From positions 1-64,000 of the forward strand of contig JAJFHU010000015.1 of the NCBI GenBank assembly GCA_021775455.1: a DNA stretch of 64,000 nt, written 5' to 3'. Source of the DNA: Hyphomicrobiales bacterium (GTDB lineage Bacteria > Pseudomonadota > Alphaproteobacteria > Rhizobiales > Rhizobiaceae). Of the stretch, positions 1 to 64,000 are shown piece after piece (position 1 is the first letter of the stretch; every line of letters begins with the position of its first letter). Under the pieces are notes generated by a model, which ran no database searches, was not told the origin of the DNA, and worked only from the letters and a program-made list of their open reading frames with translations. Both the position numbers and the translations under genes were made by a program.

Positions 1-833
1 GCCATCATGTCAGTCAACTTGAAAAGCGTTTTGATGTTGCGTTGATTTACCGGTCAACCCGAAGACTCAGATTGACAAAAGCAGGAGAGGAATTGGCGGA
101 GGTTGGTCGCCAGATGTTGGGTAGCGTAGATGCTGCTTCAAGCATATTGCGAAAAGCCAATCTGGTGCAAGACGGAGAATTGCGTTTAACCGCTCCGACG
201 ATCTTCAATGAACGGCTAAACACAAAACTGCTTCCCAAGTTCACTAAATCTTACCCTAGCATTTCGCTCAATCTAGAGCTTTGTGACCAACCAAAAAACC
301 TTATCAGTGAGGGTTTCGATCTTGCGTTTCGCTTCGGAAAACCGGATGATACTTCACTGACAAGCCTTCACCTGTTCACAGGCAGTCGAGTGGTTTGTGC
401 ATCTGCTGAATTACTGAAACGTGTTCACGATATATCATCGCCGCAAGATCTTGAAGGTATTGATGCCGTGGATATAGACATTGGTTCGAAATTGCGTTGG
501 AAATTCCAGTCTGTGAACAACCGGAAAATCACAAAGAAGGTGAGTCCTAACCGACGGGTTGTTGTCAATTCATTCAATTCCGTTTTCAAGCTTGCTCAAC
601 TGGGTGTGGGAGTAGCGGTTCTTCCCAGCTGTGTCATTAACAATCCTGCACCTGAATGCACCCTCCATCACATCTTGCAGGATTGGAAACCACCAGATTA
701 TGAAGCTTACCTAGTTTGGCCCAGAACAGCCGGTTCAAATTCACTAACCAAACTTTTTGTGGATTTTTGCAATGCAGAATTTGCCAACAAGCAAGCAAAA
801 CTCTTTCCCAAATACAAGACTTGCAAGACTTAA
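1..833 (+). CDS. LysR-family transcriptional regulator (5' truncated by window edge)
   Basis: The frame is already open at the left edge (first whole codon at position 3), so the N-terminus is missing. The first visible residues, SQLEKRFDVALIYRSTRRL, then LTKAGEEL, are the second half of a LysR winged helix-turn-helix with the usual R-STR-LRLT-AGE pattern. The rest matches the LysR effector-binding domain (RLTAPTIFNERL; FDLAFRFGKPDD; a late GVGVAVLPSCV segment). An internal TTG at 42 could be read as a start but would cut the DNA-binding domain, so I treat the gene as partial. Such proteins usually control a divergent neighbour, here outside the window; the ligand cannot be told. The next gene is convergent. 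Confidence 0.9.
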   Translation, partial: HHVSQLEKRFDVALIYRSTRRLRLTKAGEELAEVGRQMLGSVDAASSILRKANLVQDGELRLTAPTIFNERLNTKLLPKFTKSYPSISLNLELCDQPKNLISEGFDLAFRFGKPDDTSLTSLHLFTGSRVVCASAELLKRVHDISSPQDLEGIDAVDIDIGSKLRWKFQSVNNRKITKKVSPNRRVVVNSFNSVFKLAQLGVGVAVLPSCVINNPAPECTLHHILQDWKPPDYEAYLVWPRTAGSNSLTKLFVDFCNAEFANKQAKLFPKYKTCKT

Positions 834-863
834 TGGTGATACTTCAGCACAGCGGCTCACGTA

Positions 864-2069
864 TTACGCAGCGACGGTTTGAATGCCACTCTTATTTTCG
901 GTAAGGAAAGTGATGAAATTGTCGGTGGGCATTGCCTTTGCCAGCAAGAATCCTTGTGCCTGTTCAATGCCAAGTTCGCGTAACATTTCCCAGGTTGCAT
1001 GGTCCTCGACACCTTCAGCCACGATCTTCATGCCCCGCTCTTGTGCCAGTGCGACTGCAGCGACAACCGTTTGTTTTGAAAAAGTGTTTGAGATTGCATC
1101 TGTTATAAAGGACCGATCGATCTTCAGTTCTGAATATGGAAAATCTCTCAGCGTTTGGATGTTGGATGAACCTGTACCAAAATCGTCAATGGCTACCTCA
1201 AAATTCAGAACGCGAAGTCGTGACAAGACTTCCAGTGTGACAGAATCCAGATTGATGATACTGTTTTCAGTAACTTCAAAGCTGATGTTTTTCGAAGTCA
1301 TGCCAGCGGCCTTCATCCGCTTGTTGATCTGGTCCGGAAGATCAATATTCTTGATGTTCTCAGGCGCAAGATTAACCGCAATTCTGAAGCCAGAATCAAT
1401 TGCCAGGAATTTTTCCAAATCTTGAAGTGTCTTTTCAAAAAGGTAATATGTCAGTTCCGAAATTTTTCCGTTTTGCTCAGCAAATGAAATGAAAACTTCG
1501 GGAGGAATATTCTTGCCATCGTCAGTTTTCCATCGGGCCAGCGCTTCGGCACCGACAATTTTACCGGTGTTTACTTCGACCTTTGGCTGATAATGGGGAA
1601 GAATCTCATCTTCCAGGAGAGCAAATTCAAATTGGTCGCGCGTTATAACGATGTCGGCCCGGGTATACTGGCGCGGTTCGACGATTGTGGTTTTCAGGAA
1701 GACTGAATCAAGTGCATCCTTGGTAAGCGGCTTCGGAATTTGGCCGATCAGATTCAGCTTGTGCATTTGAGCCAGCCGACCTGCATGTTCCAAGACATCC
1801 CTTTTGATACCGGAAACAATTGCAAATTTTCCGGAAAACTCAGATGCCTTCAAATAGCGCATAAATTCTATGCCGTCCATTTCCGGCATCTGAAGATCGC
1901 TGACCACAAGGTCGGTTTTCCGCCCGTACTTACTGATGACCTTCAAAGCATCTGTGGGGTTTGAAGCGCTGTGGATATTTGTTACGCCGAGGCTGGCAAA
2001 ATAGGCAGTCAGAATCGCGATCTGTGTTGGATCGTCATCAACCAGCAATACGGTGTTGTATTTAACCAT
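864..2069 (-). CDS. Response regulator with EAL domain (c-di-GMP phosphodiesterase)
   Basis: About 401 residues: an N-terminal receiver (VLLVDDDPTQ acidic pocket; phospho-acceptor Asp in SDLQMPEMDG; KPL near its end), then an EAL domain. Catalytic EAL residues look intact: AEALARW, AVNLAP, EVTENS, DDFGTGSSN, KIDRSF and EGVED, so it should cleave c-di-GMP. I prefer the ATG at 2069 because AGGGA lies about 9 nt upstream; an ATG at 2078 adds three residues but has no spaced ribosome site. It lies 50 nt downstream of the hybrid kinase on the same strand, so the two probably form one operon in which the kinase phosphorelay controls c-di-GMP turnover (inference). Cytoplasmic. Confidence 0.93.
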   Translation of the reverse strand: MVKYNTVLLVDDDPTQIAILTAYFASLGVTNIHSASNPTDALKVISKYGRKTDLVVSDLQMPEMDGIEFMRYLKASEFSGKFAIVSGIKRDVLEHAGRLAQMHKLNLIGQIPKPLTKDALDSVFLKTTIVEPRQYTRADIVITRDQFEFALLEDEILPHYQPKVEVNTGKIVGAEALARWKTDDGKNIPPEVFISFAEQNGKISELTYYLFEKTLQDLEKFLAIDSGFRIAVNLAPENIKNIDLPDQINKRMKAAGMTSKNISFEVTENSIINLDSVTLEVLSRLRVLNFEVAIDDFGTGSSNIQTLRDFPYSELKIDRSFITDAISNTFSKQTVVAAVALAQERGMKIVAEGVEDHATWEMLRELGIEQAQGFLLAKAMPTDNFITFLTENKSGIQTVAA

Positions 2070-2128
2070 GGTTCTCATTCCCTGAGCCGCAAAATCCTAA
2101 ATGAATATCTTTAAGATTTGGAAAAGAT

Positions 2129-4897
2129 TCATGCAGGTATTGTCTGAACGGATTTACCTTTTGATAGTTCCGGATTTTGTTCTTGCAGGTGATTCGATAC
2201 TTGAGAAAATGCATTACTGACCGTGTTCAGCAATGATTCCACTTCCTGCATTTTCTTTGCAGTGGCAGCATCTTCAAGAGATTGGCAAGCCTCGCCCAGA
2301 TTAGCCGCACCGATGTTGAAACTCATGGACTTCAGTGAGTGAGCTGCATCCGCAATCTCCTTGTATGATCCGGCAGTCACAGCCTGTCCCAGGCATTCAA
2401 ACGCAGCAGGTGCGTTTTCCAAATAGAGTTTGTTTAGCTGCCGGATTGCCGCTTCGTAACCATTGCCGGTTATCTCCTTGAGATTTTGCAGGAGGTTATC
2501 ATCAAATGCGGAATGATACTCGGCCGACCCTGTTTCACTGCTCCGGCGATCGGCAGTTATCCGTCGTTCCACGGCACTACTGTCACCATCGGGAAACCAT
2601 TCTTCAAGACATGCACCTATGGAGTTGATTGTAAATGGTTTGACGACGATTGCATCCATTCCACAGTGCTTTGATTTATCCCGGATTTGCTCTGCGATGT
2701 GGGCTGTCAGGGCCACAATTGGAGTTCGGTTGCGGTTAGATTGAGCTTCGAATTCACGCAGGTGCCGGGTTGCTTCAAATCCATCCATTTCCGGCATGCT
2801 GCAATCCATCAATACCAGATCAAATTCAGCATTATTGAATTCCTTAATGGCTGCCATTCCGCTTTCCACCACAATGGGTTCGATCTGGAAGCGGGCAAGC
2901 GCCTGCACAACCACTTCCCGATTAACCGGACTGTCATCGGCAACAAGCACCTTGGCTGATGAGTAAGATGGAAGCTCGATCTGTACCAATTTCCGGCTTT
3001 TCAGTATTTCTACGCCCAATGGCTTGCCGGCTACAATTCTCGCAATCGATTCGCGAACAGAAATAGACGATACCGGCTTTTCAATATAGTCATGCACCCT
3101 ATGTTGTGCTGCAAGGCCTTCCAGATTGCTGTCTCCCAATTTGGTAAGGGCAACTACAATGGTATCCGTCCGGAATGCAGGCAAAGCCTTGATGAGATCG
3201 GTCTCTGCAACAATTACCTTCCAGTGATCATTACTGTCGACGGCGGTTTCCTTGCCATCATGAGTGCAAACCTTAAAACCTGCACTTTTCAGCACATTGA
3301 GTACAACATCACGCGTTCTGGATTTGGGCAGGGCTACCAGAGCAGCGCCACTGCCCATATCAACAGGCACAGGATTTTCACTCATTTCAATCAGTGGAAT
3401 TGTAAAGTGGAATTTCGAACCGACATCAGGCTCGCTGGTTACCCCGATTTTACCACCCATTGCTTCCGCCAGGCGCTTACAAATCGGCAGGCCCAGACCG
3501 GTACCGCCAAACTTTCGTGTGGTGCTCTGATCGACCTGACTAAAACTGTCAAAAACCTTGTCCAGACTGCCTTTATCGATACCCAGACCGGTATCTTCAA
3601 CGGTAAACGTTAAAAAGTTTCCGATTGAATTCTTTTCGACATCTGCATGAATGGCCACCGATCCACTCTCGGTGAACTTCAGCGCATTATTGACGAGATT
3701 ACTCAGGATCTGGTTGAGGCGGGTCGGATCACCCAGGAATACCGACGGCACTTTGGCATCAACAAACGAGGCCATGTCCAGACCTTTTTCTTCAGCCTTT
3801 TGCCAGAACAGGCTCATCACATCACCAACAAGGCTCTTGGTTTCGATCTCAATCGACTCAAATTCCATCTTGCCGGACTGTATTTTGGAGTAGTCAAGAA
3901 TATCATTGATAATGGCCAACAGGCTTTTACCTGACTTCATGATTACATCGGCATAACGTTGGTATTTTGGTGTCAACTCCGCGGTTGCCAACAGTTCCGA
4001 CATCAACAGCATGCCATTCATAGGCGTGCGGATTTCATGGCTCATGGTTGCCAGAAATTCTGATTTTGCCGCGTTCGCCTGTTCAGCAGTATCCTTTGCC
4101 AACTCGAGCTGATGAGTGCGATCAGCTACTTTCCTTTCAAGTGTATTTTGATGATCCAACAGTGCGTTGTCGCGTGTTTCAATGTCACTGAGCATTCGAT
4201 TGAACGAACTTGCTAGAAGGCCGATCTCACCCTTGTGATTTTCTTCAGCGCGTTTGGCGAAGTCTGCTTTTTCCCCCAATTCACCCATCAAAAGTGCAAG
4301 TTGCCGTACAGGGTTGGTTATCCGGGATACAACCACACGGGCGGTGAAAATTGCGCCGAGAGACGCAGTGAATGCAAGGGCAAAGTTCAACGCCAAATTT
4401 TTGAAGAATGCCTGTCCAATGTTTGACACGTCGGCAAGCAATTGCAGTTTGCCCAGGCTCTGGCCGGCATTGATGATTTCGTCTTCCACCCAGAGATGAT
4501 CCTGAAAGATCACTGAACTGCCAGAGGTGTCATGAGGAGTAGTGCTGAGGGTAACGCCATAACCCATCTCGGCAAAGTTTGTTCTATCGGCAAGTTTAAC
4601 GCTGGCAAACTTGAATGCCTCAAATTTGCCGATGCCTGTCAAAACCTTTTGAACTGCCCGCTTATCGCCACGGGCGAGTGGTTCAGCAATTGAGGATGAA
4701 AAGACTTTTGCGGTTCCCTGAAGGATATTCTGTTGTTGCTGGAGTTCCCGTTTGAAGCCAAGCCAGGAAACAAGGCCAGATGCGATCAATACTGCGCAGA
4801 ATATAACGATCGCGAGATACGCTGAAAGGCGATATCCCAACTGTTCTGATTTCCTGATATTGTTGTCCACTTGGTTCATGCCGGAATGTTCAACCAA
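2129..4897 (-). CDS. BarA-like hybrid sensor histidine kinase (HAMP-HisKA-HATPase-REC-HPt)
   Basis: 922 residues. Membrane helix at about 25-48, a periplasmic stretch of about 115 residues, second helix at about 168-190, HAMP region, coiled coil, HisKA with His287 ([11 protein letters not shown]), HATPase with N box ([11 protein letters not shown]) and G boxes ([15 protein letters not shown]). A stretch at about 550-660 resembles a receiver ([15 protein letters not shown]) but lacks a clear phospho-Asp, followed by a full receiver ([27 protein letters not shown]) and a C-terminal HPt ([14 protein letters not shown]). This is the layout of a one-protein phosphorelay. The signal is unknown. The next gene downstream is the REC-EAL protein, its likely partner. 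An ATG at 4879 is an alternative start. Confidence 0.93.
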
Positions 4898-5132
4898 AAT
4901 CAGGAATAATTGGTAAATTTTTGGGAAATTATTTAATTCGTCAGGCGCGCTGTGTGTTCGGAAGAACCGAACTCGCCAGGAATCGGGATGCCTAATTTCG
5001 CACAGTTAGTGTTAATTTCGAGTTTGGCGTTCTTCTTGATTTTGATTTTTCCCGATAATCGCAGTTCAGTCTGACAGATAGCCAACGCGGCTTTTGACTG
5101 AAAGCAACAAACTATAGATATGCTTAAAACTT
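4898..5132. other. Intergenic region with short inverted repeat
   Basis: AT-rich stretch upstream of the hybrid kinase and downstream of the leftward TetR gene, so it should carry the kinase promoter. It holds a perfect 6-bp inverted repeat, GTTCGG-AAGAA-CCGAAC, at 4956-4972, about 60 nt upstream of the kinase start. Without a T-run it is not a typical terminator; it could be an operator. No gene seen. Confidence 0.4.
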
Positions 5133-5834
5133 TTAGACGGCTCCGAATTCATTAAAGCTCCCGGACCAGACTCCTGATAGAAATCTGAACACGACACGTT
5201 CGGCATTTTTTCGATCAAATTTTGTGGGGTGCAGTAGATAATCGGTCCACAGACCCTCTGTTAATGCGATCAGCCCCGTGGTGTAGTCCCGCGCTGCAAT
5301 CTCCGCGTCCGGTAATCCTTCTTCGATGCATATGCGGGTTGTCATCGCTCCAACAAGGTCATGAAGGCGCTGGTCGCGGGTGTCAGAGAAGCGGGCAATT
5401 TCTGCGTTTGTTCGGGCTGCGCCACGAAATTCATGCCAGATGCTGGCGTCGCGCGCATTCAAAACTTCCGGGCTGAGGTCGCTCTTGATCACTGCTTCAA
5501 GCTTGTGTTTTGAATCGTTAACCGCAGCGCTGATATTTTTGTTTAACACGTTATAATATTGTTCGTTCGCGTATCGCGCAGCTTCTGCAAGCAAATTATC
5601 CTTGCCGCCGAAATGAAGATGAATCATTCCGCGAGACAGTCCGGCGCGTGAGATGATCTCGGACACCGAAGTACGGATCAAGCCAATTTCGGCGATGCAA
5701 TCAAGCGTCGCGTCAATCAAAGCCTGTCGATTTTTGTCTTTTCGGTTCAAGTGCGATGCTCGTCTTGCTGCAAATGCTGACTCCTGATTGACAAACAGGG
5801 TACCATCTGGCAACAATAATGGACGATCGTACAT
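5133..5834 (-). CDS. TetR/BetI-type transcriptional repressor
   Basis: 233 residues. The TetR helix-turn-helix lies at about 35-80 (ALIDATLDCIAEIG; SEIISRAGLSRGMIHLHFGGK) and the C-terminal half resembles the BetI-type ligand domain (TTGLIALTEGLWTDYLLHP). BetI relatives respond to choline or other quaternary amines. It is divergent from the flavin demethylase gene with only 15 nt between start codons, so the control region must overlap coding sequence. The N-terminal 30 residues before the HTH are longer than usual and the true start may lie further in, which would free promoter space. Probable local repressor of the demethylase/Rieske pair (inference). Confidence 0.87.
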   Translation of the reverse strand: MYDRPLLLPDGTLFVNQESAFAARRASHLNRKDKNRQALIDATLDCIAEIGLIRTSVSEIISRAGLSRGMIHLHFGGKDNLLAEAARYANEQYYNVLNKNISAAVNDSKHKLEAVIKSDLSPEVLNARDASIWHEFRGAARTNAEIARFSDTRDQRLHDLVGAMTTRICIEEGLPDAEIAARDYTTGLIALTEGLWTDYLLHPTKFDRKNAERVVFRFLSGVWSGSFNEFGAV

Positions 5835-5849
5835 TTTTCAAGTGTTACC

Positions 5850-7922
5850 ATGACCAACAAATACGATGTGTTGTTTGAGCCGGTGCAAATTGGCCCGGTG
5901 ACTGCAAAGAACCGGTTCTATCAAGTGCCCCACTGCACCGGTATGGGTTATTTGCGTCCTCGTGCTGAAGCGGCAGTTCGCGCCATGAAGGCAGAAGGCG
6001 GATGGGGCGTTGTAAGCAGTCAGGAGACGGAAATTCATCCCACATCGGATCTGTCACCATGCCCGGAAAACCGTCTTTGGGATGATCGGGATATTCCGGC
6101 ATTACGACTGATGAGTGATGCCATTCACGAGAAAGACTCTCTTGCGGCAATCCAGTTGGCACACAATGGCTATCACGCCTACAACAACGCGTCACGCGCC
6201 CCGTTATTGGCGCCTAGTGATATCTCACTTCATAACCTCAATCCAAAGCAGGCGCGCGGTATGGACAAGGAGGATATCCGCAATCTCCGCAAGTGGCATC
6301 GCGATGCAGCCAGGCGCGCGCGTGAGGCCGGATTCGACATTGTGTATGTCTACGCGGGTCACTGCATGACCTTGGTTCAACACTTTCTACTTCCAAGGCT
6401 GAACGACAGAACCGATGAATATGGCGGTTCGCTTGAAAACCGGGCACGACTGATGCGTGAGCTTCTGGAAGAAACCAAAGAAGAAATCGGTGATGATTGC
6501 GCTGTCGCGATGCGGTTTGCCGTCGATGAAATGATGGGCGTTGATGGCATGCAGGCCGCAGAAGAAGGTCGTGCGATCGTCGAAATGCTCGCCGAACTTC
6601 CCGATTTGTGGGATGTCAATGTCTCTGACTGGTCGAACGATTCGGCCACTTCGCGCTTCGCCCCAAATGAAGGCTATCAAACTCCGTACATCGAATTTGT
6701 GAAGCAGGTCACTACAAAGCCGGTCGTGGCGGTTGGGCGTTTAACGTCACCAGATTTGATGGTCTCAATGGTAAATAGGGGAATAGTGGATTTTATTGGC
6801 GCGGCGAGACCATCAATTGCTGATCCGTTCATTCCGAACAAGATCAAGGAAGGGCGCATTGAGGAAATTCGAGAATGCATTGGCTGCAACATCTGTGTTT
6901 CGGCAGATAATCTGGCAGTTCCGATCCGATGCACCCAAAATCCTACCATGGGTGAAGAATGGCGCCGGGGATGGCACCCGGAGAAGATAGATCCGAAGGG
7001 TGAAGAGGAAGCCGCCCTGGTGATCGGCGCAGGCCCCTCAGGACTGGAATGCGCCATGCAACTTGCGCGGCGTGGCTATCATGTAACCTTGGCAGAAGCT
7101 TCCAGTGAGCTTGGTGGCCGCGCCCGACTTGAAGCAAAATTGACCGGCCTCAATGCCTGGAAACGTGTGGTGGATCATCGGGTTTATGATCTACAGCAGC
7201 GGGGAAATGTTGAAATTTTTCTGGAAAGCGACTTGAGTGCCGATCAGGTGGTGGAGCTTGGCATTCCCAACGTTTTTGTGGCTACCGGCTCTAGTTGGCG
7301 AAGTGACGGACTTGGGCGCCATAGCCGTACTAAAATTCCCAATAGCGGAAAACTCCGGTTGATTGCACCGGACGACATCATGTTGGGCAAATTGCCAACT
7401 GATGGGCCAGTGCTGATTTATGATGACGAGCAAATTTATCTCGGTGGCGTTCTTGCCGAGCATCTTAATGAAAATGGTATCGAAGTAATTTTTGTTACGC
7501 CCGCGACGATGGTTTCTCCATGGACCGAAAGCACGCTTGAGCAAGGCCGCATTCAGAAAAGTTTGATCGATCGAGGCGTTACCCTGAGGATATCCCATTC
7601 TCTACAGTCAATTGACGAGACTGGCTGCACGCTTGGCTGCGTTTATTCGGGGAAAGATCAAAAGGTTGAGTGTAGTTCAATTTTGCTCGTTACCGAACGT
7701 GTCCGAAATTGCACATTGTTTAATGAGGTGGAAAAATTTCAGGAAGCTAAACCTGAGCAGTTCAAAACGTTGAAACTGATTGGCGATGCGGCGTCTCCTG
7801 GGTTGATTGTTGACGCGGTATTCTCCGGACACATGGCCGCTCGTCATTTTGAGGCTGATCCCGATCTGGAAGCCGATGAATACTTTCAGCGCGAGATTAT
7901 CAACCTGGAAGACGGGAGTTGA
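5850..7922 (+). CDS. OYE-family FMN/4Fe-4S/FAD demethylase (N-methylproline demethylase / dimethylamine dehydrogenase-like)
   Basis: 690 residues, the usual size of the trimethylamine dehydrogenase / 2,4-dienoyl-CoA reductase group. An Old-Yellow-Enzyme TIM barrel (residues 1-340; HCTGMGYLRP, GGSLENRARL, AVGRLT) is followed by a 4Fe-4S cysteine cluster (CIGCNICVSA, then RCTQNP) and a C-terminal FAD/NAD(P) domain (VIGAGPSGLECAMQLARRGY). These enzymes oxidatively demethylate secondary or tertiary amines and pass electrons through FMN and Fe-S. The stop codon abuts the start of the Rieske gene, a pairing known from proline-betaine (stachydrine) catabolism, where the Rieske enzyme makes N-methylproline and this enzyme makes proline. 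The substrate here is inferred, not proven. Confidence 0.88.
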   Translation: MTNKYDVLFEPVQIGPVTAKNRFYQVPHCTGMGYLRPRAEAAVRAMKAEGGWGVVSSQETEIHPTSDLSPCPENRLWDDRDIPALRLMSDAIHEKDSLAAIQLAHNGYHAYNNASRAPLLAPSDISLHNLNPKQARGMDKEDIRNLRKWHRDAARRAREAGFDIVYVYAGHCMTLVQHFLLPRLNDRTDEYGGSLENRARLMRELLEETKEEIGDDCAVAMRFAVDEMMGVDGMQAAEEGRAIVEMLAELPDLWDVNVSDWSNDSATSRFAPNEGYQTPYIEFVKQVTTKPVVAVGRLTSPDLMVSMVNRGIVDFIGAARPSIADPFIPNKIKEGRIEEIRECIGCNICVSADNLAVPIRCTQNPTMGEEWRRGWHPEKIDPKGEEEAALVIGAGPSGLECAMQLARRGYHVTLAEASSELGGRARLEAKLTGLNAWKRVVDHRVYDLQQRGNVEIFLESDLSADQVVELGIPNVFVATGSSWRSDGLGRHSRTKIPNSGKLRLIAPDDIMLGKLPTDGPVLIYDDEQIYLGGVLAEHLNENGIEVIFVTPATMVSPWTESTLEQGRIQKSLIDRGVTLRISHSLQSIDETGCTLGCVYSGKDQKVECSSILLVTERVRNCTLFNEVEKFQEAKPEQFKTLKLIGDAASPGLIVDAVFSGHMAARHFEADPDLEADEYFQREIINLEDGS

Positions 7923-9161
7923 ATGATGCTGAATAATCCGAACGGTCAGCCCTTAAACAACAACACATTGCGGCAGATACTGGATTCGCATGATGACGGG
8001 TATGTTTTGCCGCGCGAGTTCTATGCGTCTGATGAAATCTATGGGCATGACATCAAATCCTATTGGAACCAAAACTGGATTTGGGTTGGACATGTTTGCC
8101 AACTACCAGAAAAAGGCGACTTTTTCCTTTTTAATTACGGAACCGAATCAATAATTGTCGCGCGGGATCGTGAAGGCGGTATCGGCGCATTCATAAATGT
8201 CTGTCGTCATCGGGGCTCACGCGTTTGCGTCGAAAAAAGTGGCAACAAAAAAGTGTTCTCGTGCCCCTATCATGCGTGGACTTATGAATTAAACGGCAGC
8301 CTTCGGGCAGCCAGAGAGATGGGTGAGGGATTTGACCGAAAGGACTTCGGCCTTTTGAAAGCGCATGTTTTCGTATTTCAGGGAATGATCTTTGTTTGCA
8401 CTGCCGAGGCTCCGCCAAATATTCAATCGGTTACATCTCAAATTGAATCAACCATTGCACCATACCGACTTGATCGATTGAAGATTGCCCATGAGGCGTC
8501 TTATCCAGTTCCTGCCAACTGGAAGCTGGCAATTGAAAACTACATGGAATGCTATCATTGCGCGCCAGCCCATCTTGAGTATTCCAAATCGCACAGTCTG
8601 AAGGATCCGGCCTCAATGCGCGAGGGGTTGATGGAGGACATGCATTCGGCGCTGGAAAAGGCTGGTGTGTCAACCGCGTCCTTTGCGGTTAATGGAGCTG
8701 TTGGCCCGCCGGTGGGTATTGACTTGTATCTGGAAACTTATCCGCTCTTCCCTGGATATCAAACCGGCAGCAAGAACGGGGAACCTCTGGCACCCCTGCT
8801 GGGAGACCTCAAGTCATTTGCCGGTGCAGCCAGGGATTTGCAGATTGGCATCATCAACAACTGGCTCATCTATTGCGATCATGTTGTAGGGTATCGATTT
8901 GTCCCGACGGCTACGCAGGAGACGGACATTCAAATTGTCTGGTATGTGCGCGATGACGCGGGAGAAGGCAAAGACTATCAAAAAGATGACCTAACCTGGC
9001 TTTGGCATGTCACCTCGCTTGATGATGAACGTATCATTCGCGTCAATCAGGAAGGGGTGAATTCCTACCATTACAAACCGGGTCCACTATCTGATATGGA
9101 GTGGGGCATTCGGGCTTTTTATTCGGGCTATCTTAATCAAATGAAGCAGATTTGCGAATAA
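7923..9161 (+). CDS. Rieske aromatic-ring-hydroxylase-type oxygenase, alpha subunit (quaternary amine demethylase-like)
   Basis: 412 residues. The Rieske [2Fe-2S] site is seen as CRHRGSR with the second half CPYHAW, about 80 to 115 residues in. The mononuclear iron site follows as ENYMECYHCAPAH. Relatives such as glycine betaine (GbcA), proline betaine (Stc2) and carnitine oxygenases carry out O2-dependent N-demethylation or C-N cleavage of quaternary amines and need a separate ferredoxin-reductase. No reductase gene is seen in this window. Translation is coupled to the demethylase (TGAATG junction). The ATG at 7923 is directly followed by a second ATG. Confidence 0.9.
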   Translation: MMLNNPNGQPLNNNTLRQILDSHDDGYVLPREFYASDEIYGHDIKSYWNQNWIWVGHVCQLPEKGDFFLFNYGTESIIVARDREGGIGAFINVCRHRGSRVCVEKSGNKKVFSCPYHAWTYELNGSLRAAREMGEGFDRKDFGLLKAHVFVFQGMIFVCTAEAPPNIQSVTSQIESTIAPYRLDRLKIAHEASYPVPANWKLAIENYMECYHCAPAHLEYSKSHSLKDPASMREGLMEDMHSALEKAGVSTASFAVNGAVGPPVGIDLYLETYPLFPGYQTGSKNGEPLAPLLGDLKSFAGAARDLQIGIINNWLIYCDHVVGYRFVPTATQETDIQIVWYVRDDAGEGKDYQKDDLTWLWHVTSLDDERIIRVNQEGVNSYHYKPGPLSDMEWGIRAFYSGYLNQMKQICE

Positions 9162-9183
9162 CGCCGTCAGTTTTCAAAAAGGA

Positions 9184-9852
9184 TTACGGCTTCAAATAGG
9201 CAAGAACTCTGGTCGCGTGTTGAGGCATGATTTTTGCTATCATTTCCAGCGTATTGCGCTTGGAATCTTGCCGACTTGTTGATGCCGGATAAACGTGCAG
9301 TCGTTGCCAGTAACCCTCAGTCATCGTTTCAATCCAGTCAGCCACTTTCGTCACTTCTTCCTTATCGGCATTTGGCAAGAGCCCGGCGCAAATTTCCTCG
9401 ATTGTCTCGCCCCGGGGAATGTCAAACTCCGCCGATACTTCGGCATATTGCGGTGTGAAGCTCTGCTCGCCCCAGAATGCAAACCAGATCGACATTGTTT
9501 CCGGGTTGCAGATATTCGATGAAAAATCGGCTTCAATCAAAGCGATCAGTTGCGCGAGGGGATCGCTGCCAACCTTCCCCACGAGCTTTTTCCAGTTTTC
9601 CTGATAACGCGTGTAATGCTCACGAAGGGCGCTTGCAAGCAAACCGGTTTTGGTCTTGAAGTAAAAGACTGCCACACCTTGTGACAGGCCCGCTTCATTG
9701 GCAACTGTTGCCAGCGTCGTTTTTGCCAAACCATTTGCGGCGATTGATCTTAACGTAGCATCCAGCAATTGCTGACGACGTTTGTCAGCATTTTCCTTGC
9801 GTTCTTTTCTAGGTCGGGTCTGAAGGGCCAAACTAAACTCACTTTGAATCAT
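9184..9852 (-). CDS. TetR/BetI-type transcriptional repressor
   Basis: About 222 residues from the ATG at 9852; the frame stays open to a TTG at 9882, and neither start has a clear ribosome site. HTH: LLDATLRSIAANG, then VANEAGLSQGVAVFYFKTK; the C-terminal domain is BetI-like (WIETMTEGYWQRLHVYP). It is divergent from the class III aminotransferase, and the gap between them holds the palindrome centred on AGCGCT at 9901-9922. The same palindrome recurs upstream of the second Rieske gene, so this protein is the best candidate to bind both sites and to autoregulate. Convergent with the first Rieske gene, 22 nt apart. Confidence 0.88.
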   Translation of the reverse strand: MIQSEFSLALQTRPRKERKENADKRRQQLLDATLRSIAANGLAKTTLATVANEAGLSQGVAVFYFKTKTGLLASALREHYTRYQENWKKLVGKVGSDPLAQLIALIEADFSSNICNPETMSIWFAFWGEQSFTPQYAEVSAEFDIPRGETIEEICAGLLPNADKEEVTKVADWIETMTEGYWQRLHVYPASTSRQDSKRNTLEMIAKIMPQHATRVLAYLKP

Positions 9853-9900
9853 TTCAAGAAGACTGTTTTTCACATTCTGCAATAGAAGTCACTAATTGAA

Positions 9901-9922
9901 TTTATTTGAGCGCTCAAAAAAA
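9901..9922. promoter_or_regulatory. Palindromic operator (TetR-type) between repressor and aminotransferase
   Basis: TTTATTTGAGCGCTCAAA followed by AAAA: the inner 14 bases TTTGAGCGCTCAAA are a perfect palindrome and the arms are nearly so. It lies between divergent genes, 48 nt from the repressor ATG and 54 nt from the aminotransferase ATG, so a bound protein could block both promoters. A near-identical site is at 12933-12958. Assignment to the adjacent TetR protein is inferred. Confidence 0.8.
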
Positions 9923-9975
9923 CTTTACTCCATGTGTTTCCTCGTGTATTTGTTTTTTCAACAAAGGCCCGAACC

Positions 9976-11373
9976 ATGTCCAGACCGAATCCAAACATAG
10001 AGCATCGATCAAATTTTCCACCGATGGAAACCCTCAGCGAGTGGGATCGTAATCATTACCTTCATCCCTGGGCAGCCATGGATGCGTGGCGTGGTTATGA
10101 CTATCTGATGGCCGATCACGCTGACGGTATTTATATATGGGATGCCAGCGGCAAGCGGTTTATTGACGGGCCAGCAGGCATGTGGGCCGTGCAAATCGGG
10201 TATGGCCGTCAGGAAATGGCTGACGCGATCGCAGAACAGGTCATGCGGCTTCCCTACACATCTCCCTGGAGTTCCACAACAGAGCCGGCAGCGTTGTTAG
10301 CGAGAAGCATTGCTGAAAAAGCACCGGGTGATCTTAACAATGTATTCTTTACAACCGGTGGTTCCACTGCGGTGGATACGGCACTACGTGCAGTTCATTT
10401 TTTGAACAACCAGCTTGGTCGACCGAACAAGAAAATCACGATAGCACGCGAGAAAGGCTACCACGGTTCAACCTATCTGGCTTCAACCGTTACCGGAAAA
10501 GAGCGGGACAAGTCCCGGTTTGATGCTGAGTCGCGCCTGGTCCGGTTCTTGCCTGATGTAAATCCATATATTCGCCCGGAAGGGATGAGTATCGAAGAAT
10601 GGTGCGATGAAAAGGTCGCTGATCTGGAAGCGATGATTGCAGAGGTCGGGCCCGATAATATAGGTGCCTTCATTGCTGAACCCATTCTTTGTTCCGGTGG
10701 CGTTATCATTCCACCGGAAGGCTATCACAAGCGCACTTTAGACGTCTGCAAGAAATACGACATTGTTTACATCTCCGATGAAGTGGTTACCGGGTTCGGT
10801 CGGCTTGGCCATTGGTTCTGTTCCGAAGAAGTGTTCGGTATCAAGCCGGACATCATCACGTGCGCCAAGGGACTGACATCCGGATATCTGCCTCTGGGTG
10901 CCTGTATTATTTCCGATGAAATAATGGAGCGCATGACCGGGCCAGATGAGAATGTCATGTTCTCAAACGGATACACCTACACCGCCCATCCGGTTTGCTG
11001 TGTTGCCGCTTTGAAGAATATCGAGATCATCGAACGGGAGAATATTCTTGGCTATGTTCGTGAAATCAGCACGTATTTTCAGGAACGGCTTCAAGCCCTT
11101 TCTAAATCAAACATCGTTGGTGATGTGCGTGGCATGGGTCTCATTGGGTGCATCGAAGGAAAGCCCGAAGAGGACGGAACAAATCTGGAAGCTCAACGTC
11201 GCCTGGGGGCCATGCTTGATGAAGCCTGTGAAGAGATGGGCTTGCTGGTGCGCCCATTAATCAACATGGCTGTATTCTCACCGCCGCTGATCATCACCAA
11301 AGAGCAAATCGACGAAATGTTTGATATTCTCGAAAAAGCCCTTGACCAGGTTGCCCGGAAACTGGGTGAATAA
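9976..11373 (+). CDS. Class III PLP-dependent aminotransferase (omega-amino acid / polyamine type)
   Basis: 465 residues from the ATG at 9976, chosen because AAAGG sits 8 nt upstream; an ATG at 9934 would add 14 residues with no ribosome site. Class III features: [18 protein letters not shown] cofactor loop, KGYHGST, acidic [13 protein letters not shown], and the Schiff-base lysine in [14 protein letters not shown]. The family moves amino groups from omega-amino acids or polyamines to pyruvate or 2-oxoglutarate. The [11 protein letters not shown] start is typical of the putrescine/beta-alanine:pyruvate group. Divergent from the BetI-like repressor and probably controlled through the palindrome between them. 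The amine donor is unknown. Confidence 0.9.
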
Positions 11374-11516
11374 TGCCCGATCCCACATTCCTGGATTCGG
11401 ATACTCCCGATTTCCTTACTTTTCCGCAAGACCGACGTCCTGTCCAAAGTCGACTGCCGCGCGGTAACCGCTGTGGATCTAAGCCGAAATTGTTGAAGGT
11501 GCCTAAGCAACGGTAA
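11373..11516 (+). CDS. Possible 47-residue hypothetical protein, coupled to the aminotransferase
   Basis: A short frame starts at the ATG inside TAATG, sharing one base with the aminotransferase stop, the usual geometry of translational coupling. It reads [20 protein letters not shown], then a basic proline-rich tail ending KVPKQR. No recognisable domain and no ribosome site of its own. It could equally be chance. Listed at low confidence because the overlap geometry is the only support. Confidence 0.25.
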   Translation: MPDPTFLDSDTPDFLTFPQDRRPVQSRLPRGNRCGSKPKLLKVPKQR

Positions 11517-11701
11517 TTCAGATGACGGACTGAGTTCCGCCTAAACTCCCCGCATTGCGGTCAGCACATTCGGGCGACGCCAGCCCCTGCCGGTGCAATG
11601 GGGAACCTGATAAAACCGGTTTCTGGCTGTCAATGGCCCGATCCTGACTGGCTCAACAGGATATCGTGTCGTGGATCCCGCATGACTGACAAAAATCAGT
11701 A
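11517..11701. other. Non-coding gap before convergent Rieske gene
   Basis: Together with the doubtful small frame before it, this makes a stretch of about 330 nt between two convergent genes. I see no RNA gene, no clear hairpin with a T-run and no convincing reading frame. It may be a decayed gene end, but nothing recognisable remains. Confidence 0.4.
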
Positions 11702-12904
11702 TCAGTCTCCACCATTTAGAAGGGCTTTGTTTCTGGAAGCAAGTTTACCTTCAGATGGTTTATCCTCGTTGAGCACAGGAAAGTGCTGGCGAAGAATATC
11801 GTGGTAACTGCGAACCCCCAGTTCCAAATCGGAAAGGATTACTCCATCATAGCCGCTGGAAAATGCAGCTTCCCATGTCCATTCGATCAGTTGCTCGTCT
11901 TCTTTGCTGGTGATGTTGTCTATTCGCCCACTAAGGTAGCGGGCCAGCTTCATCCTGCGGTCTTCATCGGCCAAACGATAGGTGCCACCGCGCTGGATGG
12001 TCTTGCCAATTTCACGTGGAAACTCTTGATAGAAATTTACTGAATCCGGATAAAGGCTGAACACCAGATTTGGAAAGACCCCGATATAGAGCCAGGCGTC
12101 TTTGTGTTCTGCATCCAGATATTCCGGCGCCTGAAGAATATTCTTGTAGTTTTTAACGCTCCACAATCGCCCGTCATCTTCATTGAACTTGGCAAACGAA
12201 CGCGAAGTTCCATCCTGAAATGGTTCGTCATAATAATGAGCGCCATAAAGATCCTGCAGGCCCGGATGGGCCAGCGGAACATGATAGCCCTCATTGTCAA
12301 CATCACGAACGCACTTCCAGTTTGCATCCAATTCAGTAGCATGAAAGCCATCACCTGAAGGCAGCAATGCATCAAGCCTGTACTGACTTAATTCCTCATC
12401 AAACCGCGAAAGGATTTTCGTTATTGAAGGCTGGGGACCGGGTAAAAAGCGGACAAATACAAAGCCATTCCAGATATCAATGTCTATCGGTTTCAAACCA
12501 TATTCTTTCGAATCAAGGTCCGGCAACGTTTTGGGTTGGGCAGCACCACGCAGCGTTCCGTCAAGATTATATGTCCATCCATGAAATGGACAGACGATTA
12601 CCGATTTGCAATTCCCCGACTCCTCGGCAACAACCCGTGATCCGCGATGACGACACAGATTGTGAAAGGCGCGGACCACACCATCCTTGCCCCGTACTAC
12701 CAGGGCGCGGTCACCGACAACGTCCAGGGTTATAAAGTCTCCAGGATCTCGCAGATCGCTAACGTGACAAACAAGTTGCCAGTGTCGCCTAAACAATAAA
12801 TCTTTCTCGCATTCCAACATCTCTTCGCTGAAGAAGCTCCATGCAGGCAAGCCGGTTCGATCCCAGTCATTGGACAAATCCGGATTGTGTAAAATATCGG
12901 ACAT
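11702..12904 (-). CDS. Second Rieske-type oxygenase alpha subunit
   Basis: 400 residues. The Rieske cluster is CRHRGSRVVAEESG with CPFHGWTYNLDG; the catalytic iron site is DVDNEGYHVPLAHPGL. The family is the same as the 7923-9161 enzyme, but the sequences differ widely, so the two are not a recent duplication. Likely O2-dependent demethylation or hydroxylation of a quaternary or aromatic substrate; no reductase partner nearby. Start at 12904 is supported by AAGG about 8 nt upstream. A 26-nt palindrome lies 28 nt upstream of the start and matches the one beside the BetI-like repressor, so it is probably de-repressed together with the aminotransferase. Confidence 0.9.
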   Translation of the reverse strand: MSDILHNPDLSNDWDRTGLPAWSFFSEEMLECEKDLLFRRHWQLVCHVSDLRDPGDFITLDVVGDRALVVRGKDGVVRAFHNLCRHRGSRVVAEESGNCKSVIVCPFHGWTYNLDGTLRGAAQPKTLPDLDSKEYGLKPIDIDIWNGFVFVRFLPGPQPSITKILSRFDEELSQYRLDALLPSGDGFHATELDANWKCVRDVDNEGYHVPLAHPGLQDLYGAHYYDEPFQDGTSRSFAKFNEDDGRLWSVKNYKNILQAPEYLDAEHKDAWLYIGVFPNLVFSLYPDSVNFYQEFPREIGKTIQRGGTYRLADEDRRMKLARYLSGRIDNITSKEDEQLIEWTWEAAFSSGYDGVILSDLELGVRSYHDILRQHFPVLNEDKPSEGKLASRNKALLNGGD

Positions 12905-12932
12905 CGAAACACCTTATTCTAAAATCTCCATA

Positions 12933-12958
12933 AATTTATTTAAGCGCTCAAATAAATT
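12933..12958. promoter_or_regulatory. Palindromic operator (TetR-type) upstream of second Rieske gene
   Basis: A 26-base palindrome with one mismatched pair, centre AGCGCT, inner part TATTTAAGCGCTCAAATA. It shares core and flanks with the site at 9901-9922. It begins 28 nt upstream of the Rieske start codon, where it would cover a leftward promoter. Likely bound by the BetI-like protein encoded at 9184-9852 (inference). Confidence 0.8.
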
Positions 12959-13239
12959 ATGTCAATGGTCTTGAATTATTCACTGCGCTTCAAAACGTAG
13001 AATTTGGTTCGCCATATATTCTGTTGTCGGAATTTTGAGTTTGTAAAAATTGATGTAAAAAAATGTTAATATTTATATATGACATTGAGTAACCAATATT
13101 GCTGTGTATTGTTGGCAATAAGTTATATTGTTCTTCATTTCTGTTTGTGTCGTAGGACGATGTAGTATGCGAATCTGATATTAAGATATCTGGACGGTAA
13201 GCTGCGCTTGCCAAAACGCGAAGAAGCTGGAGAAACAAT
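12959..13239. other. AT-rich intergenic region
   Basis: Together with the palindrome this fills about 335 nt between the divergent Rieske and receiver genes. It is strongly AT-rich around 13010-13140 and should hold the promoter of the receiver gene. A leftward frame through it lacks any domain and overlaps the receiver start, so I do not call it. A GGAGA ribosome site precedes 13240. Confidence 0.4.
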
Positions 13240-13632
13240 ATGATCCTGGTTGCAGAGGACAATGAAATTAATCGAATTGTGATGGAGCAGATCCTGCTCA
13301 GTCAGAATTACCAGTTCAAAATTGTTGAAAACGGTAGAAAAGCTGTTGAGGAATACAAATCGTCCATACCAGCATTGATCCTCATGGATGTTTCAATGCC
13401 GGAAATGAATGGATACGAAGCAACGAAGATGATCCGTCTGATTGAACAATCAACCGGCGATCACATTCCGATTATTGGTGCGACTGCACATGCGCTGACA
13501 GGCGATCGGGAAAAGTGTATTGAAGCAGGAATGGATGATTATATATCCAAACCTATCAGTCCCTCCGTGTTGAAAGAGAAAATTCAGCAATGGATTAGTG
13601 GAAAAACGGGAACGAACTGTCTAACCGGCTGA
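13240..13632 (+). CDS. Single-domain response regulator (receiver only)
   Basis: 130 residues, all receiver: acidic pair E6/D7 (VAEDNEINR), phospho-acceptor Asp50 (LILMDVSMPEMNG), Thr (GATAHALTG) and conserved Lys (DYISKPISP). No output domain, as in DivK- or CheY-like proteins. The pattern (EDNEINR, MDVSMPEMNGYEAT, ATAHALTGDREKC) is that of receivers normally fused to hybrid kinases, like the one at 2129-4897. Start supported by GGAGA 7 nt upstream. Its partner kinase is not evident here; it is not clearly part of the amine catabolic genes. Confidence 0.92.
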   Translation: MILVAEDNEINRIVMEQILLSQNYQFKIVENGRKAVEEYKSSIPALILMDVSMPEMNGYEATKMIRLIEQSTGDHIPIIGATAHALTGDREKCIEAGMDDYISKPISPSVLKEKIQQWISGKTGTNCLTG

Positions 13633-13675
13633 TACCGTTCTTGGCGTGCCATGAATTGTGTGCATATTACCCTGA

Positions 13676-14440
13676 ATGAACAAGATAATTGCCTTGTGGG
13701 CCCATCCGAGGTCCATGTCGACTGCGTTTGAGAGAATAATGCGGGAACAGCCTGACTTGATGTGCCTGCATGAACCCTTCATGTATGACTATTATGTTCA
13801 CCGTGCTGTATCAAAGATGCCGCATTTTGACGTGGACCCTGATCACCCCGTGTCCTATGCGGATATTCGCGACAAGATAATGGGCCTTTCCGAAAAGACT
13901 TCAGTTTTCTTCAAGGACATGGGCTATTATGTGTATCCCCGCCTTCTGGATGATAATCCGTTTCTCGAAAAGCTAACCAGTATCTTCCTGATCAGGCATC
14001 CGGAAGCTTCAATAGCTTCATACTACAAGCTTGATTCTGGCTTGACCAACGAGGAGATAGGAATTGAAGCACAATGGAAGTTGTATTCTGGATTGAGGGA
14101 CGCGGGCGCCAATCCGGTAATTGTTGCAGCGGAAGATCTTCAGACAAATACAAACCCCATTGTTCAGCAGGTATTTGACCAGATTGGTCTGATCTTTGAT
14201 TCCTCTACTCTTAACTGGGAAAACAAGAAGCCGACTGACTGGAAACAAGTCGAAACCTGGCATTTTGATGTACTTAAGTCGACGTCGATCAGGAACGATG
14301 CCCCTACTGCTATCGAACGACGAGCCAAGTTCGATCAGCTGGCGAGCGCAGAACCGAAATTACAGGAAATGCTGGAGTGGCATTTACCCTATTATGATTT
14401 GCTTATGGAAAATCGATTGGCACTCAGTTCAACCCAATGA
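13676..14440 (+). CDS. Sulfotransferase-fold family protein
   Basis: 254 residues. The N-terminus IIALWAHPRSMSTAFERIM is the P-loop-like PAPS-binding motif of sulfotransferase-fold proteins (HPRSMST), followed by CLHEPF. A later IFLIRHPEASIASYY fits the second PAPS 3'-phosphate motif (RHP...S). The rest is degenerate, as in the bacterial 'sulfotransferase family' set that is mostly uncharacterised. The acceptor is unknown. The 3' end overlaps the convergent aminotransferase gene by 12 nt. It follows the receiver gene by 43 nt and may be co-transcribed with it, with no functional link seen. Confidence 0.75.
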   Translation: MNKIIALWAHPRSMSTAFERIMREQPDLMCLHEPFMYDYYVHRAVSKMPHFDVDPDHPVSYADIRDKIMGLSEKTSVFFKDMGYYVYPRLLDDNPFLEKLTSIFLIRHPEASIASYYKLDSGLTNEEIGIEAQWKLYSGLRDAGANPVIVAAEDLQTNTNPIVQQVFDQIGLIFDSSTLNWENKKPTDWKQVETWHFDVLKSTSIRNDAPTAIERRAKFDQLASAEPKLQEMLEWHLPYYDLLMENRLALSSTQ

Positions 14441-15742
14441 ACTGAACGCCTTATCCAATCCATCTGCCACGGCATCCACATCTTCCAAGGACAAACACAT
14501 AGGGGGCACCATTCTCAGACATGAACGGTGTGGGCCTGATTTTGAAAGAATCAATCTTTGATCGCGGCAATGCTCAAATACTGCGGCCGTTACATTTTCG
14601 TCGGGCTCTTTCGTATTTCGATCCTTTACCATTTCGATTGCCAGCATTAGTCCCCGCCCCCGAACATCACCAATAGCCTGGTGCCGGTTCTTTAAATCAT
14701 TCAAGCGCTCCAGCAGCGCAGCGCCTACTGCCTTTGCATTTTCCTGCACCTTGTCCTCCTGAATAATTTGTAACACCGCTCGGCCTGCAGCGCATGATGT
14801 GGGATTTGCGCCGTAGGTGTGAAACAGGAATTTTTCCGCCATTGGCTCAGCGATGTGTTTTTGCGCGACGACTGCGCCCAGGGGAAAACCATTTCCCATA
14901 CCCTTGGCCATCACAATTATTTCGGGCACAACACCATCAGCTTCAAATGCCCACATGTGATCACCAGTTCTTCCAAATCCGGATTGCACTTCATCTGCAA
15001 TGTAAATACCACCGGCTGTGCGAACCCGTTCTGCGGCGCCTGACATGTAACCCGGAGGCATTTCAATAATACCGCCATAACCCTGTACGCTTTCGACAAG
15101 CATTCCGGCGACTTTGCCACTTGTGGTACTGGCAATGGTCCTTTCAATCTCGTTCAAATAGGCATCAATGCCTTTCCCGAATATTCCCCTGTATTGGTTC
15201 GGTTCCGGAACAAACGATACATTACCCGGCATTCCAGGATGCCTAAAGGCAGCAATTCCAGTTACGGATTGAGCTGCAGAGGTTGGGCCGTGATAAGCAG
15301 TGCGCAGCGCCAGCAAGTCCAGATTTCCGGTGTAAGTACGAGCCATGGCCATAGCCAGATCAATCGCCTCTGCCCCCGAATTGGTAAAGTGTACAACCCA
15401 ATCCGGCCCCCTTGGCATGGTTGCTGCCAATTCCTCAGCCAGGTGAGCAGGTGTTGGGTGATAGAACATGGTGGTGCAGTGGGTAAGAGTTTCTGCTTGC
15501 TCCATGGCCGCAGTAACTACTTTTGGATGTGAATGCCCAACCGAAATGCAAACGTTCATGCCGAGAAGATCAATATATTTTTGATCATCAGCGTCCCAAA
15601 GATACTGCATGGAGCCGCGTTTGAAGACGATCGGGTCCTTGAAGGGAACGAACCTGCTTTGCGAGGCGGCGTAGTATTTATCGCGGCGTCTGGCGGTGTC
15701 GCCAGTGGACCAGTCAGTTTGCAAGGGTGCAAAATTGTTCAT
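14429..15742 (-). CDS. Class III PLP-dependent aminotransferase
   Basis: 437 residues from the ATG at 15742, preceded by AAGGA at 7 nt; an upstream TTG at 15757 is less likely. Class III motifs: FTNSGAEAIDLAMAMAR, YHGPTSAAQS, acidic IADEVQSGFGRTG, Schiff-base Lys in VMAKGMGNGFPLGA. It resembles the AGXT2/4-aminobutyrate type. Last gene of a leftward operon with two FAD demethylases and the MttB-like gene, starting 11 nt after the previous stop. It may remove the amino group left after demethylation (inference). It differs from the aminotransferase at 9976, so the region carries two distinct enzymes of this class. Confidence 0.9.
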   Translation of the reverse strand: MNNFAPLQTDWSTGDTARRRDKYYAASQSRFVPFKDPIVFKRGSMQYLWDADDQKYIDLLGMNVCISVGHSHPKVVTAAMEQAETLTHCTTMFYHPTPAHLAEELAATMPRGPDWVVHFTNSGAEAIDLAMAMARTYTGNLDLLALRTAYHGPTSAAQSVTGIAAFRHPGMPGNVSFVPEPNQYRGIFGKGIDAYLNEIERTIASTTSGKVAGMLVESVQGYGGIIEMPPGYMSGAAERVRTAGGIYIADEVQSGFGRTGDHMWAFEADGVVPEIIVMAKGMGNGFPLGAVVAQKHIAEPMAEKFLFHTYGANPTSCAAGRAVLQIIQEDKVQENAKAVGAALLERLNDLKNRHQAIGDVRGRGLMLAIEMVKDRNTKEPDENVTAAVFEHCRDQRLILSKSGPHRSCLRMVPPMCLSLEDVDAVADGLDKAFSSLG

Positions 15743-15753
15743 TGCGCTATCCT

Positions 15754-18174
15754 TCAAGTTTTCAATAGATTGTTGGCGGGATCAAATGGTGCTTCTGCCG
15801 ATATTGTGGCACCTCTCTTGCTCCCCAATATGGACACGGATAAATCGGATCGGGCTGATGGATCTCGCAGATAAGCAAGGGCAAGGGTCTTGTTTGTTCG
15901 ATGCCCATAAGCACCAGATGTCACAATCCCGATTGGGCGTTCACCTTGCCAAACTGAATGGGAATAGAACGGATCGATTTCACCTGCATCGATATCAAGC
16001 AAGACCATATCCCAGGCGACGCCAGTTTCGTGATGTTCCAGCATTGCTTCCCGACCAATGAATTCTCGCCCATCGGTTTTGACCAGATAGCCCATTCCAC
16101 TCTCTATCGGTGTGCGTTCAGTGGTCAGGTCAACTCCCCATGAGCGATAGGCTTTCTCAAGCCGCATCGAGTTTGCTGCGTAAGCGCCATAGAGGCCAAT
16201 ATCAAATTCCTTTCCCGAATCTTCCAACAAGAAAAATAGGTCACGCACTTTCTCGACCGGCACATGCAGTTCCCAGCCCAACTCGCCAATAAAAGAGACA
16301 CGCAATGCGCGAACGTCAATTCCGCCAAGTTTGATTGATCTTACCGCAAGCCAGGGAAATGTCCTGTTGTCCAAATCGTCCTCAGTCAATTTTCGAAGTA
16401 CATCGCGGGATTTTGGCCCCATTATTCCAATTACTGCCAACTCTTCTGTCTGGTTGGAAATTTCAACGGTCAAGCGGGTAGCATCCTGATGATGGACCAG
16501 GCTATCAAGATCGATCGCCTCAGCCGCGGCAGCCGAGGTCAAATACGCATGTTCCTCATCCAACATTGCTACGGTAAACTCTGAACAGGTACCGCCCGCT
16601 GGTGTAAGCGCATGGATAAGGCCAATGCGTCCAGTCGGCGGGGTGGTGTTTGACCCCAATGAACCAATAAATTTTCTGGTATCGGGTCCGGTAATCTCAA
16701 ATTTGGAGAACACGGATAAATCGGCAAGTGCCACGCCGGAAGTTGTAGTCGTAACTTCATTTGCGACTGCATCAAACCAGTTGGTCCGACGGAAGCTCTC
16801 CATTCCTCGGTCTGCGGTTGTATTTGAGAACCAGTTTGGACGTTCCCAGCCGAAAGCTGCGCCCATAACTGCGCCGCGTTCCAGCATCAGATTATGCAAT
16901 GGTGATTGGCGCTTGTTTCTGCCTGCAGGCCTTTCTTCAAAGGGGTAATGGACACCAAATTGAAGTCCAAAACACTCACCCGCCTTTTCAATTCGGTAAC
17001 CCCGATCTGCCCATTTTCCAAACCGGCGACTGTCTATAGCAAGCGCATCCATGGGGGGTGCGCCGTTAGTCATCCAGTGTGCCAGGAACCAACCTGCGCC
17101 ACCGCCCTCCATCACACCCATTGAAGAACCTGTTAATAGCCAGGCATTATCAAGACCATGTGCCGGGCCAATCAACGGATTTCCGTCTGGCGTAAATGTT
17201 ATGGGGCCATTGATGACAGACTTAATGCCGCCGCTGCCAAGAGCAGGAATTCTTGCCATCGCTGCTTCGATAATGTGTTCGACCCGATCAAGATCGGGTG
17301 GCAGAAGTTCTGCACCAAACTCGGGCGGTACGCCATCAGGCGACCAAACTTGCGCGTCTTTTTCATAGGGACCCAGTATCAATCCACCCCGCTCCTGCCG
17401 AACGTACCAGCTTTCCTCCGGGTCTCGAATGATGGGAAGTTCGGCCAATCCACTGTCAATGCGTTTAGCTACATCAGGCACTGTATCGGTTACCAAATAT
17501 TGATGTAAAACCGGAACAACCGGGATGTTGAGGCCCATCATCTGACCGATTTCCCAACCCCATGTGCCGGCTGAATTGACAATATGGGTGGTACAGATTT
17601 CTTCCTGTTCGGTCTCGACAACCCAGTGGTTCTTGTCTCGCCGTATTGAGCGCACCGGATTATATCGTTTGATTAACGCTCCGTTATTGCGGGCAATCTT
17701 TGCCATTGCATTGGTTGCCAATGTCGGATCAACATGACCATCATCGGGCTCATAAATACCGCCGATCAATCCGTCGAGTTTGGCCAATGGATGAAGTTCA
17801 GCGATGCGCCCCGGTGTTAAAATTTCCAGCGGATACCCGGTAAAATCCGACAATCCTGCTACGTGGGCAAACTCATCCATGCGATCCGGATTGCGTGTGA
17901 TGCGCATTGCACCGGACGGGTGGAAGCCACAGGTTTCGCCGAATTCAGCAGGCAGGATGTCGCGATAAAGCCGCACAGAAGTGGCACGCAATTCCTGTAT
18001 TGTTGGATTATGGGCGAAGTGGGTGCAAAGGCCGGCAGCATGCCAGGTTGAACCATGAGTAAGGTCATTCTTTTCAACCAGAATGATGTCTTTCCATCCG
18101 GATTTGGCCAAATAGTATAACAGGGATACCCCCATGACTCCACCACCAATGATTACCACCTGCGCTTTCGTCAT
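15754..18174 (-). CDS. GcvT-fused FAD-dependent dehydrogenase (dimethylglycine/sarcosine dehydrogenase-like), copy B
   Basis: 806 residues. N-terminal FAD-binding DAO domain (VVIIGGGVMGVSLLYYLA; STWHAAGL, whose His corresponds to the covalent FAD-binding His of dimethylglycine dehydrogenase), central FAO_M-like part, and C-terminal GcvT/aminomethyltransferase folate domain (GELGWELHVP; GAYAANSMRLEKAYRSWG). The family oxidises N-methyl groups of glycine-type amines and hands the one-carbon unit to tetrahydrofolate. The start ATG overlaps the stop of copy A by 4 nt. Downstream is the aminotransferase. The substrate is probably a dimethyl- or monomethyl-amino acid; exact identity unknown. Confidence 0.9.
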   Translation of the reverse strand: MTKAQVVIIGGGVMGVSLLYYLAKSGWKDIILVEKNDLTHGSTWHAAGLCTHFAHNPTIQELRATSVRLYRDILPAEFGETCGFHPSGAMRITRNPDRMDEFAHVAGLSDFTGYPLEILTPGRIAELHPLAKLDGLIGGIYEPDDGHVDPTLATNAMAKIARNNGALIKRYNPVRSIRRDKNHWVVETEQEEICTTHIVNSAGTWGWEIGQMMGLNIPVVPVLHQYLVTDTVPDVAKRIDSGLAELPIIRDPEESWYVRQERGGLILGPYEKDAQVWSPDGVPPEFGAELLPPDLDRVEHIIEAAMARIPALGSGGIKSVINGPITFTPDGNPLIGPAHGLDNAWLLTGSSMGVMEGGGAGWFLAHWMTNGAPPMDALAIDSRRFGKWADRGYRIEKAGECFGLQFGVHYPFEERPAGRNKRQSPLHNLMLERGAVMGAAFGWERPNWFSNTTADRGMESFRRTNWFDAVANEVTTTTSGVALADLSVFSKFEITGPDTRKFIGSLGSNTTPPTGRIGLIHALTPAGGTCSEFTVAMLDEEHAYLTSAAAAEAIDLDSLVHHQDATRLTVEISNQTEELAVIGIMGPKSRDVLRKLTEDDLDNRTFPWLAVRSIKLGGIDVRALRVSFIGELGWELHVPVEKVRDLFFLLEDSGKEFDIGLYGAYAANSMRLEKAYRSWGVDLTTERTPIESGMGYLVKTDGREFIGREAMLEHHETGVAWDMVLLDIDAGEIDPFYSHSVWQGERPIGIVTSGAYGHRTNKTLALAYLRDPSARSDLSVSILGSKRGATISAEAPFDPANNLLKT

Positions 18175-20573
18175 GCCCGCATCCGCCTACCCGCTGGATC
18201 GAAGGGTGGGTGCTTCAATGCTCTAGCAGTATATAACTCTCCTGCGATTTCGACCTCCAGCTTGCGATTGCAGGTGGCATCTTTCGTTTCCCCTTTGGCT
18301 ACATCTATCAAACCAATAGCAAGGATCAGGCCAGTGCGTGCGCCTTTCGCCCCAGATGTCGTAAGGCCAACAATTTTTCCATTTTCCCAAATTGGCTCAT
18401 CATGAAGAACAAGCGGTTCTCCTTCAACGCCCAGTAAGCAAAGGCGTTGCTTAATCCCGTTATTTTTCTGATCAAGCAAAGCCGTCTTGCCGGTAAACTC
18501 CTTGTCCCAGTCAATCATCCAGGAAAGACCCGCCTGAAGCGGTGTGATCTCAGGTCCCAAGTCGTGACCCCAATGGAAGTAACCCTTTTCCACCCGGCAG
18601 GCATCCAGTGCATAGTGCCCCATTGGTTTTGCACCGACCTTAATCAGTGCGTCGAACACAATTGCAGCTTCGTTAGCAGGGATAGAAATTTCCCATCCGA
18701 GTTCACCAACGAAACTCAAACGGGTGGCTCGGGCATCTTTTCCTGTCAGACCAATTTTTCGGGAAGTGGAGAATGGAAACTCATCCCAATCATCGTCAGA
18801 TAGCGTTGATAATAACTCACGGGAACCGGTTCCCATCACGCCAATGACCGCTTTATTTTCAGTTTCGTCCGTTACCGCCACGGAATAGTTATGCGACCTT
18901 CTTCGAAGTAATGCCTTGTCACGCCATCGGGTTACTGCAGGTGAAGTGATGCGGAAATGATTCTGCGCGAGGCGAGTAACCGTGATGTCTGACTCAATTC
19001 CGCCCTCATCATTCAGAATCAGGGTATATGTTGCGCGGCCAATTTCACGATCCATTGTTGAGCAAGTCAACTGCTCCAAAAATGTAAGTGCATTTTCGCC
19101 CGTAATGTCGAATTTGCTGAATGGTGACAGATCAATGAGCACAGTATTGTGCGCCATTTCTGCTGCTTCGCGTTCAATGATTTCTTGCCATGGCTGCTCG
19201 CCGACAGAATATGGTAAGTCGAGTTCGGTTTCGTCCTTTGCGTACCAAAGCCCACGTTCCCATCCTGCGGTAACGCCAAACACCGCGCCGTGCTCCGCCC
19301 ATTTGTCATGCAGGGCAGATTTTCTCAATCCCCTTCCGGCCTTGGGTTGTTTGAACGGCCAGTGCATGGCGAACTGGTCTGAGACTGCTTCCTTCATGCG
19401 CGCGGTCATATGAGAGTCTGAAGCACTTTTCGGATCAATGCGTGCAACATCCACTTCCCAAAGATCCATTGGGGGGCCGCCATCAGCTATCCAATCTGCC
19501 AGAACACTGCCAATACCTGCAGAAGACATGATGCCAACCGAATTCATGCCAGCGGCTACATACAAGCTATCTACTTCGGGAAATTCACCAATCATGGGCT
19601 TTGTATCGGTAGTGAAACTTTCAGGTCCGTTCATGAACCGTTGAATTCCGGCCTTTTCGAGGGCTGGTAACAATTCCAGTGCCGCTTCCATGAAGGGTGT
19701 AAACTGTTCCCAGTCTTCGGCGAGTTCGAGAAATTCCCGATCGCCCTCTGGTCCGAAAGGGTTCCAGCATTTTGCATCAGGTTCAAATCCACCTATCACC
19801 AATTTGCCGCCCGAATCGCCCTTGATGTAAATTCCTGAATCGAGATCGCGAATGACCGGGAATGTTTCCGGCATTCCATCAATCGGTTCGGTCACCACAT
19901 ACATGTGTTCCACCGCTTGTAACGGCAGAGAGACGCCTGCGCTTTCAGCAATTGGCTTTGACCAGGTGCCAGCACAGATTACAATGTTGGATGCAGACAA
20001 TTTGGTGCCGTCCGTTAGGATTACCCCGTTTGCTCGATGATCAGCCGTAGAAACTTTTGCAACTTCAGCGTGCTCCTGAATTGTCACTCCGCCATTTTTC
20101 GCAGCACGTGCATAGGCCATGCAAAGGCCTACAGGATCAACTCTTGCATCTTCTGCAACGGACATTCCACCGGCATGATCTACCACATTGAGAAATGGGA
20201 GCTCGGCATCAAGCCTGGACTTGGAAAGGATTTCAGGCGTTAAACCAAAATGCTTACCCAGCGATGCAATTCGGTTGAGTTCATCCATACGCTCGGATCT
20301 TCTTGCGAGCCAGTAGCCACCGGTCTCACGATAGCCGGTACTCATCCCTGTTTCTTCTTCCAGTCTTGGAAACAGTTCGCCAGCGTACTTAGCGAGCTTG
20401 GTCATGTTGGGTGTAGCGCGGAGCGGGCCAACAATTCCTGCAGCATGCCAGCTTGTCCCAGAGGTCAGCTGATTGCGCTCAAGCAATAAAATATCTTCAT
20501 CGCCACGCATTGCCAAATGGTATGCCAGACCCAACCCAATCACACCGCCGCCAATGATGATGGTTTCCGGCAT
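18171..20573 (-). CDS. GcvT-fused FAD-dependent dehydrogenase, copy A
   Basis: 800 residues with the same layout as copy B: FAD GxGxxG (IIIGGGVIGLGLAYHLA), SGTSWHAAGIVGPLR with the covalent-FAD His position, then the GcvT-type folate domain (GELGWEISIP; GHYALDACRVEKGYFHWG). The two copies are clearly paralogous but differ throughout, so they may act on successive demethylation steps (for example dimethyl then monomethyl). The ATG immediately follows the stop of the MttB-like gene, and its own stop overlaps copy B by 4 nt: tight co-translation. Cytoplasmic flavoprotein; electrons probably go to an ETF or to O2. Confidence 0.9.
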   Translation of the reverse strand: MPETIIIGGGVIGLGLAYHLAMRGDEDILLLERNQLTSGTSWHAAGIVGPLRATPNMTKLAKYAGELFPRLEEETGMSTGYRETGGYWLARRSERMDELNRIASLGKHFGLTPEILSKSRLDAELPFLNVVDHAGGMSVAEDARVDPVGLCMAYARAAKNGGVTIQEHAEVAKVSTADHRANGVILTDGTKLSASNIVICAGTWSKPIAESAGVSLPLQAVEHMYVVTEPIDGMPETFPVIRDLDSGIYIKGDSGGKLVIGGFEPDAKCWNPFGPEGDREFLELAEDWEQFTPFMEAALELLPALEKAGIQRFMNGPESFTTDTKPMIGEFPEVDSLYVAAGMNSVGIMSSAGIGSVLADWIADGGPPMDLWEVDVARIDPKSASDSHMTARMKEAVSDQFAMHWPFKQPKAGRGLRKSALHDKWAEHGAVFGVTAGWERGLWYAKDETELDLPYSVGEQPWQEIIEREAAEMAHNTVLIDLSPFSKFDITGENALTFLEQLTCSTMDREIGRATYTLILNDEGGIESDITVTRLAQNHFRITSPAVTRWRDKALLRRRSHNYSVAVTDETENKAVIGVMGTGSRELLSTLSDDDWDEFPFSTSRKIGLTGKDARATRLSFVGELGWEISIPANEAAIVFDALIKVGAKPMGHYALDACRVEKGYFHWGHDLGPEITPLQAGLSWMIDWDKEFTGKTALLDQKNNGIKQRLCLLGVEGEPLVLHDEPIWENGKIVGLTTSGAKGARTGLILAIGLIDVAKGETKDATCNRKLEVEIAGELYTARALKHPPFDPAGRRMRA

Positions 20574-22109
20574 CTAGAAATAGTCCTTATCCGGTTTTTC
20601 GGCCTTGCGGGCAGCTATATAGGTTTGTAATTCTTCATCAATGGCCGGATCCAAACCCGGATCTTCGTATGCCTCCAGACTTTCCTTCCACAGTGCGTTT
20701 GCCCGTTGTGCGGTATCGAGTTCTCCGGCAGCGGACCATTGCTCAAACGAATTGTTATCAGGAGTTGTGGGACGGAACAAAGCTTCCAGGAAATTCAAAT
20801 GGGTGTGTTCAGAGCCCAGGAAATGCTGACCGGGCCCGGTTTCTGCGATGGCGCTCATGGCTTGGGCGTTTTCACTGAGATCAATTCCTTCAAAGAAGCG
20901 GCCAATTTTTCCACAGAGATCTGCATCAATCATTGTCTTTTCAAAGCTCGTTACCAATCCGCCTTCAAGCCATCCGGTTGCGTGATTGATTAGATTGGCT
21001 CCTGCAAACATCGACATCAGCAAACCCCAGGTTGCCTCCTGCTGGCTTTGTGCATCCGGGAGTTTGGATGCCGACAGGGTACCCACCGTGTGTAACGGGA
21101 CCCCCAACCTTCGGGCCAACTGGCCTGCAGCCAGAACCATTTGGCCGGCCTCTGGTGAACCAAAAGTCGGAGCACCGGATTGCATCGACATAGTTGATGC
21201 GAAGCTTCCCATCAAACAGGGTGCACCCGGACTGATCAGTTGTACCAGCGCGAGGCATGCCATGGTTTCTGCCAAAACCTGTGCCAGTGTTCCCGCCACG
21301 GTACAGGGACTCATGGCCCCAGTCAGAACCCAGGGCGTGCAGGCAACTGGCTGGTTTGCACGTGCGTAGGTTTTAAGTGCACCCGACATGTTTGCGTCCA
21401 GCACCAGCGGTGCGTTGGTGTTTGAAACACAATAAAGGACTGGATTTTCGGCGACGTAATCCTCGCCAAATACTATCTTTGCCATGTCGATTGCATGGCC
21501 AGCCCGCTCTGCACCGATGAATGCACCCATGAATGCCCGGTCGGACCAACGGATGTGGGCATAGAGTATATCGAGATGGCGTTTGTTTGCGGGCAAGTCT
21601 ACCGGTTCACACACGACCCCACCAGAATGGTGCAGCCAGGGTATGGTTTGGTGGAGTTTCACCAGTCGCTTAAAATCTTCATAAGTTGCGTAGCGCCGAC
21701 CATTGTCCAGGTCATGTACGAAAGGTGGCCCCCAAGACGGACAAAGAACGGATGCATTGCCGCCAAGCTGGACATTGTTTTTTGGATTGCGGGCGTGTTG
21801 TGTAAACACGGAAGGTGCCGTCGCCTGGATGATTTTTCGACAAAACTCCGGCTCGAAGCGCACCCTGTTACCAACCACATCACAGCCGGCATCCTTGAAT
21901 ATTGCAAGAATCTCTGGATCGTCGTGGAACTCCATGCCGGTTTCGTTCAGAATTTTATCGGCATTTTCCTCAATGAGACACAAACCGTCTTCACCAAGAA
22001 TACCATAAGGCTGCAGGCTTCTTGAGATGAAGGACGCACGGGGTTGACCAATCAAACCACGATTTCTTGGTCTGTTTATTTTTCGGCGGGTTTTTCTGAC
22101 CGTACTCAT
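20574..22109 (-). CDS. MttB/COG5598-family methyltransferase, non-pyrrolysine type
   Basis: About 511 residues. Conserved trimethylamine-methyltransferase family blocks are visible: SGGVVCEPVDLP, SNTNAPLVLDANMSGAL, WVLTGAMSPCTVAGTLAQVL, INHATGWLEGG and a C-terminal GPGQHFLGSEHTH. The frame has no internal amber codon, so it is not a pyrrolysine enzyme; characterised relatives of this kind include corrinoid-dependent glycine betaine methyltransferase (MtgB). I start at 22109 (basic MSTVRKTRRK N-terminus typical of the family); the frame extends to 22187 but would read through a palindrome. First gene of the operon with two FAD/GcvT enzymes and an aminotransferase. No corrinoid protein gene is seen in the window. 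Confidence 0.87.
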   Translation of the reverse strand: MSTVRKTRRKINRPRNRGLIGQPRASFISRSLQPYGILGEDGLCLIEENADKILNETGMEFHDDPEILAIFKDAGCDVVGNRVRFEPEFCRKIIQATAPSVFTQHARNPKNNVQLGGNASVLCPSWGPPFVHDLDNGRRYATYEDFKRLVKLHQTIPWLHHSGGVVCEPVDLPANKRHLDILYAHIRWSDRAFMGAFIGAERAGHAIDMAKIVFGEDYVAENPVLYCVSNTNAPLVLDANMSGALKTYARANQPVACTPWVLTGAMSPCTVAGTLAQVLAETMACLALVQLISPGAPCLMGSFASTMSMQSGAPTFGSPEAGQMVLAAGQLARRLGVPLHTVGTLSASKLPDAQSQQEATWGLLMSMFAGANLINHATGWLEGGLVTSFEKTMIDADLCGKIGRFFEGIDLSENAQAMSAIAETGPGQHFLGSEHTHLNFLEALFRPTTPDNNSFEQWSAAGELDTAQRANALWKESLEAYEDPGLDPAIDEELQTYIAARKAEKPDKDYF

Positions 22110-22128
22110 GTGCGCGCGCGTTGGTTCA

Positions 22129-22140
22129 ATTGTATACAAT
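22129..22140. promoter_or_regulatory. Perfect 12-bp palindrome ATTGTATACAAT (possible GntR-type operator)
   Basis: ATTGTATACAAT lies 20 nt upstream of the preferred start of the MttB-like gene. TTGTATACAA-like dyads are typical of FadR-subfamily GntR operators. No GntR gene is in the window, so the regulator would be elsewhere. It also overlaps a possible -10 element (TATACA). Its presence supports the shorter MttB start. Confidence 0.5.
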
Positions 22141-22311
22141 ACACTTTGTAATTGCCGCCTCCAGGATGCAATTAAAAATTCAAACAATTATTTCTTTGAA
22201 TAATTTTGTTCGAAATTGAACGGGGAGTAATTATCTTGAAGTTTACCATTTTAGCGCCACTTTCCTGTGTGACCAGAGAACACTGATTCTTCCCCAACCA
22301 TGGATTGAAAA

Positions 22312-22803
22312 ATGAACCACTTTAATTTTTCCAAAACAATCGCAAAATTTGCCGTTATTGTGTCGATTGCTTTGCCTCTCTCTTCTCAGGCAATGGCAGA
22401 CGCGCGCATTGAGGTTGGAATTTTGACCTGTAATGTTGAAGGCGGCGCAGGCTTGATAATTACTTCCCGAAAAGAAATGACATGCACATTTGTTGGCATT
22501 GATGATTTCACTGAATCCTATGATGGCACCATTCGTAAATTCGGTCTCGATATTGGCGAAACCGACTATTCAACAATCAAATGGGCAGTATTTGCTCCAA
22601 CTACCGAGCTTGAATCCGGTGCACTTGAGGGAACATATGTAGGCCTTTCGGCGGAGGCTACACTTGGCGCGGGTGTCGGCGCCAATGCGTTGGTTGGCGG
22701 TTTCGATCAGTCGATTGCGCTGCAACCTTTCAGTGGTCAGGTCCAGCAGGGACTGAATATCGCGGCAGGTGTCGGCGCATTGACGCTTCGCAATCGCAAC
22801 TAA
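22312..22803 (+). CDS. DUF992-family secreted protein
   Basis: 163 residues with a Sec signal peptide (basic start, hydrophobic core AVIVSIALPLSS, cleavage after AMA near residue 29). The mature part reads ARIEVGILTCNVEGGAG, then CTFVG and a Gly/Ala-rich C-terminal half ending GALTLRNR, the pattern of DUF992, a small periplasmic alphaproteobacterial family of unknown function. The two cysteines after the signal (TCNV, TCTF) could form a disulfide. It sits alone, divergent from the MttB operon and convergent with the TRAP genes, with a good terminator behind it. Not obviously part of amine catabolism. Confidence 0.85.
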   Translation: MNHFNFSKTIAKFAVIVSIALPLSSQAMADARIEVGILTCNVEGGAGLIITSRKEMTCTFVGIDDFTESYDGTIRKFGLDIGETDYSTIKWAVFAPTTELESGALEGTYVGLSAEATLGAGVGANALVGGFDQSIALQPFSGQVQQGLNIAAGVGALTLRNRN

Positions 22804-22822
22804 TTTTTCGATGAGTTTAATG

Positions 22823-22857
22823 AACCGGCGTGCAAGATTCTTGCACGCTGGTTTTAT
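22823..22857 (+). terminator. Rho-independent terminator after DUF992 gene
   Basis: Stem AACCGGCGTGCAAG pairs with CTTGCACGCTGGTT around a 3-nt loop (one G-T mismatch), followed by TTAT. It lies 20 nt after the DUF992 stop, between two convergent genes. Confidence 0.85.
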
Positions 22858-22875
22858 TGCCCAAATCCGCTGACC

Positions 22876-24249
22876 TTATTTGATGACTGTTTCCGGCCCC
22901 ATCATGTAATTCGGCAGAACGGTAGAGATCCACGGCACATAGGTTACCAGTATCAGAAACAGGAATAGTATGCCGAGCCAGGGTAGTGCGGCCCGCACGA
23001 CGCTCATCACTGGCATATTTGCTACCCCTGAAGTTACAAACAAATTAAGGCCGACCGGTGGGGTGATCATTCCGATCTCCATGTTAACCACCATGATGAT
23101 TCCCAGGTGGATGGGATCGATTCCCAACTCTATTGCTATCGGGAACACCAACGGCGCTACAATTATCAACAGCCCGGATGGTTCCATAAACTGGCCACCG
23201 ATCAGCAAGATAATGTTGACGACGATCAAAAACATCCACCAGCTAAGACCTGCATCCAACATTACGCTGGCAATATGTTGCGGGATTTGCTCTTCAGTCA
23301 GCACATGTTTGAGGATGAGCGCATTGGCGATTATGAACAGTAGCGTAATGGTCAGTTTGCCAGCATCAAATAATGTGTCTCGGGTATCAGGATGGAAAAA
23401 AGCTGTAACAAGTGCCTGAGGCTTGCGAAAAAGAGAAATGGATCCGCCGTCTGTGTTATTCAGTGGACCCATGTCGCGATAAACGAAATTCGCGATGACA
23501 AAAGCATATACAGAAGCGACAGCTGCTGCCTCCGTTGGCGTGAAGTAACCGCCGTAGATTCCGCCCAATATGATTATGATTAGCAGCAACCCCCAAAACG
23601 CCTCGGCACCCGAGGTGAGAATTTCCCCAATTCCCTTCCATTCACCTTTTGGCAGTTCCTTGAATTTGGCAACGATGTAAATGCCGACCATCAACATGCC
23701 GCCGGCAATCAGTCCCGGTATGACACCGGCAAGGAACATCCGGCCTACAGATACATCCGTTGCAGCGGCATAGACAACCATGACAATTGAAGGTGGGATC
23801 AGTATCCCAAGTGTGCCCGCATTACAGATTATGCCTGCTGCAAATTCCTTTGTGTATCCAACCTGGCGCATACCGGCGATGACAATTGTTCCGATTGCCA
23901 CAACTGTTGCAGGTGATGAACCGGAAAGTGCGGCAAACATCATGCATGCAAACACCCCGGCAATTGCCAAGCCTCCGGGTAGGTGACCAACGCAGGCAAT
24001 TGAAAACCGAATGATGCGACGGGCAACACCGCCAGTTGACATAAAAGAAGATGCCAGAATAAAAAACGGGATAGCCAGCAGAGTGTAGTGACCCTGAAAC
24101 GCAGAAAACAATGTTTGTGCAATTGATGCAAGTGAACTGTCCGAAAAAGTCAGCAGGAACAGGATGGATGCAAGTCCGAGAGAGACCGCTACCGGAACGC
24201 CCACAAGCAACAAAAGAATAATTAATCCGAAGAGGAGAACAACTTCCAT
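22876..24249 (-). CDS. TRAP transporter large permease (DctM)
   Basis: 457 residues, almost entirely hydrophobic, with about 12 membrane helices. Family signatures: GVPVAVSLGLASI near the start, FILASSFMSTGGVARRI, CAGTLGILIPPSI-like segment (CNAGTLGILIPPSIVMVVY) and GMITPPVGLNLFVTSG. A hydrophilic insert at about 255-295 makes it slightly longer than typical DctM. Inner-membrane Na+-driven substrate translocator working with DctQ and the periplasmic DctP. Start overlaps the DctQ stop by one base. The substrate may be an organic acid or zwitterion used by the neighbouring catabolic genes, but the sequence does not tell. Confidence 0.93.
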   Translation of the reverse strand: MEVVLLFGLIILLLLVGVPVAVSLGLASILFLLTFSDSSLASIAQTLFSAFQGHYTLLAIPFFILASSFMSTGGVARRIIRFSIACVGHLPGGLAIAGVFACMMFAALSGSSPATVVAIGTIVIAGMRQVGYTKEFAAGIICNAGTLGILIPPSIVMVVYAAATDVSVGRMFLAGVIPGLIAGGMLMVGIYIVAKFKELPKGEWKGIGEILTSGAEAFWGLLLIIIILGGIYGGYFTPTEAAAVASVYAFVIANFVYRDMGPLNNTDGGSISLFRKPQALVTAFFHPDTRDTLFDAGKLTITLLFIIANALILKHVLTEEQIPQHIASVMLDAGLSWWMFLIVVNIILLIGGQFMEPSGLLIIVAPLVFPIAIELGIDPIHLGIIMVVNMEIGMITPPVGLNLFVTSGVANMPVMSVVRAALPWLGILFLFLILVTYVPWISTVLPNYMMGPETVIK

Positions 24250-24974
24250 CAGGATTTGTCCTCGTCTTCAATTGCCTTTACTGAATCCTCCACCTCGTGC
24301 GCAACGATGATGCTGTCGGCTTCGTCGCGATACACTTTCAGCCCAGCCTGAATGAAACGATACAAAAGCAATCCCATTCCGAGGGGTAAAACGAAGTAGG
24401 GAATGAAGCGCGGAACCTTTTCGTAAGGTTCGCCATCGTTCATCCAGTCAGCAATAAACTGCAAGAATCCCGGCATGTTGACATCGTCGACTTCATACCA
24501 GCCTTTGGAAAGAAACTTTTCTTCGAATCCGGTTGGAAACCAACGGCCAGTTGTTGCGGGAAGGTTTGCAAAATTGGCCCAATAGTCCCAGCTACCCTTG
24601 AACAGCAGAAATGCATAAAACACACTGCAAAGAACCGCGATCATGGCCATGATTTTTCTTGGTGCTGGCGCCACCGCTGCAGTGACAAGATCAACACCCA
24701 AATGCGCACGTTGTTTTACACAATAGCTGGCGCCAAGAAGTACCAACCAGGCAAACAGGAATACCGTAAGTTCCAGCGACAACAAGCCAAACGTTGCCAA
24801 CGGTCCGGTTATGGGTGCAAAGCTTTCCGAGCGCCAGAACGAAAATTCCTGAAGTTTGCGGATAACCACATTGGCAAAAGTAATCATCGCCATCAATCCA
24901 AGGATGACGGCGATGACGGTTTCTTCAAACCGGTCAGATGATTTCGATACCGATCTGTAAGGTGACCTGGTCAT
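24249..24974 (-). CDS. TRAP transporter small permease (DctQ) with long insert
   Basis: 241 residues from the ATG at 24974 (a TTG at 24977 is one codon earlier). Four membrane helices are visible, with the family-typical ELTVFLFAWLVLLGASYCVKQRAHLGVDL segment in the middle (given here by its ends ELTVF and HLGVDL, at about 90-118). Between helix 3 and helix 4 there is an extra soluble stretch of about 50 residues (from WDYWANF to YEKVPRF), so it is longer than the common 160-190 residues. Overlaps DctP and DctM by one base each, so the three are co-translated. Confidence 0.9.
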   Translation of the reverse strand: MTRSPYRSVSKSSDRFEETVIAVILGLMAMITFANVVIRKLQEFSFWRSESFAPITGPLATFGLLSLELTVFLFAWLVLLGASYCVKQRAHLGVDLVTAAVAPAPRKIMAMIAVLCSVFYAFLLFKGSWDYWANFANLPATTGRWFPTGFEEKFLSKGWYEVDDVNMPGFLQFIADWMNDGEPYEKVPRFIPYFVLPLGMGLLLYRFIQAGLKVYRDEADSIIVAHEVEDSVKAIEDEDKS

Positions 24975-25978
24975 CAATGTGTGGCATTGATAGCCTGGGC
25001 CGCATCAATCATGTCGGTACCCACATCTCCTTCAAACTGCTTCCAAACCGGCTTCATTGCATCAACCCAATCCTGGCGCTGCTCGGGCGTCAGTTGACGC
25101 ACTTCGGTTCCGGCCGCGACAACAGCATCTTTCGCCTTTTCGTTGACTGCGAAAGCCTCACCGTTGCGGGCTTCGGTTACCTCTTTCAAGATAGTCGACA
25201 ATTGATCCCGAACACCGGTATCAAGGCTATCCCACCATTCAGTGGATGTCACAACGAGGTAATCAATAATGCCGTGGTTTGTCTCCGTAACACCGTCCTG
25301 CACTTCGTAGAACTTCTTGCCGTAAATGTTGGACCAGGTGTTTTCCTGTCCATCGATAGTTTTCGTTTGCAGGGCACCGTAAACTTCCTTGAAAGACATC
25401 TTTTGGGGAACGCCGCCAATCGCTTCAAATTGTGCCTGCAAGACATCTGAAGACTGAATACGGAATTTCAGTCCTTCGGCATCAGATGGATTTATCAGCG
25501 GTTTTGTTGCCGACATCTGTTTCAAGCCGTTGTGCCAAAATGCCAGGCCCTTGAGACCACGCTTGACCATGGAATCTTTCATTGCCTGACCGGCATCTGA
25601 ATTTTGGAACGCATCTACAGCGGCCATATTCTTGAACATGAATGGCAGATCAAAAAGTCGAAATTGTTTAGTATATTTCTCAAACTTTGAAAGCGACGGT
25701 GCTGCCAAATGAACATCACCCAGGAGAAGTGCTTCAAGAACCTTGTTGTCATCGTACAAGGTTGAATTTGGAAACACCTCCATACAGGCGGTTCCGTTCA
25801 TTTCCGAATTCACACGCTCTGCCAGCAGACTCGCAGCAATTCCCTTTGGGTGTTTGTCCGTGTTGGTTACATGACTGAATTTGATAACCACTTCACCATC
25901 GTCACAATTGGCAAAGGATGTAGTTGTTGCCAAGGCGAGCACACTGGCAGCCATGGCGGCAATCTTGAATATATGCAT
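24974..25978 (-). CDS. TRAP transporter periplasmic solute-binding protein (DctP)
   Basis: 334 residues with a signal peptide (MHIFKIAAMAASVLALATTT, cleavage near FAN). DctP signatures: KFSHVTNTDKHPKG, LFDLPFMFKN, GLKFRIQSSDVLQAQFEAIG with the substrate-carboxylate Arg, and KTIDGQENTWSNIYGKKF. The conserved Arg in FRIQ suggests a carboxylate-bearing ligand. GGAGGA 8 nt upstream of the ATG is a strong ribosome site, and it is the first gene of the dctPQM operon. The two cysteines (CDDGE, ACMEVF) could form a disulfide. Confidence 0.92.
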   Translation of the reverse strand: MHIFKIAAMAASVLALATTTSFANCDDGEVVIKFSHVTNTDKHPKGIAASLLAERVNSEMNGTACMEVFPNSTLYDDNKVLEALLLGDVHLAAPSLSKFEKYTKQFRLFDLPFMFKNMAAVDAFQNSDAGQAMKDSMVKRGLKGLAFWHNGLKQMSATKPLINPSDAEGLKFRIQSSDVLQAQFEAIGGVPQKMSFKEVYGALQTKTIDGQENTWSNIYGKKFYEVQDGVTETNHGIIDYLVVTSTEWWDSLDTGVRDQLSTILKEVTEARNGEAFAVNEKAKDAVVAAGTEVRQLTPEQRQDWVDAMKPVWKQFEGDVGTDMIDAAQAINATH

Positions 25979-26115
25979 GATTTTTCCTCCACTTGTGCAC
26001 CTCCCAGTTCTGTCGCATAAGCGGATGGTGCGTGGGCTACATTAATGGCAAAGGGTGTGGCAAATCAATGTCCGAACAGTTTCGCCAATAGTCTTAGAGG
26101 TTTCAATTTTTCACA

Positions 26116-28611
26116 ATGTTTGAGATTCGCTCTTCAGAAATGCTGATACGAACACTGGTTGTGCTTGGGTTGTTGATGGCTGTTAACGTCTGGAGCGTTT
26201 TGGCGAATGCGCAAGGAACACTGACAAAACCCAATATTGGATCGCCCGATGCTTCCACTGGGGAAGCGCAAGTCACTGCCGAAGTATCAGACGCCAATCA
26301 ACTCGGCACGTGGAGTGGGTTTCTTGATTCGGCGAGTCAGGCGATCAAACGCGAAGGGGTAACCAGCGATGAACTGGATCGCTATTTTGGTGAATCTGTT
26401 CGTATTTTACTTGATGCCCGATCCAAGGTTTCAGAATTTGAACCTCAAGTTAACAAACTTACCCAGCAACTCGATGAAATTGGGCCTGCTCCGGCTGATG
26501 GGGAACCTGCCGAAGCGCTGGAAATAACAGACCGACGTGACGCGCTTTCGGCAAAGTTTGCCGAGGCTGATGCCAAGTTGAAAGAAGCCAGACTGGCAAT
26601 CGTTCGCGCCAGTCAAATTCAGGAGGCTGTGGCTGCAAAACGTCGCGACAGATTTGTTCGTGCGCTTACCGCAAGATCAACGGAATCACACAGTTTTTCT
26701 TTTTGGGAGCGCTTTTTTACAGGTTTCACCGGCTTCTCAAAGGGGTTGGGGTTGCTGGCCAAGGATTCCTATGCTGCCGCGACATCGCTTGAAAGACTAA
26801 CACCCTGGAAAAAAACCATTCTGCCGGCGGCATTGATTTCCTCGTTCCTTGTGCTGCTGTATTTTCGACGATGGCTTGGTCGGGTTTCAAGCAACCTTAT
26901 CCCAAATGTAACTGACACCCGGCTTATCGTTCCGGTCCAGGCCTTCTTTGCATTTTGTCAAAATGGTGTGATTGGCGCGGCGATCCCGGTCGTCATTTAC
27001 CAGTGCCTATTCAGGTTTGGTCTGCTGACTGAACGGCTTGAACTGCTTGTTCGCGAGATTGCAATATCGAGCAGCATTCTGATTGCGGCGACCAGTTTGA
27101 TATTGGTTATTTTTTCACCAAATAACAGCAGGTTACGCATTGCTGATTTAAACGATTCAGCAGCCGACAATATTGTAAAGATACTGTTAGTCGGATTGTT
27201 TTTGACCGGGCTGGTCAGGGTTATCAACGTTGCTTCAATAATCCTTGTCTCGCCATTTGAAGTCAGCCTTGGCCTGTCGGTGGTTTTGGCAACAATTGTT
27301 GCAGTAACCGCGTTAATTGTTTTTTGGCAAGCTGCGAATGAACAACAGGAACAGGCGGCGTATCTCGACACTCAAAGCAAAATAATCAGGTGGCGATATC
27401 TGCGGATGTTTCTCTGGATTCTGGCCGTTGTAGTACTGATTGCTATTCCGGTTGGATACATAGCGCTTTCAGAATTTCTGGCACTGCAATTGATATTTGG
27501 CACAATGGTTGTGGCGGTTGCTTGGTTAACGCTTCGTGTACTGGACGCCTATCAGACCAGCGCGTACGATGAACAACAAACTGCTTCCGAAGGCATGGGC
27601 GACCAGTATTCCGGCTCTCCACAATTGGGCGTTATCGGGTTTGGCATCTCCAAACTTCTGGTTTATCTCGCCGCGCTTGTAATGCTTCTTCTGCCCTGGG
27701 GTTATAGGACCAGCGACTTTTTCGAATTGATCAGTCGGGCGTTTTTTGGATTTCAGATCGGTGGACTGAATTTTTCACTATCGACCCTGCTACTTGCTTT
27801 CACGCTGTTTGCAATTGGATACACCGTAACGGTTGCCCTTCGTAGCTGGCTAAATAACCGTTTTCTGCCCACTACCAGTCTTGATGCGGGTTTGAGTAAC
27901 TCAATCTCGACAATATTTGGGTATCTCGGATTTATTCTCGCTGCTGTGTTGGCGATTACGGCAGCTGGATTTGATCTTACCAGCCTCGCATTTATTGCTG
28001 GCGCATTATCGCTTGGTGTTGGTTTTGGTCTTCAAAGCATCATCAACAATTTTGTCTCCGGTCTGATCCTGCTAACTGAACGTCCCATAACTGCTGGCGA
28101 CTGGGTGGTAACGAAGGACGGTGAAGGAACAGTCAAACGAATTTCTGTCCGCTCTACAGAAATTGAAACCTTCGATCGCGCAACCGTTCTTGTTCCCAAT
28201 TCAACGCTGATAACCGAGAGCGTTACCAACTGGACCCACGCAAACAAGATGGGACGAATTATCGTGCCAATCGGTGTCGGATATGATTCTGATCCCGACC
28301 AGGTAAGAGAAATTCTCATGCAGTGTGTAGAAGAAAATCCAGGGATCCTCAAGAAACCGGAACCGGTTGTCTATTTCATTGATTTTGGGGCTGATGCATT
28401 GATTTTTCAATTGCGGGCATTCCTTGCAGACATAAATTACTCACTTTCGGTTCAAAGTGAACTGCGCTTTGCAATTTTGCGAAAGCTGCGTGCCGCAAAA
28501 ATAGAAATTCCATATCCACAACGCGACATTCACATAAAGTCGGGTTCACTGGAGAGTGCAAAACCCGCTACGGTGCGGCCACGGAAAGGTTCAACGACAA
28601 AAAAGAGCTAG
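26116..28611 (+). CDS. MscS-family mechanosensitive channel with DUF3772 domain
   Basis: 831 residues. N-terminal signal or anchor (LIRTLVVLGLLMAV; an ATG at 26140 would give a cleaner signal peptide), a periplasmic coiled region (about 50-190, DUF3772-like), about ten membrane helices, then the MscS pore helix and beta domain (GALSLGVGFGLQSIINNF, GLILLTERPITAGDWV) and a cytoplasmic C-terminal domain. This is the large MscK/YbdG-like architecture of Gram-negative inner membranes, opening on osmotic downshift. Neighbours do not add to its role. Divergent from the TRAP operon. A basic C-terminal tail (RPRKGSTTKKS) ends the protein. Confidence 0.9.
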   Translation: MFEIRSSEMLIRTLVVLGLLMAVNVWSVLANAQGTLTKPNIGSPDASTGEAQVTAEVSDANQLGTWSGFLDSASQAIKREGVTSDELDRYFGESVRILLDARSKVSEFEPQVNKLTQQLDEIGPAPADGEPAEALEITDRRDALSAKFAEADAKLKEARLAIVRASQIQEAVAAKRRDRFVRALTARSTESHSFSFWERFFTGFTGFSKGLGLLAKDSYAAATSLERLTPWKKTILPAALISSFLVLLYFRRWLGRVSSNLIPNVTDTRLIVPVQAFFAFCQNGVIGAAIPVVIYQCLFRFGLLTERLELLVREIAISSSILIAATSLILVIFSPNNSRLRIADLNDSAADNIVKILLVGLFLTGLVRVINVASIILVSPFEVSLGLSVVLATIVAVTALIVFWQAANEQQEQAAYLDTQSKIIRWRYLRMFLWILAVVVLIAIPVGYIALSEFLALQLIFGTMVVAVAWLTLRVLDAYQTSAYDEQQTASEGMGDQYSGSPQLGVIGFGISKLLVYLAALVMLLLPWGYRTSDFFELISRAFFGFQIGGLNFSLSTLLLAFTLFAIGYTVTVALRSWLNNRFLPTTSLDAGLSNSISTIFGYLGFILAAVLAITAAGFDLTSLAFIAGALSLGVGFGLQSIINNFVSGLILLTERPITAGDWVVTKDGEGTVKRISVRSTEIETFDRATVLVPNSTLITESVTNWTHANKMGRIIVPIGVGYDSDPDQVREILMQCVEENPGILKKPEPVVYFIDFGADALIFQLRAFLADINYSLSVQSELRFAILRKLRAAKIEIPYPQRDIHIKSGSLESAKPATVRPRKGSTTKKS

Positions 28612-28615
28612 TTGT

Positions 28616-30259
28616 ATGTTTATCAGTGGAGGCAGCTACAAGGAAATCAAAGCCAGTTTCCAATGGAATATTCCCAATAATTTCAACATGGGAGTTGTTT
28701 GCTGTGACGATTGGGCCAGCAAGGAACCGGAACGGACTGCCCTGATCAAGTGGCGCGAGGGCAAGCCTCTTGAAACACATTCATACGGGCAACTGCGTGC
28801 CGAATCGAACCGGCTGGCAAATGCTCTATCTAAATTGGGTGTTAACTCAGGTGATCGGGTCGCGATCATTTTGCCGCAATGTTTTGAAACTGCAGTTGCC
28901 CATATTGCAATCTACAAGCTTGGCGCGATTGCCGTTCCCCTTGCCCGTTTGTTCGGCGTTGATGCCATAGAATATCGGTTGAACAATTCTGAAGCGGTTG
29001 CGGTGCTGACGGATGATGCCGGATCTGCAAAAGTCCTGGAAATCGCGGACAAGCTTGGACATCTCAAGCATCTGGTTACAACGGGTAATGGCAGGAGATC
29101 AGCGATCCGGTGGGAAAAGATCAAGCACGCGGCATCTGAGAAGTTTGAAGCTGCGCCCACGAGCCCTGATACAGCCGCCCTGATAATTTTTACATCCGGC
29201 ACTACAGGTCCGCCGAAGGGCGCACTTCATGGTCACCGGGTACTGGCTGGACACATACCAGGCGTGCAAGTTCATCATGAATTTCTGCCACAAGCTGGAG
29301 ATATTGGATGGACACCGGCGGATTGGGCCTGGGCAGGCGGCTTGCTGAATATCTTGATGCCTTGTCTGTTTCTCGGCGTACCAGTCGTTTTTGGCGGACT
29401 TGACCGATTTGATCCTGAGAAAGCCTTTCAGATTATTTCGGAAGCAAAAGTCACCAATGCATTTATCCCACCTACTGCACTTCGCCTGATGACAACCGTA
29501 GAAAATCCCGGCGCCCGGTTTGATCTGAAACTGCGGACCATTGGGTCGGGCGGTGAGAGCCTTGGAATTGAAACTTATGAATGGGCCAAAAAGGAACTTG
29601 GTCTGTGTATCAATGAGTTTTACGGACAAACTGAATGCAACTTGATCTTAAGCTCATTCGGCAAGCTTGGCGTTTCCAGACCGGGTACCATTGGTAAACC
29701 GGTTCCAGGTCATGAAGTTGCAGTAATCAACAAGGAGGGTCAGATTTGTGTACCCGGTGAAAGGGGTGAAATCGCTGTAAAGCGACCTGATCCGGTCATG
29801 TTCCTTGAGTACTGGCGCAATCCTGAAGCAACGGAAGAAAAATTTATTGGTGACTGGATGACTACCGGTGATCAGTGTGTTGTTGATGAAGATGGGTATT
29901 TTGTTTTTGTCGGACGTGATGATGACATTATCAGTTATGCAGGCTACCGGGTGGGGCCAGGTGAAATTGAGGACTGCCTTGTATCGCACCCATCCGTTAA
30001 ATTTGCCGTCGCGGTCGGAAAACCGGACAAGCTTCGCGGCGAAATCATAAAAGCCTACATCGTTTTTGTTGATAATGTCGATGAAACCCCGGAGCTAATC
30101 GAAGAAATCCGTCTGCATGCCAAGAGCCGAATGTCGGCCAACATTTATCCGCGGGAAATAGAAGTTGTTGGTGAAATCCCGTTAACGACAACTGGCAAGA
30201 TCATCCGCAGGGTATTCAGGGATCGCGCACGAGTAGAAGCGCAACGAGGCCCAAGCTAG
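28616..30259 (+). CDS. AMP-dependent acyl-CoA synthetase (ACS/MACS-like)
   Basis: 547 residues from the ATG at 28616, 4 nt after the MscS stop; an earlier in-frame start at 28556 would overlap that gene. Adenylate-forming motifs: A3 P-loop IFTSGTTGPPKGALHGH, A5 NEFYGQTECN, A7 TTGDQCVVDEDG, A8 GRDDDIISYAGYRVGPGEIE and the C-terminal Lys in LTTTGKIIRR. It resembles acetyl- or medium-chain acyl-CoA synthetases, converting a carboxylate plus ATP and CoA to acyl-CoA. Substrate not predictable. Convergent with the GNAT-type gene. Confidence 0.9.
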   Translation: MFISGGSYKEIKASFQWNIPNNFNMGVVCCDDWASKEPERTALIKWREGKPLETHSYGQLRAESNRLANALSKLGVNSGDRVAIILPQCFETAVAHIAIYKLGAIAVPLARLFGVDAIEYRLNNSEAVAVLTDDAGSAKVLEIADKLGHLKHLVTTGNGRRSAIRWEKIKHAASEKFEAAPTSPDTAALIIFTSGTTGPPKGALHGHRVLAGHIPGVQVHHEFLPQAGDIGWTPADWAWAGGLLNILMPCLFLGVPVVFGGLDRFDPEKAFQIISEAKVTNAFIPPTALRLMTTVENPGARFDLKLRTIGSGGESLGIETYEWAKKELGLCINEFYGQTECNLILSSFGKLGVSRPGTIGKPVPGHEVAVINKEGQICVPGERGEIAVKRPDPVMFLEYWRNPEATEEKFIGDWMTTGDQCVVDEDGYFVFVGRDDDIISYAGYRVGPGEIEDCLVSHPSVKFAVAVGKPDKLRGEIIKAYIVFVDNVDETPELIEEIRLHAKSRMSANIYPREIEVVGEIPLTTTGKIIRRVFRDRARVEAQRGPS

Positions 30260-30278
30260 ATTGAGCGTGTACGCAAGA

Positions 30279-31511
30279 TCATTTTCGCAAAAGTCGCTTT
30301 GCCACCTTTTTGAAATTTTGCCACCTTTCCAGAGATGATATCAGGCGGGTGGCTCTGGTTTTACCAGTGGGAGATAACCCAATTGCGATGCTTCCCATCT
30401 CTATGCGGTGAGGCCAGAAATTATTTGCGGTCTCGTTGTCTGATGCAGCCAGTGAATCAATCCCGGCAAAATCAGATTGTTGCAGCAATTCATGATTTAC
30501 CTTGAGAATAAGATGCACTCCTACGGAATTTGCGCGGTAATTTTCATCATACGCCATCTTCCATGGATAGTGGTGTGGTCCGGAATTGAAAACGATCATT
30601 GAGGCGACGGCTTTTCCATTAAGGCGCAAAGAAAAAATTCTACAGCGGTTTTCATTTGCCATGTTGGCGATTGCCTGTCGGGCAAATGCTGCTGTTTTCT
30701 TGATCATCTGGAGAGACGTACCTTTGGCACCTTTCCATCCACTTGCTTCAAGCAGCAGGAATTCCTCGAAACGCAACATGATTTTTGAAAAGTCAGATGC
30801 AATTTCAAAGTCGACCTCACCATGCCCAAACAATCTCTCCAAGCCGCGACGCAGCCTGCGCCTGCGTTTGGCGCTTAAAAACTCTTGCTCAAAACTTTTC
30901 GATCCAATGGGATAAAGGGCAGCCCTTTCTTGCCTGCAACCCACCGTCATGCGATCCGCAATCTGATGTACATCTGTCAGGGATTTCACAAAGGTTGATT
31001 GGAGCTTGATGTTTTCAAACAGCAGCGTGGGCACAGCCTTGTCATTATCCTGTAACAGGCAATTGGCAAAGTTTCTGATGGTTTCTTCTGAATCTTCAGC
31101 GTCAAACAATGGGGTTGAATCCGGCGCATAAAAATTACTCCAGGCGCGCATACATGTTTGTGAAGGAAACCCACGGCGTTCTTTCAGCACCGGCATGAAA
31201 ATCTTAAGTGTTTCAACGTTTCCTACCGTATTAGTAAGAACGAGATAATCAATTTCCTTGCCTGCGAGCCGTTCGGTTCCTGCTGAAAGAATTGGGAAAT
31301 CGAAGAAGGGATTGGGGGGAATTGTCCGACCCGCAAGAGATTCAATCTGGGCGCAAAATTCTTTGTTATCCAGACTATCGATGAGACCCAGAGTCCACCT
31401 AGTGGAATTCATGTCGCCAATTTCAGCCAGCACGTAACCACCAGTGTTGAACAGCACGGAAGGTACCGGTTCGATCTTACCGGGTTTGATTTTCTGACGG
31501 TCAGCTTGCAT
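30279..31511 (-). CDS. GNAT/FemAB-like acetyltransferase (BioF2-like domain)
   Basis: 410 residues from the ATG at 31511 (AAAGG 7 nt upstream); the frame extends to 31607 deep into the neighbour, which I reject. The C-terminal half (about 220-370) matches the 'Acetyltransf_6' FemAB-related GNAT fold: SAKRRRRLRRGLERL, CRIFSLRLNGKAVASMIVF, then YPWKMAYDENYRANSVGVHLIL. The N-terminal half is less conserved. Such proteins are often found with exopolysaccharide or cell-wall gene sets. The start overlaps the flippase gene end by 11 nt, so the two are co-translated and likely act in the same glycan or envelope pathway (inference). Confidence 0.75.
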   Translation of the reverse strand: MQADRQKIKPGKIEPVPSVLFNTGGYVLAEIGDMNSTRWTLGLIDSLDNKEFCAQIESLAGRTIPPNPFFDFPILSAGTERLAGKEIDYLVLTNTVGNVETLKIFMPVLKERRGFPSQTCMRAWSNFYAPDSTPLFDAEDSEETIRNFANCLLQDNDKAVPTLLFENIKLQSTFVKSLTDVHQIADRMTVGCRQERAALYPIGSKSFEQEFLSAKRRRRLRRGLERLFGHGEVDFEIASDFSKIMLRFEEFLLLEASGWKGAKGTSLQMIKKTAAFARQAIANMANENRCRIFSLRLNGKAVASMIVFNSGPHHYPWKMAYDENYRANSVGVHLILKVNHELLQQSDFAGIDSLAASDNETANNFWPHRIEMGSIAIGLSPTGKTRATRLISSLERWQNFKKVAKRLLRK

Positions 31512-32931
31512 CTGCCCGCCTTTCGGATTTGCTGTTGCCAGAACGCGCCGGTAAGATAAACGGATGCAACCCCAGGCAACGCCTTGCCATGGAATAAAGC
31601 GCGACACTTTCGAAAGTCAGGGCACAAGTTGTAGCGATCGCAGCGCCATGCAGCCCGTAGTGGGGAATCAGAGACAGGTTAAGGGCAACGTTTACAAACA
31701 GGGTTGCTGCGTACACTCCCGCACAAGATGTCTGGTTTCCCGACATTGTAAGCAGTGCTTCTGCAGGTCCGATGCTGGCACGAATGACAATTCCCAGTGC
31801 AAGTATCCATATCAGACTCTGCCCGGCAACATATTCGGGTCCAAAGAGCATCAGGAAAAACTTCCCAAAAACCATCATGAAGATCGCCAGCAGGAGAGAG
31901 GGCCAAAATGTCCAGGTGACGGTTTTCTGAACGAATACGTCGAAAGCCTGAATATCTCCAGCAGTGTGAAGGGCGGAGTATTGGTGGGATACAGCGGCGC
32001 GAACTGAAAAGTACACGAAATGGACAAGGGCCAACACTTTTGTGCTGGCATAGTAGATGGCTGTATCTTCGGGCCTGGTCATTATGCTGACGAACAAAAT
32101 ATCAACTGATGTCTGAAGGTAATAAAATCCTTCAACAAGGAACATCGGCAATGCGGTAAAGACCCAGTACTTGGCCCTGAATTTCGGTTTTCCGGTTGGC
32201 AGATACTTGAGCAATTTTTTGAAAACACAGAAAAACTGTCCAGCGCTTGTGAGATAACAAGCTATAATGGTTGACCACATCGCGGTATTTGCCGAGGCTG
32301 GATAACCCAACATCAACCCCACGCCAAGAATCAGGAGAATACTGACCGGACGGATGATGTAGGTTGGGACAAACGCAATGGCAGGCCAATTAAATGCCCG
32401 TCCCACCCCGTCCAGAACGCCGGGGGTTGATAGCATTGGAAGGCAGATTGCAGCCAGGTAGATCGGAACTACAAAGGGGTCGGCAACCAATTCAGGTCTG
32501 GCGTACAGGATCCAGGCACCCAAGGCAGCCAGAATTGTGGAGACCAGGAATGAAACCGACAGGCTGAAAACAATGATTCCGCGTTGCAAATCCGGTTGTT
32601 TGCGTTCACGATACTCCGCAATGAAGCGAATTGCTGCGGACGGAAATCCGGCACCGGACAGAGTGCCAAGGACCAGCACACAGGCCCATACGGCAACAAA
32701 TACGCCGTATTCGAAGCTGCCTAGCCAACGCGCAAGCAATACCTGGGAAACAAAGGCAATCAGTGCTCCAGCAATTCTTACTGCAAACGCAAATGCCGCC
32801 AGTCGCTGCGACTGGCTTGCACTATCTGTGTCGGTAAGCAGGCGATCGACAACAGAGATTACAGGCGTAGCACGGCACGCCAGCCTGTCAGGCAAAAGCC
32901 TGCCTATTGCCTTGGTAAGTTTTGTCTCCAC
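31501..32931 (-). CDS. Polysaccharide/oligosaccharide flippase (Wzx-like, MOP superfamily)
   Basis: 476 residues with 12-14 hydrophobic helices and the MOP-type pattern: RIAGALIAFVSQVLLARWLG early (GSFEYGVFVAVWA), later GPEYVAGQSLIWILALGIVI and a C-terminal LNLSLIPHYGLHGAAIATT. The start is GTG at 32931 with GGAGGG just upstream. Such proteins flip lipid-linked glycans across the inner membrane. Only the overlapping GNAT gene accompanies it; no glycosyltransferase is adjacent, so the glycan is unknown. Confidence 0.85.
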   Translation of the reverse strand: METKLTKAIGRLLPDRLACRATPVISVVDRLLTDTDSASQSQRLAAFAFAVRIAGALIAFVSQVLLARWLGSFEYGVFVAVWACVLVLGTLSGAGFPSAAIRFIAEYRERKQPDLQRGIIVFSLSVSFLVSTILAALGAWILYARPELVADPFVVPIYLAAICLPMLSTPGVLDGVGRAFNWPAIAFVPTYIIRPVSILLILGVGLMLGYPASANTAMWSTIIACYLTSAGQFFCVFKKLLKYLPTGKPKFRAKYWVFTALPMFLVEGFYYLQTSVDILFVSIMTRPEDTAIYYASTKVLALVHFVYFSVRAAVSHQYSALHTAGDIQAFDVFVQKTVTWTFWPSLLLAIFMMVFGKFFLMLFGPEYVAGQSLIWILALGIVIRASIGPAEALLTMSGNQTSCAGVYAATLFVNVALNLSLIPHYGLHGAAIATTCALTFESVALYSMARRCLGLHPFILPARSGNSKSERRADAS

Positions 32932-33003
32932 AACTACCCTCCGGAAGTGCGGAAAATACTACTCCAAAGCGTTTAACAAAGCGTTTGGCTTTGAAAATTT
33001 TGG

Positions 33004-33543
33004 TTAACCGCTGAATCCACCGGAATTCAGGAATTCTACCTCCGCAGGTGTAGTCTGTCGGTTCATAATTTCGTTTCGGTGTGGAAATCGACCAAATCGC
33101 TCAATAATATCTCGATGTGTCAATGCGGCTTTGAGTGAATTGGTGTCTGCATAAGTGTGCATCAAAACCACACTGCGTTCCTGATCTGCGATCCTTTCTG
33201 AATGCATAAAAGGCAAATAGAAGAAGTTGCGTAATCGCTGATCGCAGGATTTGTCAAAGTCCTTTTCCAAAGCTTCCCTTGCAATTTCAAGCGCTTGGTC
33301 ATCCTGTTCAAAGCTCTTCGAACTTCCGCGAAACAGGTTGCGGGAAAATTGGTCCAGCAGGATCACCATTGCCAGCGCAGAATTTGCTTCACCCTGCCAA
33401 CCTTGAAGTTCTCCCTGACAGGCAGCTTGGTGTAAATCTCCAAATTTAGTGGCAATCTCTCGGTCTGTTGTTTCATCTTTCGACCACCAGATCCTGGGGC
33501 CCTTTGAAAGCCAGAATTCCAGTATTTCAGATGCCTTTTCCAT
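33004..33543 (-). CDS. DUF924-family protein
   Basis: 179 residues. Recognised by ILEFWLSKGPRIWWSKDE, then MVILLDQFSRNLFRGS, FFYLPFMHSERIADQE and the C-terminal RFGRFPHRNEIMNR. This TPR-like helical family is widespread in proteobacteria and has no proven function. ATG at 33543. It is divergent from the TusA-like gene with about 50 nt between them, which must hold both promoters. No signal peptide, so cytoplasmic. Confidence 0.88.
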   Translation of the reverse strand: MEKASEILEFWLSKGPRIWWSKDETTDREIATKFGDLHQAACQGELQGWQGEANSALAMVILLDQFSRNLFRGSSKSFEQDDQALEIAREALEKDFDKSCDQRLRNFFYLPFMHSERIADQERSVVLMHTYADTNSLKAALTHRDIIERFGRFPHRNEIMNRQTTPAEVEFLNSGGFSG

Positions 33544-33593
33544 GTTTCACCAATTGTAACCGAATCCAAATCATTCTATGAAACCGGCAGTGT

Positions 33594-33851
33594 TTGAACA
33601 AGTATTTGAGTGTTGCAGTGGCAGATTTGGAAACGCCGGTACTCGACCTGAAGGGGTTAAAATGTCCATTGCCGGTTTTAAAGGCACGTAAAGCCATGAT
33701 GCCCATGAAGTCCGGTGACAGGTTGTGGCTTGAAACGACCGATCCCCTGGCGGTTATTGATGTTCCAGCATTTTGCAATGAAAATGGGCATCAACTCTTG
33801 AAAACCGTGGAAGAAGGAAGCGGACACCGTTTTTTGTTGCAATGCGGTTAG
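33594..33851 (+). CDS. TusA-family sulfurtransferase-like protein
   Basis: 85 residues with the TusA core LDLKGLKCPLPVLKARKAM (catalytic Cys in CPLPVLK) and a C-terminal beta strand. TusA-like proteins carry persulfide sulfur to acceptors such as tRNA thiolation or molybdenum cofactor enzymes. The start is uncertain: TTG at 33594 or GTG at 33618, neither with a good ribosome site. It ends overlapping the convergent CobW-family gene by 4 nt. The context gives no clear sulfur-transfer partner. Confidence 0.85.
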   Translation: MNKYLSVAVADLETPVLDLKGLKCPLPVLKARKAMMPMKSGDRLWLETTDPLAVIDVPAFCNENGHQLLKTVEEGSGHRFLLQCG

Positions 33852-34876
33852 TTTGTAAATCCTGGTGCGGATAAAGGATTGTCGAAGACTGCTTCTTTGT
33901 CTGGAGTATCCAGGTCCAAAGCTCCTATAACGCTATTAAAGCGTGTTTTTATTGAACGAACATCCATTTCCTTGACGATAACCACCAGTTGAGTTTGCCG
34001 CTCTTGGTCGTTTCGCCACGCATTCAAGTATTGGTCATCATGACGAAGATTGCCAGAAACCTGAAGAACAAGCGGTGTTTTCGGCATTTCTTTGGTCAGC
34101 ACCAACCCTTTGATCCTTAAGAGATTGTTTCCACAAAATCCGGCAATCAAATCAATCAGTTTTTGTATCTCCGCTTTTGAGAGTGGGTTTTTTGTCCTCA
34201 GACATATCGATCGGTATTTTTTTGAATGGCCGATTGTAGCCTTTGGGAGATTTTTGAAGAGCCCTGCATCTTTCTCGGCGTTCAAAAGTCCTTGCCGCAA
34301 TATCTCATCAGATTTCAAAATTGTTGCTGATGGATTGATTGCCGCAATGGCTGAGCGGGCATTGCTCATCGCATCACTATATTCTGCATCATCAAGCAAA
34401 TCAGTCTTGGTGAACACAACGGTATCTGCAACAGCGATTTGACGGATTGCTTCATCATGCTCATTCAGGATGCATTGGCCCCGCGTGACGTCGTAGGTCG
34501 CAAGGGCTGAAGACAATATGTAATGATCTGAAATTTCTGGATGACCAGCGAGAGCCTGCATGATTGGCACAGGATCCGCGATACCCGTAGTTTCAATGAA
34601 AATGCGATTAAATTTTCGCTCTCGCAGTTCCAGCAACGTATCCAGTAAATCACCACGAATGCTGCAGCAAAGGCAACCGTTAGCGAGTTCAATTACCGTG
34701 TCTGTGCTGCTCTCGACAAGCAGGTGATCAAGCGAAATTTCACCGAATTCATTGACGATCACCAAGGAATTGGCGAACTCAGTGCGCTTCAGGAGGTGGT
34801 TCAGGAAAGTGGTTTTACCGGACCCCAAGAAACCTGAAAGGATATGAACCGGCTTGGCTTTCCTCGGTAAGGTCAT
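33848..34876 (-). CDS. CobW/COG0523-family GTPase (metal chaperone-like)
   Basis: 342 residues. Walker A GFLGSGKTTFLNHLL, the family CxCC metal motif as GCLCCSIRGDL, ETTGIADP, and the G4-like TKTD. COG0523 proteins use GTP to deliver metal, often zinc or cobalt, to client enzymes. The C-terminal CobW_C domain follows. ATG at 34876; it shares one base with the stop of the D,D-carboxypeptidase gene upstream, so the two are co-transcribed. Which metal and client cannot be judged from sequence. Confidence 0.9.
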   Translation of the reverse strand: MTLPRKAKPVHILSGFLGSGKTTFLNHLLKRTEFANSLVIVNEFGEISLDHLLVESSTDTVIELANGCLCCSIRGDLLDTLLELRERKFNRIFIETTGIADPVPIMQALAGHPEISDHYILSSALATYDVTRGQCILNEHDEAIRQIAVADTVVFTKTDLLDDAEYSDAMSNARSAIAAINPSATILKSDEILRQGLLNAEKDAGLFKNLPKATIGHSKKYRSICLRTKNPLSKAEIQKLIDLIAGFCGNNLLRIKGLVLTKEMPKTPLVLQVSGNLRHDDQYLNAWRNDQERQTQLVVIVKEMDVRSIKTRFNSVIGALDLDTPDKEAVFDNPLSAPGFTN

Positions 34877-36036
34877 CAGCGTGGTCTTGGGGTTGGAACC
34901 GGGATGTAACCGCTCCCCTGTTCTGCAGTTTGTTCTGCAATTCCGGCCAATCTGACGGAAGCATATCCCGGGCTTTTGACGGGGACAGGTAGCTTTCCCT
35001 TCAAGACGAATGCCGCACTCATGAAGGCGTCGCTGGGGCCAGCATCAATACCGCCAATTTTTATCGGCAATACATCACCGGCAATTTTTTCTGCCTGCAA
35101 GTATGTGGATTTTATAACGGCTTTCCCACCAGCTGGATCATAGCGCGCTGCACGCGCTTTTTCTGTACACAGGATAGGGCGCATGTTTACCGGAGCAGCA
35201 GATGCGGTGGAACTGGGTTGTGCGAATACCGAACCATTGCCCTTATACTTTTCTGAGAAACCTTCACTCAAAAGTTTTGCGGCACTAACCGCCCGATCAC
35301 CCTGTGAACTGGTTCCCAGTAAGACGGCAATAAGCGATCGTCCGTTGCGGGTTGCGCTGGCAACCAGATTAAATCCGGCGGCACATACAAAGCCGGTTTT
35401 CATTCCTGTAGTTCCAGCAAAATGCTGAAGCAGCAGATTGTAAGAGTAATGTGTTTTGGTTGGTGTGCGAATGGCAATTGAACTGAACAATGGCGCATAC
35501 TGCGGAAACTCTTTCAGAATTGTCATGGAAAGCAACGACATGTCACGGGCAGAACTGAACTGGCCCGTGTTGTGTAATCCGTTTGGATTGGCAAACCTGG
35601 TATTGGTAAGGCCAAGTCTTTGAGATTCAAAATTCATTCGCTCCACGAAGTCCTCTACGGTGCCGGCGACTGCTTCGGCCAGTGCTATTGAAACGTCATT
35701 GGCGCTCTTAACAATGATTATCTTAAGGGCGGTATCAACACGAAGTTGAATACCCTTTTTATATCCCATACGGCTTGGTGGCTGACGTATTGCATTGTGG
35801 GATATTGTTACCGGAGAGCCATTTTCAAGTTCGCCGTTCTGGACCGCTCGAAAGGTTACGTAGGCCGTCATCAACTTGGTAAGGGATGCAGGATACCAGC
35901 GATGATTGGCGTCCTTCTCAGCCAGAATTTCACCACTTGAAGCATCAATCAATATAAAGGGCTGGCTTGCCGCCCCATGTGTTGGCAATACAAGCACCAG
36001 CCATACAAGTAGTGTCATAAACCCGTTGCGGTTCAT
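34876..36036 (-). CDS. D-alanyl-D-alanine carboxypeptidase (PBP5/6-type, S11)
   Basis: 386 residues from the ATG at 36036, which places a signal peptide (NRNGFMTLLVWLVLVLP, cleavage near GAAS) at the N-terminus; a start at 36102 is possible but would bury it. Active-site motifs: SxxK in PASLTKLMTAY, SxN in SAND, KTG in GMKTGFV. Periplasmic enzyme trimming peptidoglycan stem peptides. The C-terminal third is variable and ends in a proline/arginine tail. Co-transcribed with the CobW-like gene. Confidence 0.92.
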   Translation of the reverse strand: MNRNGFMTLLVWLVLVLPTHGAASQPFILIDASSGEILAEKDANHRWYPASLTKLMTAYVTFRAVQNGELENGSPVTISHNAIRQPPSRMGYKKGIQLRVDTALKIIIVKSANDVSIALAEAVAGTVEDFVERMNFESQRLGLTNTRFANPNGLHNTGQFSSARDMSLLSMTILKEFPQYAPLFSSIAIRTPTKTHYSYNLLLQHFAGTTGMKTGFVCAAGFNLVASATRNGRSLIAVLLGTSSQGDRAVSAAKLLSEGFSEKYKGNGSVFAQPSSTASAAPVNMRPILCTEKARAARYDPAGGKAVIKSTYLQAEKIAGDVLPIKIGGIDAGPSDAFMSAAFVLKGKLPVPVKSPGYASVRLAGIAEQTAEQGSGYIPVPTPRPR

Positions 36037-36137
36037 TTTAAGCCTGCTCAAGATCACGATTGCAAATTCCGGTTTGTAATTGGCAAGAAAATCCGCCACC
36101 ATCGTAATTCAACTCTGTAGTCTGTATGAGGATGATA

Positions 36138-37304
36138 ATGCCCGTAGTCAACCAAATGGCCGAGCTGCAAGATGAAATTACCGAGTGGCGCCGCACCATT
36201 CATGCAAATCCGGAGCTGAACTACGATGTCCACGAAACAGCCACCTTGGTTGCAACCAAGCTCGAAGAATTCGGTTGCGATGAGATTGTCACTGGTGTTG
36301 GCCGAACCGGTGTCGTCGGCGTCATTCACGGCAAGGATCAGTCATCTGGCAAGGTAGTTGGCATGCGGGCTGACATGGATGCGCTCCCGATTACTGAAGC
36401 CACAGGAAAGCCCTATGCCTCAAGAAATTCCGGGCTGATGCATGCATGCGGCCATGACGGGCATACGGCGATGTTGCTGGGTGCTGCAAAGTATCTAAGC
36501 GAAACCCGAAATTTTGATGGAACCACGGTGGTTATTTTTCAGCCTGCAGAAGAAGGTGGTGCTGGTGGTCGTGCTATGGTTGAAGACGGTCTTATGGAGC
36601 GATTCAACATTCAGGAGGTTTACGGACTGCACAATTACCCTGGCATGCCGGTAGGAGAATTTGCCATTAGATCAGGTCCGGTGATGGCTTCAACCGATGA
36701 ATTTTTTATCACGGTTAAAGGTAAGGGTTCTCATGCTGCATGGCCACATTTAGGCGTTGACCCTGTTATGATCGCTGCGCAGGTGATTACGGGTTTGCAG
36801 ACGATTGTTTCCCGCAATACCGACCCACTGGATCAACTGGTGATTTCCATTACGATGATGGAGGCGGGGACCGCTACCAACATAATTCCTGATACTGCCA
36901 AACTTTCGGGAACAATCCGCAGCCTCAACCCTGAAACTCGTAATGATACAATTGAGCGCGTTGAGAAAATGGCGAGAGCAATTTGTGAAAGTTATGGTGC
37001 TGATGCTTCCATAAAAATGGTTAGCGGCTATCCTCCAACGGTCAATCATGAAATTCAAACCGGGCAGGCCAAGGCAATTGCCGAACAGGTTGCCGGAGAA
37101 GACCGCGTGGACGGGAATGTGAGTCCGGTTATGGGAGGTGAGGATTTTGCCTACATGATGAATGCGAGACCTGGCGCTTTTATCTTTATGGGTAACGGAG
37201 AAACGGCAAGCCTGCATCATGCGGAGTATGATTTTAATGATGAAGCCATTCCTTACGGAACCTCATATTGGATACGAATGGCGGAAACCTTGATGCCGGC
37301 CTAA
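36138..37304 (+). CDS. M20 family amidohydrolase (hippurate hydrolase-like)
   Basis: 388 residues. Metal-site motifs: MRADMDALPI, HACGHDGHTAMLLG, QPAEEGGAGGRAMVEDG and a late GGEDFAYMM. The dimerisation insert has KGKGSHAAWPHLGVDP. This fits M20D aminoacylases that hydrolyse N-acyl amino acids with a di-metal centre. The start at 36138 has GAGG 6 nt upstream; 36126 is an alternative. Divergent from the carboxypeptidase gene and followed by a short GC-stem terminator. Cytoplasmic. Confidence 0.9.
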   Translation: MPVVNQMAELQDEITEWRRTIHANPELNYDVHETATLVATKLEEFGCDEIVTGVGRTGVVGVIHGKDQSSGKVVGMRADMDALPITEATGKPYASRNSGLMHACGHDGHTAMLLGAAKYLSETRNFDGTTVVIFQPAEEGGAGGRAMVEDGLMERFNIQEVYGLHNYPGMPVGEFAIRSGPVMASTDEFFITVKGKGSHAAWPHLGVDPVMIAAQVITGLQTIVSRNTDPLDQLVISITMMEAGTATNIIPDTAKLSGTIRSLNPETRNDTIERVEKMARAICESYGADASIKMVSGYPPTVNHEIQTGQAKAIAEQVAGEDRVDGNVSPVMGGEDFAYMMNARPGAFIFMGNGETASLHHAEYDFNDEAIPYGTSYWIRMAETLMPA

Positions 37305-37317
37305 TCCGGCTTTTCTT
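37295..37317 (+). terminator. Probable terminator overlapping the M20 stop codon
   Basis: GCCGG-CCTAAT-CCGGC, then TTTTCTT. The stem is only 5 bp but all G-C; the M20 stop codon (37302-37304) lies in the loop. Confidence 0.6.
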
Positions 37318-37512
37318 GTATTTCGTTGTGATCCAAATTCGGCTATAACGTCTTCAAATTTCAGTCAATTGTTGCGCAAAAGCATCAACTTAAGGGAAAT
37401 TGGCCGGGAACCTTCGAATATTTGGGTAATGATTGTCTTATTGTTTGACTCTTGCACCCAACAGCAAGATATTCGGGCCAGAAATTTCGGTACCGATAAA
37501 TTGCACATATCA

Positions 37513-38847
37513 ATGGTCAATATGTTGAAACTTCTTGGAAATTTCCGCGAATTGCGCGTTTTTTGCGGATTGCTCGGAGCAGTTTTATTGCTTCCCGGCA
37601 TCATTGGCGCGTCGGTGAGCCCGGTATCTGCCCAAGAAATTACATTCGAAGAAATTCTGCACAACCCAAATGATATTCAGTTGAATTTGGAGTATGCGCG
37701 GCAGGAAGTCGCCAGCGGTCGCTTGCAACAAGCCGCTTCCGCCCTTGAACGAATACTTTTGCAAAAACCTAACTGGGATTCAGTTAGGCTGTTTTACGGT
37801 ATTGTTTTGTATCGACTTGGGGACATGCAGGGCGCAGAACGGGAATTGACCCTCCTGGAGGGACGCGGATTATCACCATCTCAGGAAAAGGACCGGATCA
37901 AGTATTTGGCGCGCACCCGGCATGAAAATTCTGATACAAGAATTTCTTCCCAAATCACCGTTGGAGGTCGACTGGACACCAATCCCGGTCGAATTTCGAG
38001 CGATCCCGCCTTTCAAACACCGGGCCTCGATGAAGAAGATGATGTTGCAGTGACTGCTTCCACGCAGTTCAGGGTGGAGTCGAACATTCCTACCGGCCAG
38101 GGAGATTACTGGTTTTTCCAGTCAAATTCCAATATAACGGAATTCAAGGATACGGAAAATGCTGACCTGTTTTTGTCCAAGGTTCAGACAGGATTTGCGT
38201 TTCACGGCAAAGACGTAAAATTCGTTCCATACGCCTTTTTCGGAAAGTCGCTGCTTCAACATGAAAACTTTCGCAACAGCTGGGGAGCAGGTGCGAGGGG
38301 CTATTGGGCGATTAATCCTCAGATAGAATTGTTTGCGGCGGGTGAATATGCCGACCAGAATTACCACCTTACCTCATTCAGCCCCGTGGGCAGTCAACGT
38401 GATGGAACAAAGGTAACTGGACGAGGTGGAATAATCTGGCGACCCACAGACTCGCAGAAATTTACCTTCGAAGGGAAGGTTTCGCGTAAAGACGCAAGTT
38501 TTGACGGGTTTTCTTACGATCATTATTCGATCGAGGTGAAATCACTCACGCTTTTTGGAGAAGGTCGGTTTTTGACTCTGACAGCCCACCATTCAGATAC
38601 GCAATATGATCAACCGGATTTGTTCAATTCATTCAGTATTACCCGTCAGGATGATCGACTGTATGCCCGAGCAGCGGTCGGAGCACCTTTACAAACTCTG
38701 CTTCCGGATTTTGAATTGCCGGAGTTGCTGGAGGATATTGTTGCGCAGGTTGGCGTGAACTGGACCAAACAAGATTCTACGATCAATACACTGGATATTG
38801 AAAATCTGTCCGGCGACATCATGTTCACAAAGCGGATTGAGTACTAG
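37513..38847 (+). CDS. TPR-containing outer-membrane beta-barrel protein
   Basis: 444 residues from the ATG at 37513, giving a signal peptide ending near SAQ; the frame is open from about 37369. After the signal, residues ~30-125 hold TPR-like helices (NLEYARQEVASGRLQQAASALERIL, given here by its ends; WDSVRLFYGIVLYRLGDM). From about residue 140 on there are alternating beta strands rich in Tyr/Phe/Gly, typical of an outer-membrane barrel. This resembles 'surface lipoprotein assembly modifier'-like proteins (DUF560). The FecR-domain gene follows 16 nt later. Confidence 0.7.
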   Translation: MVNMLKLLGNFRELRVFCGLLGAVLLLPGIIGASVSPVSAQEITFEEILHNPNDIQLNLEYARQEVASGRLQQAASALERILLQKPNWDSVRLFYGIVLYRLGDMQGAERELTLLEGRGLSPSQEKDRIKYLARTRHENSDTRISSQITVGGRLDTNPGRISSDPAFQTPGLDEEDDVAVTASTQFRVESNIPTGQGDYWFFQSNSNITEFKDTENADLFLSKVQTGFAFHGKDVKFVPYAFFGKSLLQHENFRNSWGAGARGYWAINPQIELFAAGEYADQNYHLTSFSPVGSQRDGTKVTGRGGIIWRPTDSQKFTFEGKVSRKDASFDGFSYDHYSIEVKSLTLFGEGRFLTLTAHHSDTQYDQPDLFNSFSITRQDDRLYARAAVGAPLQTLLPDFELPELLEDIVAQVGVNWTKQDSTINTLDIENLSGDIMFTKRIEY

Positions 38848-38863
38848 GGAAACTGGAAGCGAA

Positions 38864-39832
38864 ATGATGAGCACAAAATTCCCTGACCACAGGAAAAAAG
38901 ATTTCCGGATGCCGTTGTATCGGCGGCATGTGACGGTTTTGGCATTGTCTACAGCGCTGTGCCTGTCGGCACCTGGGCCATGGAACTCTTTTACGGGTGT
39001 TGCGATGGCAGCTCCGGTTATCGGAACAAGTGCTGCGGTAAAGGGAAGGGTTTTTGTGACGACTGACGGAGCCGAAAGAAAGGCTCAAGTCAGCGATTCA
39101 ATCCGCTTGGAAGATACGGTTCTAACCAAGCAGGATAGCGCATTGCAGATATTGCTGCTTGATCAGACCACGATCACGGTCGGGCAGAACTGCGAACTGG
39201 TGATTGACCGGTTTGTTTATGATCCGGCGACATCGGTCGGCGAAATCAGTGCCAGTGTAGCCAAGGGGGCGTTCCGCTTCATGAGTGGCTTGATCGGCAA
39301 GGCCAACCCTACCAATGCCACCATCAATACACCCGCCGCGACGGTCGGTATTCGGGGAACGTTTTTTGAAGGCGTAGTTGGAATTGATGCGTTGAATTTG
39401 GCGCAACTAGCCGGACTGGATACCAGTGGTGCCAATCCGAATACTGCTTTGTTGGCCATTTTGCGCGGTCCGGGCAGAATGGGAAACACACTTGATCAGA
39501 CTGGCACAATTGATGTTTCTACAGAAGGTGGTTCGAGTACAATTCATCAGCCCAACTATGCTGTATTTGCACCCGGGAACGGGCTGCCTCCATCTGCTCC
39601 GTTTCCAATTACTGAAGCGATGCTGGCCTATCTCAATTTCTTTTTGCGTTCGACGCCAAATGGCGAAAGTGAAAATCCATTGGGAATTCAGACGACCGGG
39701 TCTCAGGAATCCGGGCAGGATCAGTTTGAAACTCCGCAACCAAATCTGGATGAAATCATAGAAGATCTCGAGGATGGAATTCTTGATCCGATTGTAGATG
39801 AATTCTGCAATACAAGGTACAAGTTCTGTTAG
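38864..39832 (+). CDS. FecR-domain secreted protein
   Basis: 322 residues. Start at 38864 (GGAAG upstream); an N-terminal basic region and hydrophobic stretch (VTVLALSTALCLSAPG) form a signal peptide. The FecR-like domain reads GRVFVTTDGAERKAQV, SIRLEDTVLTKQDSALQILL, DQTTITVG, then a repeat TPAATVGIRGTFFE. Despite the name, such standalone FecR domains are seen in secreted or envelope proteins, not only anti-sigma factors. Acidic C-terminus. Pairs with the TPR/barrel gene, so perhaps a passenger or partner (inference). A stem-loop GTTAGAT/ATCTAAC overlaps the stop. Confidence 0.8.
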   Translation: MMSTKFPDHRKKDFRMPLYRRHVTVLALSTALCLSAPGPWNSFTGVAMAAPVIGTSAAVKGRVFVTTDGAERKAQVSDSIRLEDTVLTKQDSALQILLLDQTTITVGQNCELVIDRFVYDPATSVGEISASVAKGAFRFMSGLIGKANPTNATINTPAATVGIRGTFFEGVVGIDALNLAQLAGLDTSGANPNTALLAILRGPGRMGNTLDQTGTIDVSTEGGSSTIHQPNYAVFAPGNGLPPSAPFPITEAMLAYLNFFLRSTPNGESENPLGIQTTGSQESGQDQFETPQPNLDEIIEDLEDGILDPIVDEFCNTRYKFC

Positions 39833-39889
39833 ATCGCCATACATCTAACGCGTGATGATGTATTGTTCACAGAGTTTCCAGTTGACTGA

Positions 39890-41086
39890 ATGAGTTTAAA
39901 ATCACCGCCACATGCGGCTCTATGCTGGGAGTATGGTGCCGGACTTGGGCATATTGCTACGCTGAAAACAATAGCTTTTGGTTTAAGAAGCGCAGGTTGG
40001 AAAACAACGCTTGCTGGCCCAATACAAGCAATGGATTTTGTTTCGCAATCATTTGACAGATTTGAGCCTGTACCAGGGCCAAAAGATGTAGGGATTGCAC
40101 TGCAAGAACCCCCCGGCGAAAAGGTTGCTTCCTTCAAACACGCGGTTTGGGATTTTGGTTTTCATTCGAGCCGGTATGTTTTTACCCGGTTGCAATTATG
40201 GCGACAGCTGTTTGAGAAGATAAAACCAGACCTTGTGATTGCCGACTACTCGCCAAACCCTTTGATAGCTGCAAAGGGCCGGATACCAACGATTGCTACC
40301 GGCAATGGCTACTCCTTGCCGCCTACAGATCTGAAGAAATTTCCACGATACCACAAGGTGCCGGACTTCATTGAAGAAAGCAGTTTGTTGGCTTCAATCA
40401 ACGAAGGCATTTCTCTGGCAGGTGGAAAGAATATCAAACATCTTCCGCAGATATTTGATGCCGATTTTCTGGCCTGCATTACGCTGGAAATTCTGGACCC
40501 TTATCATTTGGTCCGCTCTCAGCCCGTGTTGGGACCCTTGTTCATGGGTGCAATTCCGAAATGTAACCTAATTGCAAAACAGAATGTGATTTTTACCTAC
40601 CTTACTCATTGCAAGCCAGATGTTCTTCGGGCAGTCACTGAGGCACTGGTCAAGCTGGAAAGGCCAGTAGATCTTTTCTCGTTGCAACAAGATGAAATTG
40701 ACACTCGGCTTGTCGCGGGCAGCCAGGTACGTATATTGAATAGCCCAGTACCGCTAGCTCGAATAATCAGCGATTATGGGTTGGTGGTTCATCTCGGTGG
40801 ACATATGATGCTAACCGAAATGTTGGTGGCGGGTATGCCTCAAGTATTGCTTACGATCGATATCGAAAAGGTGTTGTTTGCCACTCAACTTGCCAGAAAA
40901 AATCTTGCAGTTGTGCACCGAATTGATCGGGACTACGATACATCTGCGATTGCGGAAACGATTACCAGTGCTTTCCAGGGAGATTTGCGGTCCCATGCGC
41001 AGCAATTTTCAAACCTGCACCCGTCTGAATGCCATACCGCTGCATTAAACCAGATCATCGATAATGCAAAAGCGCTGGTTTCTTAG
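39890..41086 (+). CDS. GT1-like glycosyltransferase (MGT/UDP-glucosyltransferase-like)
   Basis: 398 residues. N-terminal WEYGAGLGHIATLKTIAFGL is the GHv-type acceptor domain start, with a later HLGGHMMLTEMLVAGMPQVLL, equivalent to the HGG-x-n-TxEAL-x-GxP nucleotide-sugar site of GT1 enzymes. The acceptor is unknown. It follows the FecR gene by 57 nt and may be part of the same envelope set. The end overlaps the convergent LysR gene by 4 nt. Confidence 0.8.
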   Translation: MSLKSPPHAALCWEYGAGLGHIATLKTIAFGLRSAGWKTTLAGPIQAMDFVSQSFDRFEPVPGPKDVGIALQEPPGEKVASFKHAVWDFGFHSSRYVFTRLQLWRQLFEKIKPDLVIADYSPNPLIAAKGRIPTIATGNGYSLPPTDLKKFPRYHKVPDFIEESSLLASINEGISLAGGKNIKHLPQIFDADFLACITLEILDPYHLVRSQPVLGPLFMGAIPKCNLIAKQNVIFTYLTHCKPDVLRAVTEALVKLERPVDLFSLQQDEIDTRLVAGSQVRILNSPVPLARIISDYGLVVHLGGHMMLTEMLVAGMPQVLLTIDIEKVLFATQLARKNLAVVHRIDRDYDTSAIAETITSAFQGDLRSHAQQFSNLHPSECHTAALNQIIDNAKALVS

Positions 41087-41967
41087 CGTACAACACCATC
41101 CAATTTTGACATTGGTTTTACGAACGGCAGGAATGCTCGAATTAGACGGCTGTCCTTTCGTTCCTTCAAGAAGACCACTGATTCATCCATGGTCAGATTT
41201 GCACCTTTAATCCGAATTTTCACAAATGATGGGTCATTGCCAAACTCAGCCTCCGAAACAATACCGACACCGCCGCCATGCCGGACAATATCACGTACTG
41301 CTTCTCGACCTTCTGCCTCAATATGAGCGCTTAATTCAATATTCCTGGATGCAGCATGATCCAAAAGTTTCGCGCGTGTTTTTGAGCCCTTTTCACGAAG
41401 CACCAAAGGCATGTTGGCCAATTGTTGCAGTGTAACAGCATTACTTTTTGCGTGGATACTTCCCTTTGGAGCAAATGCGATTATCGAAGTTGAACTCAGT
41501 GGTAATATTTCGAATTCACGACTTTCAGATACGTCCCCCATCACACCAATATCAGCACGATAGCTGTAGAGGCTTTCGAGTACCTGAGCAGTATTGCCGC
41601 CATGTATTGACACAAAGACTTCAGGATATTTTTTCCGAAAAGGACCCAGAATGTGAAGGATATGATGAGTTGAATCGGCAATGATGTTTAAACGACCGGT
41701 TTTGAGGGTTCGTTCTGCATTCAGGAATTCGGAGGCTTTTTCCTCTATTTCGAACATACGATGTGTGAACTCCAGAAGTTTTTCTCCATGCTCGGTTAAG
41801 GTTACCTGTTTTTTGGTTCGATCAAACAAGCGGACATCATAATCGGATTCGAGTTTTCGAACCTGGTCAGATATGGCAGGTTGGGTAAGATGGAGCTTTT
41901 CTGCGGCACGAGAGAAGCCGCCGTGAACGGCAACATTATGAAAGGCTCTCAATTGAACGTAACGCAT
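41083..41967 (-). CDS. LysR regulator of 2-aminoethylphosphonate catabolism
   Basis: 294 residues. HTH at 2-60 (FHNVAVHGGFSRAAEKLHLTQPAISDQ, given by its ends; DVRLFDRTKKQVTLTEHG), followed by the effector domain (GRLNIIADSTHHILHILGPF; HGGGVGIVSEAEFG). It resembles the LysR type that sits beside AEP genes (PhnR-like) and is divergent from the Na/Pi transporter and phn genes. It probably senses AEP or an intermediate. The 211-nt intergenic region holds AT-rich dyads. Located next to genes that need induction, so I treat it as their regulator by context. Confidence 0.85.
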   Translation of the reverse strand: MRYVQLRAFHNVAVHGGFSRAAEKLHLTQPAISDQVRKLESDYDVRLFDRTKKQVTLTEHGEKLLEFTHRMFEIEEKASEFLNAERTLKTGRLNIIADSTHHILHILGPFRKKYPEVFVSIHGGNTAQVLESLYSYRADIGVMGDVSESREFEILPLSSTSIIAFAPKGSIHAKSNAVTLQQLANMPLVLREKGSKTRAKLLDHAASRNIELSAHIEAEGREAVRDIVRHGGGVGIVSEAEFGNDPSFVKIRIKGANLTMDESVVFLKERKDSRLIRAFLPFVKPMSKLDGVVR

Positions 41968-42032
41968 GGCGTAATTTGTAATCTATAATTCAAACAGATA
42001 CTATAATAAAAACTATCGTTTTGATTGATGGC

Positions 42033-42050
42033 ATAATATCGCGAGATAAT
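42033..42050. promoter_or_regulatory. Imperfect dyad, candidate LysR binding site
   Basis: ATAATATCGCGAGATAAT has 7 of 9 symmetrical pairs and a TCGCGA core. It lies between the divergent LysR and transporter genes, 66 nt from the LysR start. Nearby TATCG and GATAG elements repeat. A related dyad with TATCGAT arms lies upstream of phnW. Confidence 0.4.
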
Positions 42051-42067
42051 AGATAGTCTTGGTAATG

Positions 42068-42116
42068 ACTCACACTTGGGTTCTTAGTGCTGCTACTAAC
42101 AGAATCACAAGTGAGT
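42068..42116 (+). other. Long imperfect hairpin in leader of the Na/Pi transporter
   Basis: Outer stem ACT..CACTTG pairs with CAAGTG..AGT (2-nt bulge); inner stem TTCTTAGT with ACTAA..GAA; hexanucleotide loop GCTGCT. No T-run follows, so it is not a terminator. It ends 62 nt before the transporter ATG and may be a leader structure or simply an operator dyad. Confidence 0.45.
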
Positions 42117-42178
42117 TTGTGGTGCAGGTTTTGTTACTATGCGCACCATCCAATTTTGATTGAACACAAGGAGAGATA

Positions 42179-43846
42179 ATGCAGCTCTATATATTCGCGC
42201 TGCATCTGACGGCTGCTGTAATCTTGCTGCTGTATTCCACACGAATGGTGCGAACCGGTGTTGAACGGGCGCTTGGTGCATCGTTGCGCAATCTGTTCAT
42301 GCGGACCCGTCAAGGGATCTTACCAAACATTTTTGGCGGGATATTGGGTGCTGTCCTTCTGCAAAGTTCCACGGCGGTCGCCCTGCTGGTTTCCGGGTTT
42401 GCCGCAACAGGTGTCATGGGTGTCACAGGCTCCCTTGCTGTAGTTCTCGGTGCAGATTTTGGCACTGCGATAGTCGTTCAGTTTTTGAGTTTGAAATTGA
42501 CCGGACTTATTCCTGTGTTACTGGCCATCGGTGGCATATTGTTCCTCAAGTTCGAAGGTCGCACGACAAAGCAAGTTGGGCGGATCTTGATGGGGGTCGG
42601 CTTCATTCTGCTATCCTTGAAAATGATTGGTGATGCAACTACGCCAATACGTGAAAGTACCTTCCTGCCGGCGATTGTAAGCTATCTCAGCGAAGATGCC
42701 TTTAGTGCATTTCTGGGGGGTGCTGCACTTACGTTTCTTTTTCATTCCAGCGTTGCTGCAGTTCTACTTTTTGCAACATTTTGTGCGTTAGGTGTTTTGC
42801 CAATTGTAGCTGGTATATCGCTGGTGTTGGGAGCGAATGTAGGCGGTGGATTAATTGCCGTTTGGCTAACCCGAACGTCTCACATAAAGGCTCGCCGGAT
42901 AACGACCGGAAATTTAATCATTCGGACCGGGGGTGCGGTTGCAGCGCTTATTGCTCTGCAATTTTATGATCTTCCCTATGAGGAATTTGGTAAAACTGCT
43001 GAACGACAACTTGTGAACTTTCACTTCTTATTCAACGCAGCTCTCGTTGTCGTGTTTTTGCCACTGGTTATCCCGATCGCCAATTTCGTGAAAAAACTGA
43101 TTGTTGATACGGAAGACGACAATGGAACACTGGTGCGCATGAGCGCGCTCAATCGGGATGTCATTGATCGGCCTAATTTGGCACTTGCCAGTGTTACCCG
43201 CGAACTCTTGAGGATGAGCGAATTGATTGATGTGATGTTCAAGCCGGTGATGGACATGTTCGTTGTGTCAAACCAGAAGGAAATGGAACGCATTCGCAAG
43301 ATGGATAAGGACATCAACCAGATCCATACAGATATCAAGCTGTACATAGCTGAGCTGAACAAAGATGGATTACTTGCCGATCACGCCCAGCGCGCATTGC
43401 AGCTCAGTAACTTTGCAATAAGCCTTGAACGGGTTGGCGATCTTATCACCAAGGATTTGCTTAGACTTGCTTCGGAAGTTCATGAGAAGCGCCTGAGCTT
43501 TTCAGAGGAGGGTTGGGGTGAGCTAACCAGCCTGCATGATCGCGTAACCACAAACATTCAGTTGGCTTTGAATGTGCTGGTGTCAGAAGATCTGGATTCA
43601 GCCCGGCAACTTGTGAAAGAGAAGAAAATCATGCGTGATCTTGAGCAGGCAAGCCATGACAAACATCTTGATAGGTTGGGGCGCGGTGCCCGAGATAGTA
43701 TCACTACCAGCGACATTCACCTGGAAACGGTTAGGGCACTCAAGGAAATCAATTCGCGCTTTAGTGCGTTTGCTTACCCAATTTTGGAAAAGTACGGTGA
43801 ATTACTCGATAGCCGGGTAGCAAATGATGAATCCAATCCATCTTGA
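42179..43846 (+). CDS. Na/Pi cotransporter family protein with PhoU-like domain
   Basis: 555 residues. Two Na_Pi_cotrans repeats (LLQSSTAVALLVSGFAATG and FHSSVAAVLLFATFCALG, with the QSS signature) in an eight-to-nine-helix membrane part (1-305), then a C-terminal PhoU-like helical domain (about 335-545). AAGGAGAG upstream of the ATG is a strong ribosome site. Characterised bacterial NptA/YjbB homologues can import or export phosphate; YjbB exports it. Next to a phosphonoacetate hydrolase that releases phosphate, an export or relief role is plausible but inferred. It leads the rightward phn gene set. Confidence 0.85.
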   Translation: MQLYIFALHLTAAVILLLYSTRMVRTGVERALGASLRNLFMRTRQGILPNIFGGILGAVLLQSSTAVALLVSGFAATGVMGVTGSLAVVLGADFGTAIVVQFLSLKLTGLIPVLLAIGGILFLKFEGRTTKQVGRILMGVGFILLSLKMIGDATTPIRESTFLPAIVSYLSEDAFSAFLGGAALTFLFHSSVAAVLLFATFCALGVLPIVAGISLVLGANVGGGLIAVWLTRTSHIKARRITTGNLIIRTGGAVAALIALQFYDLPYEEFGKTAERQLVNFHFLFNAALVVVFLPLVIPIANFVKKLIVDTEDDNGTLVRMSALNRDVIDRPNLALASVTRELLRMSELIDVMFKPVMDMFVVSNQKEMERIRKMDKDINQIHTDIKLYIAELNKDGLLADHAQRALQLSNFAISLERVGDLITKDLLRLASEVHEKRLSFSEEGWGELTSLHDRVTTNIQLALNVLVSEDLDSARQLVKEKKIMRDLEQASHDKHLDRLGRGARDSITTSDIHLETVRALKEINSRFSAFAYPILEKYGELLDSRVANDESNPS

Positions 43847-43856
43847 AAACTTATGT

Positions 43857-43881
43857 ATCGATATAAATTATCGATTTTTCA
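43857..43881. promoter_or_regulatory. Perfect 7-bp inverted repeat before phnW (operator or terminator)
   Basis: ATCGATA-TAAAT-TATCGAT at 43857-43875, followed by TTTTC. It lies 66 nt upstream of the phnW ATG and just after the transporter stop. The arms match the TATCG motif in the LysR promoter region, which favours an operator; the T-run behind an AU-rich stem also allows a weak terminator. Confidence 0.5.
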
Positions 43882-43941
43882 TATACAACAGCAACGCCTA
43901 AAGATGAATGCAGATTTTATTAGTCACGGGAGTTCTGTTAG

Positions 43942-45144
43942 ATGACTGCTCAACGGGAAAACCAGGTGTTCGACATGATAGAAGCGCCGAGGTTGGGTGA
44001 GCCATATCTACTTACGCCAGGGCCGTTAACAACCGCATACGGCGTCAAGGAAGCCATGCTCCGGGACTGGGGTTCCAGAGATGGAGACTTCATTGCCATG
44101 ACTGCCGAAATGCGTGAGCGAGTCCTTGAAATTTCAGGCCTGAGTGCACCGGAGTATGATTGCGTTCCGATGCAGGGAAGTGGAACCTTTGCAGTCGAAG
44201 CCATGCTGGGTTCATTTCTTCCACGTGATGGAAAGGCTTTGGTGTTGGCCAATGGCGCCTATGGTCTTCGCATTGGAAAAATCCTGGAGCGCATAGGTCG
44301 CGACCACACTTTGATTGACAAGGGCGACTACCTGCCGCCAAGGGGTGAGGAAGTGACAGCGGCGATTGCTGCTGATCCCAAGATTACTTACGTAGTGGTT
44401 GTTCATTGTGAAACCAGTTCTGGCATTCTCAATCCAATTGAGGAAATTGCCGAGGCAACAAAAGCGGCTGGATGCAAATTGTTTATTGATGCGATGAGCG
44501 CTTTTGGAGCAATTCCAATTGATCTTGAGCGCGTTCACTATGCTGCACTTGCCGCTTCTTCGAACAAGTGTATTGAGGGTGTTCCCGGGATCGGATTTGT
44601 CGTTGCAGAAACATCGGAACTGGAAGCAGCCAAAGGTAACTGTCATTCGTTGAGCCTTGATTTGCATGATCAATGGATCGGTCTGAACAAGGATGGCCAG
44701 TGGCGATTTACACCACCTACACATGTGCTTGCCGCATTTGTTGAGGCGTTACGTCGGCACGCGGCACAGGGTGGAGTCGTTGCAAGAGGAGCACGTTACA
44801 CTCGTAACCGCGATGTGCTGGTTGAAGGCATGCGCGCACTGGGATTTGAAACGCTGCTCAGTGAACACTGGCTTTCCCCAATCATCATCACATTTTTCTA
44901 TCCGGCTGATCCAGCTTTCGACTTTAACCGGTTTTACGACCTCATCCGGGAGCGCAACATTGTGATTTACCCTGGGAAACTGACTGTAGCGGACAGTTTT
45001 CGTATCGGCTGCATTGGGCAACTTGGTGAGAATGTCATGCGGGAGGTTATAGCCGCCTCTGCAGAAGCGCTGAATGAAATGGGTATTAAAGATGCTGCTC
45101 CTACGGAAGAGGCATTGGCTGAGCGGAAAAAATTATCCGCATAA
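43942..45144 (+). CDS. phnW: 2-aminoethylphosphonate:pyruvate aminotransferase
   Basis: 400 residues, fold-type I class V aminotransferase. PhnW signatures: YLLTPGPLTT, MRDWGSRD-like LRDWGSRDGDF, QGSGTFAVEAMLGSF, SSNKCIEGVPGIGFV with the Schiff-base Lys, and YPGKLTVADSFRIGCIG. It converts AEP plus pyruvate to phosphonoacetaldehyde plus alanine. GGGAG lies about 10 nt upstream of the ATG. Followed by phnA and phnY, the classical phosphonoacetate route. Confidence is high from gene context plus motifs. Confidence 0.93.
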   Translation: MTAQRENQVFDMIEAPRLGEPYLLTPGPLTTAYGVKEAMLRDWGSRDGDFIAMTAEMRERVLEISGLSAPEYDCVPMQGSGTFAVEAMLGSFLPRDGKALVLANGAYGLRIGKILERIGRDHTLIDKGDYLPPRGEEVTAAIAADPKITYVVVVHCETSSGILNPIEEIAEATKAAGCKLFIDAMSAFGAIPIDLERVHYAALAASSNKCIEGVPGIGFVVAETSELEAAKGNCHSLSLDLHDQWIGLNKDGQWRFTPPTHVLAAFVEALRRHAAQGGVVARGARYTRNRDVLVEGMRALGFETLLSEHWLSPIIITFFYPADPAFDFNRFYDLIRERNIVIYPGKLTVADSFRIGCIGQLGENVMREVIAASAEALNEMGIKDAAPTEEALAERKKLSA

Positions 45145-45184
45145 ATTCCACAAAGCTTGTTACAAATTAATACGGAACAAAATT

Positions 45185-46450
45185 ATGAACGATATGTCTC
45201 CCACTCAAATCACCGTAAACGACCGTACCTATGCCGATCCCAAGGTATGTGCCATAGCTATCTGTCTTGATGGCTGCGAACCTGCTTATCTGGATGAAGC
45301 GATTGCCGCTGGATTGATGCCAACGCTTGATCGCATCCGTAAAACGGGCACAGATCGAATGGCCCACAGTGTCATTCCAAGTTTTACAAATCCAAATAAT
45401 ATGTCGATTGCGACTGGTCGACCTCCGGCAATTCACGGAATTTGCGGGAATTTCCTTTTTGATCCCGACACCGGTGAAGAAGTGATGATGAATGACCCCA
45501 AATTCCTCAGGGTCTCAACAATTTTCAAGGCTTTTTTCGATGCTGGAAAGAAAGTTGCAGTTGTAACCGCGAAAGACAAGCTTCGCGCACTCCTGGGGCA
45601 CGGTCTGAGGTTTGATGACGGTCGCGCAATCTGTTTTTCTGCGGAAAAGTCTGACACTACCACCATAGAAGAACACGGCATAGTGGATGGCTCAACATGG
45701 ACCGATATGCCGGTGCCAGAAGTCTATTCAGCGGAACTTTCCGAGTTTGTATTCAAGGCTGGTGTAAAGCTCCTGAAAGAATTCAAGCCGGACATGATGT
45801 ACCTTACCACCACAGACTATGTGCAGCACAAATATGCTCCTGGCATAAAAGAGGCGAACGATTTTTATGAGATGTTTGACAAGTATCTCACGGAGCTCGA
45901 TGAGCTTGGAGCTGCAATCGTCGTAACTGCGGATCATGGCATGAAGCCAAAACATCATTCAGATGGATCGCCGGCTGTGATTTATGTGCAAGACTTGCTG
46001 GATGAATGGCTTGGCAAAGATGCTGCGCGTGTAATCCTTCCAATCACGGATCCTTATGTGGTTCATCACGGGGCTCTGGGCTCTTTTGGCACAGCTTATC
46101 TACCAGATGGAACCAACCGGGAAGATATCATCAATCGCCTTTCAGCAATTGATGACATTACTCTGGTGGTTGGAAATGAAGAAGCCTGCGAACGCTTTGA
46201 ACTTCCGGCTGATCGTATTGGTGATATCGTCGTTATCTCCGGTGAGAACATGACGGTTGGGACCAGTGAGCATCGCCATGATTTGGCGGCCCTCAACGAA
46301 CCGCTTCGTTCTCACGGCGGTCTGACCGAACAGGAAGTTCCATTCATTGTAAACCGCGTAATGGAAGACTTGCCTAACGCCCCGGAACTCAGAAATTTTG
46401 ATGCATTTTTCTACGCGACCAAAGCAGCCGCTATGCAAACCAGTTCATAA
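45185..46450 (+). CDS. phnA: Phosphonoacetate hydrolase
   Basis: 421 residues. The start at 45185 begins 40 nt after phnW; the frame is open further upstream but overlaps phnW. Alkaline-phosphatase superfamily pattern: AICLDGCEPAYLDEAI, the nucleophilic Thr region SFTNPNNMSIATGRPP, TTTDYVQHKYAPG, VVTADHGMKPKHH and a late RSHGG. It splits phosphonoacetate into acetate and phosphate with two divalent metals, usually Zn. This is the last step of the route begun by PhnW and PhnY. No signal peptide. Confidence 0.92.
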   Translation: MNDMSPTQITVNDRTYADPKVCAIAICLDGCEPAYLDEAIAAGLMPTLDRIRKTGTDRMAHSVIPSFTNPNNMSIATGRPPAIHGICGNFLFDPDTGEEVMMNDPKFLRVSTIFKAFFDAGKKVAVVTAKDKLRALLGHGLRFDDGRAICFSAEKSDTTTIEEHGIVDGSTWTDMPVPEVYSAELSEFVFKAGVKLLKEFKPDMMYLTTTDYVQHKYAPGIKEANDFYEMFDKYLTELDELGAAIVVTADHGMKPKHHSDGSPAVIYVQDLLDEWLGKDAARVILPITDPYVVHHGALGSFGTAYLPDGTNREDIINRLSAIDDITLVVGNEEACERFELPADRIGDIVVISGENMTVGTSEHRHDLAALNEPLRSHGGLTEQEVPFIVNRVMEDLPNAPELRNFDAFFYATKAAAMQTSS

Positions 46451-46463
46451 TCGGAATTAAAAT

Positions 46464-47918
46464 ATGAACCAGATTTCCCAAACAGTTCGTCATGAGGCCA
46501 TGCGAATTGGTGGTGAGAAAGTCACCACCGATGATGTTGTAGAGGTTCTATACCCCTATAATGATCAGGTCATTGGCACGGTACCCGCAGGTTCAGCAGA
46601 GCATGCGAAACGAGCCTTTGAAATTGCTGCCAATTACAAGCCCAATCTAACGCGTTATGAGCGATCGCAGATACTTTCAAAAGCTGCCCAAATTATAGTT
46701 GAGCGTCGGGAGGAGATTGCCCACTGGCTGACACTGGAACTTGGTATTTGCAACCAGCATGCACTCTACGAAGCTGGTCGTTCGTTTGATGTGTTTACTT
46801 TTGCCGGGCAGCTTGCACTAAGGGACGATGGTGAGATTTTTTCTTGTGATCTCACGCCGCATGGCAAGGATCGCAAAATCTACACCATGCGCGAGCCGGT
46901 CAACACGATTTCAGCAATTACTCCGTTCAACCATCCGCTCAATATGGTGGCGCACAAAATTGCCCCATCGATTGCGACCAACAATTGCATGGTCTGCAAA
47001 CCAACCGAATTGACACCACTCACTGCGATTACACTTGCTGACATTCTCTATGAAGCAGGATTGCCGCCAGAGATGTTTCAGATTGTAACTGGCTGGCCAA
47101 AGGATATTGGCGATGAAATGATCACCAATGAAAACATTGATATCATTACCTTTACGGGCGGTGTACCGGTTGGCAAGATGATTGCTGAAAAGGCCGGTTA
47201 TAAACGCTCTGCCCTTGAACTGGGCGGTAACGATCCGCTCATCATTTTGAATGATCTGTCGGATGCAGATCTGGAAAAGGCAGCCACCATCGCAGTTGCC
47301 GGTGCAACGGGTAACTCGGGTCAACGGTGCACGGCTATCAAGCGTATCTTGGTGCAGAATTCCGTAGCCGAAAAGATAGTTCCGCTAATTACAGAAAAAG
47401 CGACGGCCATCAAATTTGGCGATCCGCAAGATCCTGAAACACAGCTTGGTTGTGTCATTCATTCCAAGGCCGCAGAGATTTTTGAAAACCGGGTCTTCGA
47501 TGCAGAGAAGCAGGGTGCCAAAATCCTGTACCACCCCGGTCGTCAGGGTGCATTGCTACCTCCAATTGTTGTCGATCATGTGCCCCATGAAAGCGAGTTG
47601 GTGATGGAAGAAACTTTTGGGCCGATTGTCCCGATCATCAGGGTTCCCGACAATGACGAAGAAGTTATGGCAATCTCCAATTCAACAGTGTTTGGTCTTT
47701 CTGCTGGTGTTTGCACCAATGACTTTAACCGCATGACCGCTTACATCAAGGGGCTCAATGTCGGAACAGTCAACATATGGGAACAGCCAGGATATCGTAT
47801 TGAAATGTCTCCGTTTGGCGGGATCAAGGATTCAGGCAATGGTGTAAAGGAGGGAGTTCAGGAAGCGATGAAATTCTTCACCAACGTCAAAACCTACTCG
47901 CTACCATGGCCACGATGA
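46464..47918 (+). CDS. phnY: Phosphonoacetaldehyde dehydrogenase
   Basis: 484 residues of aldehyde dehydrogenase superfamily. [20 protein letters not shown] region binds NAD(P), general base Glu in ALELGGNDP, catalytic Cys in [13 protein letters not shown]. It oxidises phosphonoacetaldehyde to phosphonoacetate. Generic aldehyde dehydrogenases share these motifs; the assignment to PhnY rests on the position between phnA and the PbfA-like gene. Starts 13 nt after phnA, so one operon. Confidence 0.9.
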
Positions 47919-47944
47919 AATAGTGGGAATAGCTGGAATAATCC

Positions 47945-49306
47945 ATGGCGCCTAAAATTATTCATACGGAAGGTGAATCGAACATTTCCACTGAACGCCA
48001 AGCCTGGAACAGCAAACACCCTGACGCAAAGACACGTGACTTGCTTGAGCGTGATGCAAGCGCGTTCCTGCATCAAAGCCTTTCTTCGCCCTGCGTCTCA
48101 ACTATCGCCAGGGCTGAGGGAATCTGGATTGAGGATACTGCTGGTCGGCGCTACATGGATTTTCATGGAAACTCCGTGCACCATATCGGCTACGCCCACC
48201 CCCGATTGATTGAAGCTATCAAGGCACAACTGGATGAGTTGAGCTTCTCACCGCGGCGTTTTACCAATGACACATCGGTTAGACTGGCAGAGAAGCTTGG
48301 AGAAATTTCTCCGGGAGATTTAAACAAGGTTCTTTTTACCACTGGCGGGTCAGATGCAAATGAAGTTGCGTTGAAAATCGTCCGCGCAGCGACTGGAAGA
48401 TTCAAGACATTGAGCTTCTGGGATTCGTTTCACGGCGCCGGATTTGGTGCTGCAAGTGTCGGCGGGGAGGCTACTTTTCGTTCCCATCAGGCTGGACCGC
48501 TATTGCCGGGAACCGAACATGTTGCACCGTTTAATTGCTATCATTGCGCTTATGGACATTCAGGACCGGAAAATTGCGGACTTGCCTGTGCCAAGATGGT
48601 CGAGTTTGTTCTCGAACGGGAAGGGGATGTGGCAGCAGTGATCGCCGAACCAATGCGGGCGGTACCGGTAGTGCCACCACCGGGATACTGGAAAACAGTG
48701 CAAGAAGCTTGTCACCGGCATGGTGCACTGTTGATTATGGATGAAATTCCAACAGGACTTGGCAAGACCGGCCGGATGTTTGCGTTCGAACATGATGACA
48801 TAATTCCTGACATTGTAACTTTGGGGAAATCGTTGGGCGGCGGAATATTGCCAATTGCGGCAGTAATTGCCCGACGCGATCTGGATGTATGCGGAGATTT
48901 TGCGATTGGCCACTACACCCATGAGAAAAATCCAGTTACCGCGCGCGCAGCTCTTACAACTCTCGATATCATTGAAGAAGAAGGGCTGGTTGAACAGTCT
49001 GCTGAACATGGTGCAAGAGCATTGTCCCGGCTTGGTGAATACAAAGCCAAATGCTCTGCAATCGGCGATGTTCGTGGTCGCGGCCTGATGTTTGGAATTG
49101 AGTTGGTCAAGGATTGCGACAGCAGGGAACCAAATCGCGAATTGGCTGAGCGTGTCTACTATCGCTGCCTTGAGAACGGGTTGAGTTTCAAGATCAGTGG
49201 TGGAAACGTTCTGACTTTGTCTCCTCCACTTACCATTGCAGAAGAAGATCTGGAAAATGCGCTCTCAATTGTTGAAGCAGCAATTAGTGGTGAAATGGCC
49301 GTTTGA
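47945..49306 (+). CDS. pbfA: Probable (R)-1-hydroxy-2-aminoethylphosphonate ammonia-lyase (PbfA)
   Basis: 453 residues, class III PLP fold: TTGGSDANEVALKIVRAA, FWDSFHGAGFGAAS, MDEIPTGLGKTGRMFAF and Schiff-base Lys in VTLGKSLGGGILPIAAVIA. Although this is an aminotransferase fold, the group near phnW-phnY-phnA includes PbfA, which eliminates ammonia from (R)-1-hydroxy-AEP and gives phosphonoacetaldehyde. It is related to ethanolamine-phosphate phospho-lyase. The name rests on family and context; an ordinary transaminase cannot be excluded. It is 26 nt after phnY and one base overlaps the next gene. Confidence 0.75.
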   Translation: MAPKIIHTEGESNISTERQAWNSKHPDAKTRDLLERDASAFLHQSLSSPCVSTIARAEGIWIEDTAGRRYMDFHGNSVHHIGYAHPRLIEAIKAQLDELSFSPRRFTNDTSVRLAEKLGEISPGDLNKVLFTTGGSDANEVALKIVRAATGRFKTLSFWDSFHGAGFGAASVGGEATFRSHQAGPLLPGTEHVAPFNCYHCAYGHSGPENCGLACAKMVEFVLEREGDVAAVIAEPMRAVPVVPPPGYWKTVQEACHRHGALLIMDEIPTGLGKTGRMFAFEHDDIIPDIVTLGKSLGGGILPIAAVIARRDLDVCGDFAIGHYTHEKNPVTARAALTTLDIIEEEGLVEQSAEHGARALSRLGEYKAKCSAIGDVRGRGLMFGIELVKDCDSREPNRELAERVYYRCLENGLSFKISGGNVLTLSPPLTIAEEDLENALSIVEAAISGEMAV

Positions 49307-50325
49307 TGAAAAAACCGAAGATCATCCGCACTGACTGCGAAATAGAGTGTGAGGGTATAGATCAGGTACTTCGCGAAATGGGCGCGCATCTTGTTCTTCT
49401 GCCAGAAGATACCAGCGAAGATGATTTGGTGAAAGAAGTTAAAGACGCTAACCTCATTTTGATGTGCTACGCGCCGATAACCGAACGCATTATAAATTCA
49501 GCCGAACGGTTAATGGGTATTGTCAAATATGGGGTCGGTATCGACGCCATCGATATTTCAGCCGCAAAGGCCAAAGGTATTCCGGTTGTAAACGTGCCGG
49601 AATATGCGGAAGAAACGGTCGCCGAAGGTGCTTTTGCATTGATGATGGCACTCGCAAAACGGCTGATGCCGGTGCATGCTGCTATGCAGAAATCCGGTTG
49701 GATATGGCCGCGCGAGAATTGGACCGGCACAGACATAGCCGATAAAACCGTAGGAATTGTTGGTTTCGGGAGAATTGGTCGAAGTTTCGCCCGAATGGCA
49801 GGTGCCGGATTTCGCGCCAGGGTGATCGTTTATGATCCAGGAAAATCAACCGAAGAGATGCAGGAAGCCGGTGTTGAGAAATGTGAGAATTTGCATGATC
49901 TTCTTGGTCAAAGCGATTTTGTCTCACTGCACTGTGTATTAAATTCGGAAACAAGGGGAATCATTGGTGCAACCGAATTGCGCCTAATGAAGCCGACAGC
50001 CTTCCTCATAAATTCCTCTCGCGGAGCGCTGATAGATGAGATGGCGCTGCTTGCGGCCCTGAAGGAAAACAGAATTGCCGGGGCGGGTCTTGATGTTTTC
50101 AGTCAGGAACCGCTCAACAGGCAAGATCACCCCCTGCGGGAACTCTTTGAGATGGACAATGTAATCCTTTCCCCACACCTGACCTTCTTTACCCAAGAAG
50201 CCATGAAACGCCTTGAAGAAGATACGCTGGCGCGTTGTTTCGAGATTCTTGGGGGCAAGGCGGTTTTGGTAAAATCGAACGACCCGAGATTGATTTCTCA
50301 AAAAGATGGTGTTCGTTTTTCTTGA
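49306..50325 (+). CDS. D-2-hydroxyacid dehydrogenase (phosphoglycerate dehydrogenase-like)
   Basis: 339 residues from the ATG at 49306, overlapping the pbfA stop by one base. Catalytic and cofactor motifs are intact: Rossmann VGIVGFGRIGRSFARMA, Arg in INSSRGALIDE, Glu in FSQEPLNRQ and His in SPHLTFF. It should reduce a 2-oxo acid or oxidise a D-2-hydroxy acid with NAD(H). Tight coupling to pbfA suggests a role with a hydroxy- or oxo-phosphonate, such as phosphonopyruvate or phosphonolactate, but no precise substrate is evident. Confidence 0.87.
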   Translation: MKKPKIIRTDCEIECEGIDQVLREMGAHLVLLPEDTSEDDLVKEVKDANLILMCYAPITERIINSAERLMGIVKYGVGIDAIDISAAKAKGIPVVNVPEYAEETVAEGAFALMMALAKRLMPVHAAMQKSGWIWPRENWTGTDIADKTVGIVGFGRIGRSFARMAGAGFRARVIVYDPGKSTEEMQEAGVEKCENLHDLLGQSDFVSLHCVLNSETRGIIGATELRLMKPTAFLINSSRGALIDEMALLAALKENRIAGAGLDVFSQEPLNRQDHPLRELFEMDNVILSPHLTFFTQEAMKRLEEDTLARCFEILGGKAVLVKSNDPRLISQKDGVRFS

Positions 50326-50632
50326 ATGTTCAGAAGACCTAAAAATGGTGCTCCCATCGTTGTGGTTTTTTTCATTCCCATCAAAGGATTTACCTTGTCG
50401 CGCCTCTTGTTCGGTTGAGCTTTGTTTTGTTTCCACTCGGCCTGTCGGCCGATGTCTGTTCGCGCGCTGGCGCATCGGCTTTGTGCTTAAGATGCTCGGC
50501 GGACAAGCCTGTACCGGATTCACCTGCGTAGACTGATTAACAAAATTCAATATCCATTTTTCTCGCAAGGCCAATTATTGCCGCCAGCAACAACACTTAT
50601 TCCAAGCTTCCACCAAATCTACGATTGCAAAC
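50326..50632. other. Gap between phn operon and small convergent ORF
   Basis: 307 nt with GC-rich self-complementary bits around 50441-50500 (GGCCTGTCGGCC, GCGCGC). Reading frames through it overlap the upstream gene or lack a start, so I call none. No tRNA-like or SRP-like fold recognised, and no clear T-tailed terminator. Confidence 0.35.
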
Positions 50633-50812
50633 CTAGATCTTGCTTCCCAATCCGTAACGTATCTGTAGTCTGTCCATGGCAGATGGCATGAATTCCTGTT
50701 CCAACGGGCAGTATTTCTGCTCACATCCATGTTGCCTCCGGCATTCATTTTCAGAGGATGAAATCTTTACAGTTTGATCTATCTCTGCGCAGTACCTCGT
50801 TCCCAAGCTCAT
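50633..50812 (-). CDS. Small four-cysteine protein of unknown function, preceded by FNR box
   Basis: 59 residues; first part MSLGTRYCAEIDQTVKISS, middle ECRRQHGCEQKYCPLEQEF, tail DRLQIRYGLGSKI. Cysteines at 8, 24, 30 and 35 (C-x15-C-x5-C-x4-C) could bind metal or an Fe-S cluster. Support: GGAGGAG lies 7 nt upstream of the ATG, and a TTGAT-N4-GTCAA FNR box sits 61 nt upstream. With the box centred at -41.5, the start point falls near 50838 and an AATTTT element sits at the -10 place, fitting an FNR-activated promoter. It is divergent from the fnrL-type gene. No family recognised. Confidence 0.65.
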   Translation of the reverse strand: MSLGTRYCAEIDQTVKISSSENECRRQHGCEQKYCPLEQEFMPSAMDRLQIRYGLGSKI

Positions 50813-51215
50813 GTTGCAACTCCTCCATCAATCGTGATTGAAGCAAAATTGCAACTGTCAGGAGAATCGCCCTTGATCTGTGTCAATCGACTGTGAATTT
50901 AGAAACTGGCATCCGAACATTGAAATTCCGCAGAATAAAGCCATAATTTGGCATCCCTTTGGTGTATTGGAAGAATTCAACCTTCAGGAATTGCAACCCG
51001 CAAGTTGGCTTTAAGCAAACCTGACCGCATGATTTTCAAAATAATCTCCACGGCTACGGTCTGATCGCCTGCGTTCATTGAACAAAATCGGGTATCAAGC
51101 CTTTACCACTGCAACGAAAGAATTATTTTTCAGCAGCAAATTTTACTCCGATGGACAAGAGGACATGCTATTGGAGGCTTGCACACCGGACCAGTTAAAG
51201 TAAGTATGGCGATCA
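50813..51215. other. Intergenic control region between small Cys ORF and fnrL-type gene
   Basis: 403 nt without a called gene, holding the FNR box at 50873-50886 and the promoters of both divergent genes. The part from 50890 to 51215 shows no clear RNA gene or reading frame. The fnrL-type gene has only a weak ribosome site. Confidence 0.4.
50873..50886. promoter_or_regulatory. FNR box (TTGATCTGTGTCAA)
   Basis: Matches the TTGAT-N4-(A/G)TCAA consensus. It is 61 nt upstream of the small Cys ORF (minus strand) and 330 nt upstream of the fnrL-type gene, so geometry favours control of the small ORF. The regulator encoded next door has the FNR-type E-x2-SR recognition helix. Confidence 0.75.
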
Positions 51216-51947
51216 ATGGAAAAAAAAGATATTCATAATTCGGAAGTACCAGTCATCTGTCGATCTTGCGAAGCCAGACACCGTGGTATTTGCGGTGTAC
51301 TTGATCCCGATCAATTGATGAAGTTAGGCAAACAGACAACAAAACAAGTCCGCCGGGCAGATGAAGAACTGATATCTGCAGGGTCTGATGTTAGAACCTA
51401 TTCCAACATCATGAGTGGCGTGGTTAAGCTGACGAAGCTTATGGCGGATGGGCGCCAACAGATTGTGGCACTACAGTTTGCCCCTGACTTTATGGGACGA
51501 CCCTTTCACTCGCAAAGCGAGATATCCGCCGAAGCGGCAACAGAGGTTCGGCTGTGTTCTTTTCCAGCTTCAACCCTTGAGAGTTTGATAGCAGAATCAC
51601 CTGAACTGGAACGAAAACTTCACGAGCAAAACCTGAAGGAACTGGATGAAGCCCGTGACTGGATGCTTACATTGGGAAGAAAGACAGCGTCGGAAAAAAT
51701 TGCCAGCTTTTTTTACATGATTGCAAACCATGTCGATCCCGAGTTGGAAGTCGGCAATGGACCTGTGAAGTTTGATATTCCCCTAAAACGCGCTGACATA
51801 GCTGATTTTTTGGGCCTGACAATTGAAACAGTTAGTCGTCAGATTACCAAACTTAGAAAAGCTGGGGTATTTGAAATTGAAAACAACCGAACGGTTATTG
51901 TTCCCAAGATGAGCAAACTCAAAAATGCCTGCGAGGTGGAGCACTAG
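51216..51947 (+). CDS. fnrL: Crp/FNR-family regulator, FnrL-type oxygen sensor
   Basis: 243 residues. Cysteines 15, 18 and 26 (CRSCEARHRGIC) plus Cys114 (VRLCSFP) match the four ligands of the O2-labile [4Fe-4S] cluster of FnrL (CX2CX7C...C). The cyclic-nucleotide-like beta barrel lies at about 30-150, then the HTH, with recognition helix LTIETVSRQITKL (E-SR: recognises TTGAT half sites). It should activate low-oxygen genes; FNR boxes precede ccoN and the small Cys ORF. The 3' end overlaps the convergent hemerythrin-type gene by 4 nt. Confidence 0.92.
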   Translation: MEKKDIHNSEVPVICRSCEARHRGICGVLDPDQLMKLGKQTTKQVRRADEELISAGSDVRTYSNIMSGVVKLTKLMADGRQQIVALQFAPDFMGRPFHSQSEISAEAATEVRLCSFPASTLESLIAESPELERKLHEQNLKELDEARDWMLTLGRKTASEKIASFFYMIANHVDPELEVGNGPVKFDIPLKRADIADFLGLTIETVSRQITKLRKAGVFEIENNRTVIVPKMSKLKNACEVEH

Positions 51948-52408
51948 GTGCTACACACTTCAAGTTTTGGCAGCAAGTGCTCGGTATCAAAAGCAACATG
52001 TCGCCTAACGCTCTCAAAAAAGCCGCGCAACATGTATGCAAGGGTATCACTGTTTTCGGGTACCAGAATATACCGTTTCAAACATTCGCTGATCTCTTCG
52101 GCGAATGCTTCATCTTCCCAGTGTTCAAACTTTAACCGTTCGAAACTGTTCTTTAGTGCGGGGTCGGGATTATGCCCAGCCAATACCGGAAACAGCACTA
52201 TTTCTTCAAACTGGTGCGCTTTGTAAACTGCCGGATACAAAGATCGCGCCAACAGCAAGCATTCTTGCGTGTCAATTTTGTCCGGAAGACTGTCAGCAAC
52301 TTCCTCCAGGCGATCACATAAACAGAGAAGTTTCCGGTTATGTTGTTGCAACTCACAGCTGATTTTGATGCATTCTTGCGAAGTTGGATTTCGAATTGCG
52401 TCTGGCAT
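51944..52408 (-). CDS. Hemerythrin-like (HHE-domain) protein
   Basis: 154 residues. Candidate diiron ligands: HNRKLL early, AHQFEEIVLFPVL (H-x3-E), FEHWEDEAF (H-x3-E), and RRHVAFDTEHLLPKL. This is an all-helical HHE fold. Relatives bind O2, NO or iron, and some affect respiratory genes. Located between the fnrL gene and the ccoN promoter, with its start 62 nt from the FNR box at 52471-52484, so the box could act on both directions. Cytoplasmic; no signal peptide. Confidence 0.85.
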   Translation of the reverse strand: MPDAIRNPTSQECIKISCELQQHNRKLLCLCDRLEEVADSLPDKIDTQECLLLARSLYPAVYKAHQFEEIVLFPVLAGHNPDPALKNSFERLKFEHWEDEAFAEEISECLKRYILVPENSDTLAYMLRGFFESVRRHVAFDTEHLLPKLEVCST

Positions 52409-52470
52409 TCTTTGATTCTTCGAAGCGTCGCGATTTCAGGTTAAAGATAGTCCGATTTCCCGACTTTTCA

Positions 52471-52484
52471 TTGATCCATGTCAA
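52471..52484. promoter_or_regulatory. FNR box (TTGATCCATGTCAA) before ccoN
   Basis: A TTGAT-N4-GTCAA site 89 nt upstream of the ccoN ATG and 62 nt from the divergent hemerythrin-like gene start. A TATGAT element at 52517-52522 could be the -10 of the cco promoter. Position and consensus are typical of FNR/FixK control of cbb3 oxidase operons. Confidence 0.85.
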
Positions 52485-52573
52485 AGCTCCGGATTTCCTC
52501 TAATGTGAATTGTGCGTATGATAGAATTTGTTAACAATAAGATACGCGAAAATTTCGACCAAAGGGGATAGCC

Positions 52574-54202
52574 ATGCGTTACCTGACTGAGCTGATATTG
52601 CTTAGCGCCGCCGCTTTTCTGGCACTATTGGGTGCGGCTTACGCAAAGGACAATTTGTTCCAAGCCCATGCCTGGATATTGTTTTTTGTTCTGCTGGGAA
52701 GTTGTGTATTGCTTGCAAGGCGTGTCGAGTTTGGCCTCCCGGGAAAAAATGCATCCAAACCCGATCCATCAAGTTATTTCGACGAAGTAATTCGTTATGG
52801 CGTTATCGCTACCATGTTCTGGGGTATTGTTGGTTTTTTGGTTGGGGTCGTCATAGCTGCACAACTTGCATGGCCGGAACTCAACATCGAACCGTGGTTC
52901 AATTTTGGTCGTATGCGTCCCCTGCATACATCTGCGGTCATTTTTGCTTTCGGCGGCAATGCATTGTTGTGCACAAGCTTCCATGTAGTTCAACGCACCT
53001 GTAGAGCCCGGTTGTTCGGCGGGAACCTCGCTTGGTTTGTTTTTTGGGGCTACCAGCTGTTTATCGTATTGGCGGCAACTGGATACTTGCTTGGCGTTAC
53101 TCAATCCAGGGAATATGCGGAGCCAGAATGGTATGTTGATCTTTGGTTGACTATCGTATGGGTTGCTTACCTGGTCGTGTTTGTTGGTACCCTCGTAAAA
53201 CGCAAGGAACCGCACATTTACGTGGCCAATTGGTTCTTTCTATCATTCATCATTACTGTGGCCATGCTACACCTTGTAAACAATGCAGCCGTGCCGGTTT
53301 CTTTTCTGGGTGTGAAAAGCTACAGCGCATTTTCAGGCGTCCAGGATGCACTTACGCAATGGTGGTATGGACACAATGCGGTGGGCTTTTTCCTGACGGC
53401 CGGATTTTTGGGAATGATGTATTACTATGTGCCAAAACAGGCTAATCGCCCGGTCTATTCCTACAGGTTGTCAATCATTCACTTCTGGGCACTGATCTTT
53501 CTGTACATTTGGGCAGGGCCTCATCATCTGCACTACACCGCGCTTCCCGACTGGGCACAAACCCTCGGCATGGTGTTCTCGGTAATGCTGTGGATGCCTT
53601 CCTGGGGTGGCATGATCAACGGCTTGATGACTCTCTCTGGTGCCTGGGACAAGCTGCGCACTGATCCGGTTCTGCGAATGATGGTAATCTCGCTTGCATT
53701 TTACGGCATGTCCACATTTGAAGGTCCGGTGATGTCCATCAAGTCCGTGAATTCACTGTCGCACTATACAGACTGGACTATCGGTCACGTTCATTCCGGC
53801 GCTCTGGGATGGAACGGCATGATTACATTCGGCGCGCTTTATTATCTGGTACCCAAATTGTGGAACCGTGAAAACCTGTATTCCCTGAGGTTGGTGAACT
53901 GGCACCTGTGGCTGGCTACCCTTGGTATCGTGATTTATGCAGCCGTAATGTGGGTTGCCGGCGTCACCCAAGGTCTGATGTGGCGTGAATATGATGATCA
54001 GGGGTTCCTCGTGAATTCGTTTGTTGAGAGCGTTGTCGCCATTCATCCTGAATATGTGATGCGTGTGTTTGGCGGGCTTCTCTATCTCAGTGGTGCATTG
54101 CTGATGGCATATAATTTGTGGCGCACAATCAGAGGTGATGTTCGCAACGAAGTTCCGCTCGGCGGAGCGCAGGCAACCGCAAAACCAGCTCCAGCACAGT
54201 AA
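52574..54202 (+). CDS. ccoN: cbb3-type cytochrome c oxidase subunit I
   Basis: 542 residues with 12 or more membrane helices. Heme and CuB ligands are visible: [16 protein letters not shown] (H), [11 protein letters not shown] (HCuB), [13 protein letters not shown] (HH), and [16 protein letters not shown] (heme His pair). AAAGGGG precedes the ATG. It is the catalytic subunit of the high-affinity terminal oxidase that reduces O2 and pumps protons. First gene of ccoNOQP, under an FNR box. Confidence 0.96.
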
Positions 54203-54212
54203 GGACGAGGCA

Positions 54213-54944
54213 ATGTCAGTACTCGATAAACATGCAAAACTGGAACGCAATGTCACGCTTCTCTTCGTGTGGTCCCTGGTAGCAGTCTTGATAGGCGGTA
54301 TCGTCGAAATTGCTCCGTTGTTTTACATCAAGAACACGATTGAGAAAGTTGAAGGCATGAGGCCTTACACACCGCTGGAACTGGTCGGCCGCAATATTTA
54401 TGTCCGCGAGGGATGTTATCTTTGTCACAGCCAGATGATACGCCCATTCCGTGACGAGGTTGAGCGTTACGGTCACTATTCGCTGGCCGCCGAAAGCATG
54501 TACGACCATCCATTCCAATGGGGATCTAAACGAACCGGTCCCGATCTTGCCAGGGTTGGCGGCAGATACTCCGATGAATGGCATGTTCAACATCTTATTG
54601 ATCCCAAGAGTGTAGTGCCGGAAAGCATAATGCCGACTTACTCTTTTTTGGCTAAAGCACCCTTGAATACAAAAGATGCAGCTGCTCATTTGAAAGCCAA
54701 TCGGGCGGTGGGTGTTCCGTACACAGATGAAATGATCGAAAACGCTTCAGCAGATTTGGAGGCGCAAGCCAACCCAGATACCGACACATCTGGCCTTGAA
54801 GAGCGTTACCAGAAAATTTCCCTGAGGAATTTTGATGGGCAAGCCGATCAACTGACCGAGATGGATGCATTGATTGCATATCTTCAGATGCTTGGAACGC
54901 TCGTTGATCTCGAGGCCTACAAGCAAAATGAAAATCTCAGATAG
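54213..54944 (+). CDS. ccoO: cbb3-type cytochrome c oxidase subunit II (mono-heme)
   Basis: 243 residues. N-terminal anchor helix ([21 protein letters not shown]), then the single c-type heme motif in [14 protein letters not shown] and [19 protein letters not shown], typical of CcoO/FixO. Start at 54213 is preceded by GAGG, 10 nt after ccoN; the frame runs earlier but overlaps ccoN. Periplasm-facing electron carrier to CcoN. Confidence 0.95.
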
Positions 54945-54955
54945 GGAGCTACGCG

Positions 54956-55123
54956 ATGGACTACAATTTTTTACGTCAGTTAGCCGATAGCTGGGGTCTT
55001 CTTTACCTGGTGGTCCTGTTTGTCGGCATCATTTTGTTTACCTTCAGGCCGGGTTCAAAGTCCAAAGCAGAAGGTGCAGCCAAAATTCCTTTTAACGAGG
55101 ACAATAACAATGCCCAAGAATGA
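54956..55123 (+). CDS. ccoQ: cbb3 oxidase small subunit CcoQ
   Basis: 55 residues: DYNFLRQLADSWGLLYLVVL, then FVGIILFTFRPGSKSKAEG and an acidic/asparagine tail. One membrane helix (about 14-30) and the FRPGSK ending after it are typical of CcoQ/FixQ. Starts 11 nt after ccoO and overlaps ccoP by 14 nt. GGGAG lies upstream. Confidence 0.93.
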   Translation: MDYNFLRQLADSWGLLYLVVLFVGIILFTFRPGSKSKAEGAAKIPFNEDNNNAQE

Positions 55124-55979
55124 CATAGACAAAGTCACCGGGATTGAAACCACCGGACACGAATGGGACGGCATTCGGGAATTGAACAACCCGTTGCCAA
55201 GATGGTGGCTTCTCACTTTTTACGCTACAATTCTGTTTTCAATTGGCTACATTATTTATTACCCAGCCATACCGCTCATAAATTCTTCTACCATGGGTAT
55301 TTCCGGTGAAACCAATCGTGCAATTCTAAAACAGGAAATGGCCGCTTCACGACAGGCACAGCAAGCACAGCTCGTGCGAATTGCTGCAGAGGAGCTGCAA
55401 TCTATAAAGGCAGATCAGGAATTAAATCGTTTTGCAATTGCAGGCGGCGCTTCAGCATTCAAGGTCTATTGCTCCCAGTGCCATGGTTCAGGTGCCCAAG
55501 GTGGCGCTGGCTATCCAAACCTGAATGACGACGATTGGCTTTGGGGCGGTGACCTCGATTCCATCTACACATCCATCAAACATGGAATTCGCAATGACGA
55601 GGATCCAGACACGCGTTACTCCGAGATGCTTGCATTTGGTGAAGATGAAATTTTAACCGCAGACGAGCGTAACCAGGTAGTTGAGTATGTCTTGAAATTG
55701 TCGGGCCGTGAGCATGAAAGCGCTATGGCACTAGAAGGTGAATCCATCTTTTCAGACAATTGCACTGCTTGTCATGGTGATAAGGGGACCGGAGACCGCG
55801 AACAAGGTGCACCCAATCTGGTGGATGCAATTTCACTCTATGGACAATCCCGTGATATCATGCGTGCACAAATCAACAATCCCAGGCATGGTGTCATGCC
55901 GGCGTGGGGTGGTCGGCTGGATGATGAAACCTTGAAGCAGTTGACTCTGTATGTGCACAGCCTTGGGGGTGGAGAGTAA
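55110..55979 (+). CDS. ccoP: cbb3 oxidase subunit III (di-heme)
   Basis: 289 residues from 55110 (GAGGA 8 nt upstream), within the ccoQ end. Membrane helix near residues 30-55 (WWLLTFYATILFSIGYIIYY), then two c-type heme sites, YCSQCHGSGAQG and NCTACHGDKGTGD, each with a distal Met region. CcoP passes electrons from cytochrome c to CcoO. The upstream frame extension to 55020 lies inside ccoQ and is rejected. Confidence 0.95.
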   Translation: MPKNDIDKVTGIETTGHEWDGIRELNNPLPRWWLLTFYATILFSIGYIIYYPAIPLINSSTMGISGETNRAILKQEMAASRQAQQAQLVRIAAEELQSIKADQELNRFAIAGGASAFKVYCSQCHGSGAQGGAGYPNLNDDDWLWGGDLDSIYTSIKHGIRNDEDPDTRYSEMLAFGEDEILTADERNQVVEYVLKLSGREHESAMALEGESIFSDNCTACHGDKGTGDREQGAPNLVDAISLYGQSRDIMRAQINNPRHGVMPAWGGRLDDETLKQLTLYVHSLGGGE

Positions 55980-55995
55980 GCGGGAGCTGTTTCAA

Positions 55996-57585
55996 ATGAA
56001 CGCCATTGGTGCCGAGAATTCGCACTCCGGAAGTAATGTCGAGGCATTCGATGTAGAGGCAGTAAACTCCCGGGAAAATCGTTCGCTGTACGAAGCCCGA
56101 AAAGCAATTCATCCAAAACGTGCAAAAGGAAGCTTTCGTACCCTTAAATGGTGGGTGATGGCAGTAACGCTCGGGATTTATTATCTCACACCATGGATAC
56201 GCTGGGACCGAGGTTCCGGCCTGCCCGATCAAGCCGTTTTATTGGACATGGCCAATCGGCGTTTTTATTTCTTCATGATCGATATTTGGCCACATGAATT
56301 TTTCTATGTGGCGGGCATGCTGGTCATGGCCGGTATCGGATTGTTTTTGGTAACTTCGACATTTGGACGCGCATGGTGTGGATATACATGTCCACAAACA
56401 GTGTGGGTTGATTTGTTTTTGGTTGTGGAACGGTTCTTTGAAGGCGAGCGGAATGCCCGGATCAAACTTGATGCCCAACCCTGGAATGGCAGCAAGATTG
56501 CCAAGAGAAGTGCAAAGCACATTGTCTGGGTGCTTATAGCAATTGCCACTGGCGGTGCCTGGATATTCTATTTTGCCGATGCCCCCACCCTGTTCGTGAA
56601 CCTGTTTACCGGCAACGCTCCCCACGTTGCATATGCCACTGTGGGTGTGCTCACGGCCACTACATATATATTTGGCGGGCTGATGCGCGAGCAGGTCTGC
56701 ACTTATATGTGTCCCTGGCCGCGAATTCAGGCTGCCATGCTGGATGAGCATTCTTTAACGGTTACATACAATGACTGGCGCGGTGAACCGCGATCCCGCC
56801 ATGCCAAGCGTATGCGCAAAGAAGGAAAAATTGTTGGAGATTGCGTTGATTGCAATGCCTGTGTGGCAGTTTGCCCAATGGGAATCGACATACGCGACGG
56901 GCAACAAATGGAATGCATCACTTGTGCCCTGTGTATTGATGCGTGTGACGGCGTCATGGATAAACTTGGAGTGGAAAGAGGGTTGATATCCTACGCAACC
57001 CTTGGTGAATACAATTCCAACATGGCAATCGCCCATGCATCTGAAAGTACCCACGCGAGCACTGTTTCTTTAATCAATCCAGAGAATGTGCGCGGTAAGT
57101 CGGGACAACTATCAGACAAGTTGATACACACTTCCTGGCGCTCCTTCATCAGGCCGCGAACATATTTATACATGGCGATCTATGTGGCGATTGGTTTGGC
57201 CATGCTTGCAATGCTGGCAACCCGAGAGCGGCTTGATGTTCATGTCCTGCCCGATCGAAATCCACTTTTTGTTGTATTAAGTGACGGATCAGTTCGAAAT
57301 GGGTACGAGCTGAAGATACTGAACATGAAAGGGGAGCAGCGGGAGTTTGAGGTCACAATCCATGATCTTGATGGAGCTTTGATCTGGTTGGCCGCAGGCA
57401 GTGACGAGCCGTCATCAAGAGTCAGAATTCATGTGGAGGCGAGCAAGTTGAAATCCTCCCGGCTGTTTGTCGTGGTTCCCAAGCATCAGATACCGGACAC
57501 AAAGGCAGTATTCTCTCTTCTCGTTAAAGCTCTTGATGATAGTGAATCTGTTACACATGATGTCCAGTTTGAGGTACCAGGATGA
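55996..57585 (+). CDS. ccoG: Cytochrome oxidase assembly protein CcoG (FixG), Fe-S membrane protein
   Basis: 529 residues from 55996 (GGGAG upstream); an earlier start at 55951 would overlap ccoP. Six membrane helices; CGYTCPQTVW in a loop, and two [4Fe-4S] motifs CVDCNACVAVCP and CITCALCIDACD. CcoG reduces Cu(II) for delivery to the cbb3 oxidase. The C-terminal part is an IgG-like domain (about 400-529). First gene of the ccoGHIS assembly set, 16 nt after ccoP. Confidence 0.95.
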   Translation: MNAIGAENSHSGSNVEAFDVEAVNSRENRSLYEARKAIHPKRAKGSFRTLKWWVMAVTLGIYYLTPWIRWDRGSGLPDQAVLLDMANRRFYFFMIDIWPHEFFYVAGMLVMAGIGLFLVTSTFGRAWCGYTCPQTVWVDLFLVVERFFEGERNARIKLDAQPWNGSKIAKRSAKHIVWVLIAIATGGAWIFYFADAPTLFVNLFTGNAPHVAYATVGVLTATTYIFGGLMREQVCTYMCPWPRIQAAMLDEHSLTVTYNDWRGEPRSRHAKRMRKEGKIVGDCVDCNACVAVCPMGIDIRDGQQMECITCALCIDACDGVMDKLGVERGLISYATLGEYNSNMAIAHASESTHASTVSLINPENVRGKSGQLSDKLIHTSWRSFIRPRTYLYMAIYVAIGLAMLAMLATRERLDVHVLPDRNPLFVVLSDGSVRNGYELKILNMKGEQREFEVTIHDLDGALIWLAAGSDEPSSRVRIHVEASKLKSSRLFVVVPKHQIPDTKAVFSLLVKALDDSESVTHDVQFEVPG

Positions 57586-58100
57586 GAAGAATGAAAACTC
57601 CGGCAGATTCTCAGCATACATCACGGTTCACCGGTCGGCACATGCTGGCAATCATGATCCTGTTTTTTGGCGTCATCATTGCGGTCAATGTAACCATGGC
57701 ATTTGTTGCCTCATCCAGCTGGACCGGACTCGTTGTCAAGAATAGCTATGTGGCAAGTCAGGGCTACAACAAATCACTGCAATTGGCGCGTGAACAAAAA
57801 GCCCGGGGTTGGCACTCCAGACTTGAATATGTAAATGGCAACATGCTTGTCACACTGCTTGATCATGATGACAGTGTAATCTGGCCCGAAAAATTGTCGG
57901 TATATATAGGTCGACCCGCATTTGAGCAGATGGATCAAAATTTTAACCCAGAGATAGGAAACAAGGGTTTGGCTGTTCTTCCGGTTGATCTCCCTCCTGG
58001 TGCCTGGGTGGTAAATATTCAAGCCGAAATAAATGGCAATGTGTACCGCCGAGAAGCGCGTATCTTTGTAACCTCATCCGGGCAGGTGCAGATTCAATGA
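57582..58100 (+). CDS. ccoH: cbb3 assembly protein CcoH (FixH)
   Basis: 172 residues with one N-terminal membrane helix (MLAIMILFFGVIIAVNVTMA) and a periplasmic domain with the family traits SSWTGLVVKNSYVASQGYN and PPGAWVVNIQAEING. Needed for stable cbb3 assembly, exact step unclear. ATGA overlap with ccoG and with ccoI: all co-translated. Confidence 0.93.
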   Translation: MRRMKTPADSQHTSRFTGRHMLAIMILFFGVIIAVNVTMAFVASSSWTGLVVKNSYVASQGYNKSLQLAREQKARGWHSRLEYVNGNMLVTLLDHDDSVIWPEKLSVYIGRPAFEQMDQNFNPEIGNKGLAVLPVDLPPGAWVVNIQAEINGNVYRREARIFVTSSGQVQIQ

Positions 58101-60412
58101 ACTGCCGTGCTCCCGCCATGGATCCGAAGAGTATCGCCGACAACGTGGCAGGAACCTCAGCACGAATGTTGGAGCAGCAACTGCTTCATCAAGCCATTGA
58201 ATTGCAAGGTGGCAAGCTACAACTCGATTGGCTAATCCCCGACATGCATTGTGTCGGCTGCATATCCAAAATTGAAAACGCGCTTTCAAAATTGCCGGCG
58301 ATCACTCGCGCACGGGCCAATCTAAGCTTGCGGAAGGTTTCTGTGATCTGGGATCCAAAGATCGGCCCCGCCCTGGATCAAGACAGAATATTTGATGAGC
58401 TTGGATTCGAGCATAGTGTTTATGATTTGCGTGATTCTGGAGACAAGGAATACAAACAAAGGGGGCAACGGCTATTGTTAAGCCTTGGTGTAGCAGGGTT
58501 TGCTGCAGCCAATATCATGCTCTTGTCCGTTTCCGTCTGGTCAGGGGCTGAAGCAGACACCGCGAGATTGTTTCATCTTATTTCCGGCATGATTGCAGTT
58601 CCTGCGATTTTCTATGCTGGCAGGCCATTTTTCGCATCGGCTTGCAACGCGCTTCGAGTCGGGCGTTTGAACATGGATGTGCCGATTTCACTCGCTGTTT
58701 TGCTGGCGCTTGGCATGAGCATCCATGAAAGCCTTGTCGGTGGGCAACAGGCGTATTTTGATGCTGCAGTGACGCTCCTGTTTTTCCTGCTCGTTGGGCG
58801 ATATCTGGATCATGTTATTCGCGGTCGAGCCCGGGAAGCTGTTCAACATCTGACGGGCATCACTTCCAGAGGGGCGACACGTATCATGCCTGATGGTGAG
58901 ACCATATACGTGCCACTTGAGGAAATTGATTGCGACATGAGTCTTAGAATTCTTGCAGGAGAGCGTTTTCCGGTCAATGTAAGATTGTGTTCAGAGTCTG
59001 CCGAAATCGATCGTTCAATTGTGACCGGTGAAAGTCAGACAGTAACCATGCATGCTGGCGAATTGATCGAAGCCGGTGCGCTGAACCTGTCTGCTCCGGT
59101 TATGGTGGAAGCACTTGGGAGTGCAGATGAATCATTTCTGGCAGAAATACAAAAGATGATCGAAGCAGCCGAGAACGGAAGAAGTGAATACGTACGTATT
59201 GCAGATCGCGCGGCTCAAATTTACGCACCGGCAGTGCATCTGCTCGCTGCAATTGCATTTGTAGTCTGGCTGTACATCACCAAGGGTAATTTCAATCTCT
59301 CGATCAATATAGCAATTTCCGTCCTCATAATTACATGTCCGTGTGCGCTTGGCCTTGCCGTGCCAGTAGCCCATGTTGTCGGTGCAAGCCGGTTACTCAG
59401 GAAGGGTGTGCTGATGCGAGATGGGTCCGCCCTTGAACGCATGGCAGAAGCAGACTGCGTTGTTTTTGACAAAACCGGGACTATTACAACGGGAAACCCA
59501 ATGGTAGAGGTCGTCGACAGTCTCTCCGGTTTGCAACGGAGAATTATCAGGACCCTTTCTTCTTCTTCATATCATCCGCTTTCAAAGGCGATATCTCGAT
59601 ATTTTATCGACACAGAAGAAATTGAGTTGAGTAAGGTAACCGAGGTTCCCGGGTTTGGGGTCGAGGGAATTGCCAATAAACAAAAAGTTCGCCTTGGTAA
59701 TCCGGAATGGGTTGGGAAAATCGCAAAGGAAGATACAGGACCGTCAAATTTGACGAATTGCCAGGTAGCGTTTGCGAAGGAGGGAGATCGGTTGATCCGC
59801 TTCAGAATGTTTGATGTGCCAAGACCAGAATCTACAGAAACCATACAGATGTTCGCAAAAGCTGGCCTTGGTTCAGAAATCCTTTCCGGTGACAGCTTGA
59901 GTGAAGTCAAACGGATTGCTGATTTGGTTGGCGTTGAAAAATATCGTTCCGAAAAAAGCCCTTCGGATAAGATTCAGAGGCTTCAATCATTGAAACAAGA
60001 AGGGCGCAGATCAATAATGGCAGGCGATGGCTTGAATGATGCACCCGCCCTGGCTGCGGGTCATGTTTCAGTGGCACCTGCAAGCGCGTGCGATGTGGGG
60101 CGCCATGCGGCAGACTTTATATTTACTGGAACGGGATTGGGCAGCATATTTGATGTGTGGAGAATTTCGAGGGAAACAGCACTTGTTGTAAAGCAGAACT
60201 TTATAATTGCCGCTGTTTACAATTGTCTGGCAATACCTTTTGCCATGGCAGGATATGTTACACCTTTGATTGCAGCACTTGCCATGTCGGCATCCTCTTT
60301 GCTGGTGATTGCAAACAGCTTCAGACCTTTTTTAAAGGAAAGCCTTTTGGAACCTGATCAACAATCCCGCGCTCGGCAGGAGATTGGCCCTGAGGAGAGG
60401 TACGCCGCATGA
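58097..60412 (+). CDS. ccoI: Copper-translocating P1B-type ATPase for cbb3 biogenesis
   Basis: 771 residues. HMA domain with DMHCVGCIS near residue 50, eight membrane helices, CPC transport motif (ITCPCALGLAVPVAHVVG), TGES as VTGESQTV, phosphorylation site VVFDKTGTITTGN, and GDGLNDAPALAAG. It exports Cu+ to the periplasm for cbb3 CuB. Start ATG overlaps ccoH by 4 nt. The N-terminus before the HMA domain (MNCRAPAMDPK...) is free of known motifs. Confidence 0.95.
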   Translation: MNCRAPAMDPKSIADNVAGTSARMLEQQLLHQAIELQGGKLQLDWLIPDMHCVGCISKIENALSKLPAITRARANLSLRKVSVIWDPKIGPALDQDRIFDELGFEHSVYDLRDSGDKEYKQRGQRLLLSLGVAGFAAANIMLLSVSVWSGAEADTARLFHLISGMIAVPAIFYAGRPFFASACNALRVGRLNMDVPISLAVLLALGMSIHESLVGGQQAYFDAAVTLLFFLLVGRYLDHVIRGRAREAVQHLTGITSRGATRIMPDGETIYVPLEEIDCDMSLRILAGERFPVNVRLCSESAEIDRSIVTGESQTVTMHAGELIEAGALNLSAPVMVEALGSADESFLAEIQKMIEAAENGRSEYVRIADRAAQIYAPAVHLLAAIAFVVWLYITKGNFNLSINIAISVLIITCPCALGLAVPVAHVVGASRLLRKGVLMRDGSALERMAEADCVVFDKTGTITTGNPMVEVVDSLSGLQRRIIRTLSSSSYHPLSKAISRYFIDTEEIELSKVTEVPGFGVEGIANKQKVRLGNPEWVGKIAKEDTGPSNLTNCQVAFAKEGDRLIRFRMFDVPRPESTETIQMFAKAGLGSEILSGDSLSEVKRIADLVGVEKYRSEKSPSDKIQRLQSLKQEGRRSIMAGDGLNDAPALAAGHVSVAPASACDVGRHAADFIFTGTGLGSIFDVWRISRETALVVKQNFIIAAVYNCLAIPFAMAGYVTPLIAALAMSASSLLVIANSFRPFLKESLLEPDQQSRARQEIGPEERYAA

Positions 60413-60546
60413 ATCAACTGATTATACTAATTCCCGTTGCGCTTCTCTTGGGGCTTGCTGGTCTGATTGCATTTATCTGGAATTTGAAAAGCGGCCAGTA
60501 TGAAGACCTTGATGGAGCGGCGGAGCGTATTTTAGACGAAGATTAA
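60409..60546 (+). CDS. ccoS: cbb3-type oxidase assembly protein CcoS
   Basis: 45 residues: a single membrane helix (NQLIILIPVALLLGLAGLIA), FIWNLKSGQYEDLDGAAERI and an acidic end. The W-x-LKSGQ(Y/F)-DLDG-A-RIL pattern is the CcoS signature. It starts with an ATGA-type overlap at the ccoI stop and closes the ccoGHIS set. Confidence 0.95.
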   Translation: MNQLIILIPVALLLGLAGLIAFIWNLKSGQYEDLDGAAERILDED

Positions 60547-60612
60547 AGTTTAGATGCGAACCAGGAATTGTTGGATTTGGCTTGTTAATCCGCAATTTGT
60601 CTAAACAGGTTT

Positions 60613-61608
60613 TTAGGCTGACAAGTTACTGATCTCGCCGGGAACATGAACTTTGCGATAGCTTTGCTGAAAGTTGTCAAACTCGAATGCCCAAACAGTA
60701 CCGGGCCAGCGAATTTCCATTTGACCTTTTTGTGGCCGGTAAACTGCGGTGTAAAGAGTTCCGAATCCATGAGTATATGCTGTTGAGTAGAGCGGCGGCT
60801 TTAGAAACGCTTTGATGAATTTCTCTTCCGGATCTACATGAAGGGTGATCCTCTGCAGTAAAAATCGTTCTCGCTCCACGGTTGCTGTGAGGCGGGCATG
60901 TTGAACCCAGTCAACTGAATCCTGATGATTGGTTGCAACAGCGGCATGGGTGATGATTGTTCCCTTGTCCGGGGACATCAGCGCGGTCAGGTAATTTCGC
61001 TCCTTGTCAAGAACCGTAATGTTGTAACTCATGTGGGTAGGCAGTCGCTCAAGCTTTTCTCTGGCTTGGTCAGTTGTGCCACAGGTCTGCAGCAGATACC
61101 GGATGATTAACGGGATACCAAATCCCTCACCGACTATCTGGCGCCCTCCGAATGTCAAGGAAACTGCCAAACCCGCATCGTTTACACCATCTACCAGCCC
61201 CCAGAGTCCGTCACTGACACCCATGACACGCCTGCCCATCCAGTTCGTGTGCAGTATAAGGTTATCAAACGATTTTGGATTATAGTCGTAATTGCGAACC
61301 AGTACCGGCTCCTTTCCGGGCCAAATGGCCTGGGAACAACCCGACAAATAAGCAGGTGGGCAATAAAAACTCAAAAATCGAGAAGCATGGTCCCCACCAC
61401 CAGAGAGCTCACAGAGTTCGTCATACAGGGGTAATATTTCAGGCATATGTTTTTCAATCGCACGCCGACCTTCAGCGTAGGTTGGTCGGGCGCTTTCGCC
61501 CTCCCGCAACCACCAGCGGCGATAATCCGGCCAATATTCTCCAAACAGGCTTGCCCATTTAGGGCCGGGCTCTGGCTCGGAGATCGCTCGCCACAGGGTT
61601 TCCGTCAT
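60613..61608 (-). CDS. C45-type Ntn-hydrolase (acyl-CoA:6-APA acyltransferase / choloylglycine-like)
   Basis: 331 residues. A Gly-Cys autocleavage site is seen at SG|CSQAIW with Cys91 as the likely N-terminal nucleophile after self-processing, then VLVRNYDYNPKSF and GLVDGVNDAGLAVSLTFGG, the pattern of C45 acyltransferase/penicillin-V-acylase-like proteins. Such enzymes make or break amide bonds. No signal peptide. Starts 2 nt after the ATP-grasp stop, so coupled to it. The amide substrate is probably the product of that gene (inference). Confidence 0.82.
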   Translation of the reverse strand: MTETLWRAISEPEPGPKWASLFGEYWPDYRRWWLREGESARPTYAEGRRAIEKHMPEILPLYDELCELSGGGDHASRFLSFYCPPAYLSGCSQAIWPGKEPVLVRNYDYNPKSFDNLILHTNWMGRRVMGVSDGLWGLVDGVNDAGLAVSLTFGGRQIVGEGFGIPLIIRYLLQTCGTTDQAREKLERLPTHMSYNITVLDKERNYLTALMSPDKGTIITHAAVATNHQDSVDWVQHARLTATVERERFLLQRITLHVDPEEKFIKAFLKPPLYSTAYTHGFGTLYTAVYRPQKGQMEIRWPGTVWAFEFDNFQQSYRKVHVPGEISNLSA

Positions 61609-61610
61609 AT

Positions 61611-63095
61611 CTACATTATCTTGAATGCTGGTTCAGCAACCGACGGGCCAGCATTGACCACATCGAGCGGCTTTGCTTCATAACTCGATTTGATACCATG
61701 TATCCAGCGTTTTGAGCGATCAGTAAGCTCAAAATCCTTGGTCATTGATCGTCCCCTGGTAACCAAAATACCCAAATCTGCACCCTCGTAGCGATAATCT
61801 CCTGCGCCGGAAATTCGAAGGAAGAACGCTTCACTCTGGCTTTCCACAGCGCGCCGGTGATAGTCAAAACGATCAAAAACCACCCGTCCATCTTCCAACA
61901 TTTTGTAAATCCCGGTTTCAGGCGCTTTTGTAATGATATCAACATTGTCATCTGTATGCTTGATGACCATTTGCGACCAACTATCAATCATGTCCGGGTC
62001 AGCCCAACGTCTATTGAGCTCGTTGACGTTGAGTTTAAATTTTTGGCCTGAAAACTCGAGCAGGTGAAACAGGAACAACGGCGCATCGGCGTGCGCAAAT
62101 GCGGCATGATTGGTCATCGAGCTTGCACCGGTTATGCGTGGATTAAGTTCGCCCAGCCAAATGTCACCGGTATCCTGATCAACCAAAAAGTCCAGTTCAA
62201 AATATCCCCGATATCCCTCTTTGAGCAATTGTTTGCCAAACTTAAAGGTCAGGTCGCGTGCCTTGTCTCGGGTTTTTCTTGGAAAAGCAGTTGCCATGAT
62301 TTCGTTACCACACCAACCGCCGCGATACGGAGTAAGATCGCCAAAGCCAACCAGTTCGGTCATCAACGGACCGACGATTGTGCCTTCTGATGTCGCACAG
62401 GCCTCGATTGCCGAACCCCGACAATCGATGCGCTTCATGATCTTGATTTCGCCCTGACCGATTATTTCATGCTCATGCTTTCTAAAATCGTCTTCAGATT
62501 TGATAAAAAATGTCGTGTGCCCGGAATCGCCAAATGCAGATTGCAGAACAAGGTCATCACCAAGCTTTGCCTTCTTGCATAATTTCTTGAGGTGATGGTA
62601 ACTCTCGACCTCTGCAAGAGTGTTCGGAACTGAAGGAACACCCGCCTTGTCACCTATGCGCACGGTTTCAATCTTGTTGTCGCAGCGAGTTCGTAGTTCT
62701 GCACTTGGAAACCAGATTGCAGAACCTCCCAACTCAGCGACCAATCGTTCAGTTTCCTCATTAAACATCAGGAAAACAAAATTTGGATTTCCGCCGCGTC
62801 GCTTAATCAGATCAATTACTTCTTTGTGCTGGAGAAGATAGTTGTTTATATCCTCAATTGATTGAAATTCCGCGTGCGGTTGTACACTTGGACAAAACAC
62901 GTTTGGATGGCGGCCATCGTAGCAATCTATGTAGGAAATATATTTGAAATTCTTGCACCATTCATCGATACCCAGCAGATTGAAATTTGTTGCTGAAACA
63001 AAATAAATTGGTTCTTCATTGCGATGAAAATACCTCCGAATTTCCGAGATGTTGTTCAGGATTTTCGGGGGTTTTCCATTCTTACTTTTTGACAT
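61611..63095 (-). CDS. ATP-grasp domain ligase of unknown specificity
   Basis: 494 residues. N-terminal Rossmann-like half, then an ATP-grasp core: LQSAFGDSGHTTFFIKSEDD (ATP-binding loop), GYFELDFLVD and the Mg2+-binding GELNPRITGASSM (E and N). It resembles carbamoyl-phosphate-synthase/biotin-carboxylase-like or amino-acid-ligase ATP-grasp proteins rather than a biotin carboxylase proper, since no biotin partner is near. Strong ribosome site AGGAGGAG upstream. It sits between a basic amino acid decarboxylase and a C45 hydrolase, so ligation of an amine to a carboxylate is a reasonable guess. Confidence 0.8.
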   Translation of the reverse strand: MSKSKNGKPPKILNNISEIRRYFHRNEEPIYFVSATNFNLLGIDEWCKNFKYISYIDCYDGRHPNVFCPSVQPHAEFQSIEDINNYLLQHKEVIDLIKRRGGNPNFVFLMFNEETERLVAELGGSAIWFPSAELRTRCDNKIETVRIGDKAGVPSVPNTLAEVESYHHLKKLCKKAKLGDDLVLQSAFGDSGHTTFFIKSEDDFRKHEHEIIGQGEIKIMKRIDCRGSAIEACATSEGTIVGPLMTELVGFGDLTPYRGGWCGNEIMATAFPRKTRDKARDLTFKFGKQLLKEGYRGYFELDFLVDQDTGDIWLGELNPRITGASSMTNHAAFAHADAPLFLFHLLEFSGQKFKLNVNELNRRWADPDMIDSWSQMVIKHTDDNVDIITKAPETGIYKMLEDGRVVFDRFDYHRRAVESQSEAFFLRISGAGDYRYEGADLGILVTRGRSMTKDFELTDRSKRWIHGIKSSYEAKPLDVVNAGPSVAEPAFKIM

Positions 63096-63113
63096 GTTAC
63101 TCCTCCTACTAAA

Positions 63114-64000
63114 TTACTCTGCTGCCAGTGCCCTGTCTTTTCTTGACTTGTTTAGAGCTTCATCGGTAAACACCCGAAGTCCGAGATCGGGCCTGTATCC
63201 GTGAATTTCACTGACGTCCAATGCACGCATAAATGCCAGAATTTCCCTGCTCACCACCTGCCCCGGCACTAGAATTGGAAATCCTGGCGGGTACGGAATG
63301 ATAAAGGACGCCGAGACAACTTCGCGTCCGCTATCAAGCGCTGCAATCATACTTCCATCAAGTGCCAGATAATCACAATTTTCCTCATCGTAACTGAGGA
63401 AAAACGCAGTTCTCACATCCCCTTCGGGGGTTTTATCATCACTGCGAAATGCAGGATGAAAACAACTGAAATCCGGCAGCGGAGGATAGTCTACCATCAG
63501 ATTCTTCACGCGGCGCTCGAAGGACATACGCTCCATCTTTGAAGCATCATCATATAATTCATCAAGATCCTTTGCGATCTCCACCAATACCTCAATCAAG
63601 TACGCAACCGATGACCGTGTAGTCCCGATGTTGGTCATGAACAGAACGGTATTACGGGAAGTTTTGTTAATCTGAATACCGTATTTGTCCATTAAGATTT
63701 GTGTTTTGAAAGTATCACCGTCCCAACCTGTGCCACCAACAACAAGGGTCACCCTTGTGGCATCCAGAACAAACTCGTCCGTTGCCCAACACTCCCAAAT
63801 ATCCGTCCAACCCTGCTCCGGATCATAGTAAGACTGCACGCCGCTTTCGCGATATTGCTCTGGTATCATGTCGCCCGCTGTCAGTACCTTGAAATACTTC
63901 TGGAGCAATGGATGAGTTGAGATGGCCCGCCGCATTGACATTGCCGCTTCCACTTGTCGTTGGACAAATTCAAACCCCTCCAGTTCAACTTGCCTCCGAC
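63114..64000 (-). CDS. Orn/Lys/Arg decarboxylase, C-terminal part (5' cut off by window end)
   Basis: About 295 residues are visible, with the frame still open to the right edge; residues before VQRQVEAAMSMRRAI show it continues upstream. The family end is clear: WDGDTFKTQILMDKYGIQINKTSRNTVLFMTNIGTT (given by ends WDGDTF and NIGTT) and the C-terminal IPYPPGFPILVPGQVVS. The PLP lysine lies beyond the window. It should form a diamine or agmatine from a basic amino acid. First visible gene of a leftward set with the ATP-grasp and C45 genes; its stop lies 18 nt before the ATP-grasp start. Confidence 0.88.
   Translation of the reverse strand, partial: RRQVELEGFEFVQRQVEAAMSMRRAISTHPLLQKYFKVLTAGDMIPEQYRESGVQSYYDPEQGWTDIWECWATDEFVLDATRVTLVVGGTGWDGDTFKTQILMDKYGIQINKTSRNTVLFMTNIGTTRSSVAYLIEVLVEIAKDLDELYDDASKMERMSFERRVKNLMVDYPPLPDFSCFHPAFRSDDKTPEGDVRTAFFLSYDEENCDYLALDGSMIAALDSGREVVSASFIIPYPPGFPILVPGQVVSREILAFMRALDVSEIHGYRPDLGLRVFTDEALNKSRKDRALAAE

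Follow-up and report, generated by a model that had tools for sequence, protein, structure and literature searches.

A 59-codon frame that lies divergent from an fnrL-like regulator gene in 64,000 nucleotides of DNA from a Hyphomicrobiales bacterium (contig JAJFHU010000015.1, positions 1 to 64,000, hereafter the window) is, judged by comparison between genomes, a real gene. Its product is probably a small metal protein, which would be induced at low oxygen from a class II FNR-type promoter and act as an accessory to low-oxygen metabolism. A first-pass annotation made from the letters of the window had described the 59-codon frame, its four cysteines and its GGAGGAG ribosome binding site, along with an FNR-type box further upstream. 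All of these are present at the positions given for them, and the features of the locus are as follows:

50633..50812, minus strand: gene for the 59-residue protein, with Cys 8, 24, 30 and 35 and His 28 invariant (18-genome alignment; dN/dS)
50820..50826, minus strand: ribosome binding site GGAGGAG, 7 nt 5' of the ATG (sequence)
50845..50850, minus strand: inferred -10 element AATTTT (A at -11, T at -7), with the start point near 50838 (position-specific signal in 18 promoters)
50873..50886, minus strand: FNR-type box TTGACACAGATCAA, inferred centre at -41.5 (sequence; present in all 18 members)
51216..51947, plus strand: fnrL-like regulator gene, divergent from the small gene (NCBIfam FnrL, Pfam, neighbourhood)
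51944-52408, minus strand: hemerythrin-domain gene (Pfam)

By itself, a frame of 59 codons is little proof of a gene. Here the frame, the cysteines and the box recur jointly in 17 other genomes, so that the frame and its cysteines prove to be conserved. The window protein contains CRRQHGC and KYCPL, and every one of the 18 genomes, including that of the window, encodes the motif C-x15-C-R-x2-H-x-C-x4/5-C-P-L. Ten positions are invariant across the alignment (M1, C8, V15, C24, R25, H28, C30, C35, P36 and L37 in window numbering). Additionally, dN/dS ranges from 0.13 to 0.43 in nine of 12 chosen pairs, the remaining three being saturated. It is because of the conserved cysteine motif and this constraint on the protein that we regard the small frame as a gene.

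The family is sparsely distributed. With the window protein as the query, matches were found in 4 of 101 relatives, its own genome counted. Profile searches gave matches in 2 of 385 and 2 of 318 genomes at the level of the class (each match outside the window's own genome was dropped), in 7 of 249 at the level of the order, in 3 of 349 at the level of the phylum (two dropped) and in 13 of the 69 genomes of family f23. A further search of the order, covering 397 genomes, returned nine matches, one of which was dropped, and added no new genuine member. These genome sets overlap, and their combined total is 18 genomes with a member, 11 of them in genus g386 and the other seven in four genera and four families. 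The weakest accepted member has a profile E-value of 4.5e-14. Five weak partial matches with E-values from 1.5e-5 to 7.8e-4 were dropped before counting. The protein motif is absent from L014 and L034, none was seen in L006, and L121 has neither motif nor box; in L015, CRVIHGCGHKACPL lies between a stop codon and a long frame, apparently by chance, and the preceding 1.5 kb hold no exact box. No member was present among 55 candidate stretches from viral contigs, and a search of plasmids with the L021 member as the query gave no match. The scan of GTDB contigs used one peptide pattern, which reaches close relatives only.

Comparison of the upstream regions shows that the box accompanies the gene. 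An exact TTGAYNNNNRTCAA occurs within 250 nt upstream in all 18 members, a count from which the five weak matches lacking the protein motif had been removed beforehand. The distance from the centre of the box to the ATG is 41-67 nt in 16 members (about 67 nt in the window) and 165 and 168 nt in two g575 genomes. Within the window, TTGAYNNNNRTCAA occurs four times, compared to 0.53 occurrences expected from shuffles. The 3.51 Mb genome has 47 palindromic box sites, or about one per 75 kb, against 15 for a reversed-pattern control.

The first-pass annotation had also guessed that the box is centred at -41.5. Measured 41.5 nt from the box centre, the predicted start point in the window falls near 50838. 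The AATTTT at the corresponding -10 position is weak, and at the small-gene locus a plain sigma-70 scan did not call any promoter on the minus strand. Across the family, the guess is upheld: when the members are aligned on the box, 13 of 18 have the -10 signature, A at -11 and T at -7, at the offset that matches a box at -41.5, whereas each of the other offsets between 10 and 35 shows it in at most two of 18. None of 5000 shuffles reached 13 (the maximum was 6), with the proviso that row-wise shuffles assume independence and several members are close relatives (11 of the 18 belong to g386). By group, the signature is found in 6 of the 11 g386 members and in all seven remaining members, and it is missing in five of the 18. 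These alignments point to a class II FNR-type promoter with its box centred at -41.5. By established FNR biology, a regulator of this type whose cluster is intact would bind there and activate transcription at low oxygen. In the proposed mechanism, the small gene would be switched on when oxygen is low by FnrL or by a different FNR-type regulator reading the same box, which could be one of the FixK or Dnr kind.

The window genome does have an FNR-type regulator, the FnrL-like gene itself; the presence of such regulators was checked within the window's genus. The FnrL of the window matches the NCBIfam FnrL model with an E-value of 9.4e-62 and 208 bits, below the cut-off of 300, and the start codons of fnrL and the small gene are 403 nt apart. 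Genes from 52574 onward read as a cbb3 oxidase operon, and the hemerythrin-domain gene sits between them and fnrL. Proteins that look similar by eye stand at the corresponding position in three of the genus's four other fnrL loci. An FNR-type box, TTGATCCATGTCAA, lies at 52471-52484, in the gap that separates the hemerythrin-domain gene from the oxidase genes, and an additional one, TTGACGACGATCAA, at 23216-23229. A perfect TTGATCCCGATCAA at 51301-51314 falls within the fnrL coding region, where it encodes part of LDPDQL and is probably a coding coincidence.

The neighbourhood itself did not prove to be a conserved feature. Five of the 12 genomes of the window's genus have an fnrL-like gene at E<=1e-20. 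For each of the other four we took its best-matching fnrL locus, and not the second, more distant FNR-like copy L115, and found neither a four-cysteine frame nor a box within 1.5 kb upstream of fnrL. The suggestion of a conserved linkage to fnrL and the cco genes finds no support at these four loci, and we rejected it: relatives of the small gene adjoin fds genes, a DUF6455 gene or unrelated genes. In the G008 member, for example, the gene lies elsewhere than beside fnrL, next to a VWA-like gene (below the Pfam cut-off), and in L029 and L030 it is divergent from a DUF6455-like gene. Among the genomes seen, adjacency to fnrL is peculiar to the window genome, and FnrL is the likely regulator of the small gene, not its conserved neighbour. 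Of the original interpretation, then, the gene, the conserved cysteines, the box and its -41.5 placement stand, and the idea that the gene belongs with fnrL and cco falls.

The box of the window lies between two divergent genes, an arrangement that would also be seen if the frame were untranslated and the box served the neighbouring gene or a non-coding RNA. We consider this highly improbable, as the relatives show constraint at the level of the protein and the four related fnrL loci have no box upstream of fnrL.

The fds loci, encoding NAD-dependent formate dehydrogenase, provide a natural control. In all 11 g386 members, the small gene immediately precedes fdsG and shares its strand, and fdsB, fdsA and fdhD follow fdsG where the contig and a simple gene caller show them (the Pfam evidence for these neighbours comes from L035). 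Such a placement fits a helper of a metalloenzyme. In family f23, fdsB was found at E<=1e-100 in 41 of 69 genomes. Locating fdsG by tblastn gave 37 fds loci with upstream sequence; G980, G986, G995 and G1023, of the 41 fds-bearing genomes, were left out of this test, and G980 has both gene and box. Within 700 nt before fdsG, the box is present at all 10 of the loci that have the small gene and at none of the 27 that lack it, which argues that the box accompanies the small gene rather than fds. The 27 loci missing the gene also count against an untranslated frame whose box serves its neighbour.

The constant position ahead of fdsG in g386 could alternatively mean that the protein serves the formate dehydrogenase specifically, as a small subunit or a chaperone. 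We find this quite unlikely, since 30 of the family's 41 fds-bearing genomes yielded no small gene and two family genomes that have the gene show no fdsB at E<=1e-100. Moreover, in the window genome the best FdsA-like match reaches just 36% identity and sits on a different contig, one without an exact box. Linkage to fds, seen in 11 of the 18 members, is not the consistent linkage or co-occurrence that would mark an Fds subunit or accessory. FdsD was also sought downstream of fdhD, with no usable result.

Some fds loci also have an upstream element of their own. Pattern searches found CTAT...ATAG...CAATTGG about 59 nt before fdsG at 7 of the 10 loci that have the small gene and at 3 of the 27 that lack it, which counts against a simple shared operon. 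Examples lie near 8212-8240 in L035 and near 8120-8150 in L036, with look-alikes recognised by eye elsewhere. As some loci have a LysR-type gene nearby, the element may be a regulator site. In the gap between the small gene and fdsG, a terminator-like hairpin was weak, found at one locus and no more frequent than in shuffles. The small gene may be co-transcribed with fds. Taken together, the patchy occurrence of the small gene and the separate fds element in some genomes indicate that the link to fds is loose.

No member has a meaningful match in the libraries searched (best E-values of 0.017 in Pfam, 0.13 in NCBIfam, 0.73 in the PDB and 0.053 in PHROGs). AlphaFold models of five sequences, poor models with a mean pLDDT of 56.5, place a hairpin at residues 5-16 and a helix at 21-28 with low confidence. 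The candidate metal ligands are the four cysteines and one histidine that are invariant in all 18 members. We propose that the product is a small, probably cytosolic protein in which the four cysteines, perhaps with the histidine, most likely form a single site for metal, either zinc or an iron-sulfur cluster. An iron-sulfur cluster held by these cysteines would also suit a small electron carrier, or a sensor labile to oxygen or nitric oxide, instead of a helper in enzyme building. The FNR-type regulation and the CP at the last invariant cysteine agree with such a role; a CP in this place is seen in many iron-sulfur proteins. Nevertheless, the invariant cysteines have no CxxC spacing and the protein matches neither ferredoxin nor any other family, so we hold a carrier or sensor to be unlikely.

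The reading that we prefer is of a metal protein that is most likely accessory, for example one that assists in assembling an iron-sulfur or molybdenum oxidoreductase or in keeping it active. Activation in the cell and metal binding would be parts of the same picture, and we propose the accessory role solely from the regulation and the neighbours. More tentatively, the 18 members may represent an undescribed family of tiny Cys4-His metalloproteins that come and go in genomes as one portable low-oxygen module with their own class II FNR-type promoter, land beside enzymes such as formate dehydrogenase and guard the iron-sulfur or molybdenum centres of these enzymes, or assist in building them, when oxygen is scarce.

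Annotation readily overlooks small proteins that belong to oxygen-response regulons. Because it is the promoter box and not the neighbourhood that stays with the small gene, searching for the box offers a way to such genes. Among fds-bearing relatives, those that have the gene and those that lack it can be paired naturally to compare what the protein does, and this comparison possibly concerns an enzyme in biotechnological use.

Hypothetical proteins have been placed under FNR-type control before. Table 1 of PMC2908626 includes four among the predicted FNR and FixK targets, and PMC4634722 has seven with such sites under 'function unknown'. These listings give no sequences, and any of the proteins in them might or might not be of this family. 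According to PMC2908626, regulators of the FnrL, FixK and Dnr kinds recognise very similar boxes. Our literature searches, which work by words and cannot query by sequence, brought up nothing recognised as this four-cysteine protein. The small protein belongs to a known kind, the small cysteine protein with an FNR-type promoter, and to a family that has no model in the libraries searched.

Apart from these regulon proteins, three known systems come closest. The fdsGBA and fdhD genes are neighbours in 11 of 18 members, but the small protein has no Pfam match and most fds loci seen lack it. The N-terminal iron-sulfur region of FNR-type regulators resembles the small protein by eye in being rich in cysteine and in having a CR with a nearby RH or H. 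Unlike that region, however, the small protein has no CxxC among its invariant cysteines, and a profile comparison with the window FnrL was not significant, so we rejected homology between them. DUF6455 (PF20056) is also small, of unknown function and endowed with four conserved cysteines, but their spacing, C-x2-C-x5-C...C, differs. Membership of the small protein in DUF6455 was rejected, as there is no profile match and the profile comparison gave a non-significant probability of 0.6%. Genes of DUF6455 were noted in L103, L104, L105, L108 and L109, and near 5935 in L029 and L030. FNR-type boxes lie 5' of DUF6455 genes in five of eight relatives, and in L029 and L030 one divergent box is common to the DUF6455 gene and the small gene. 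The low-oxygen regulon may thus include DUF6455 as another family with four cysteines.
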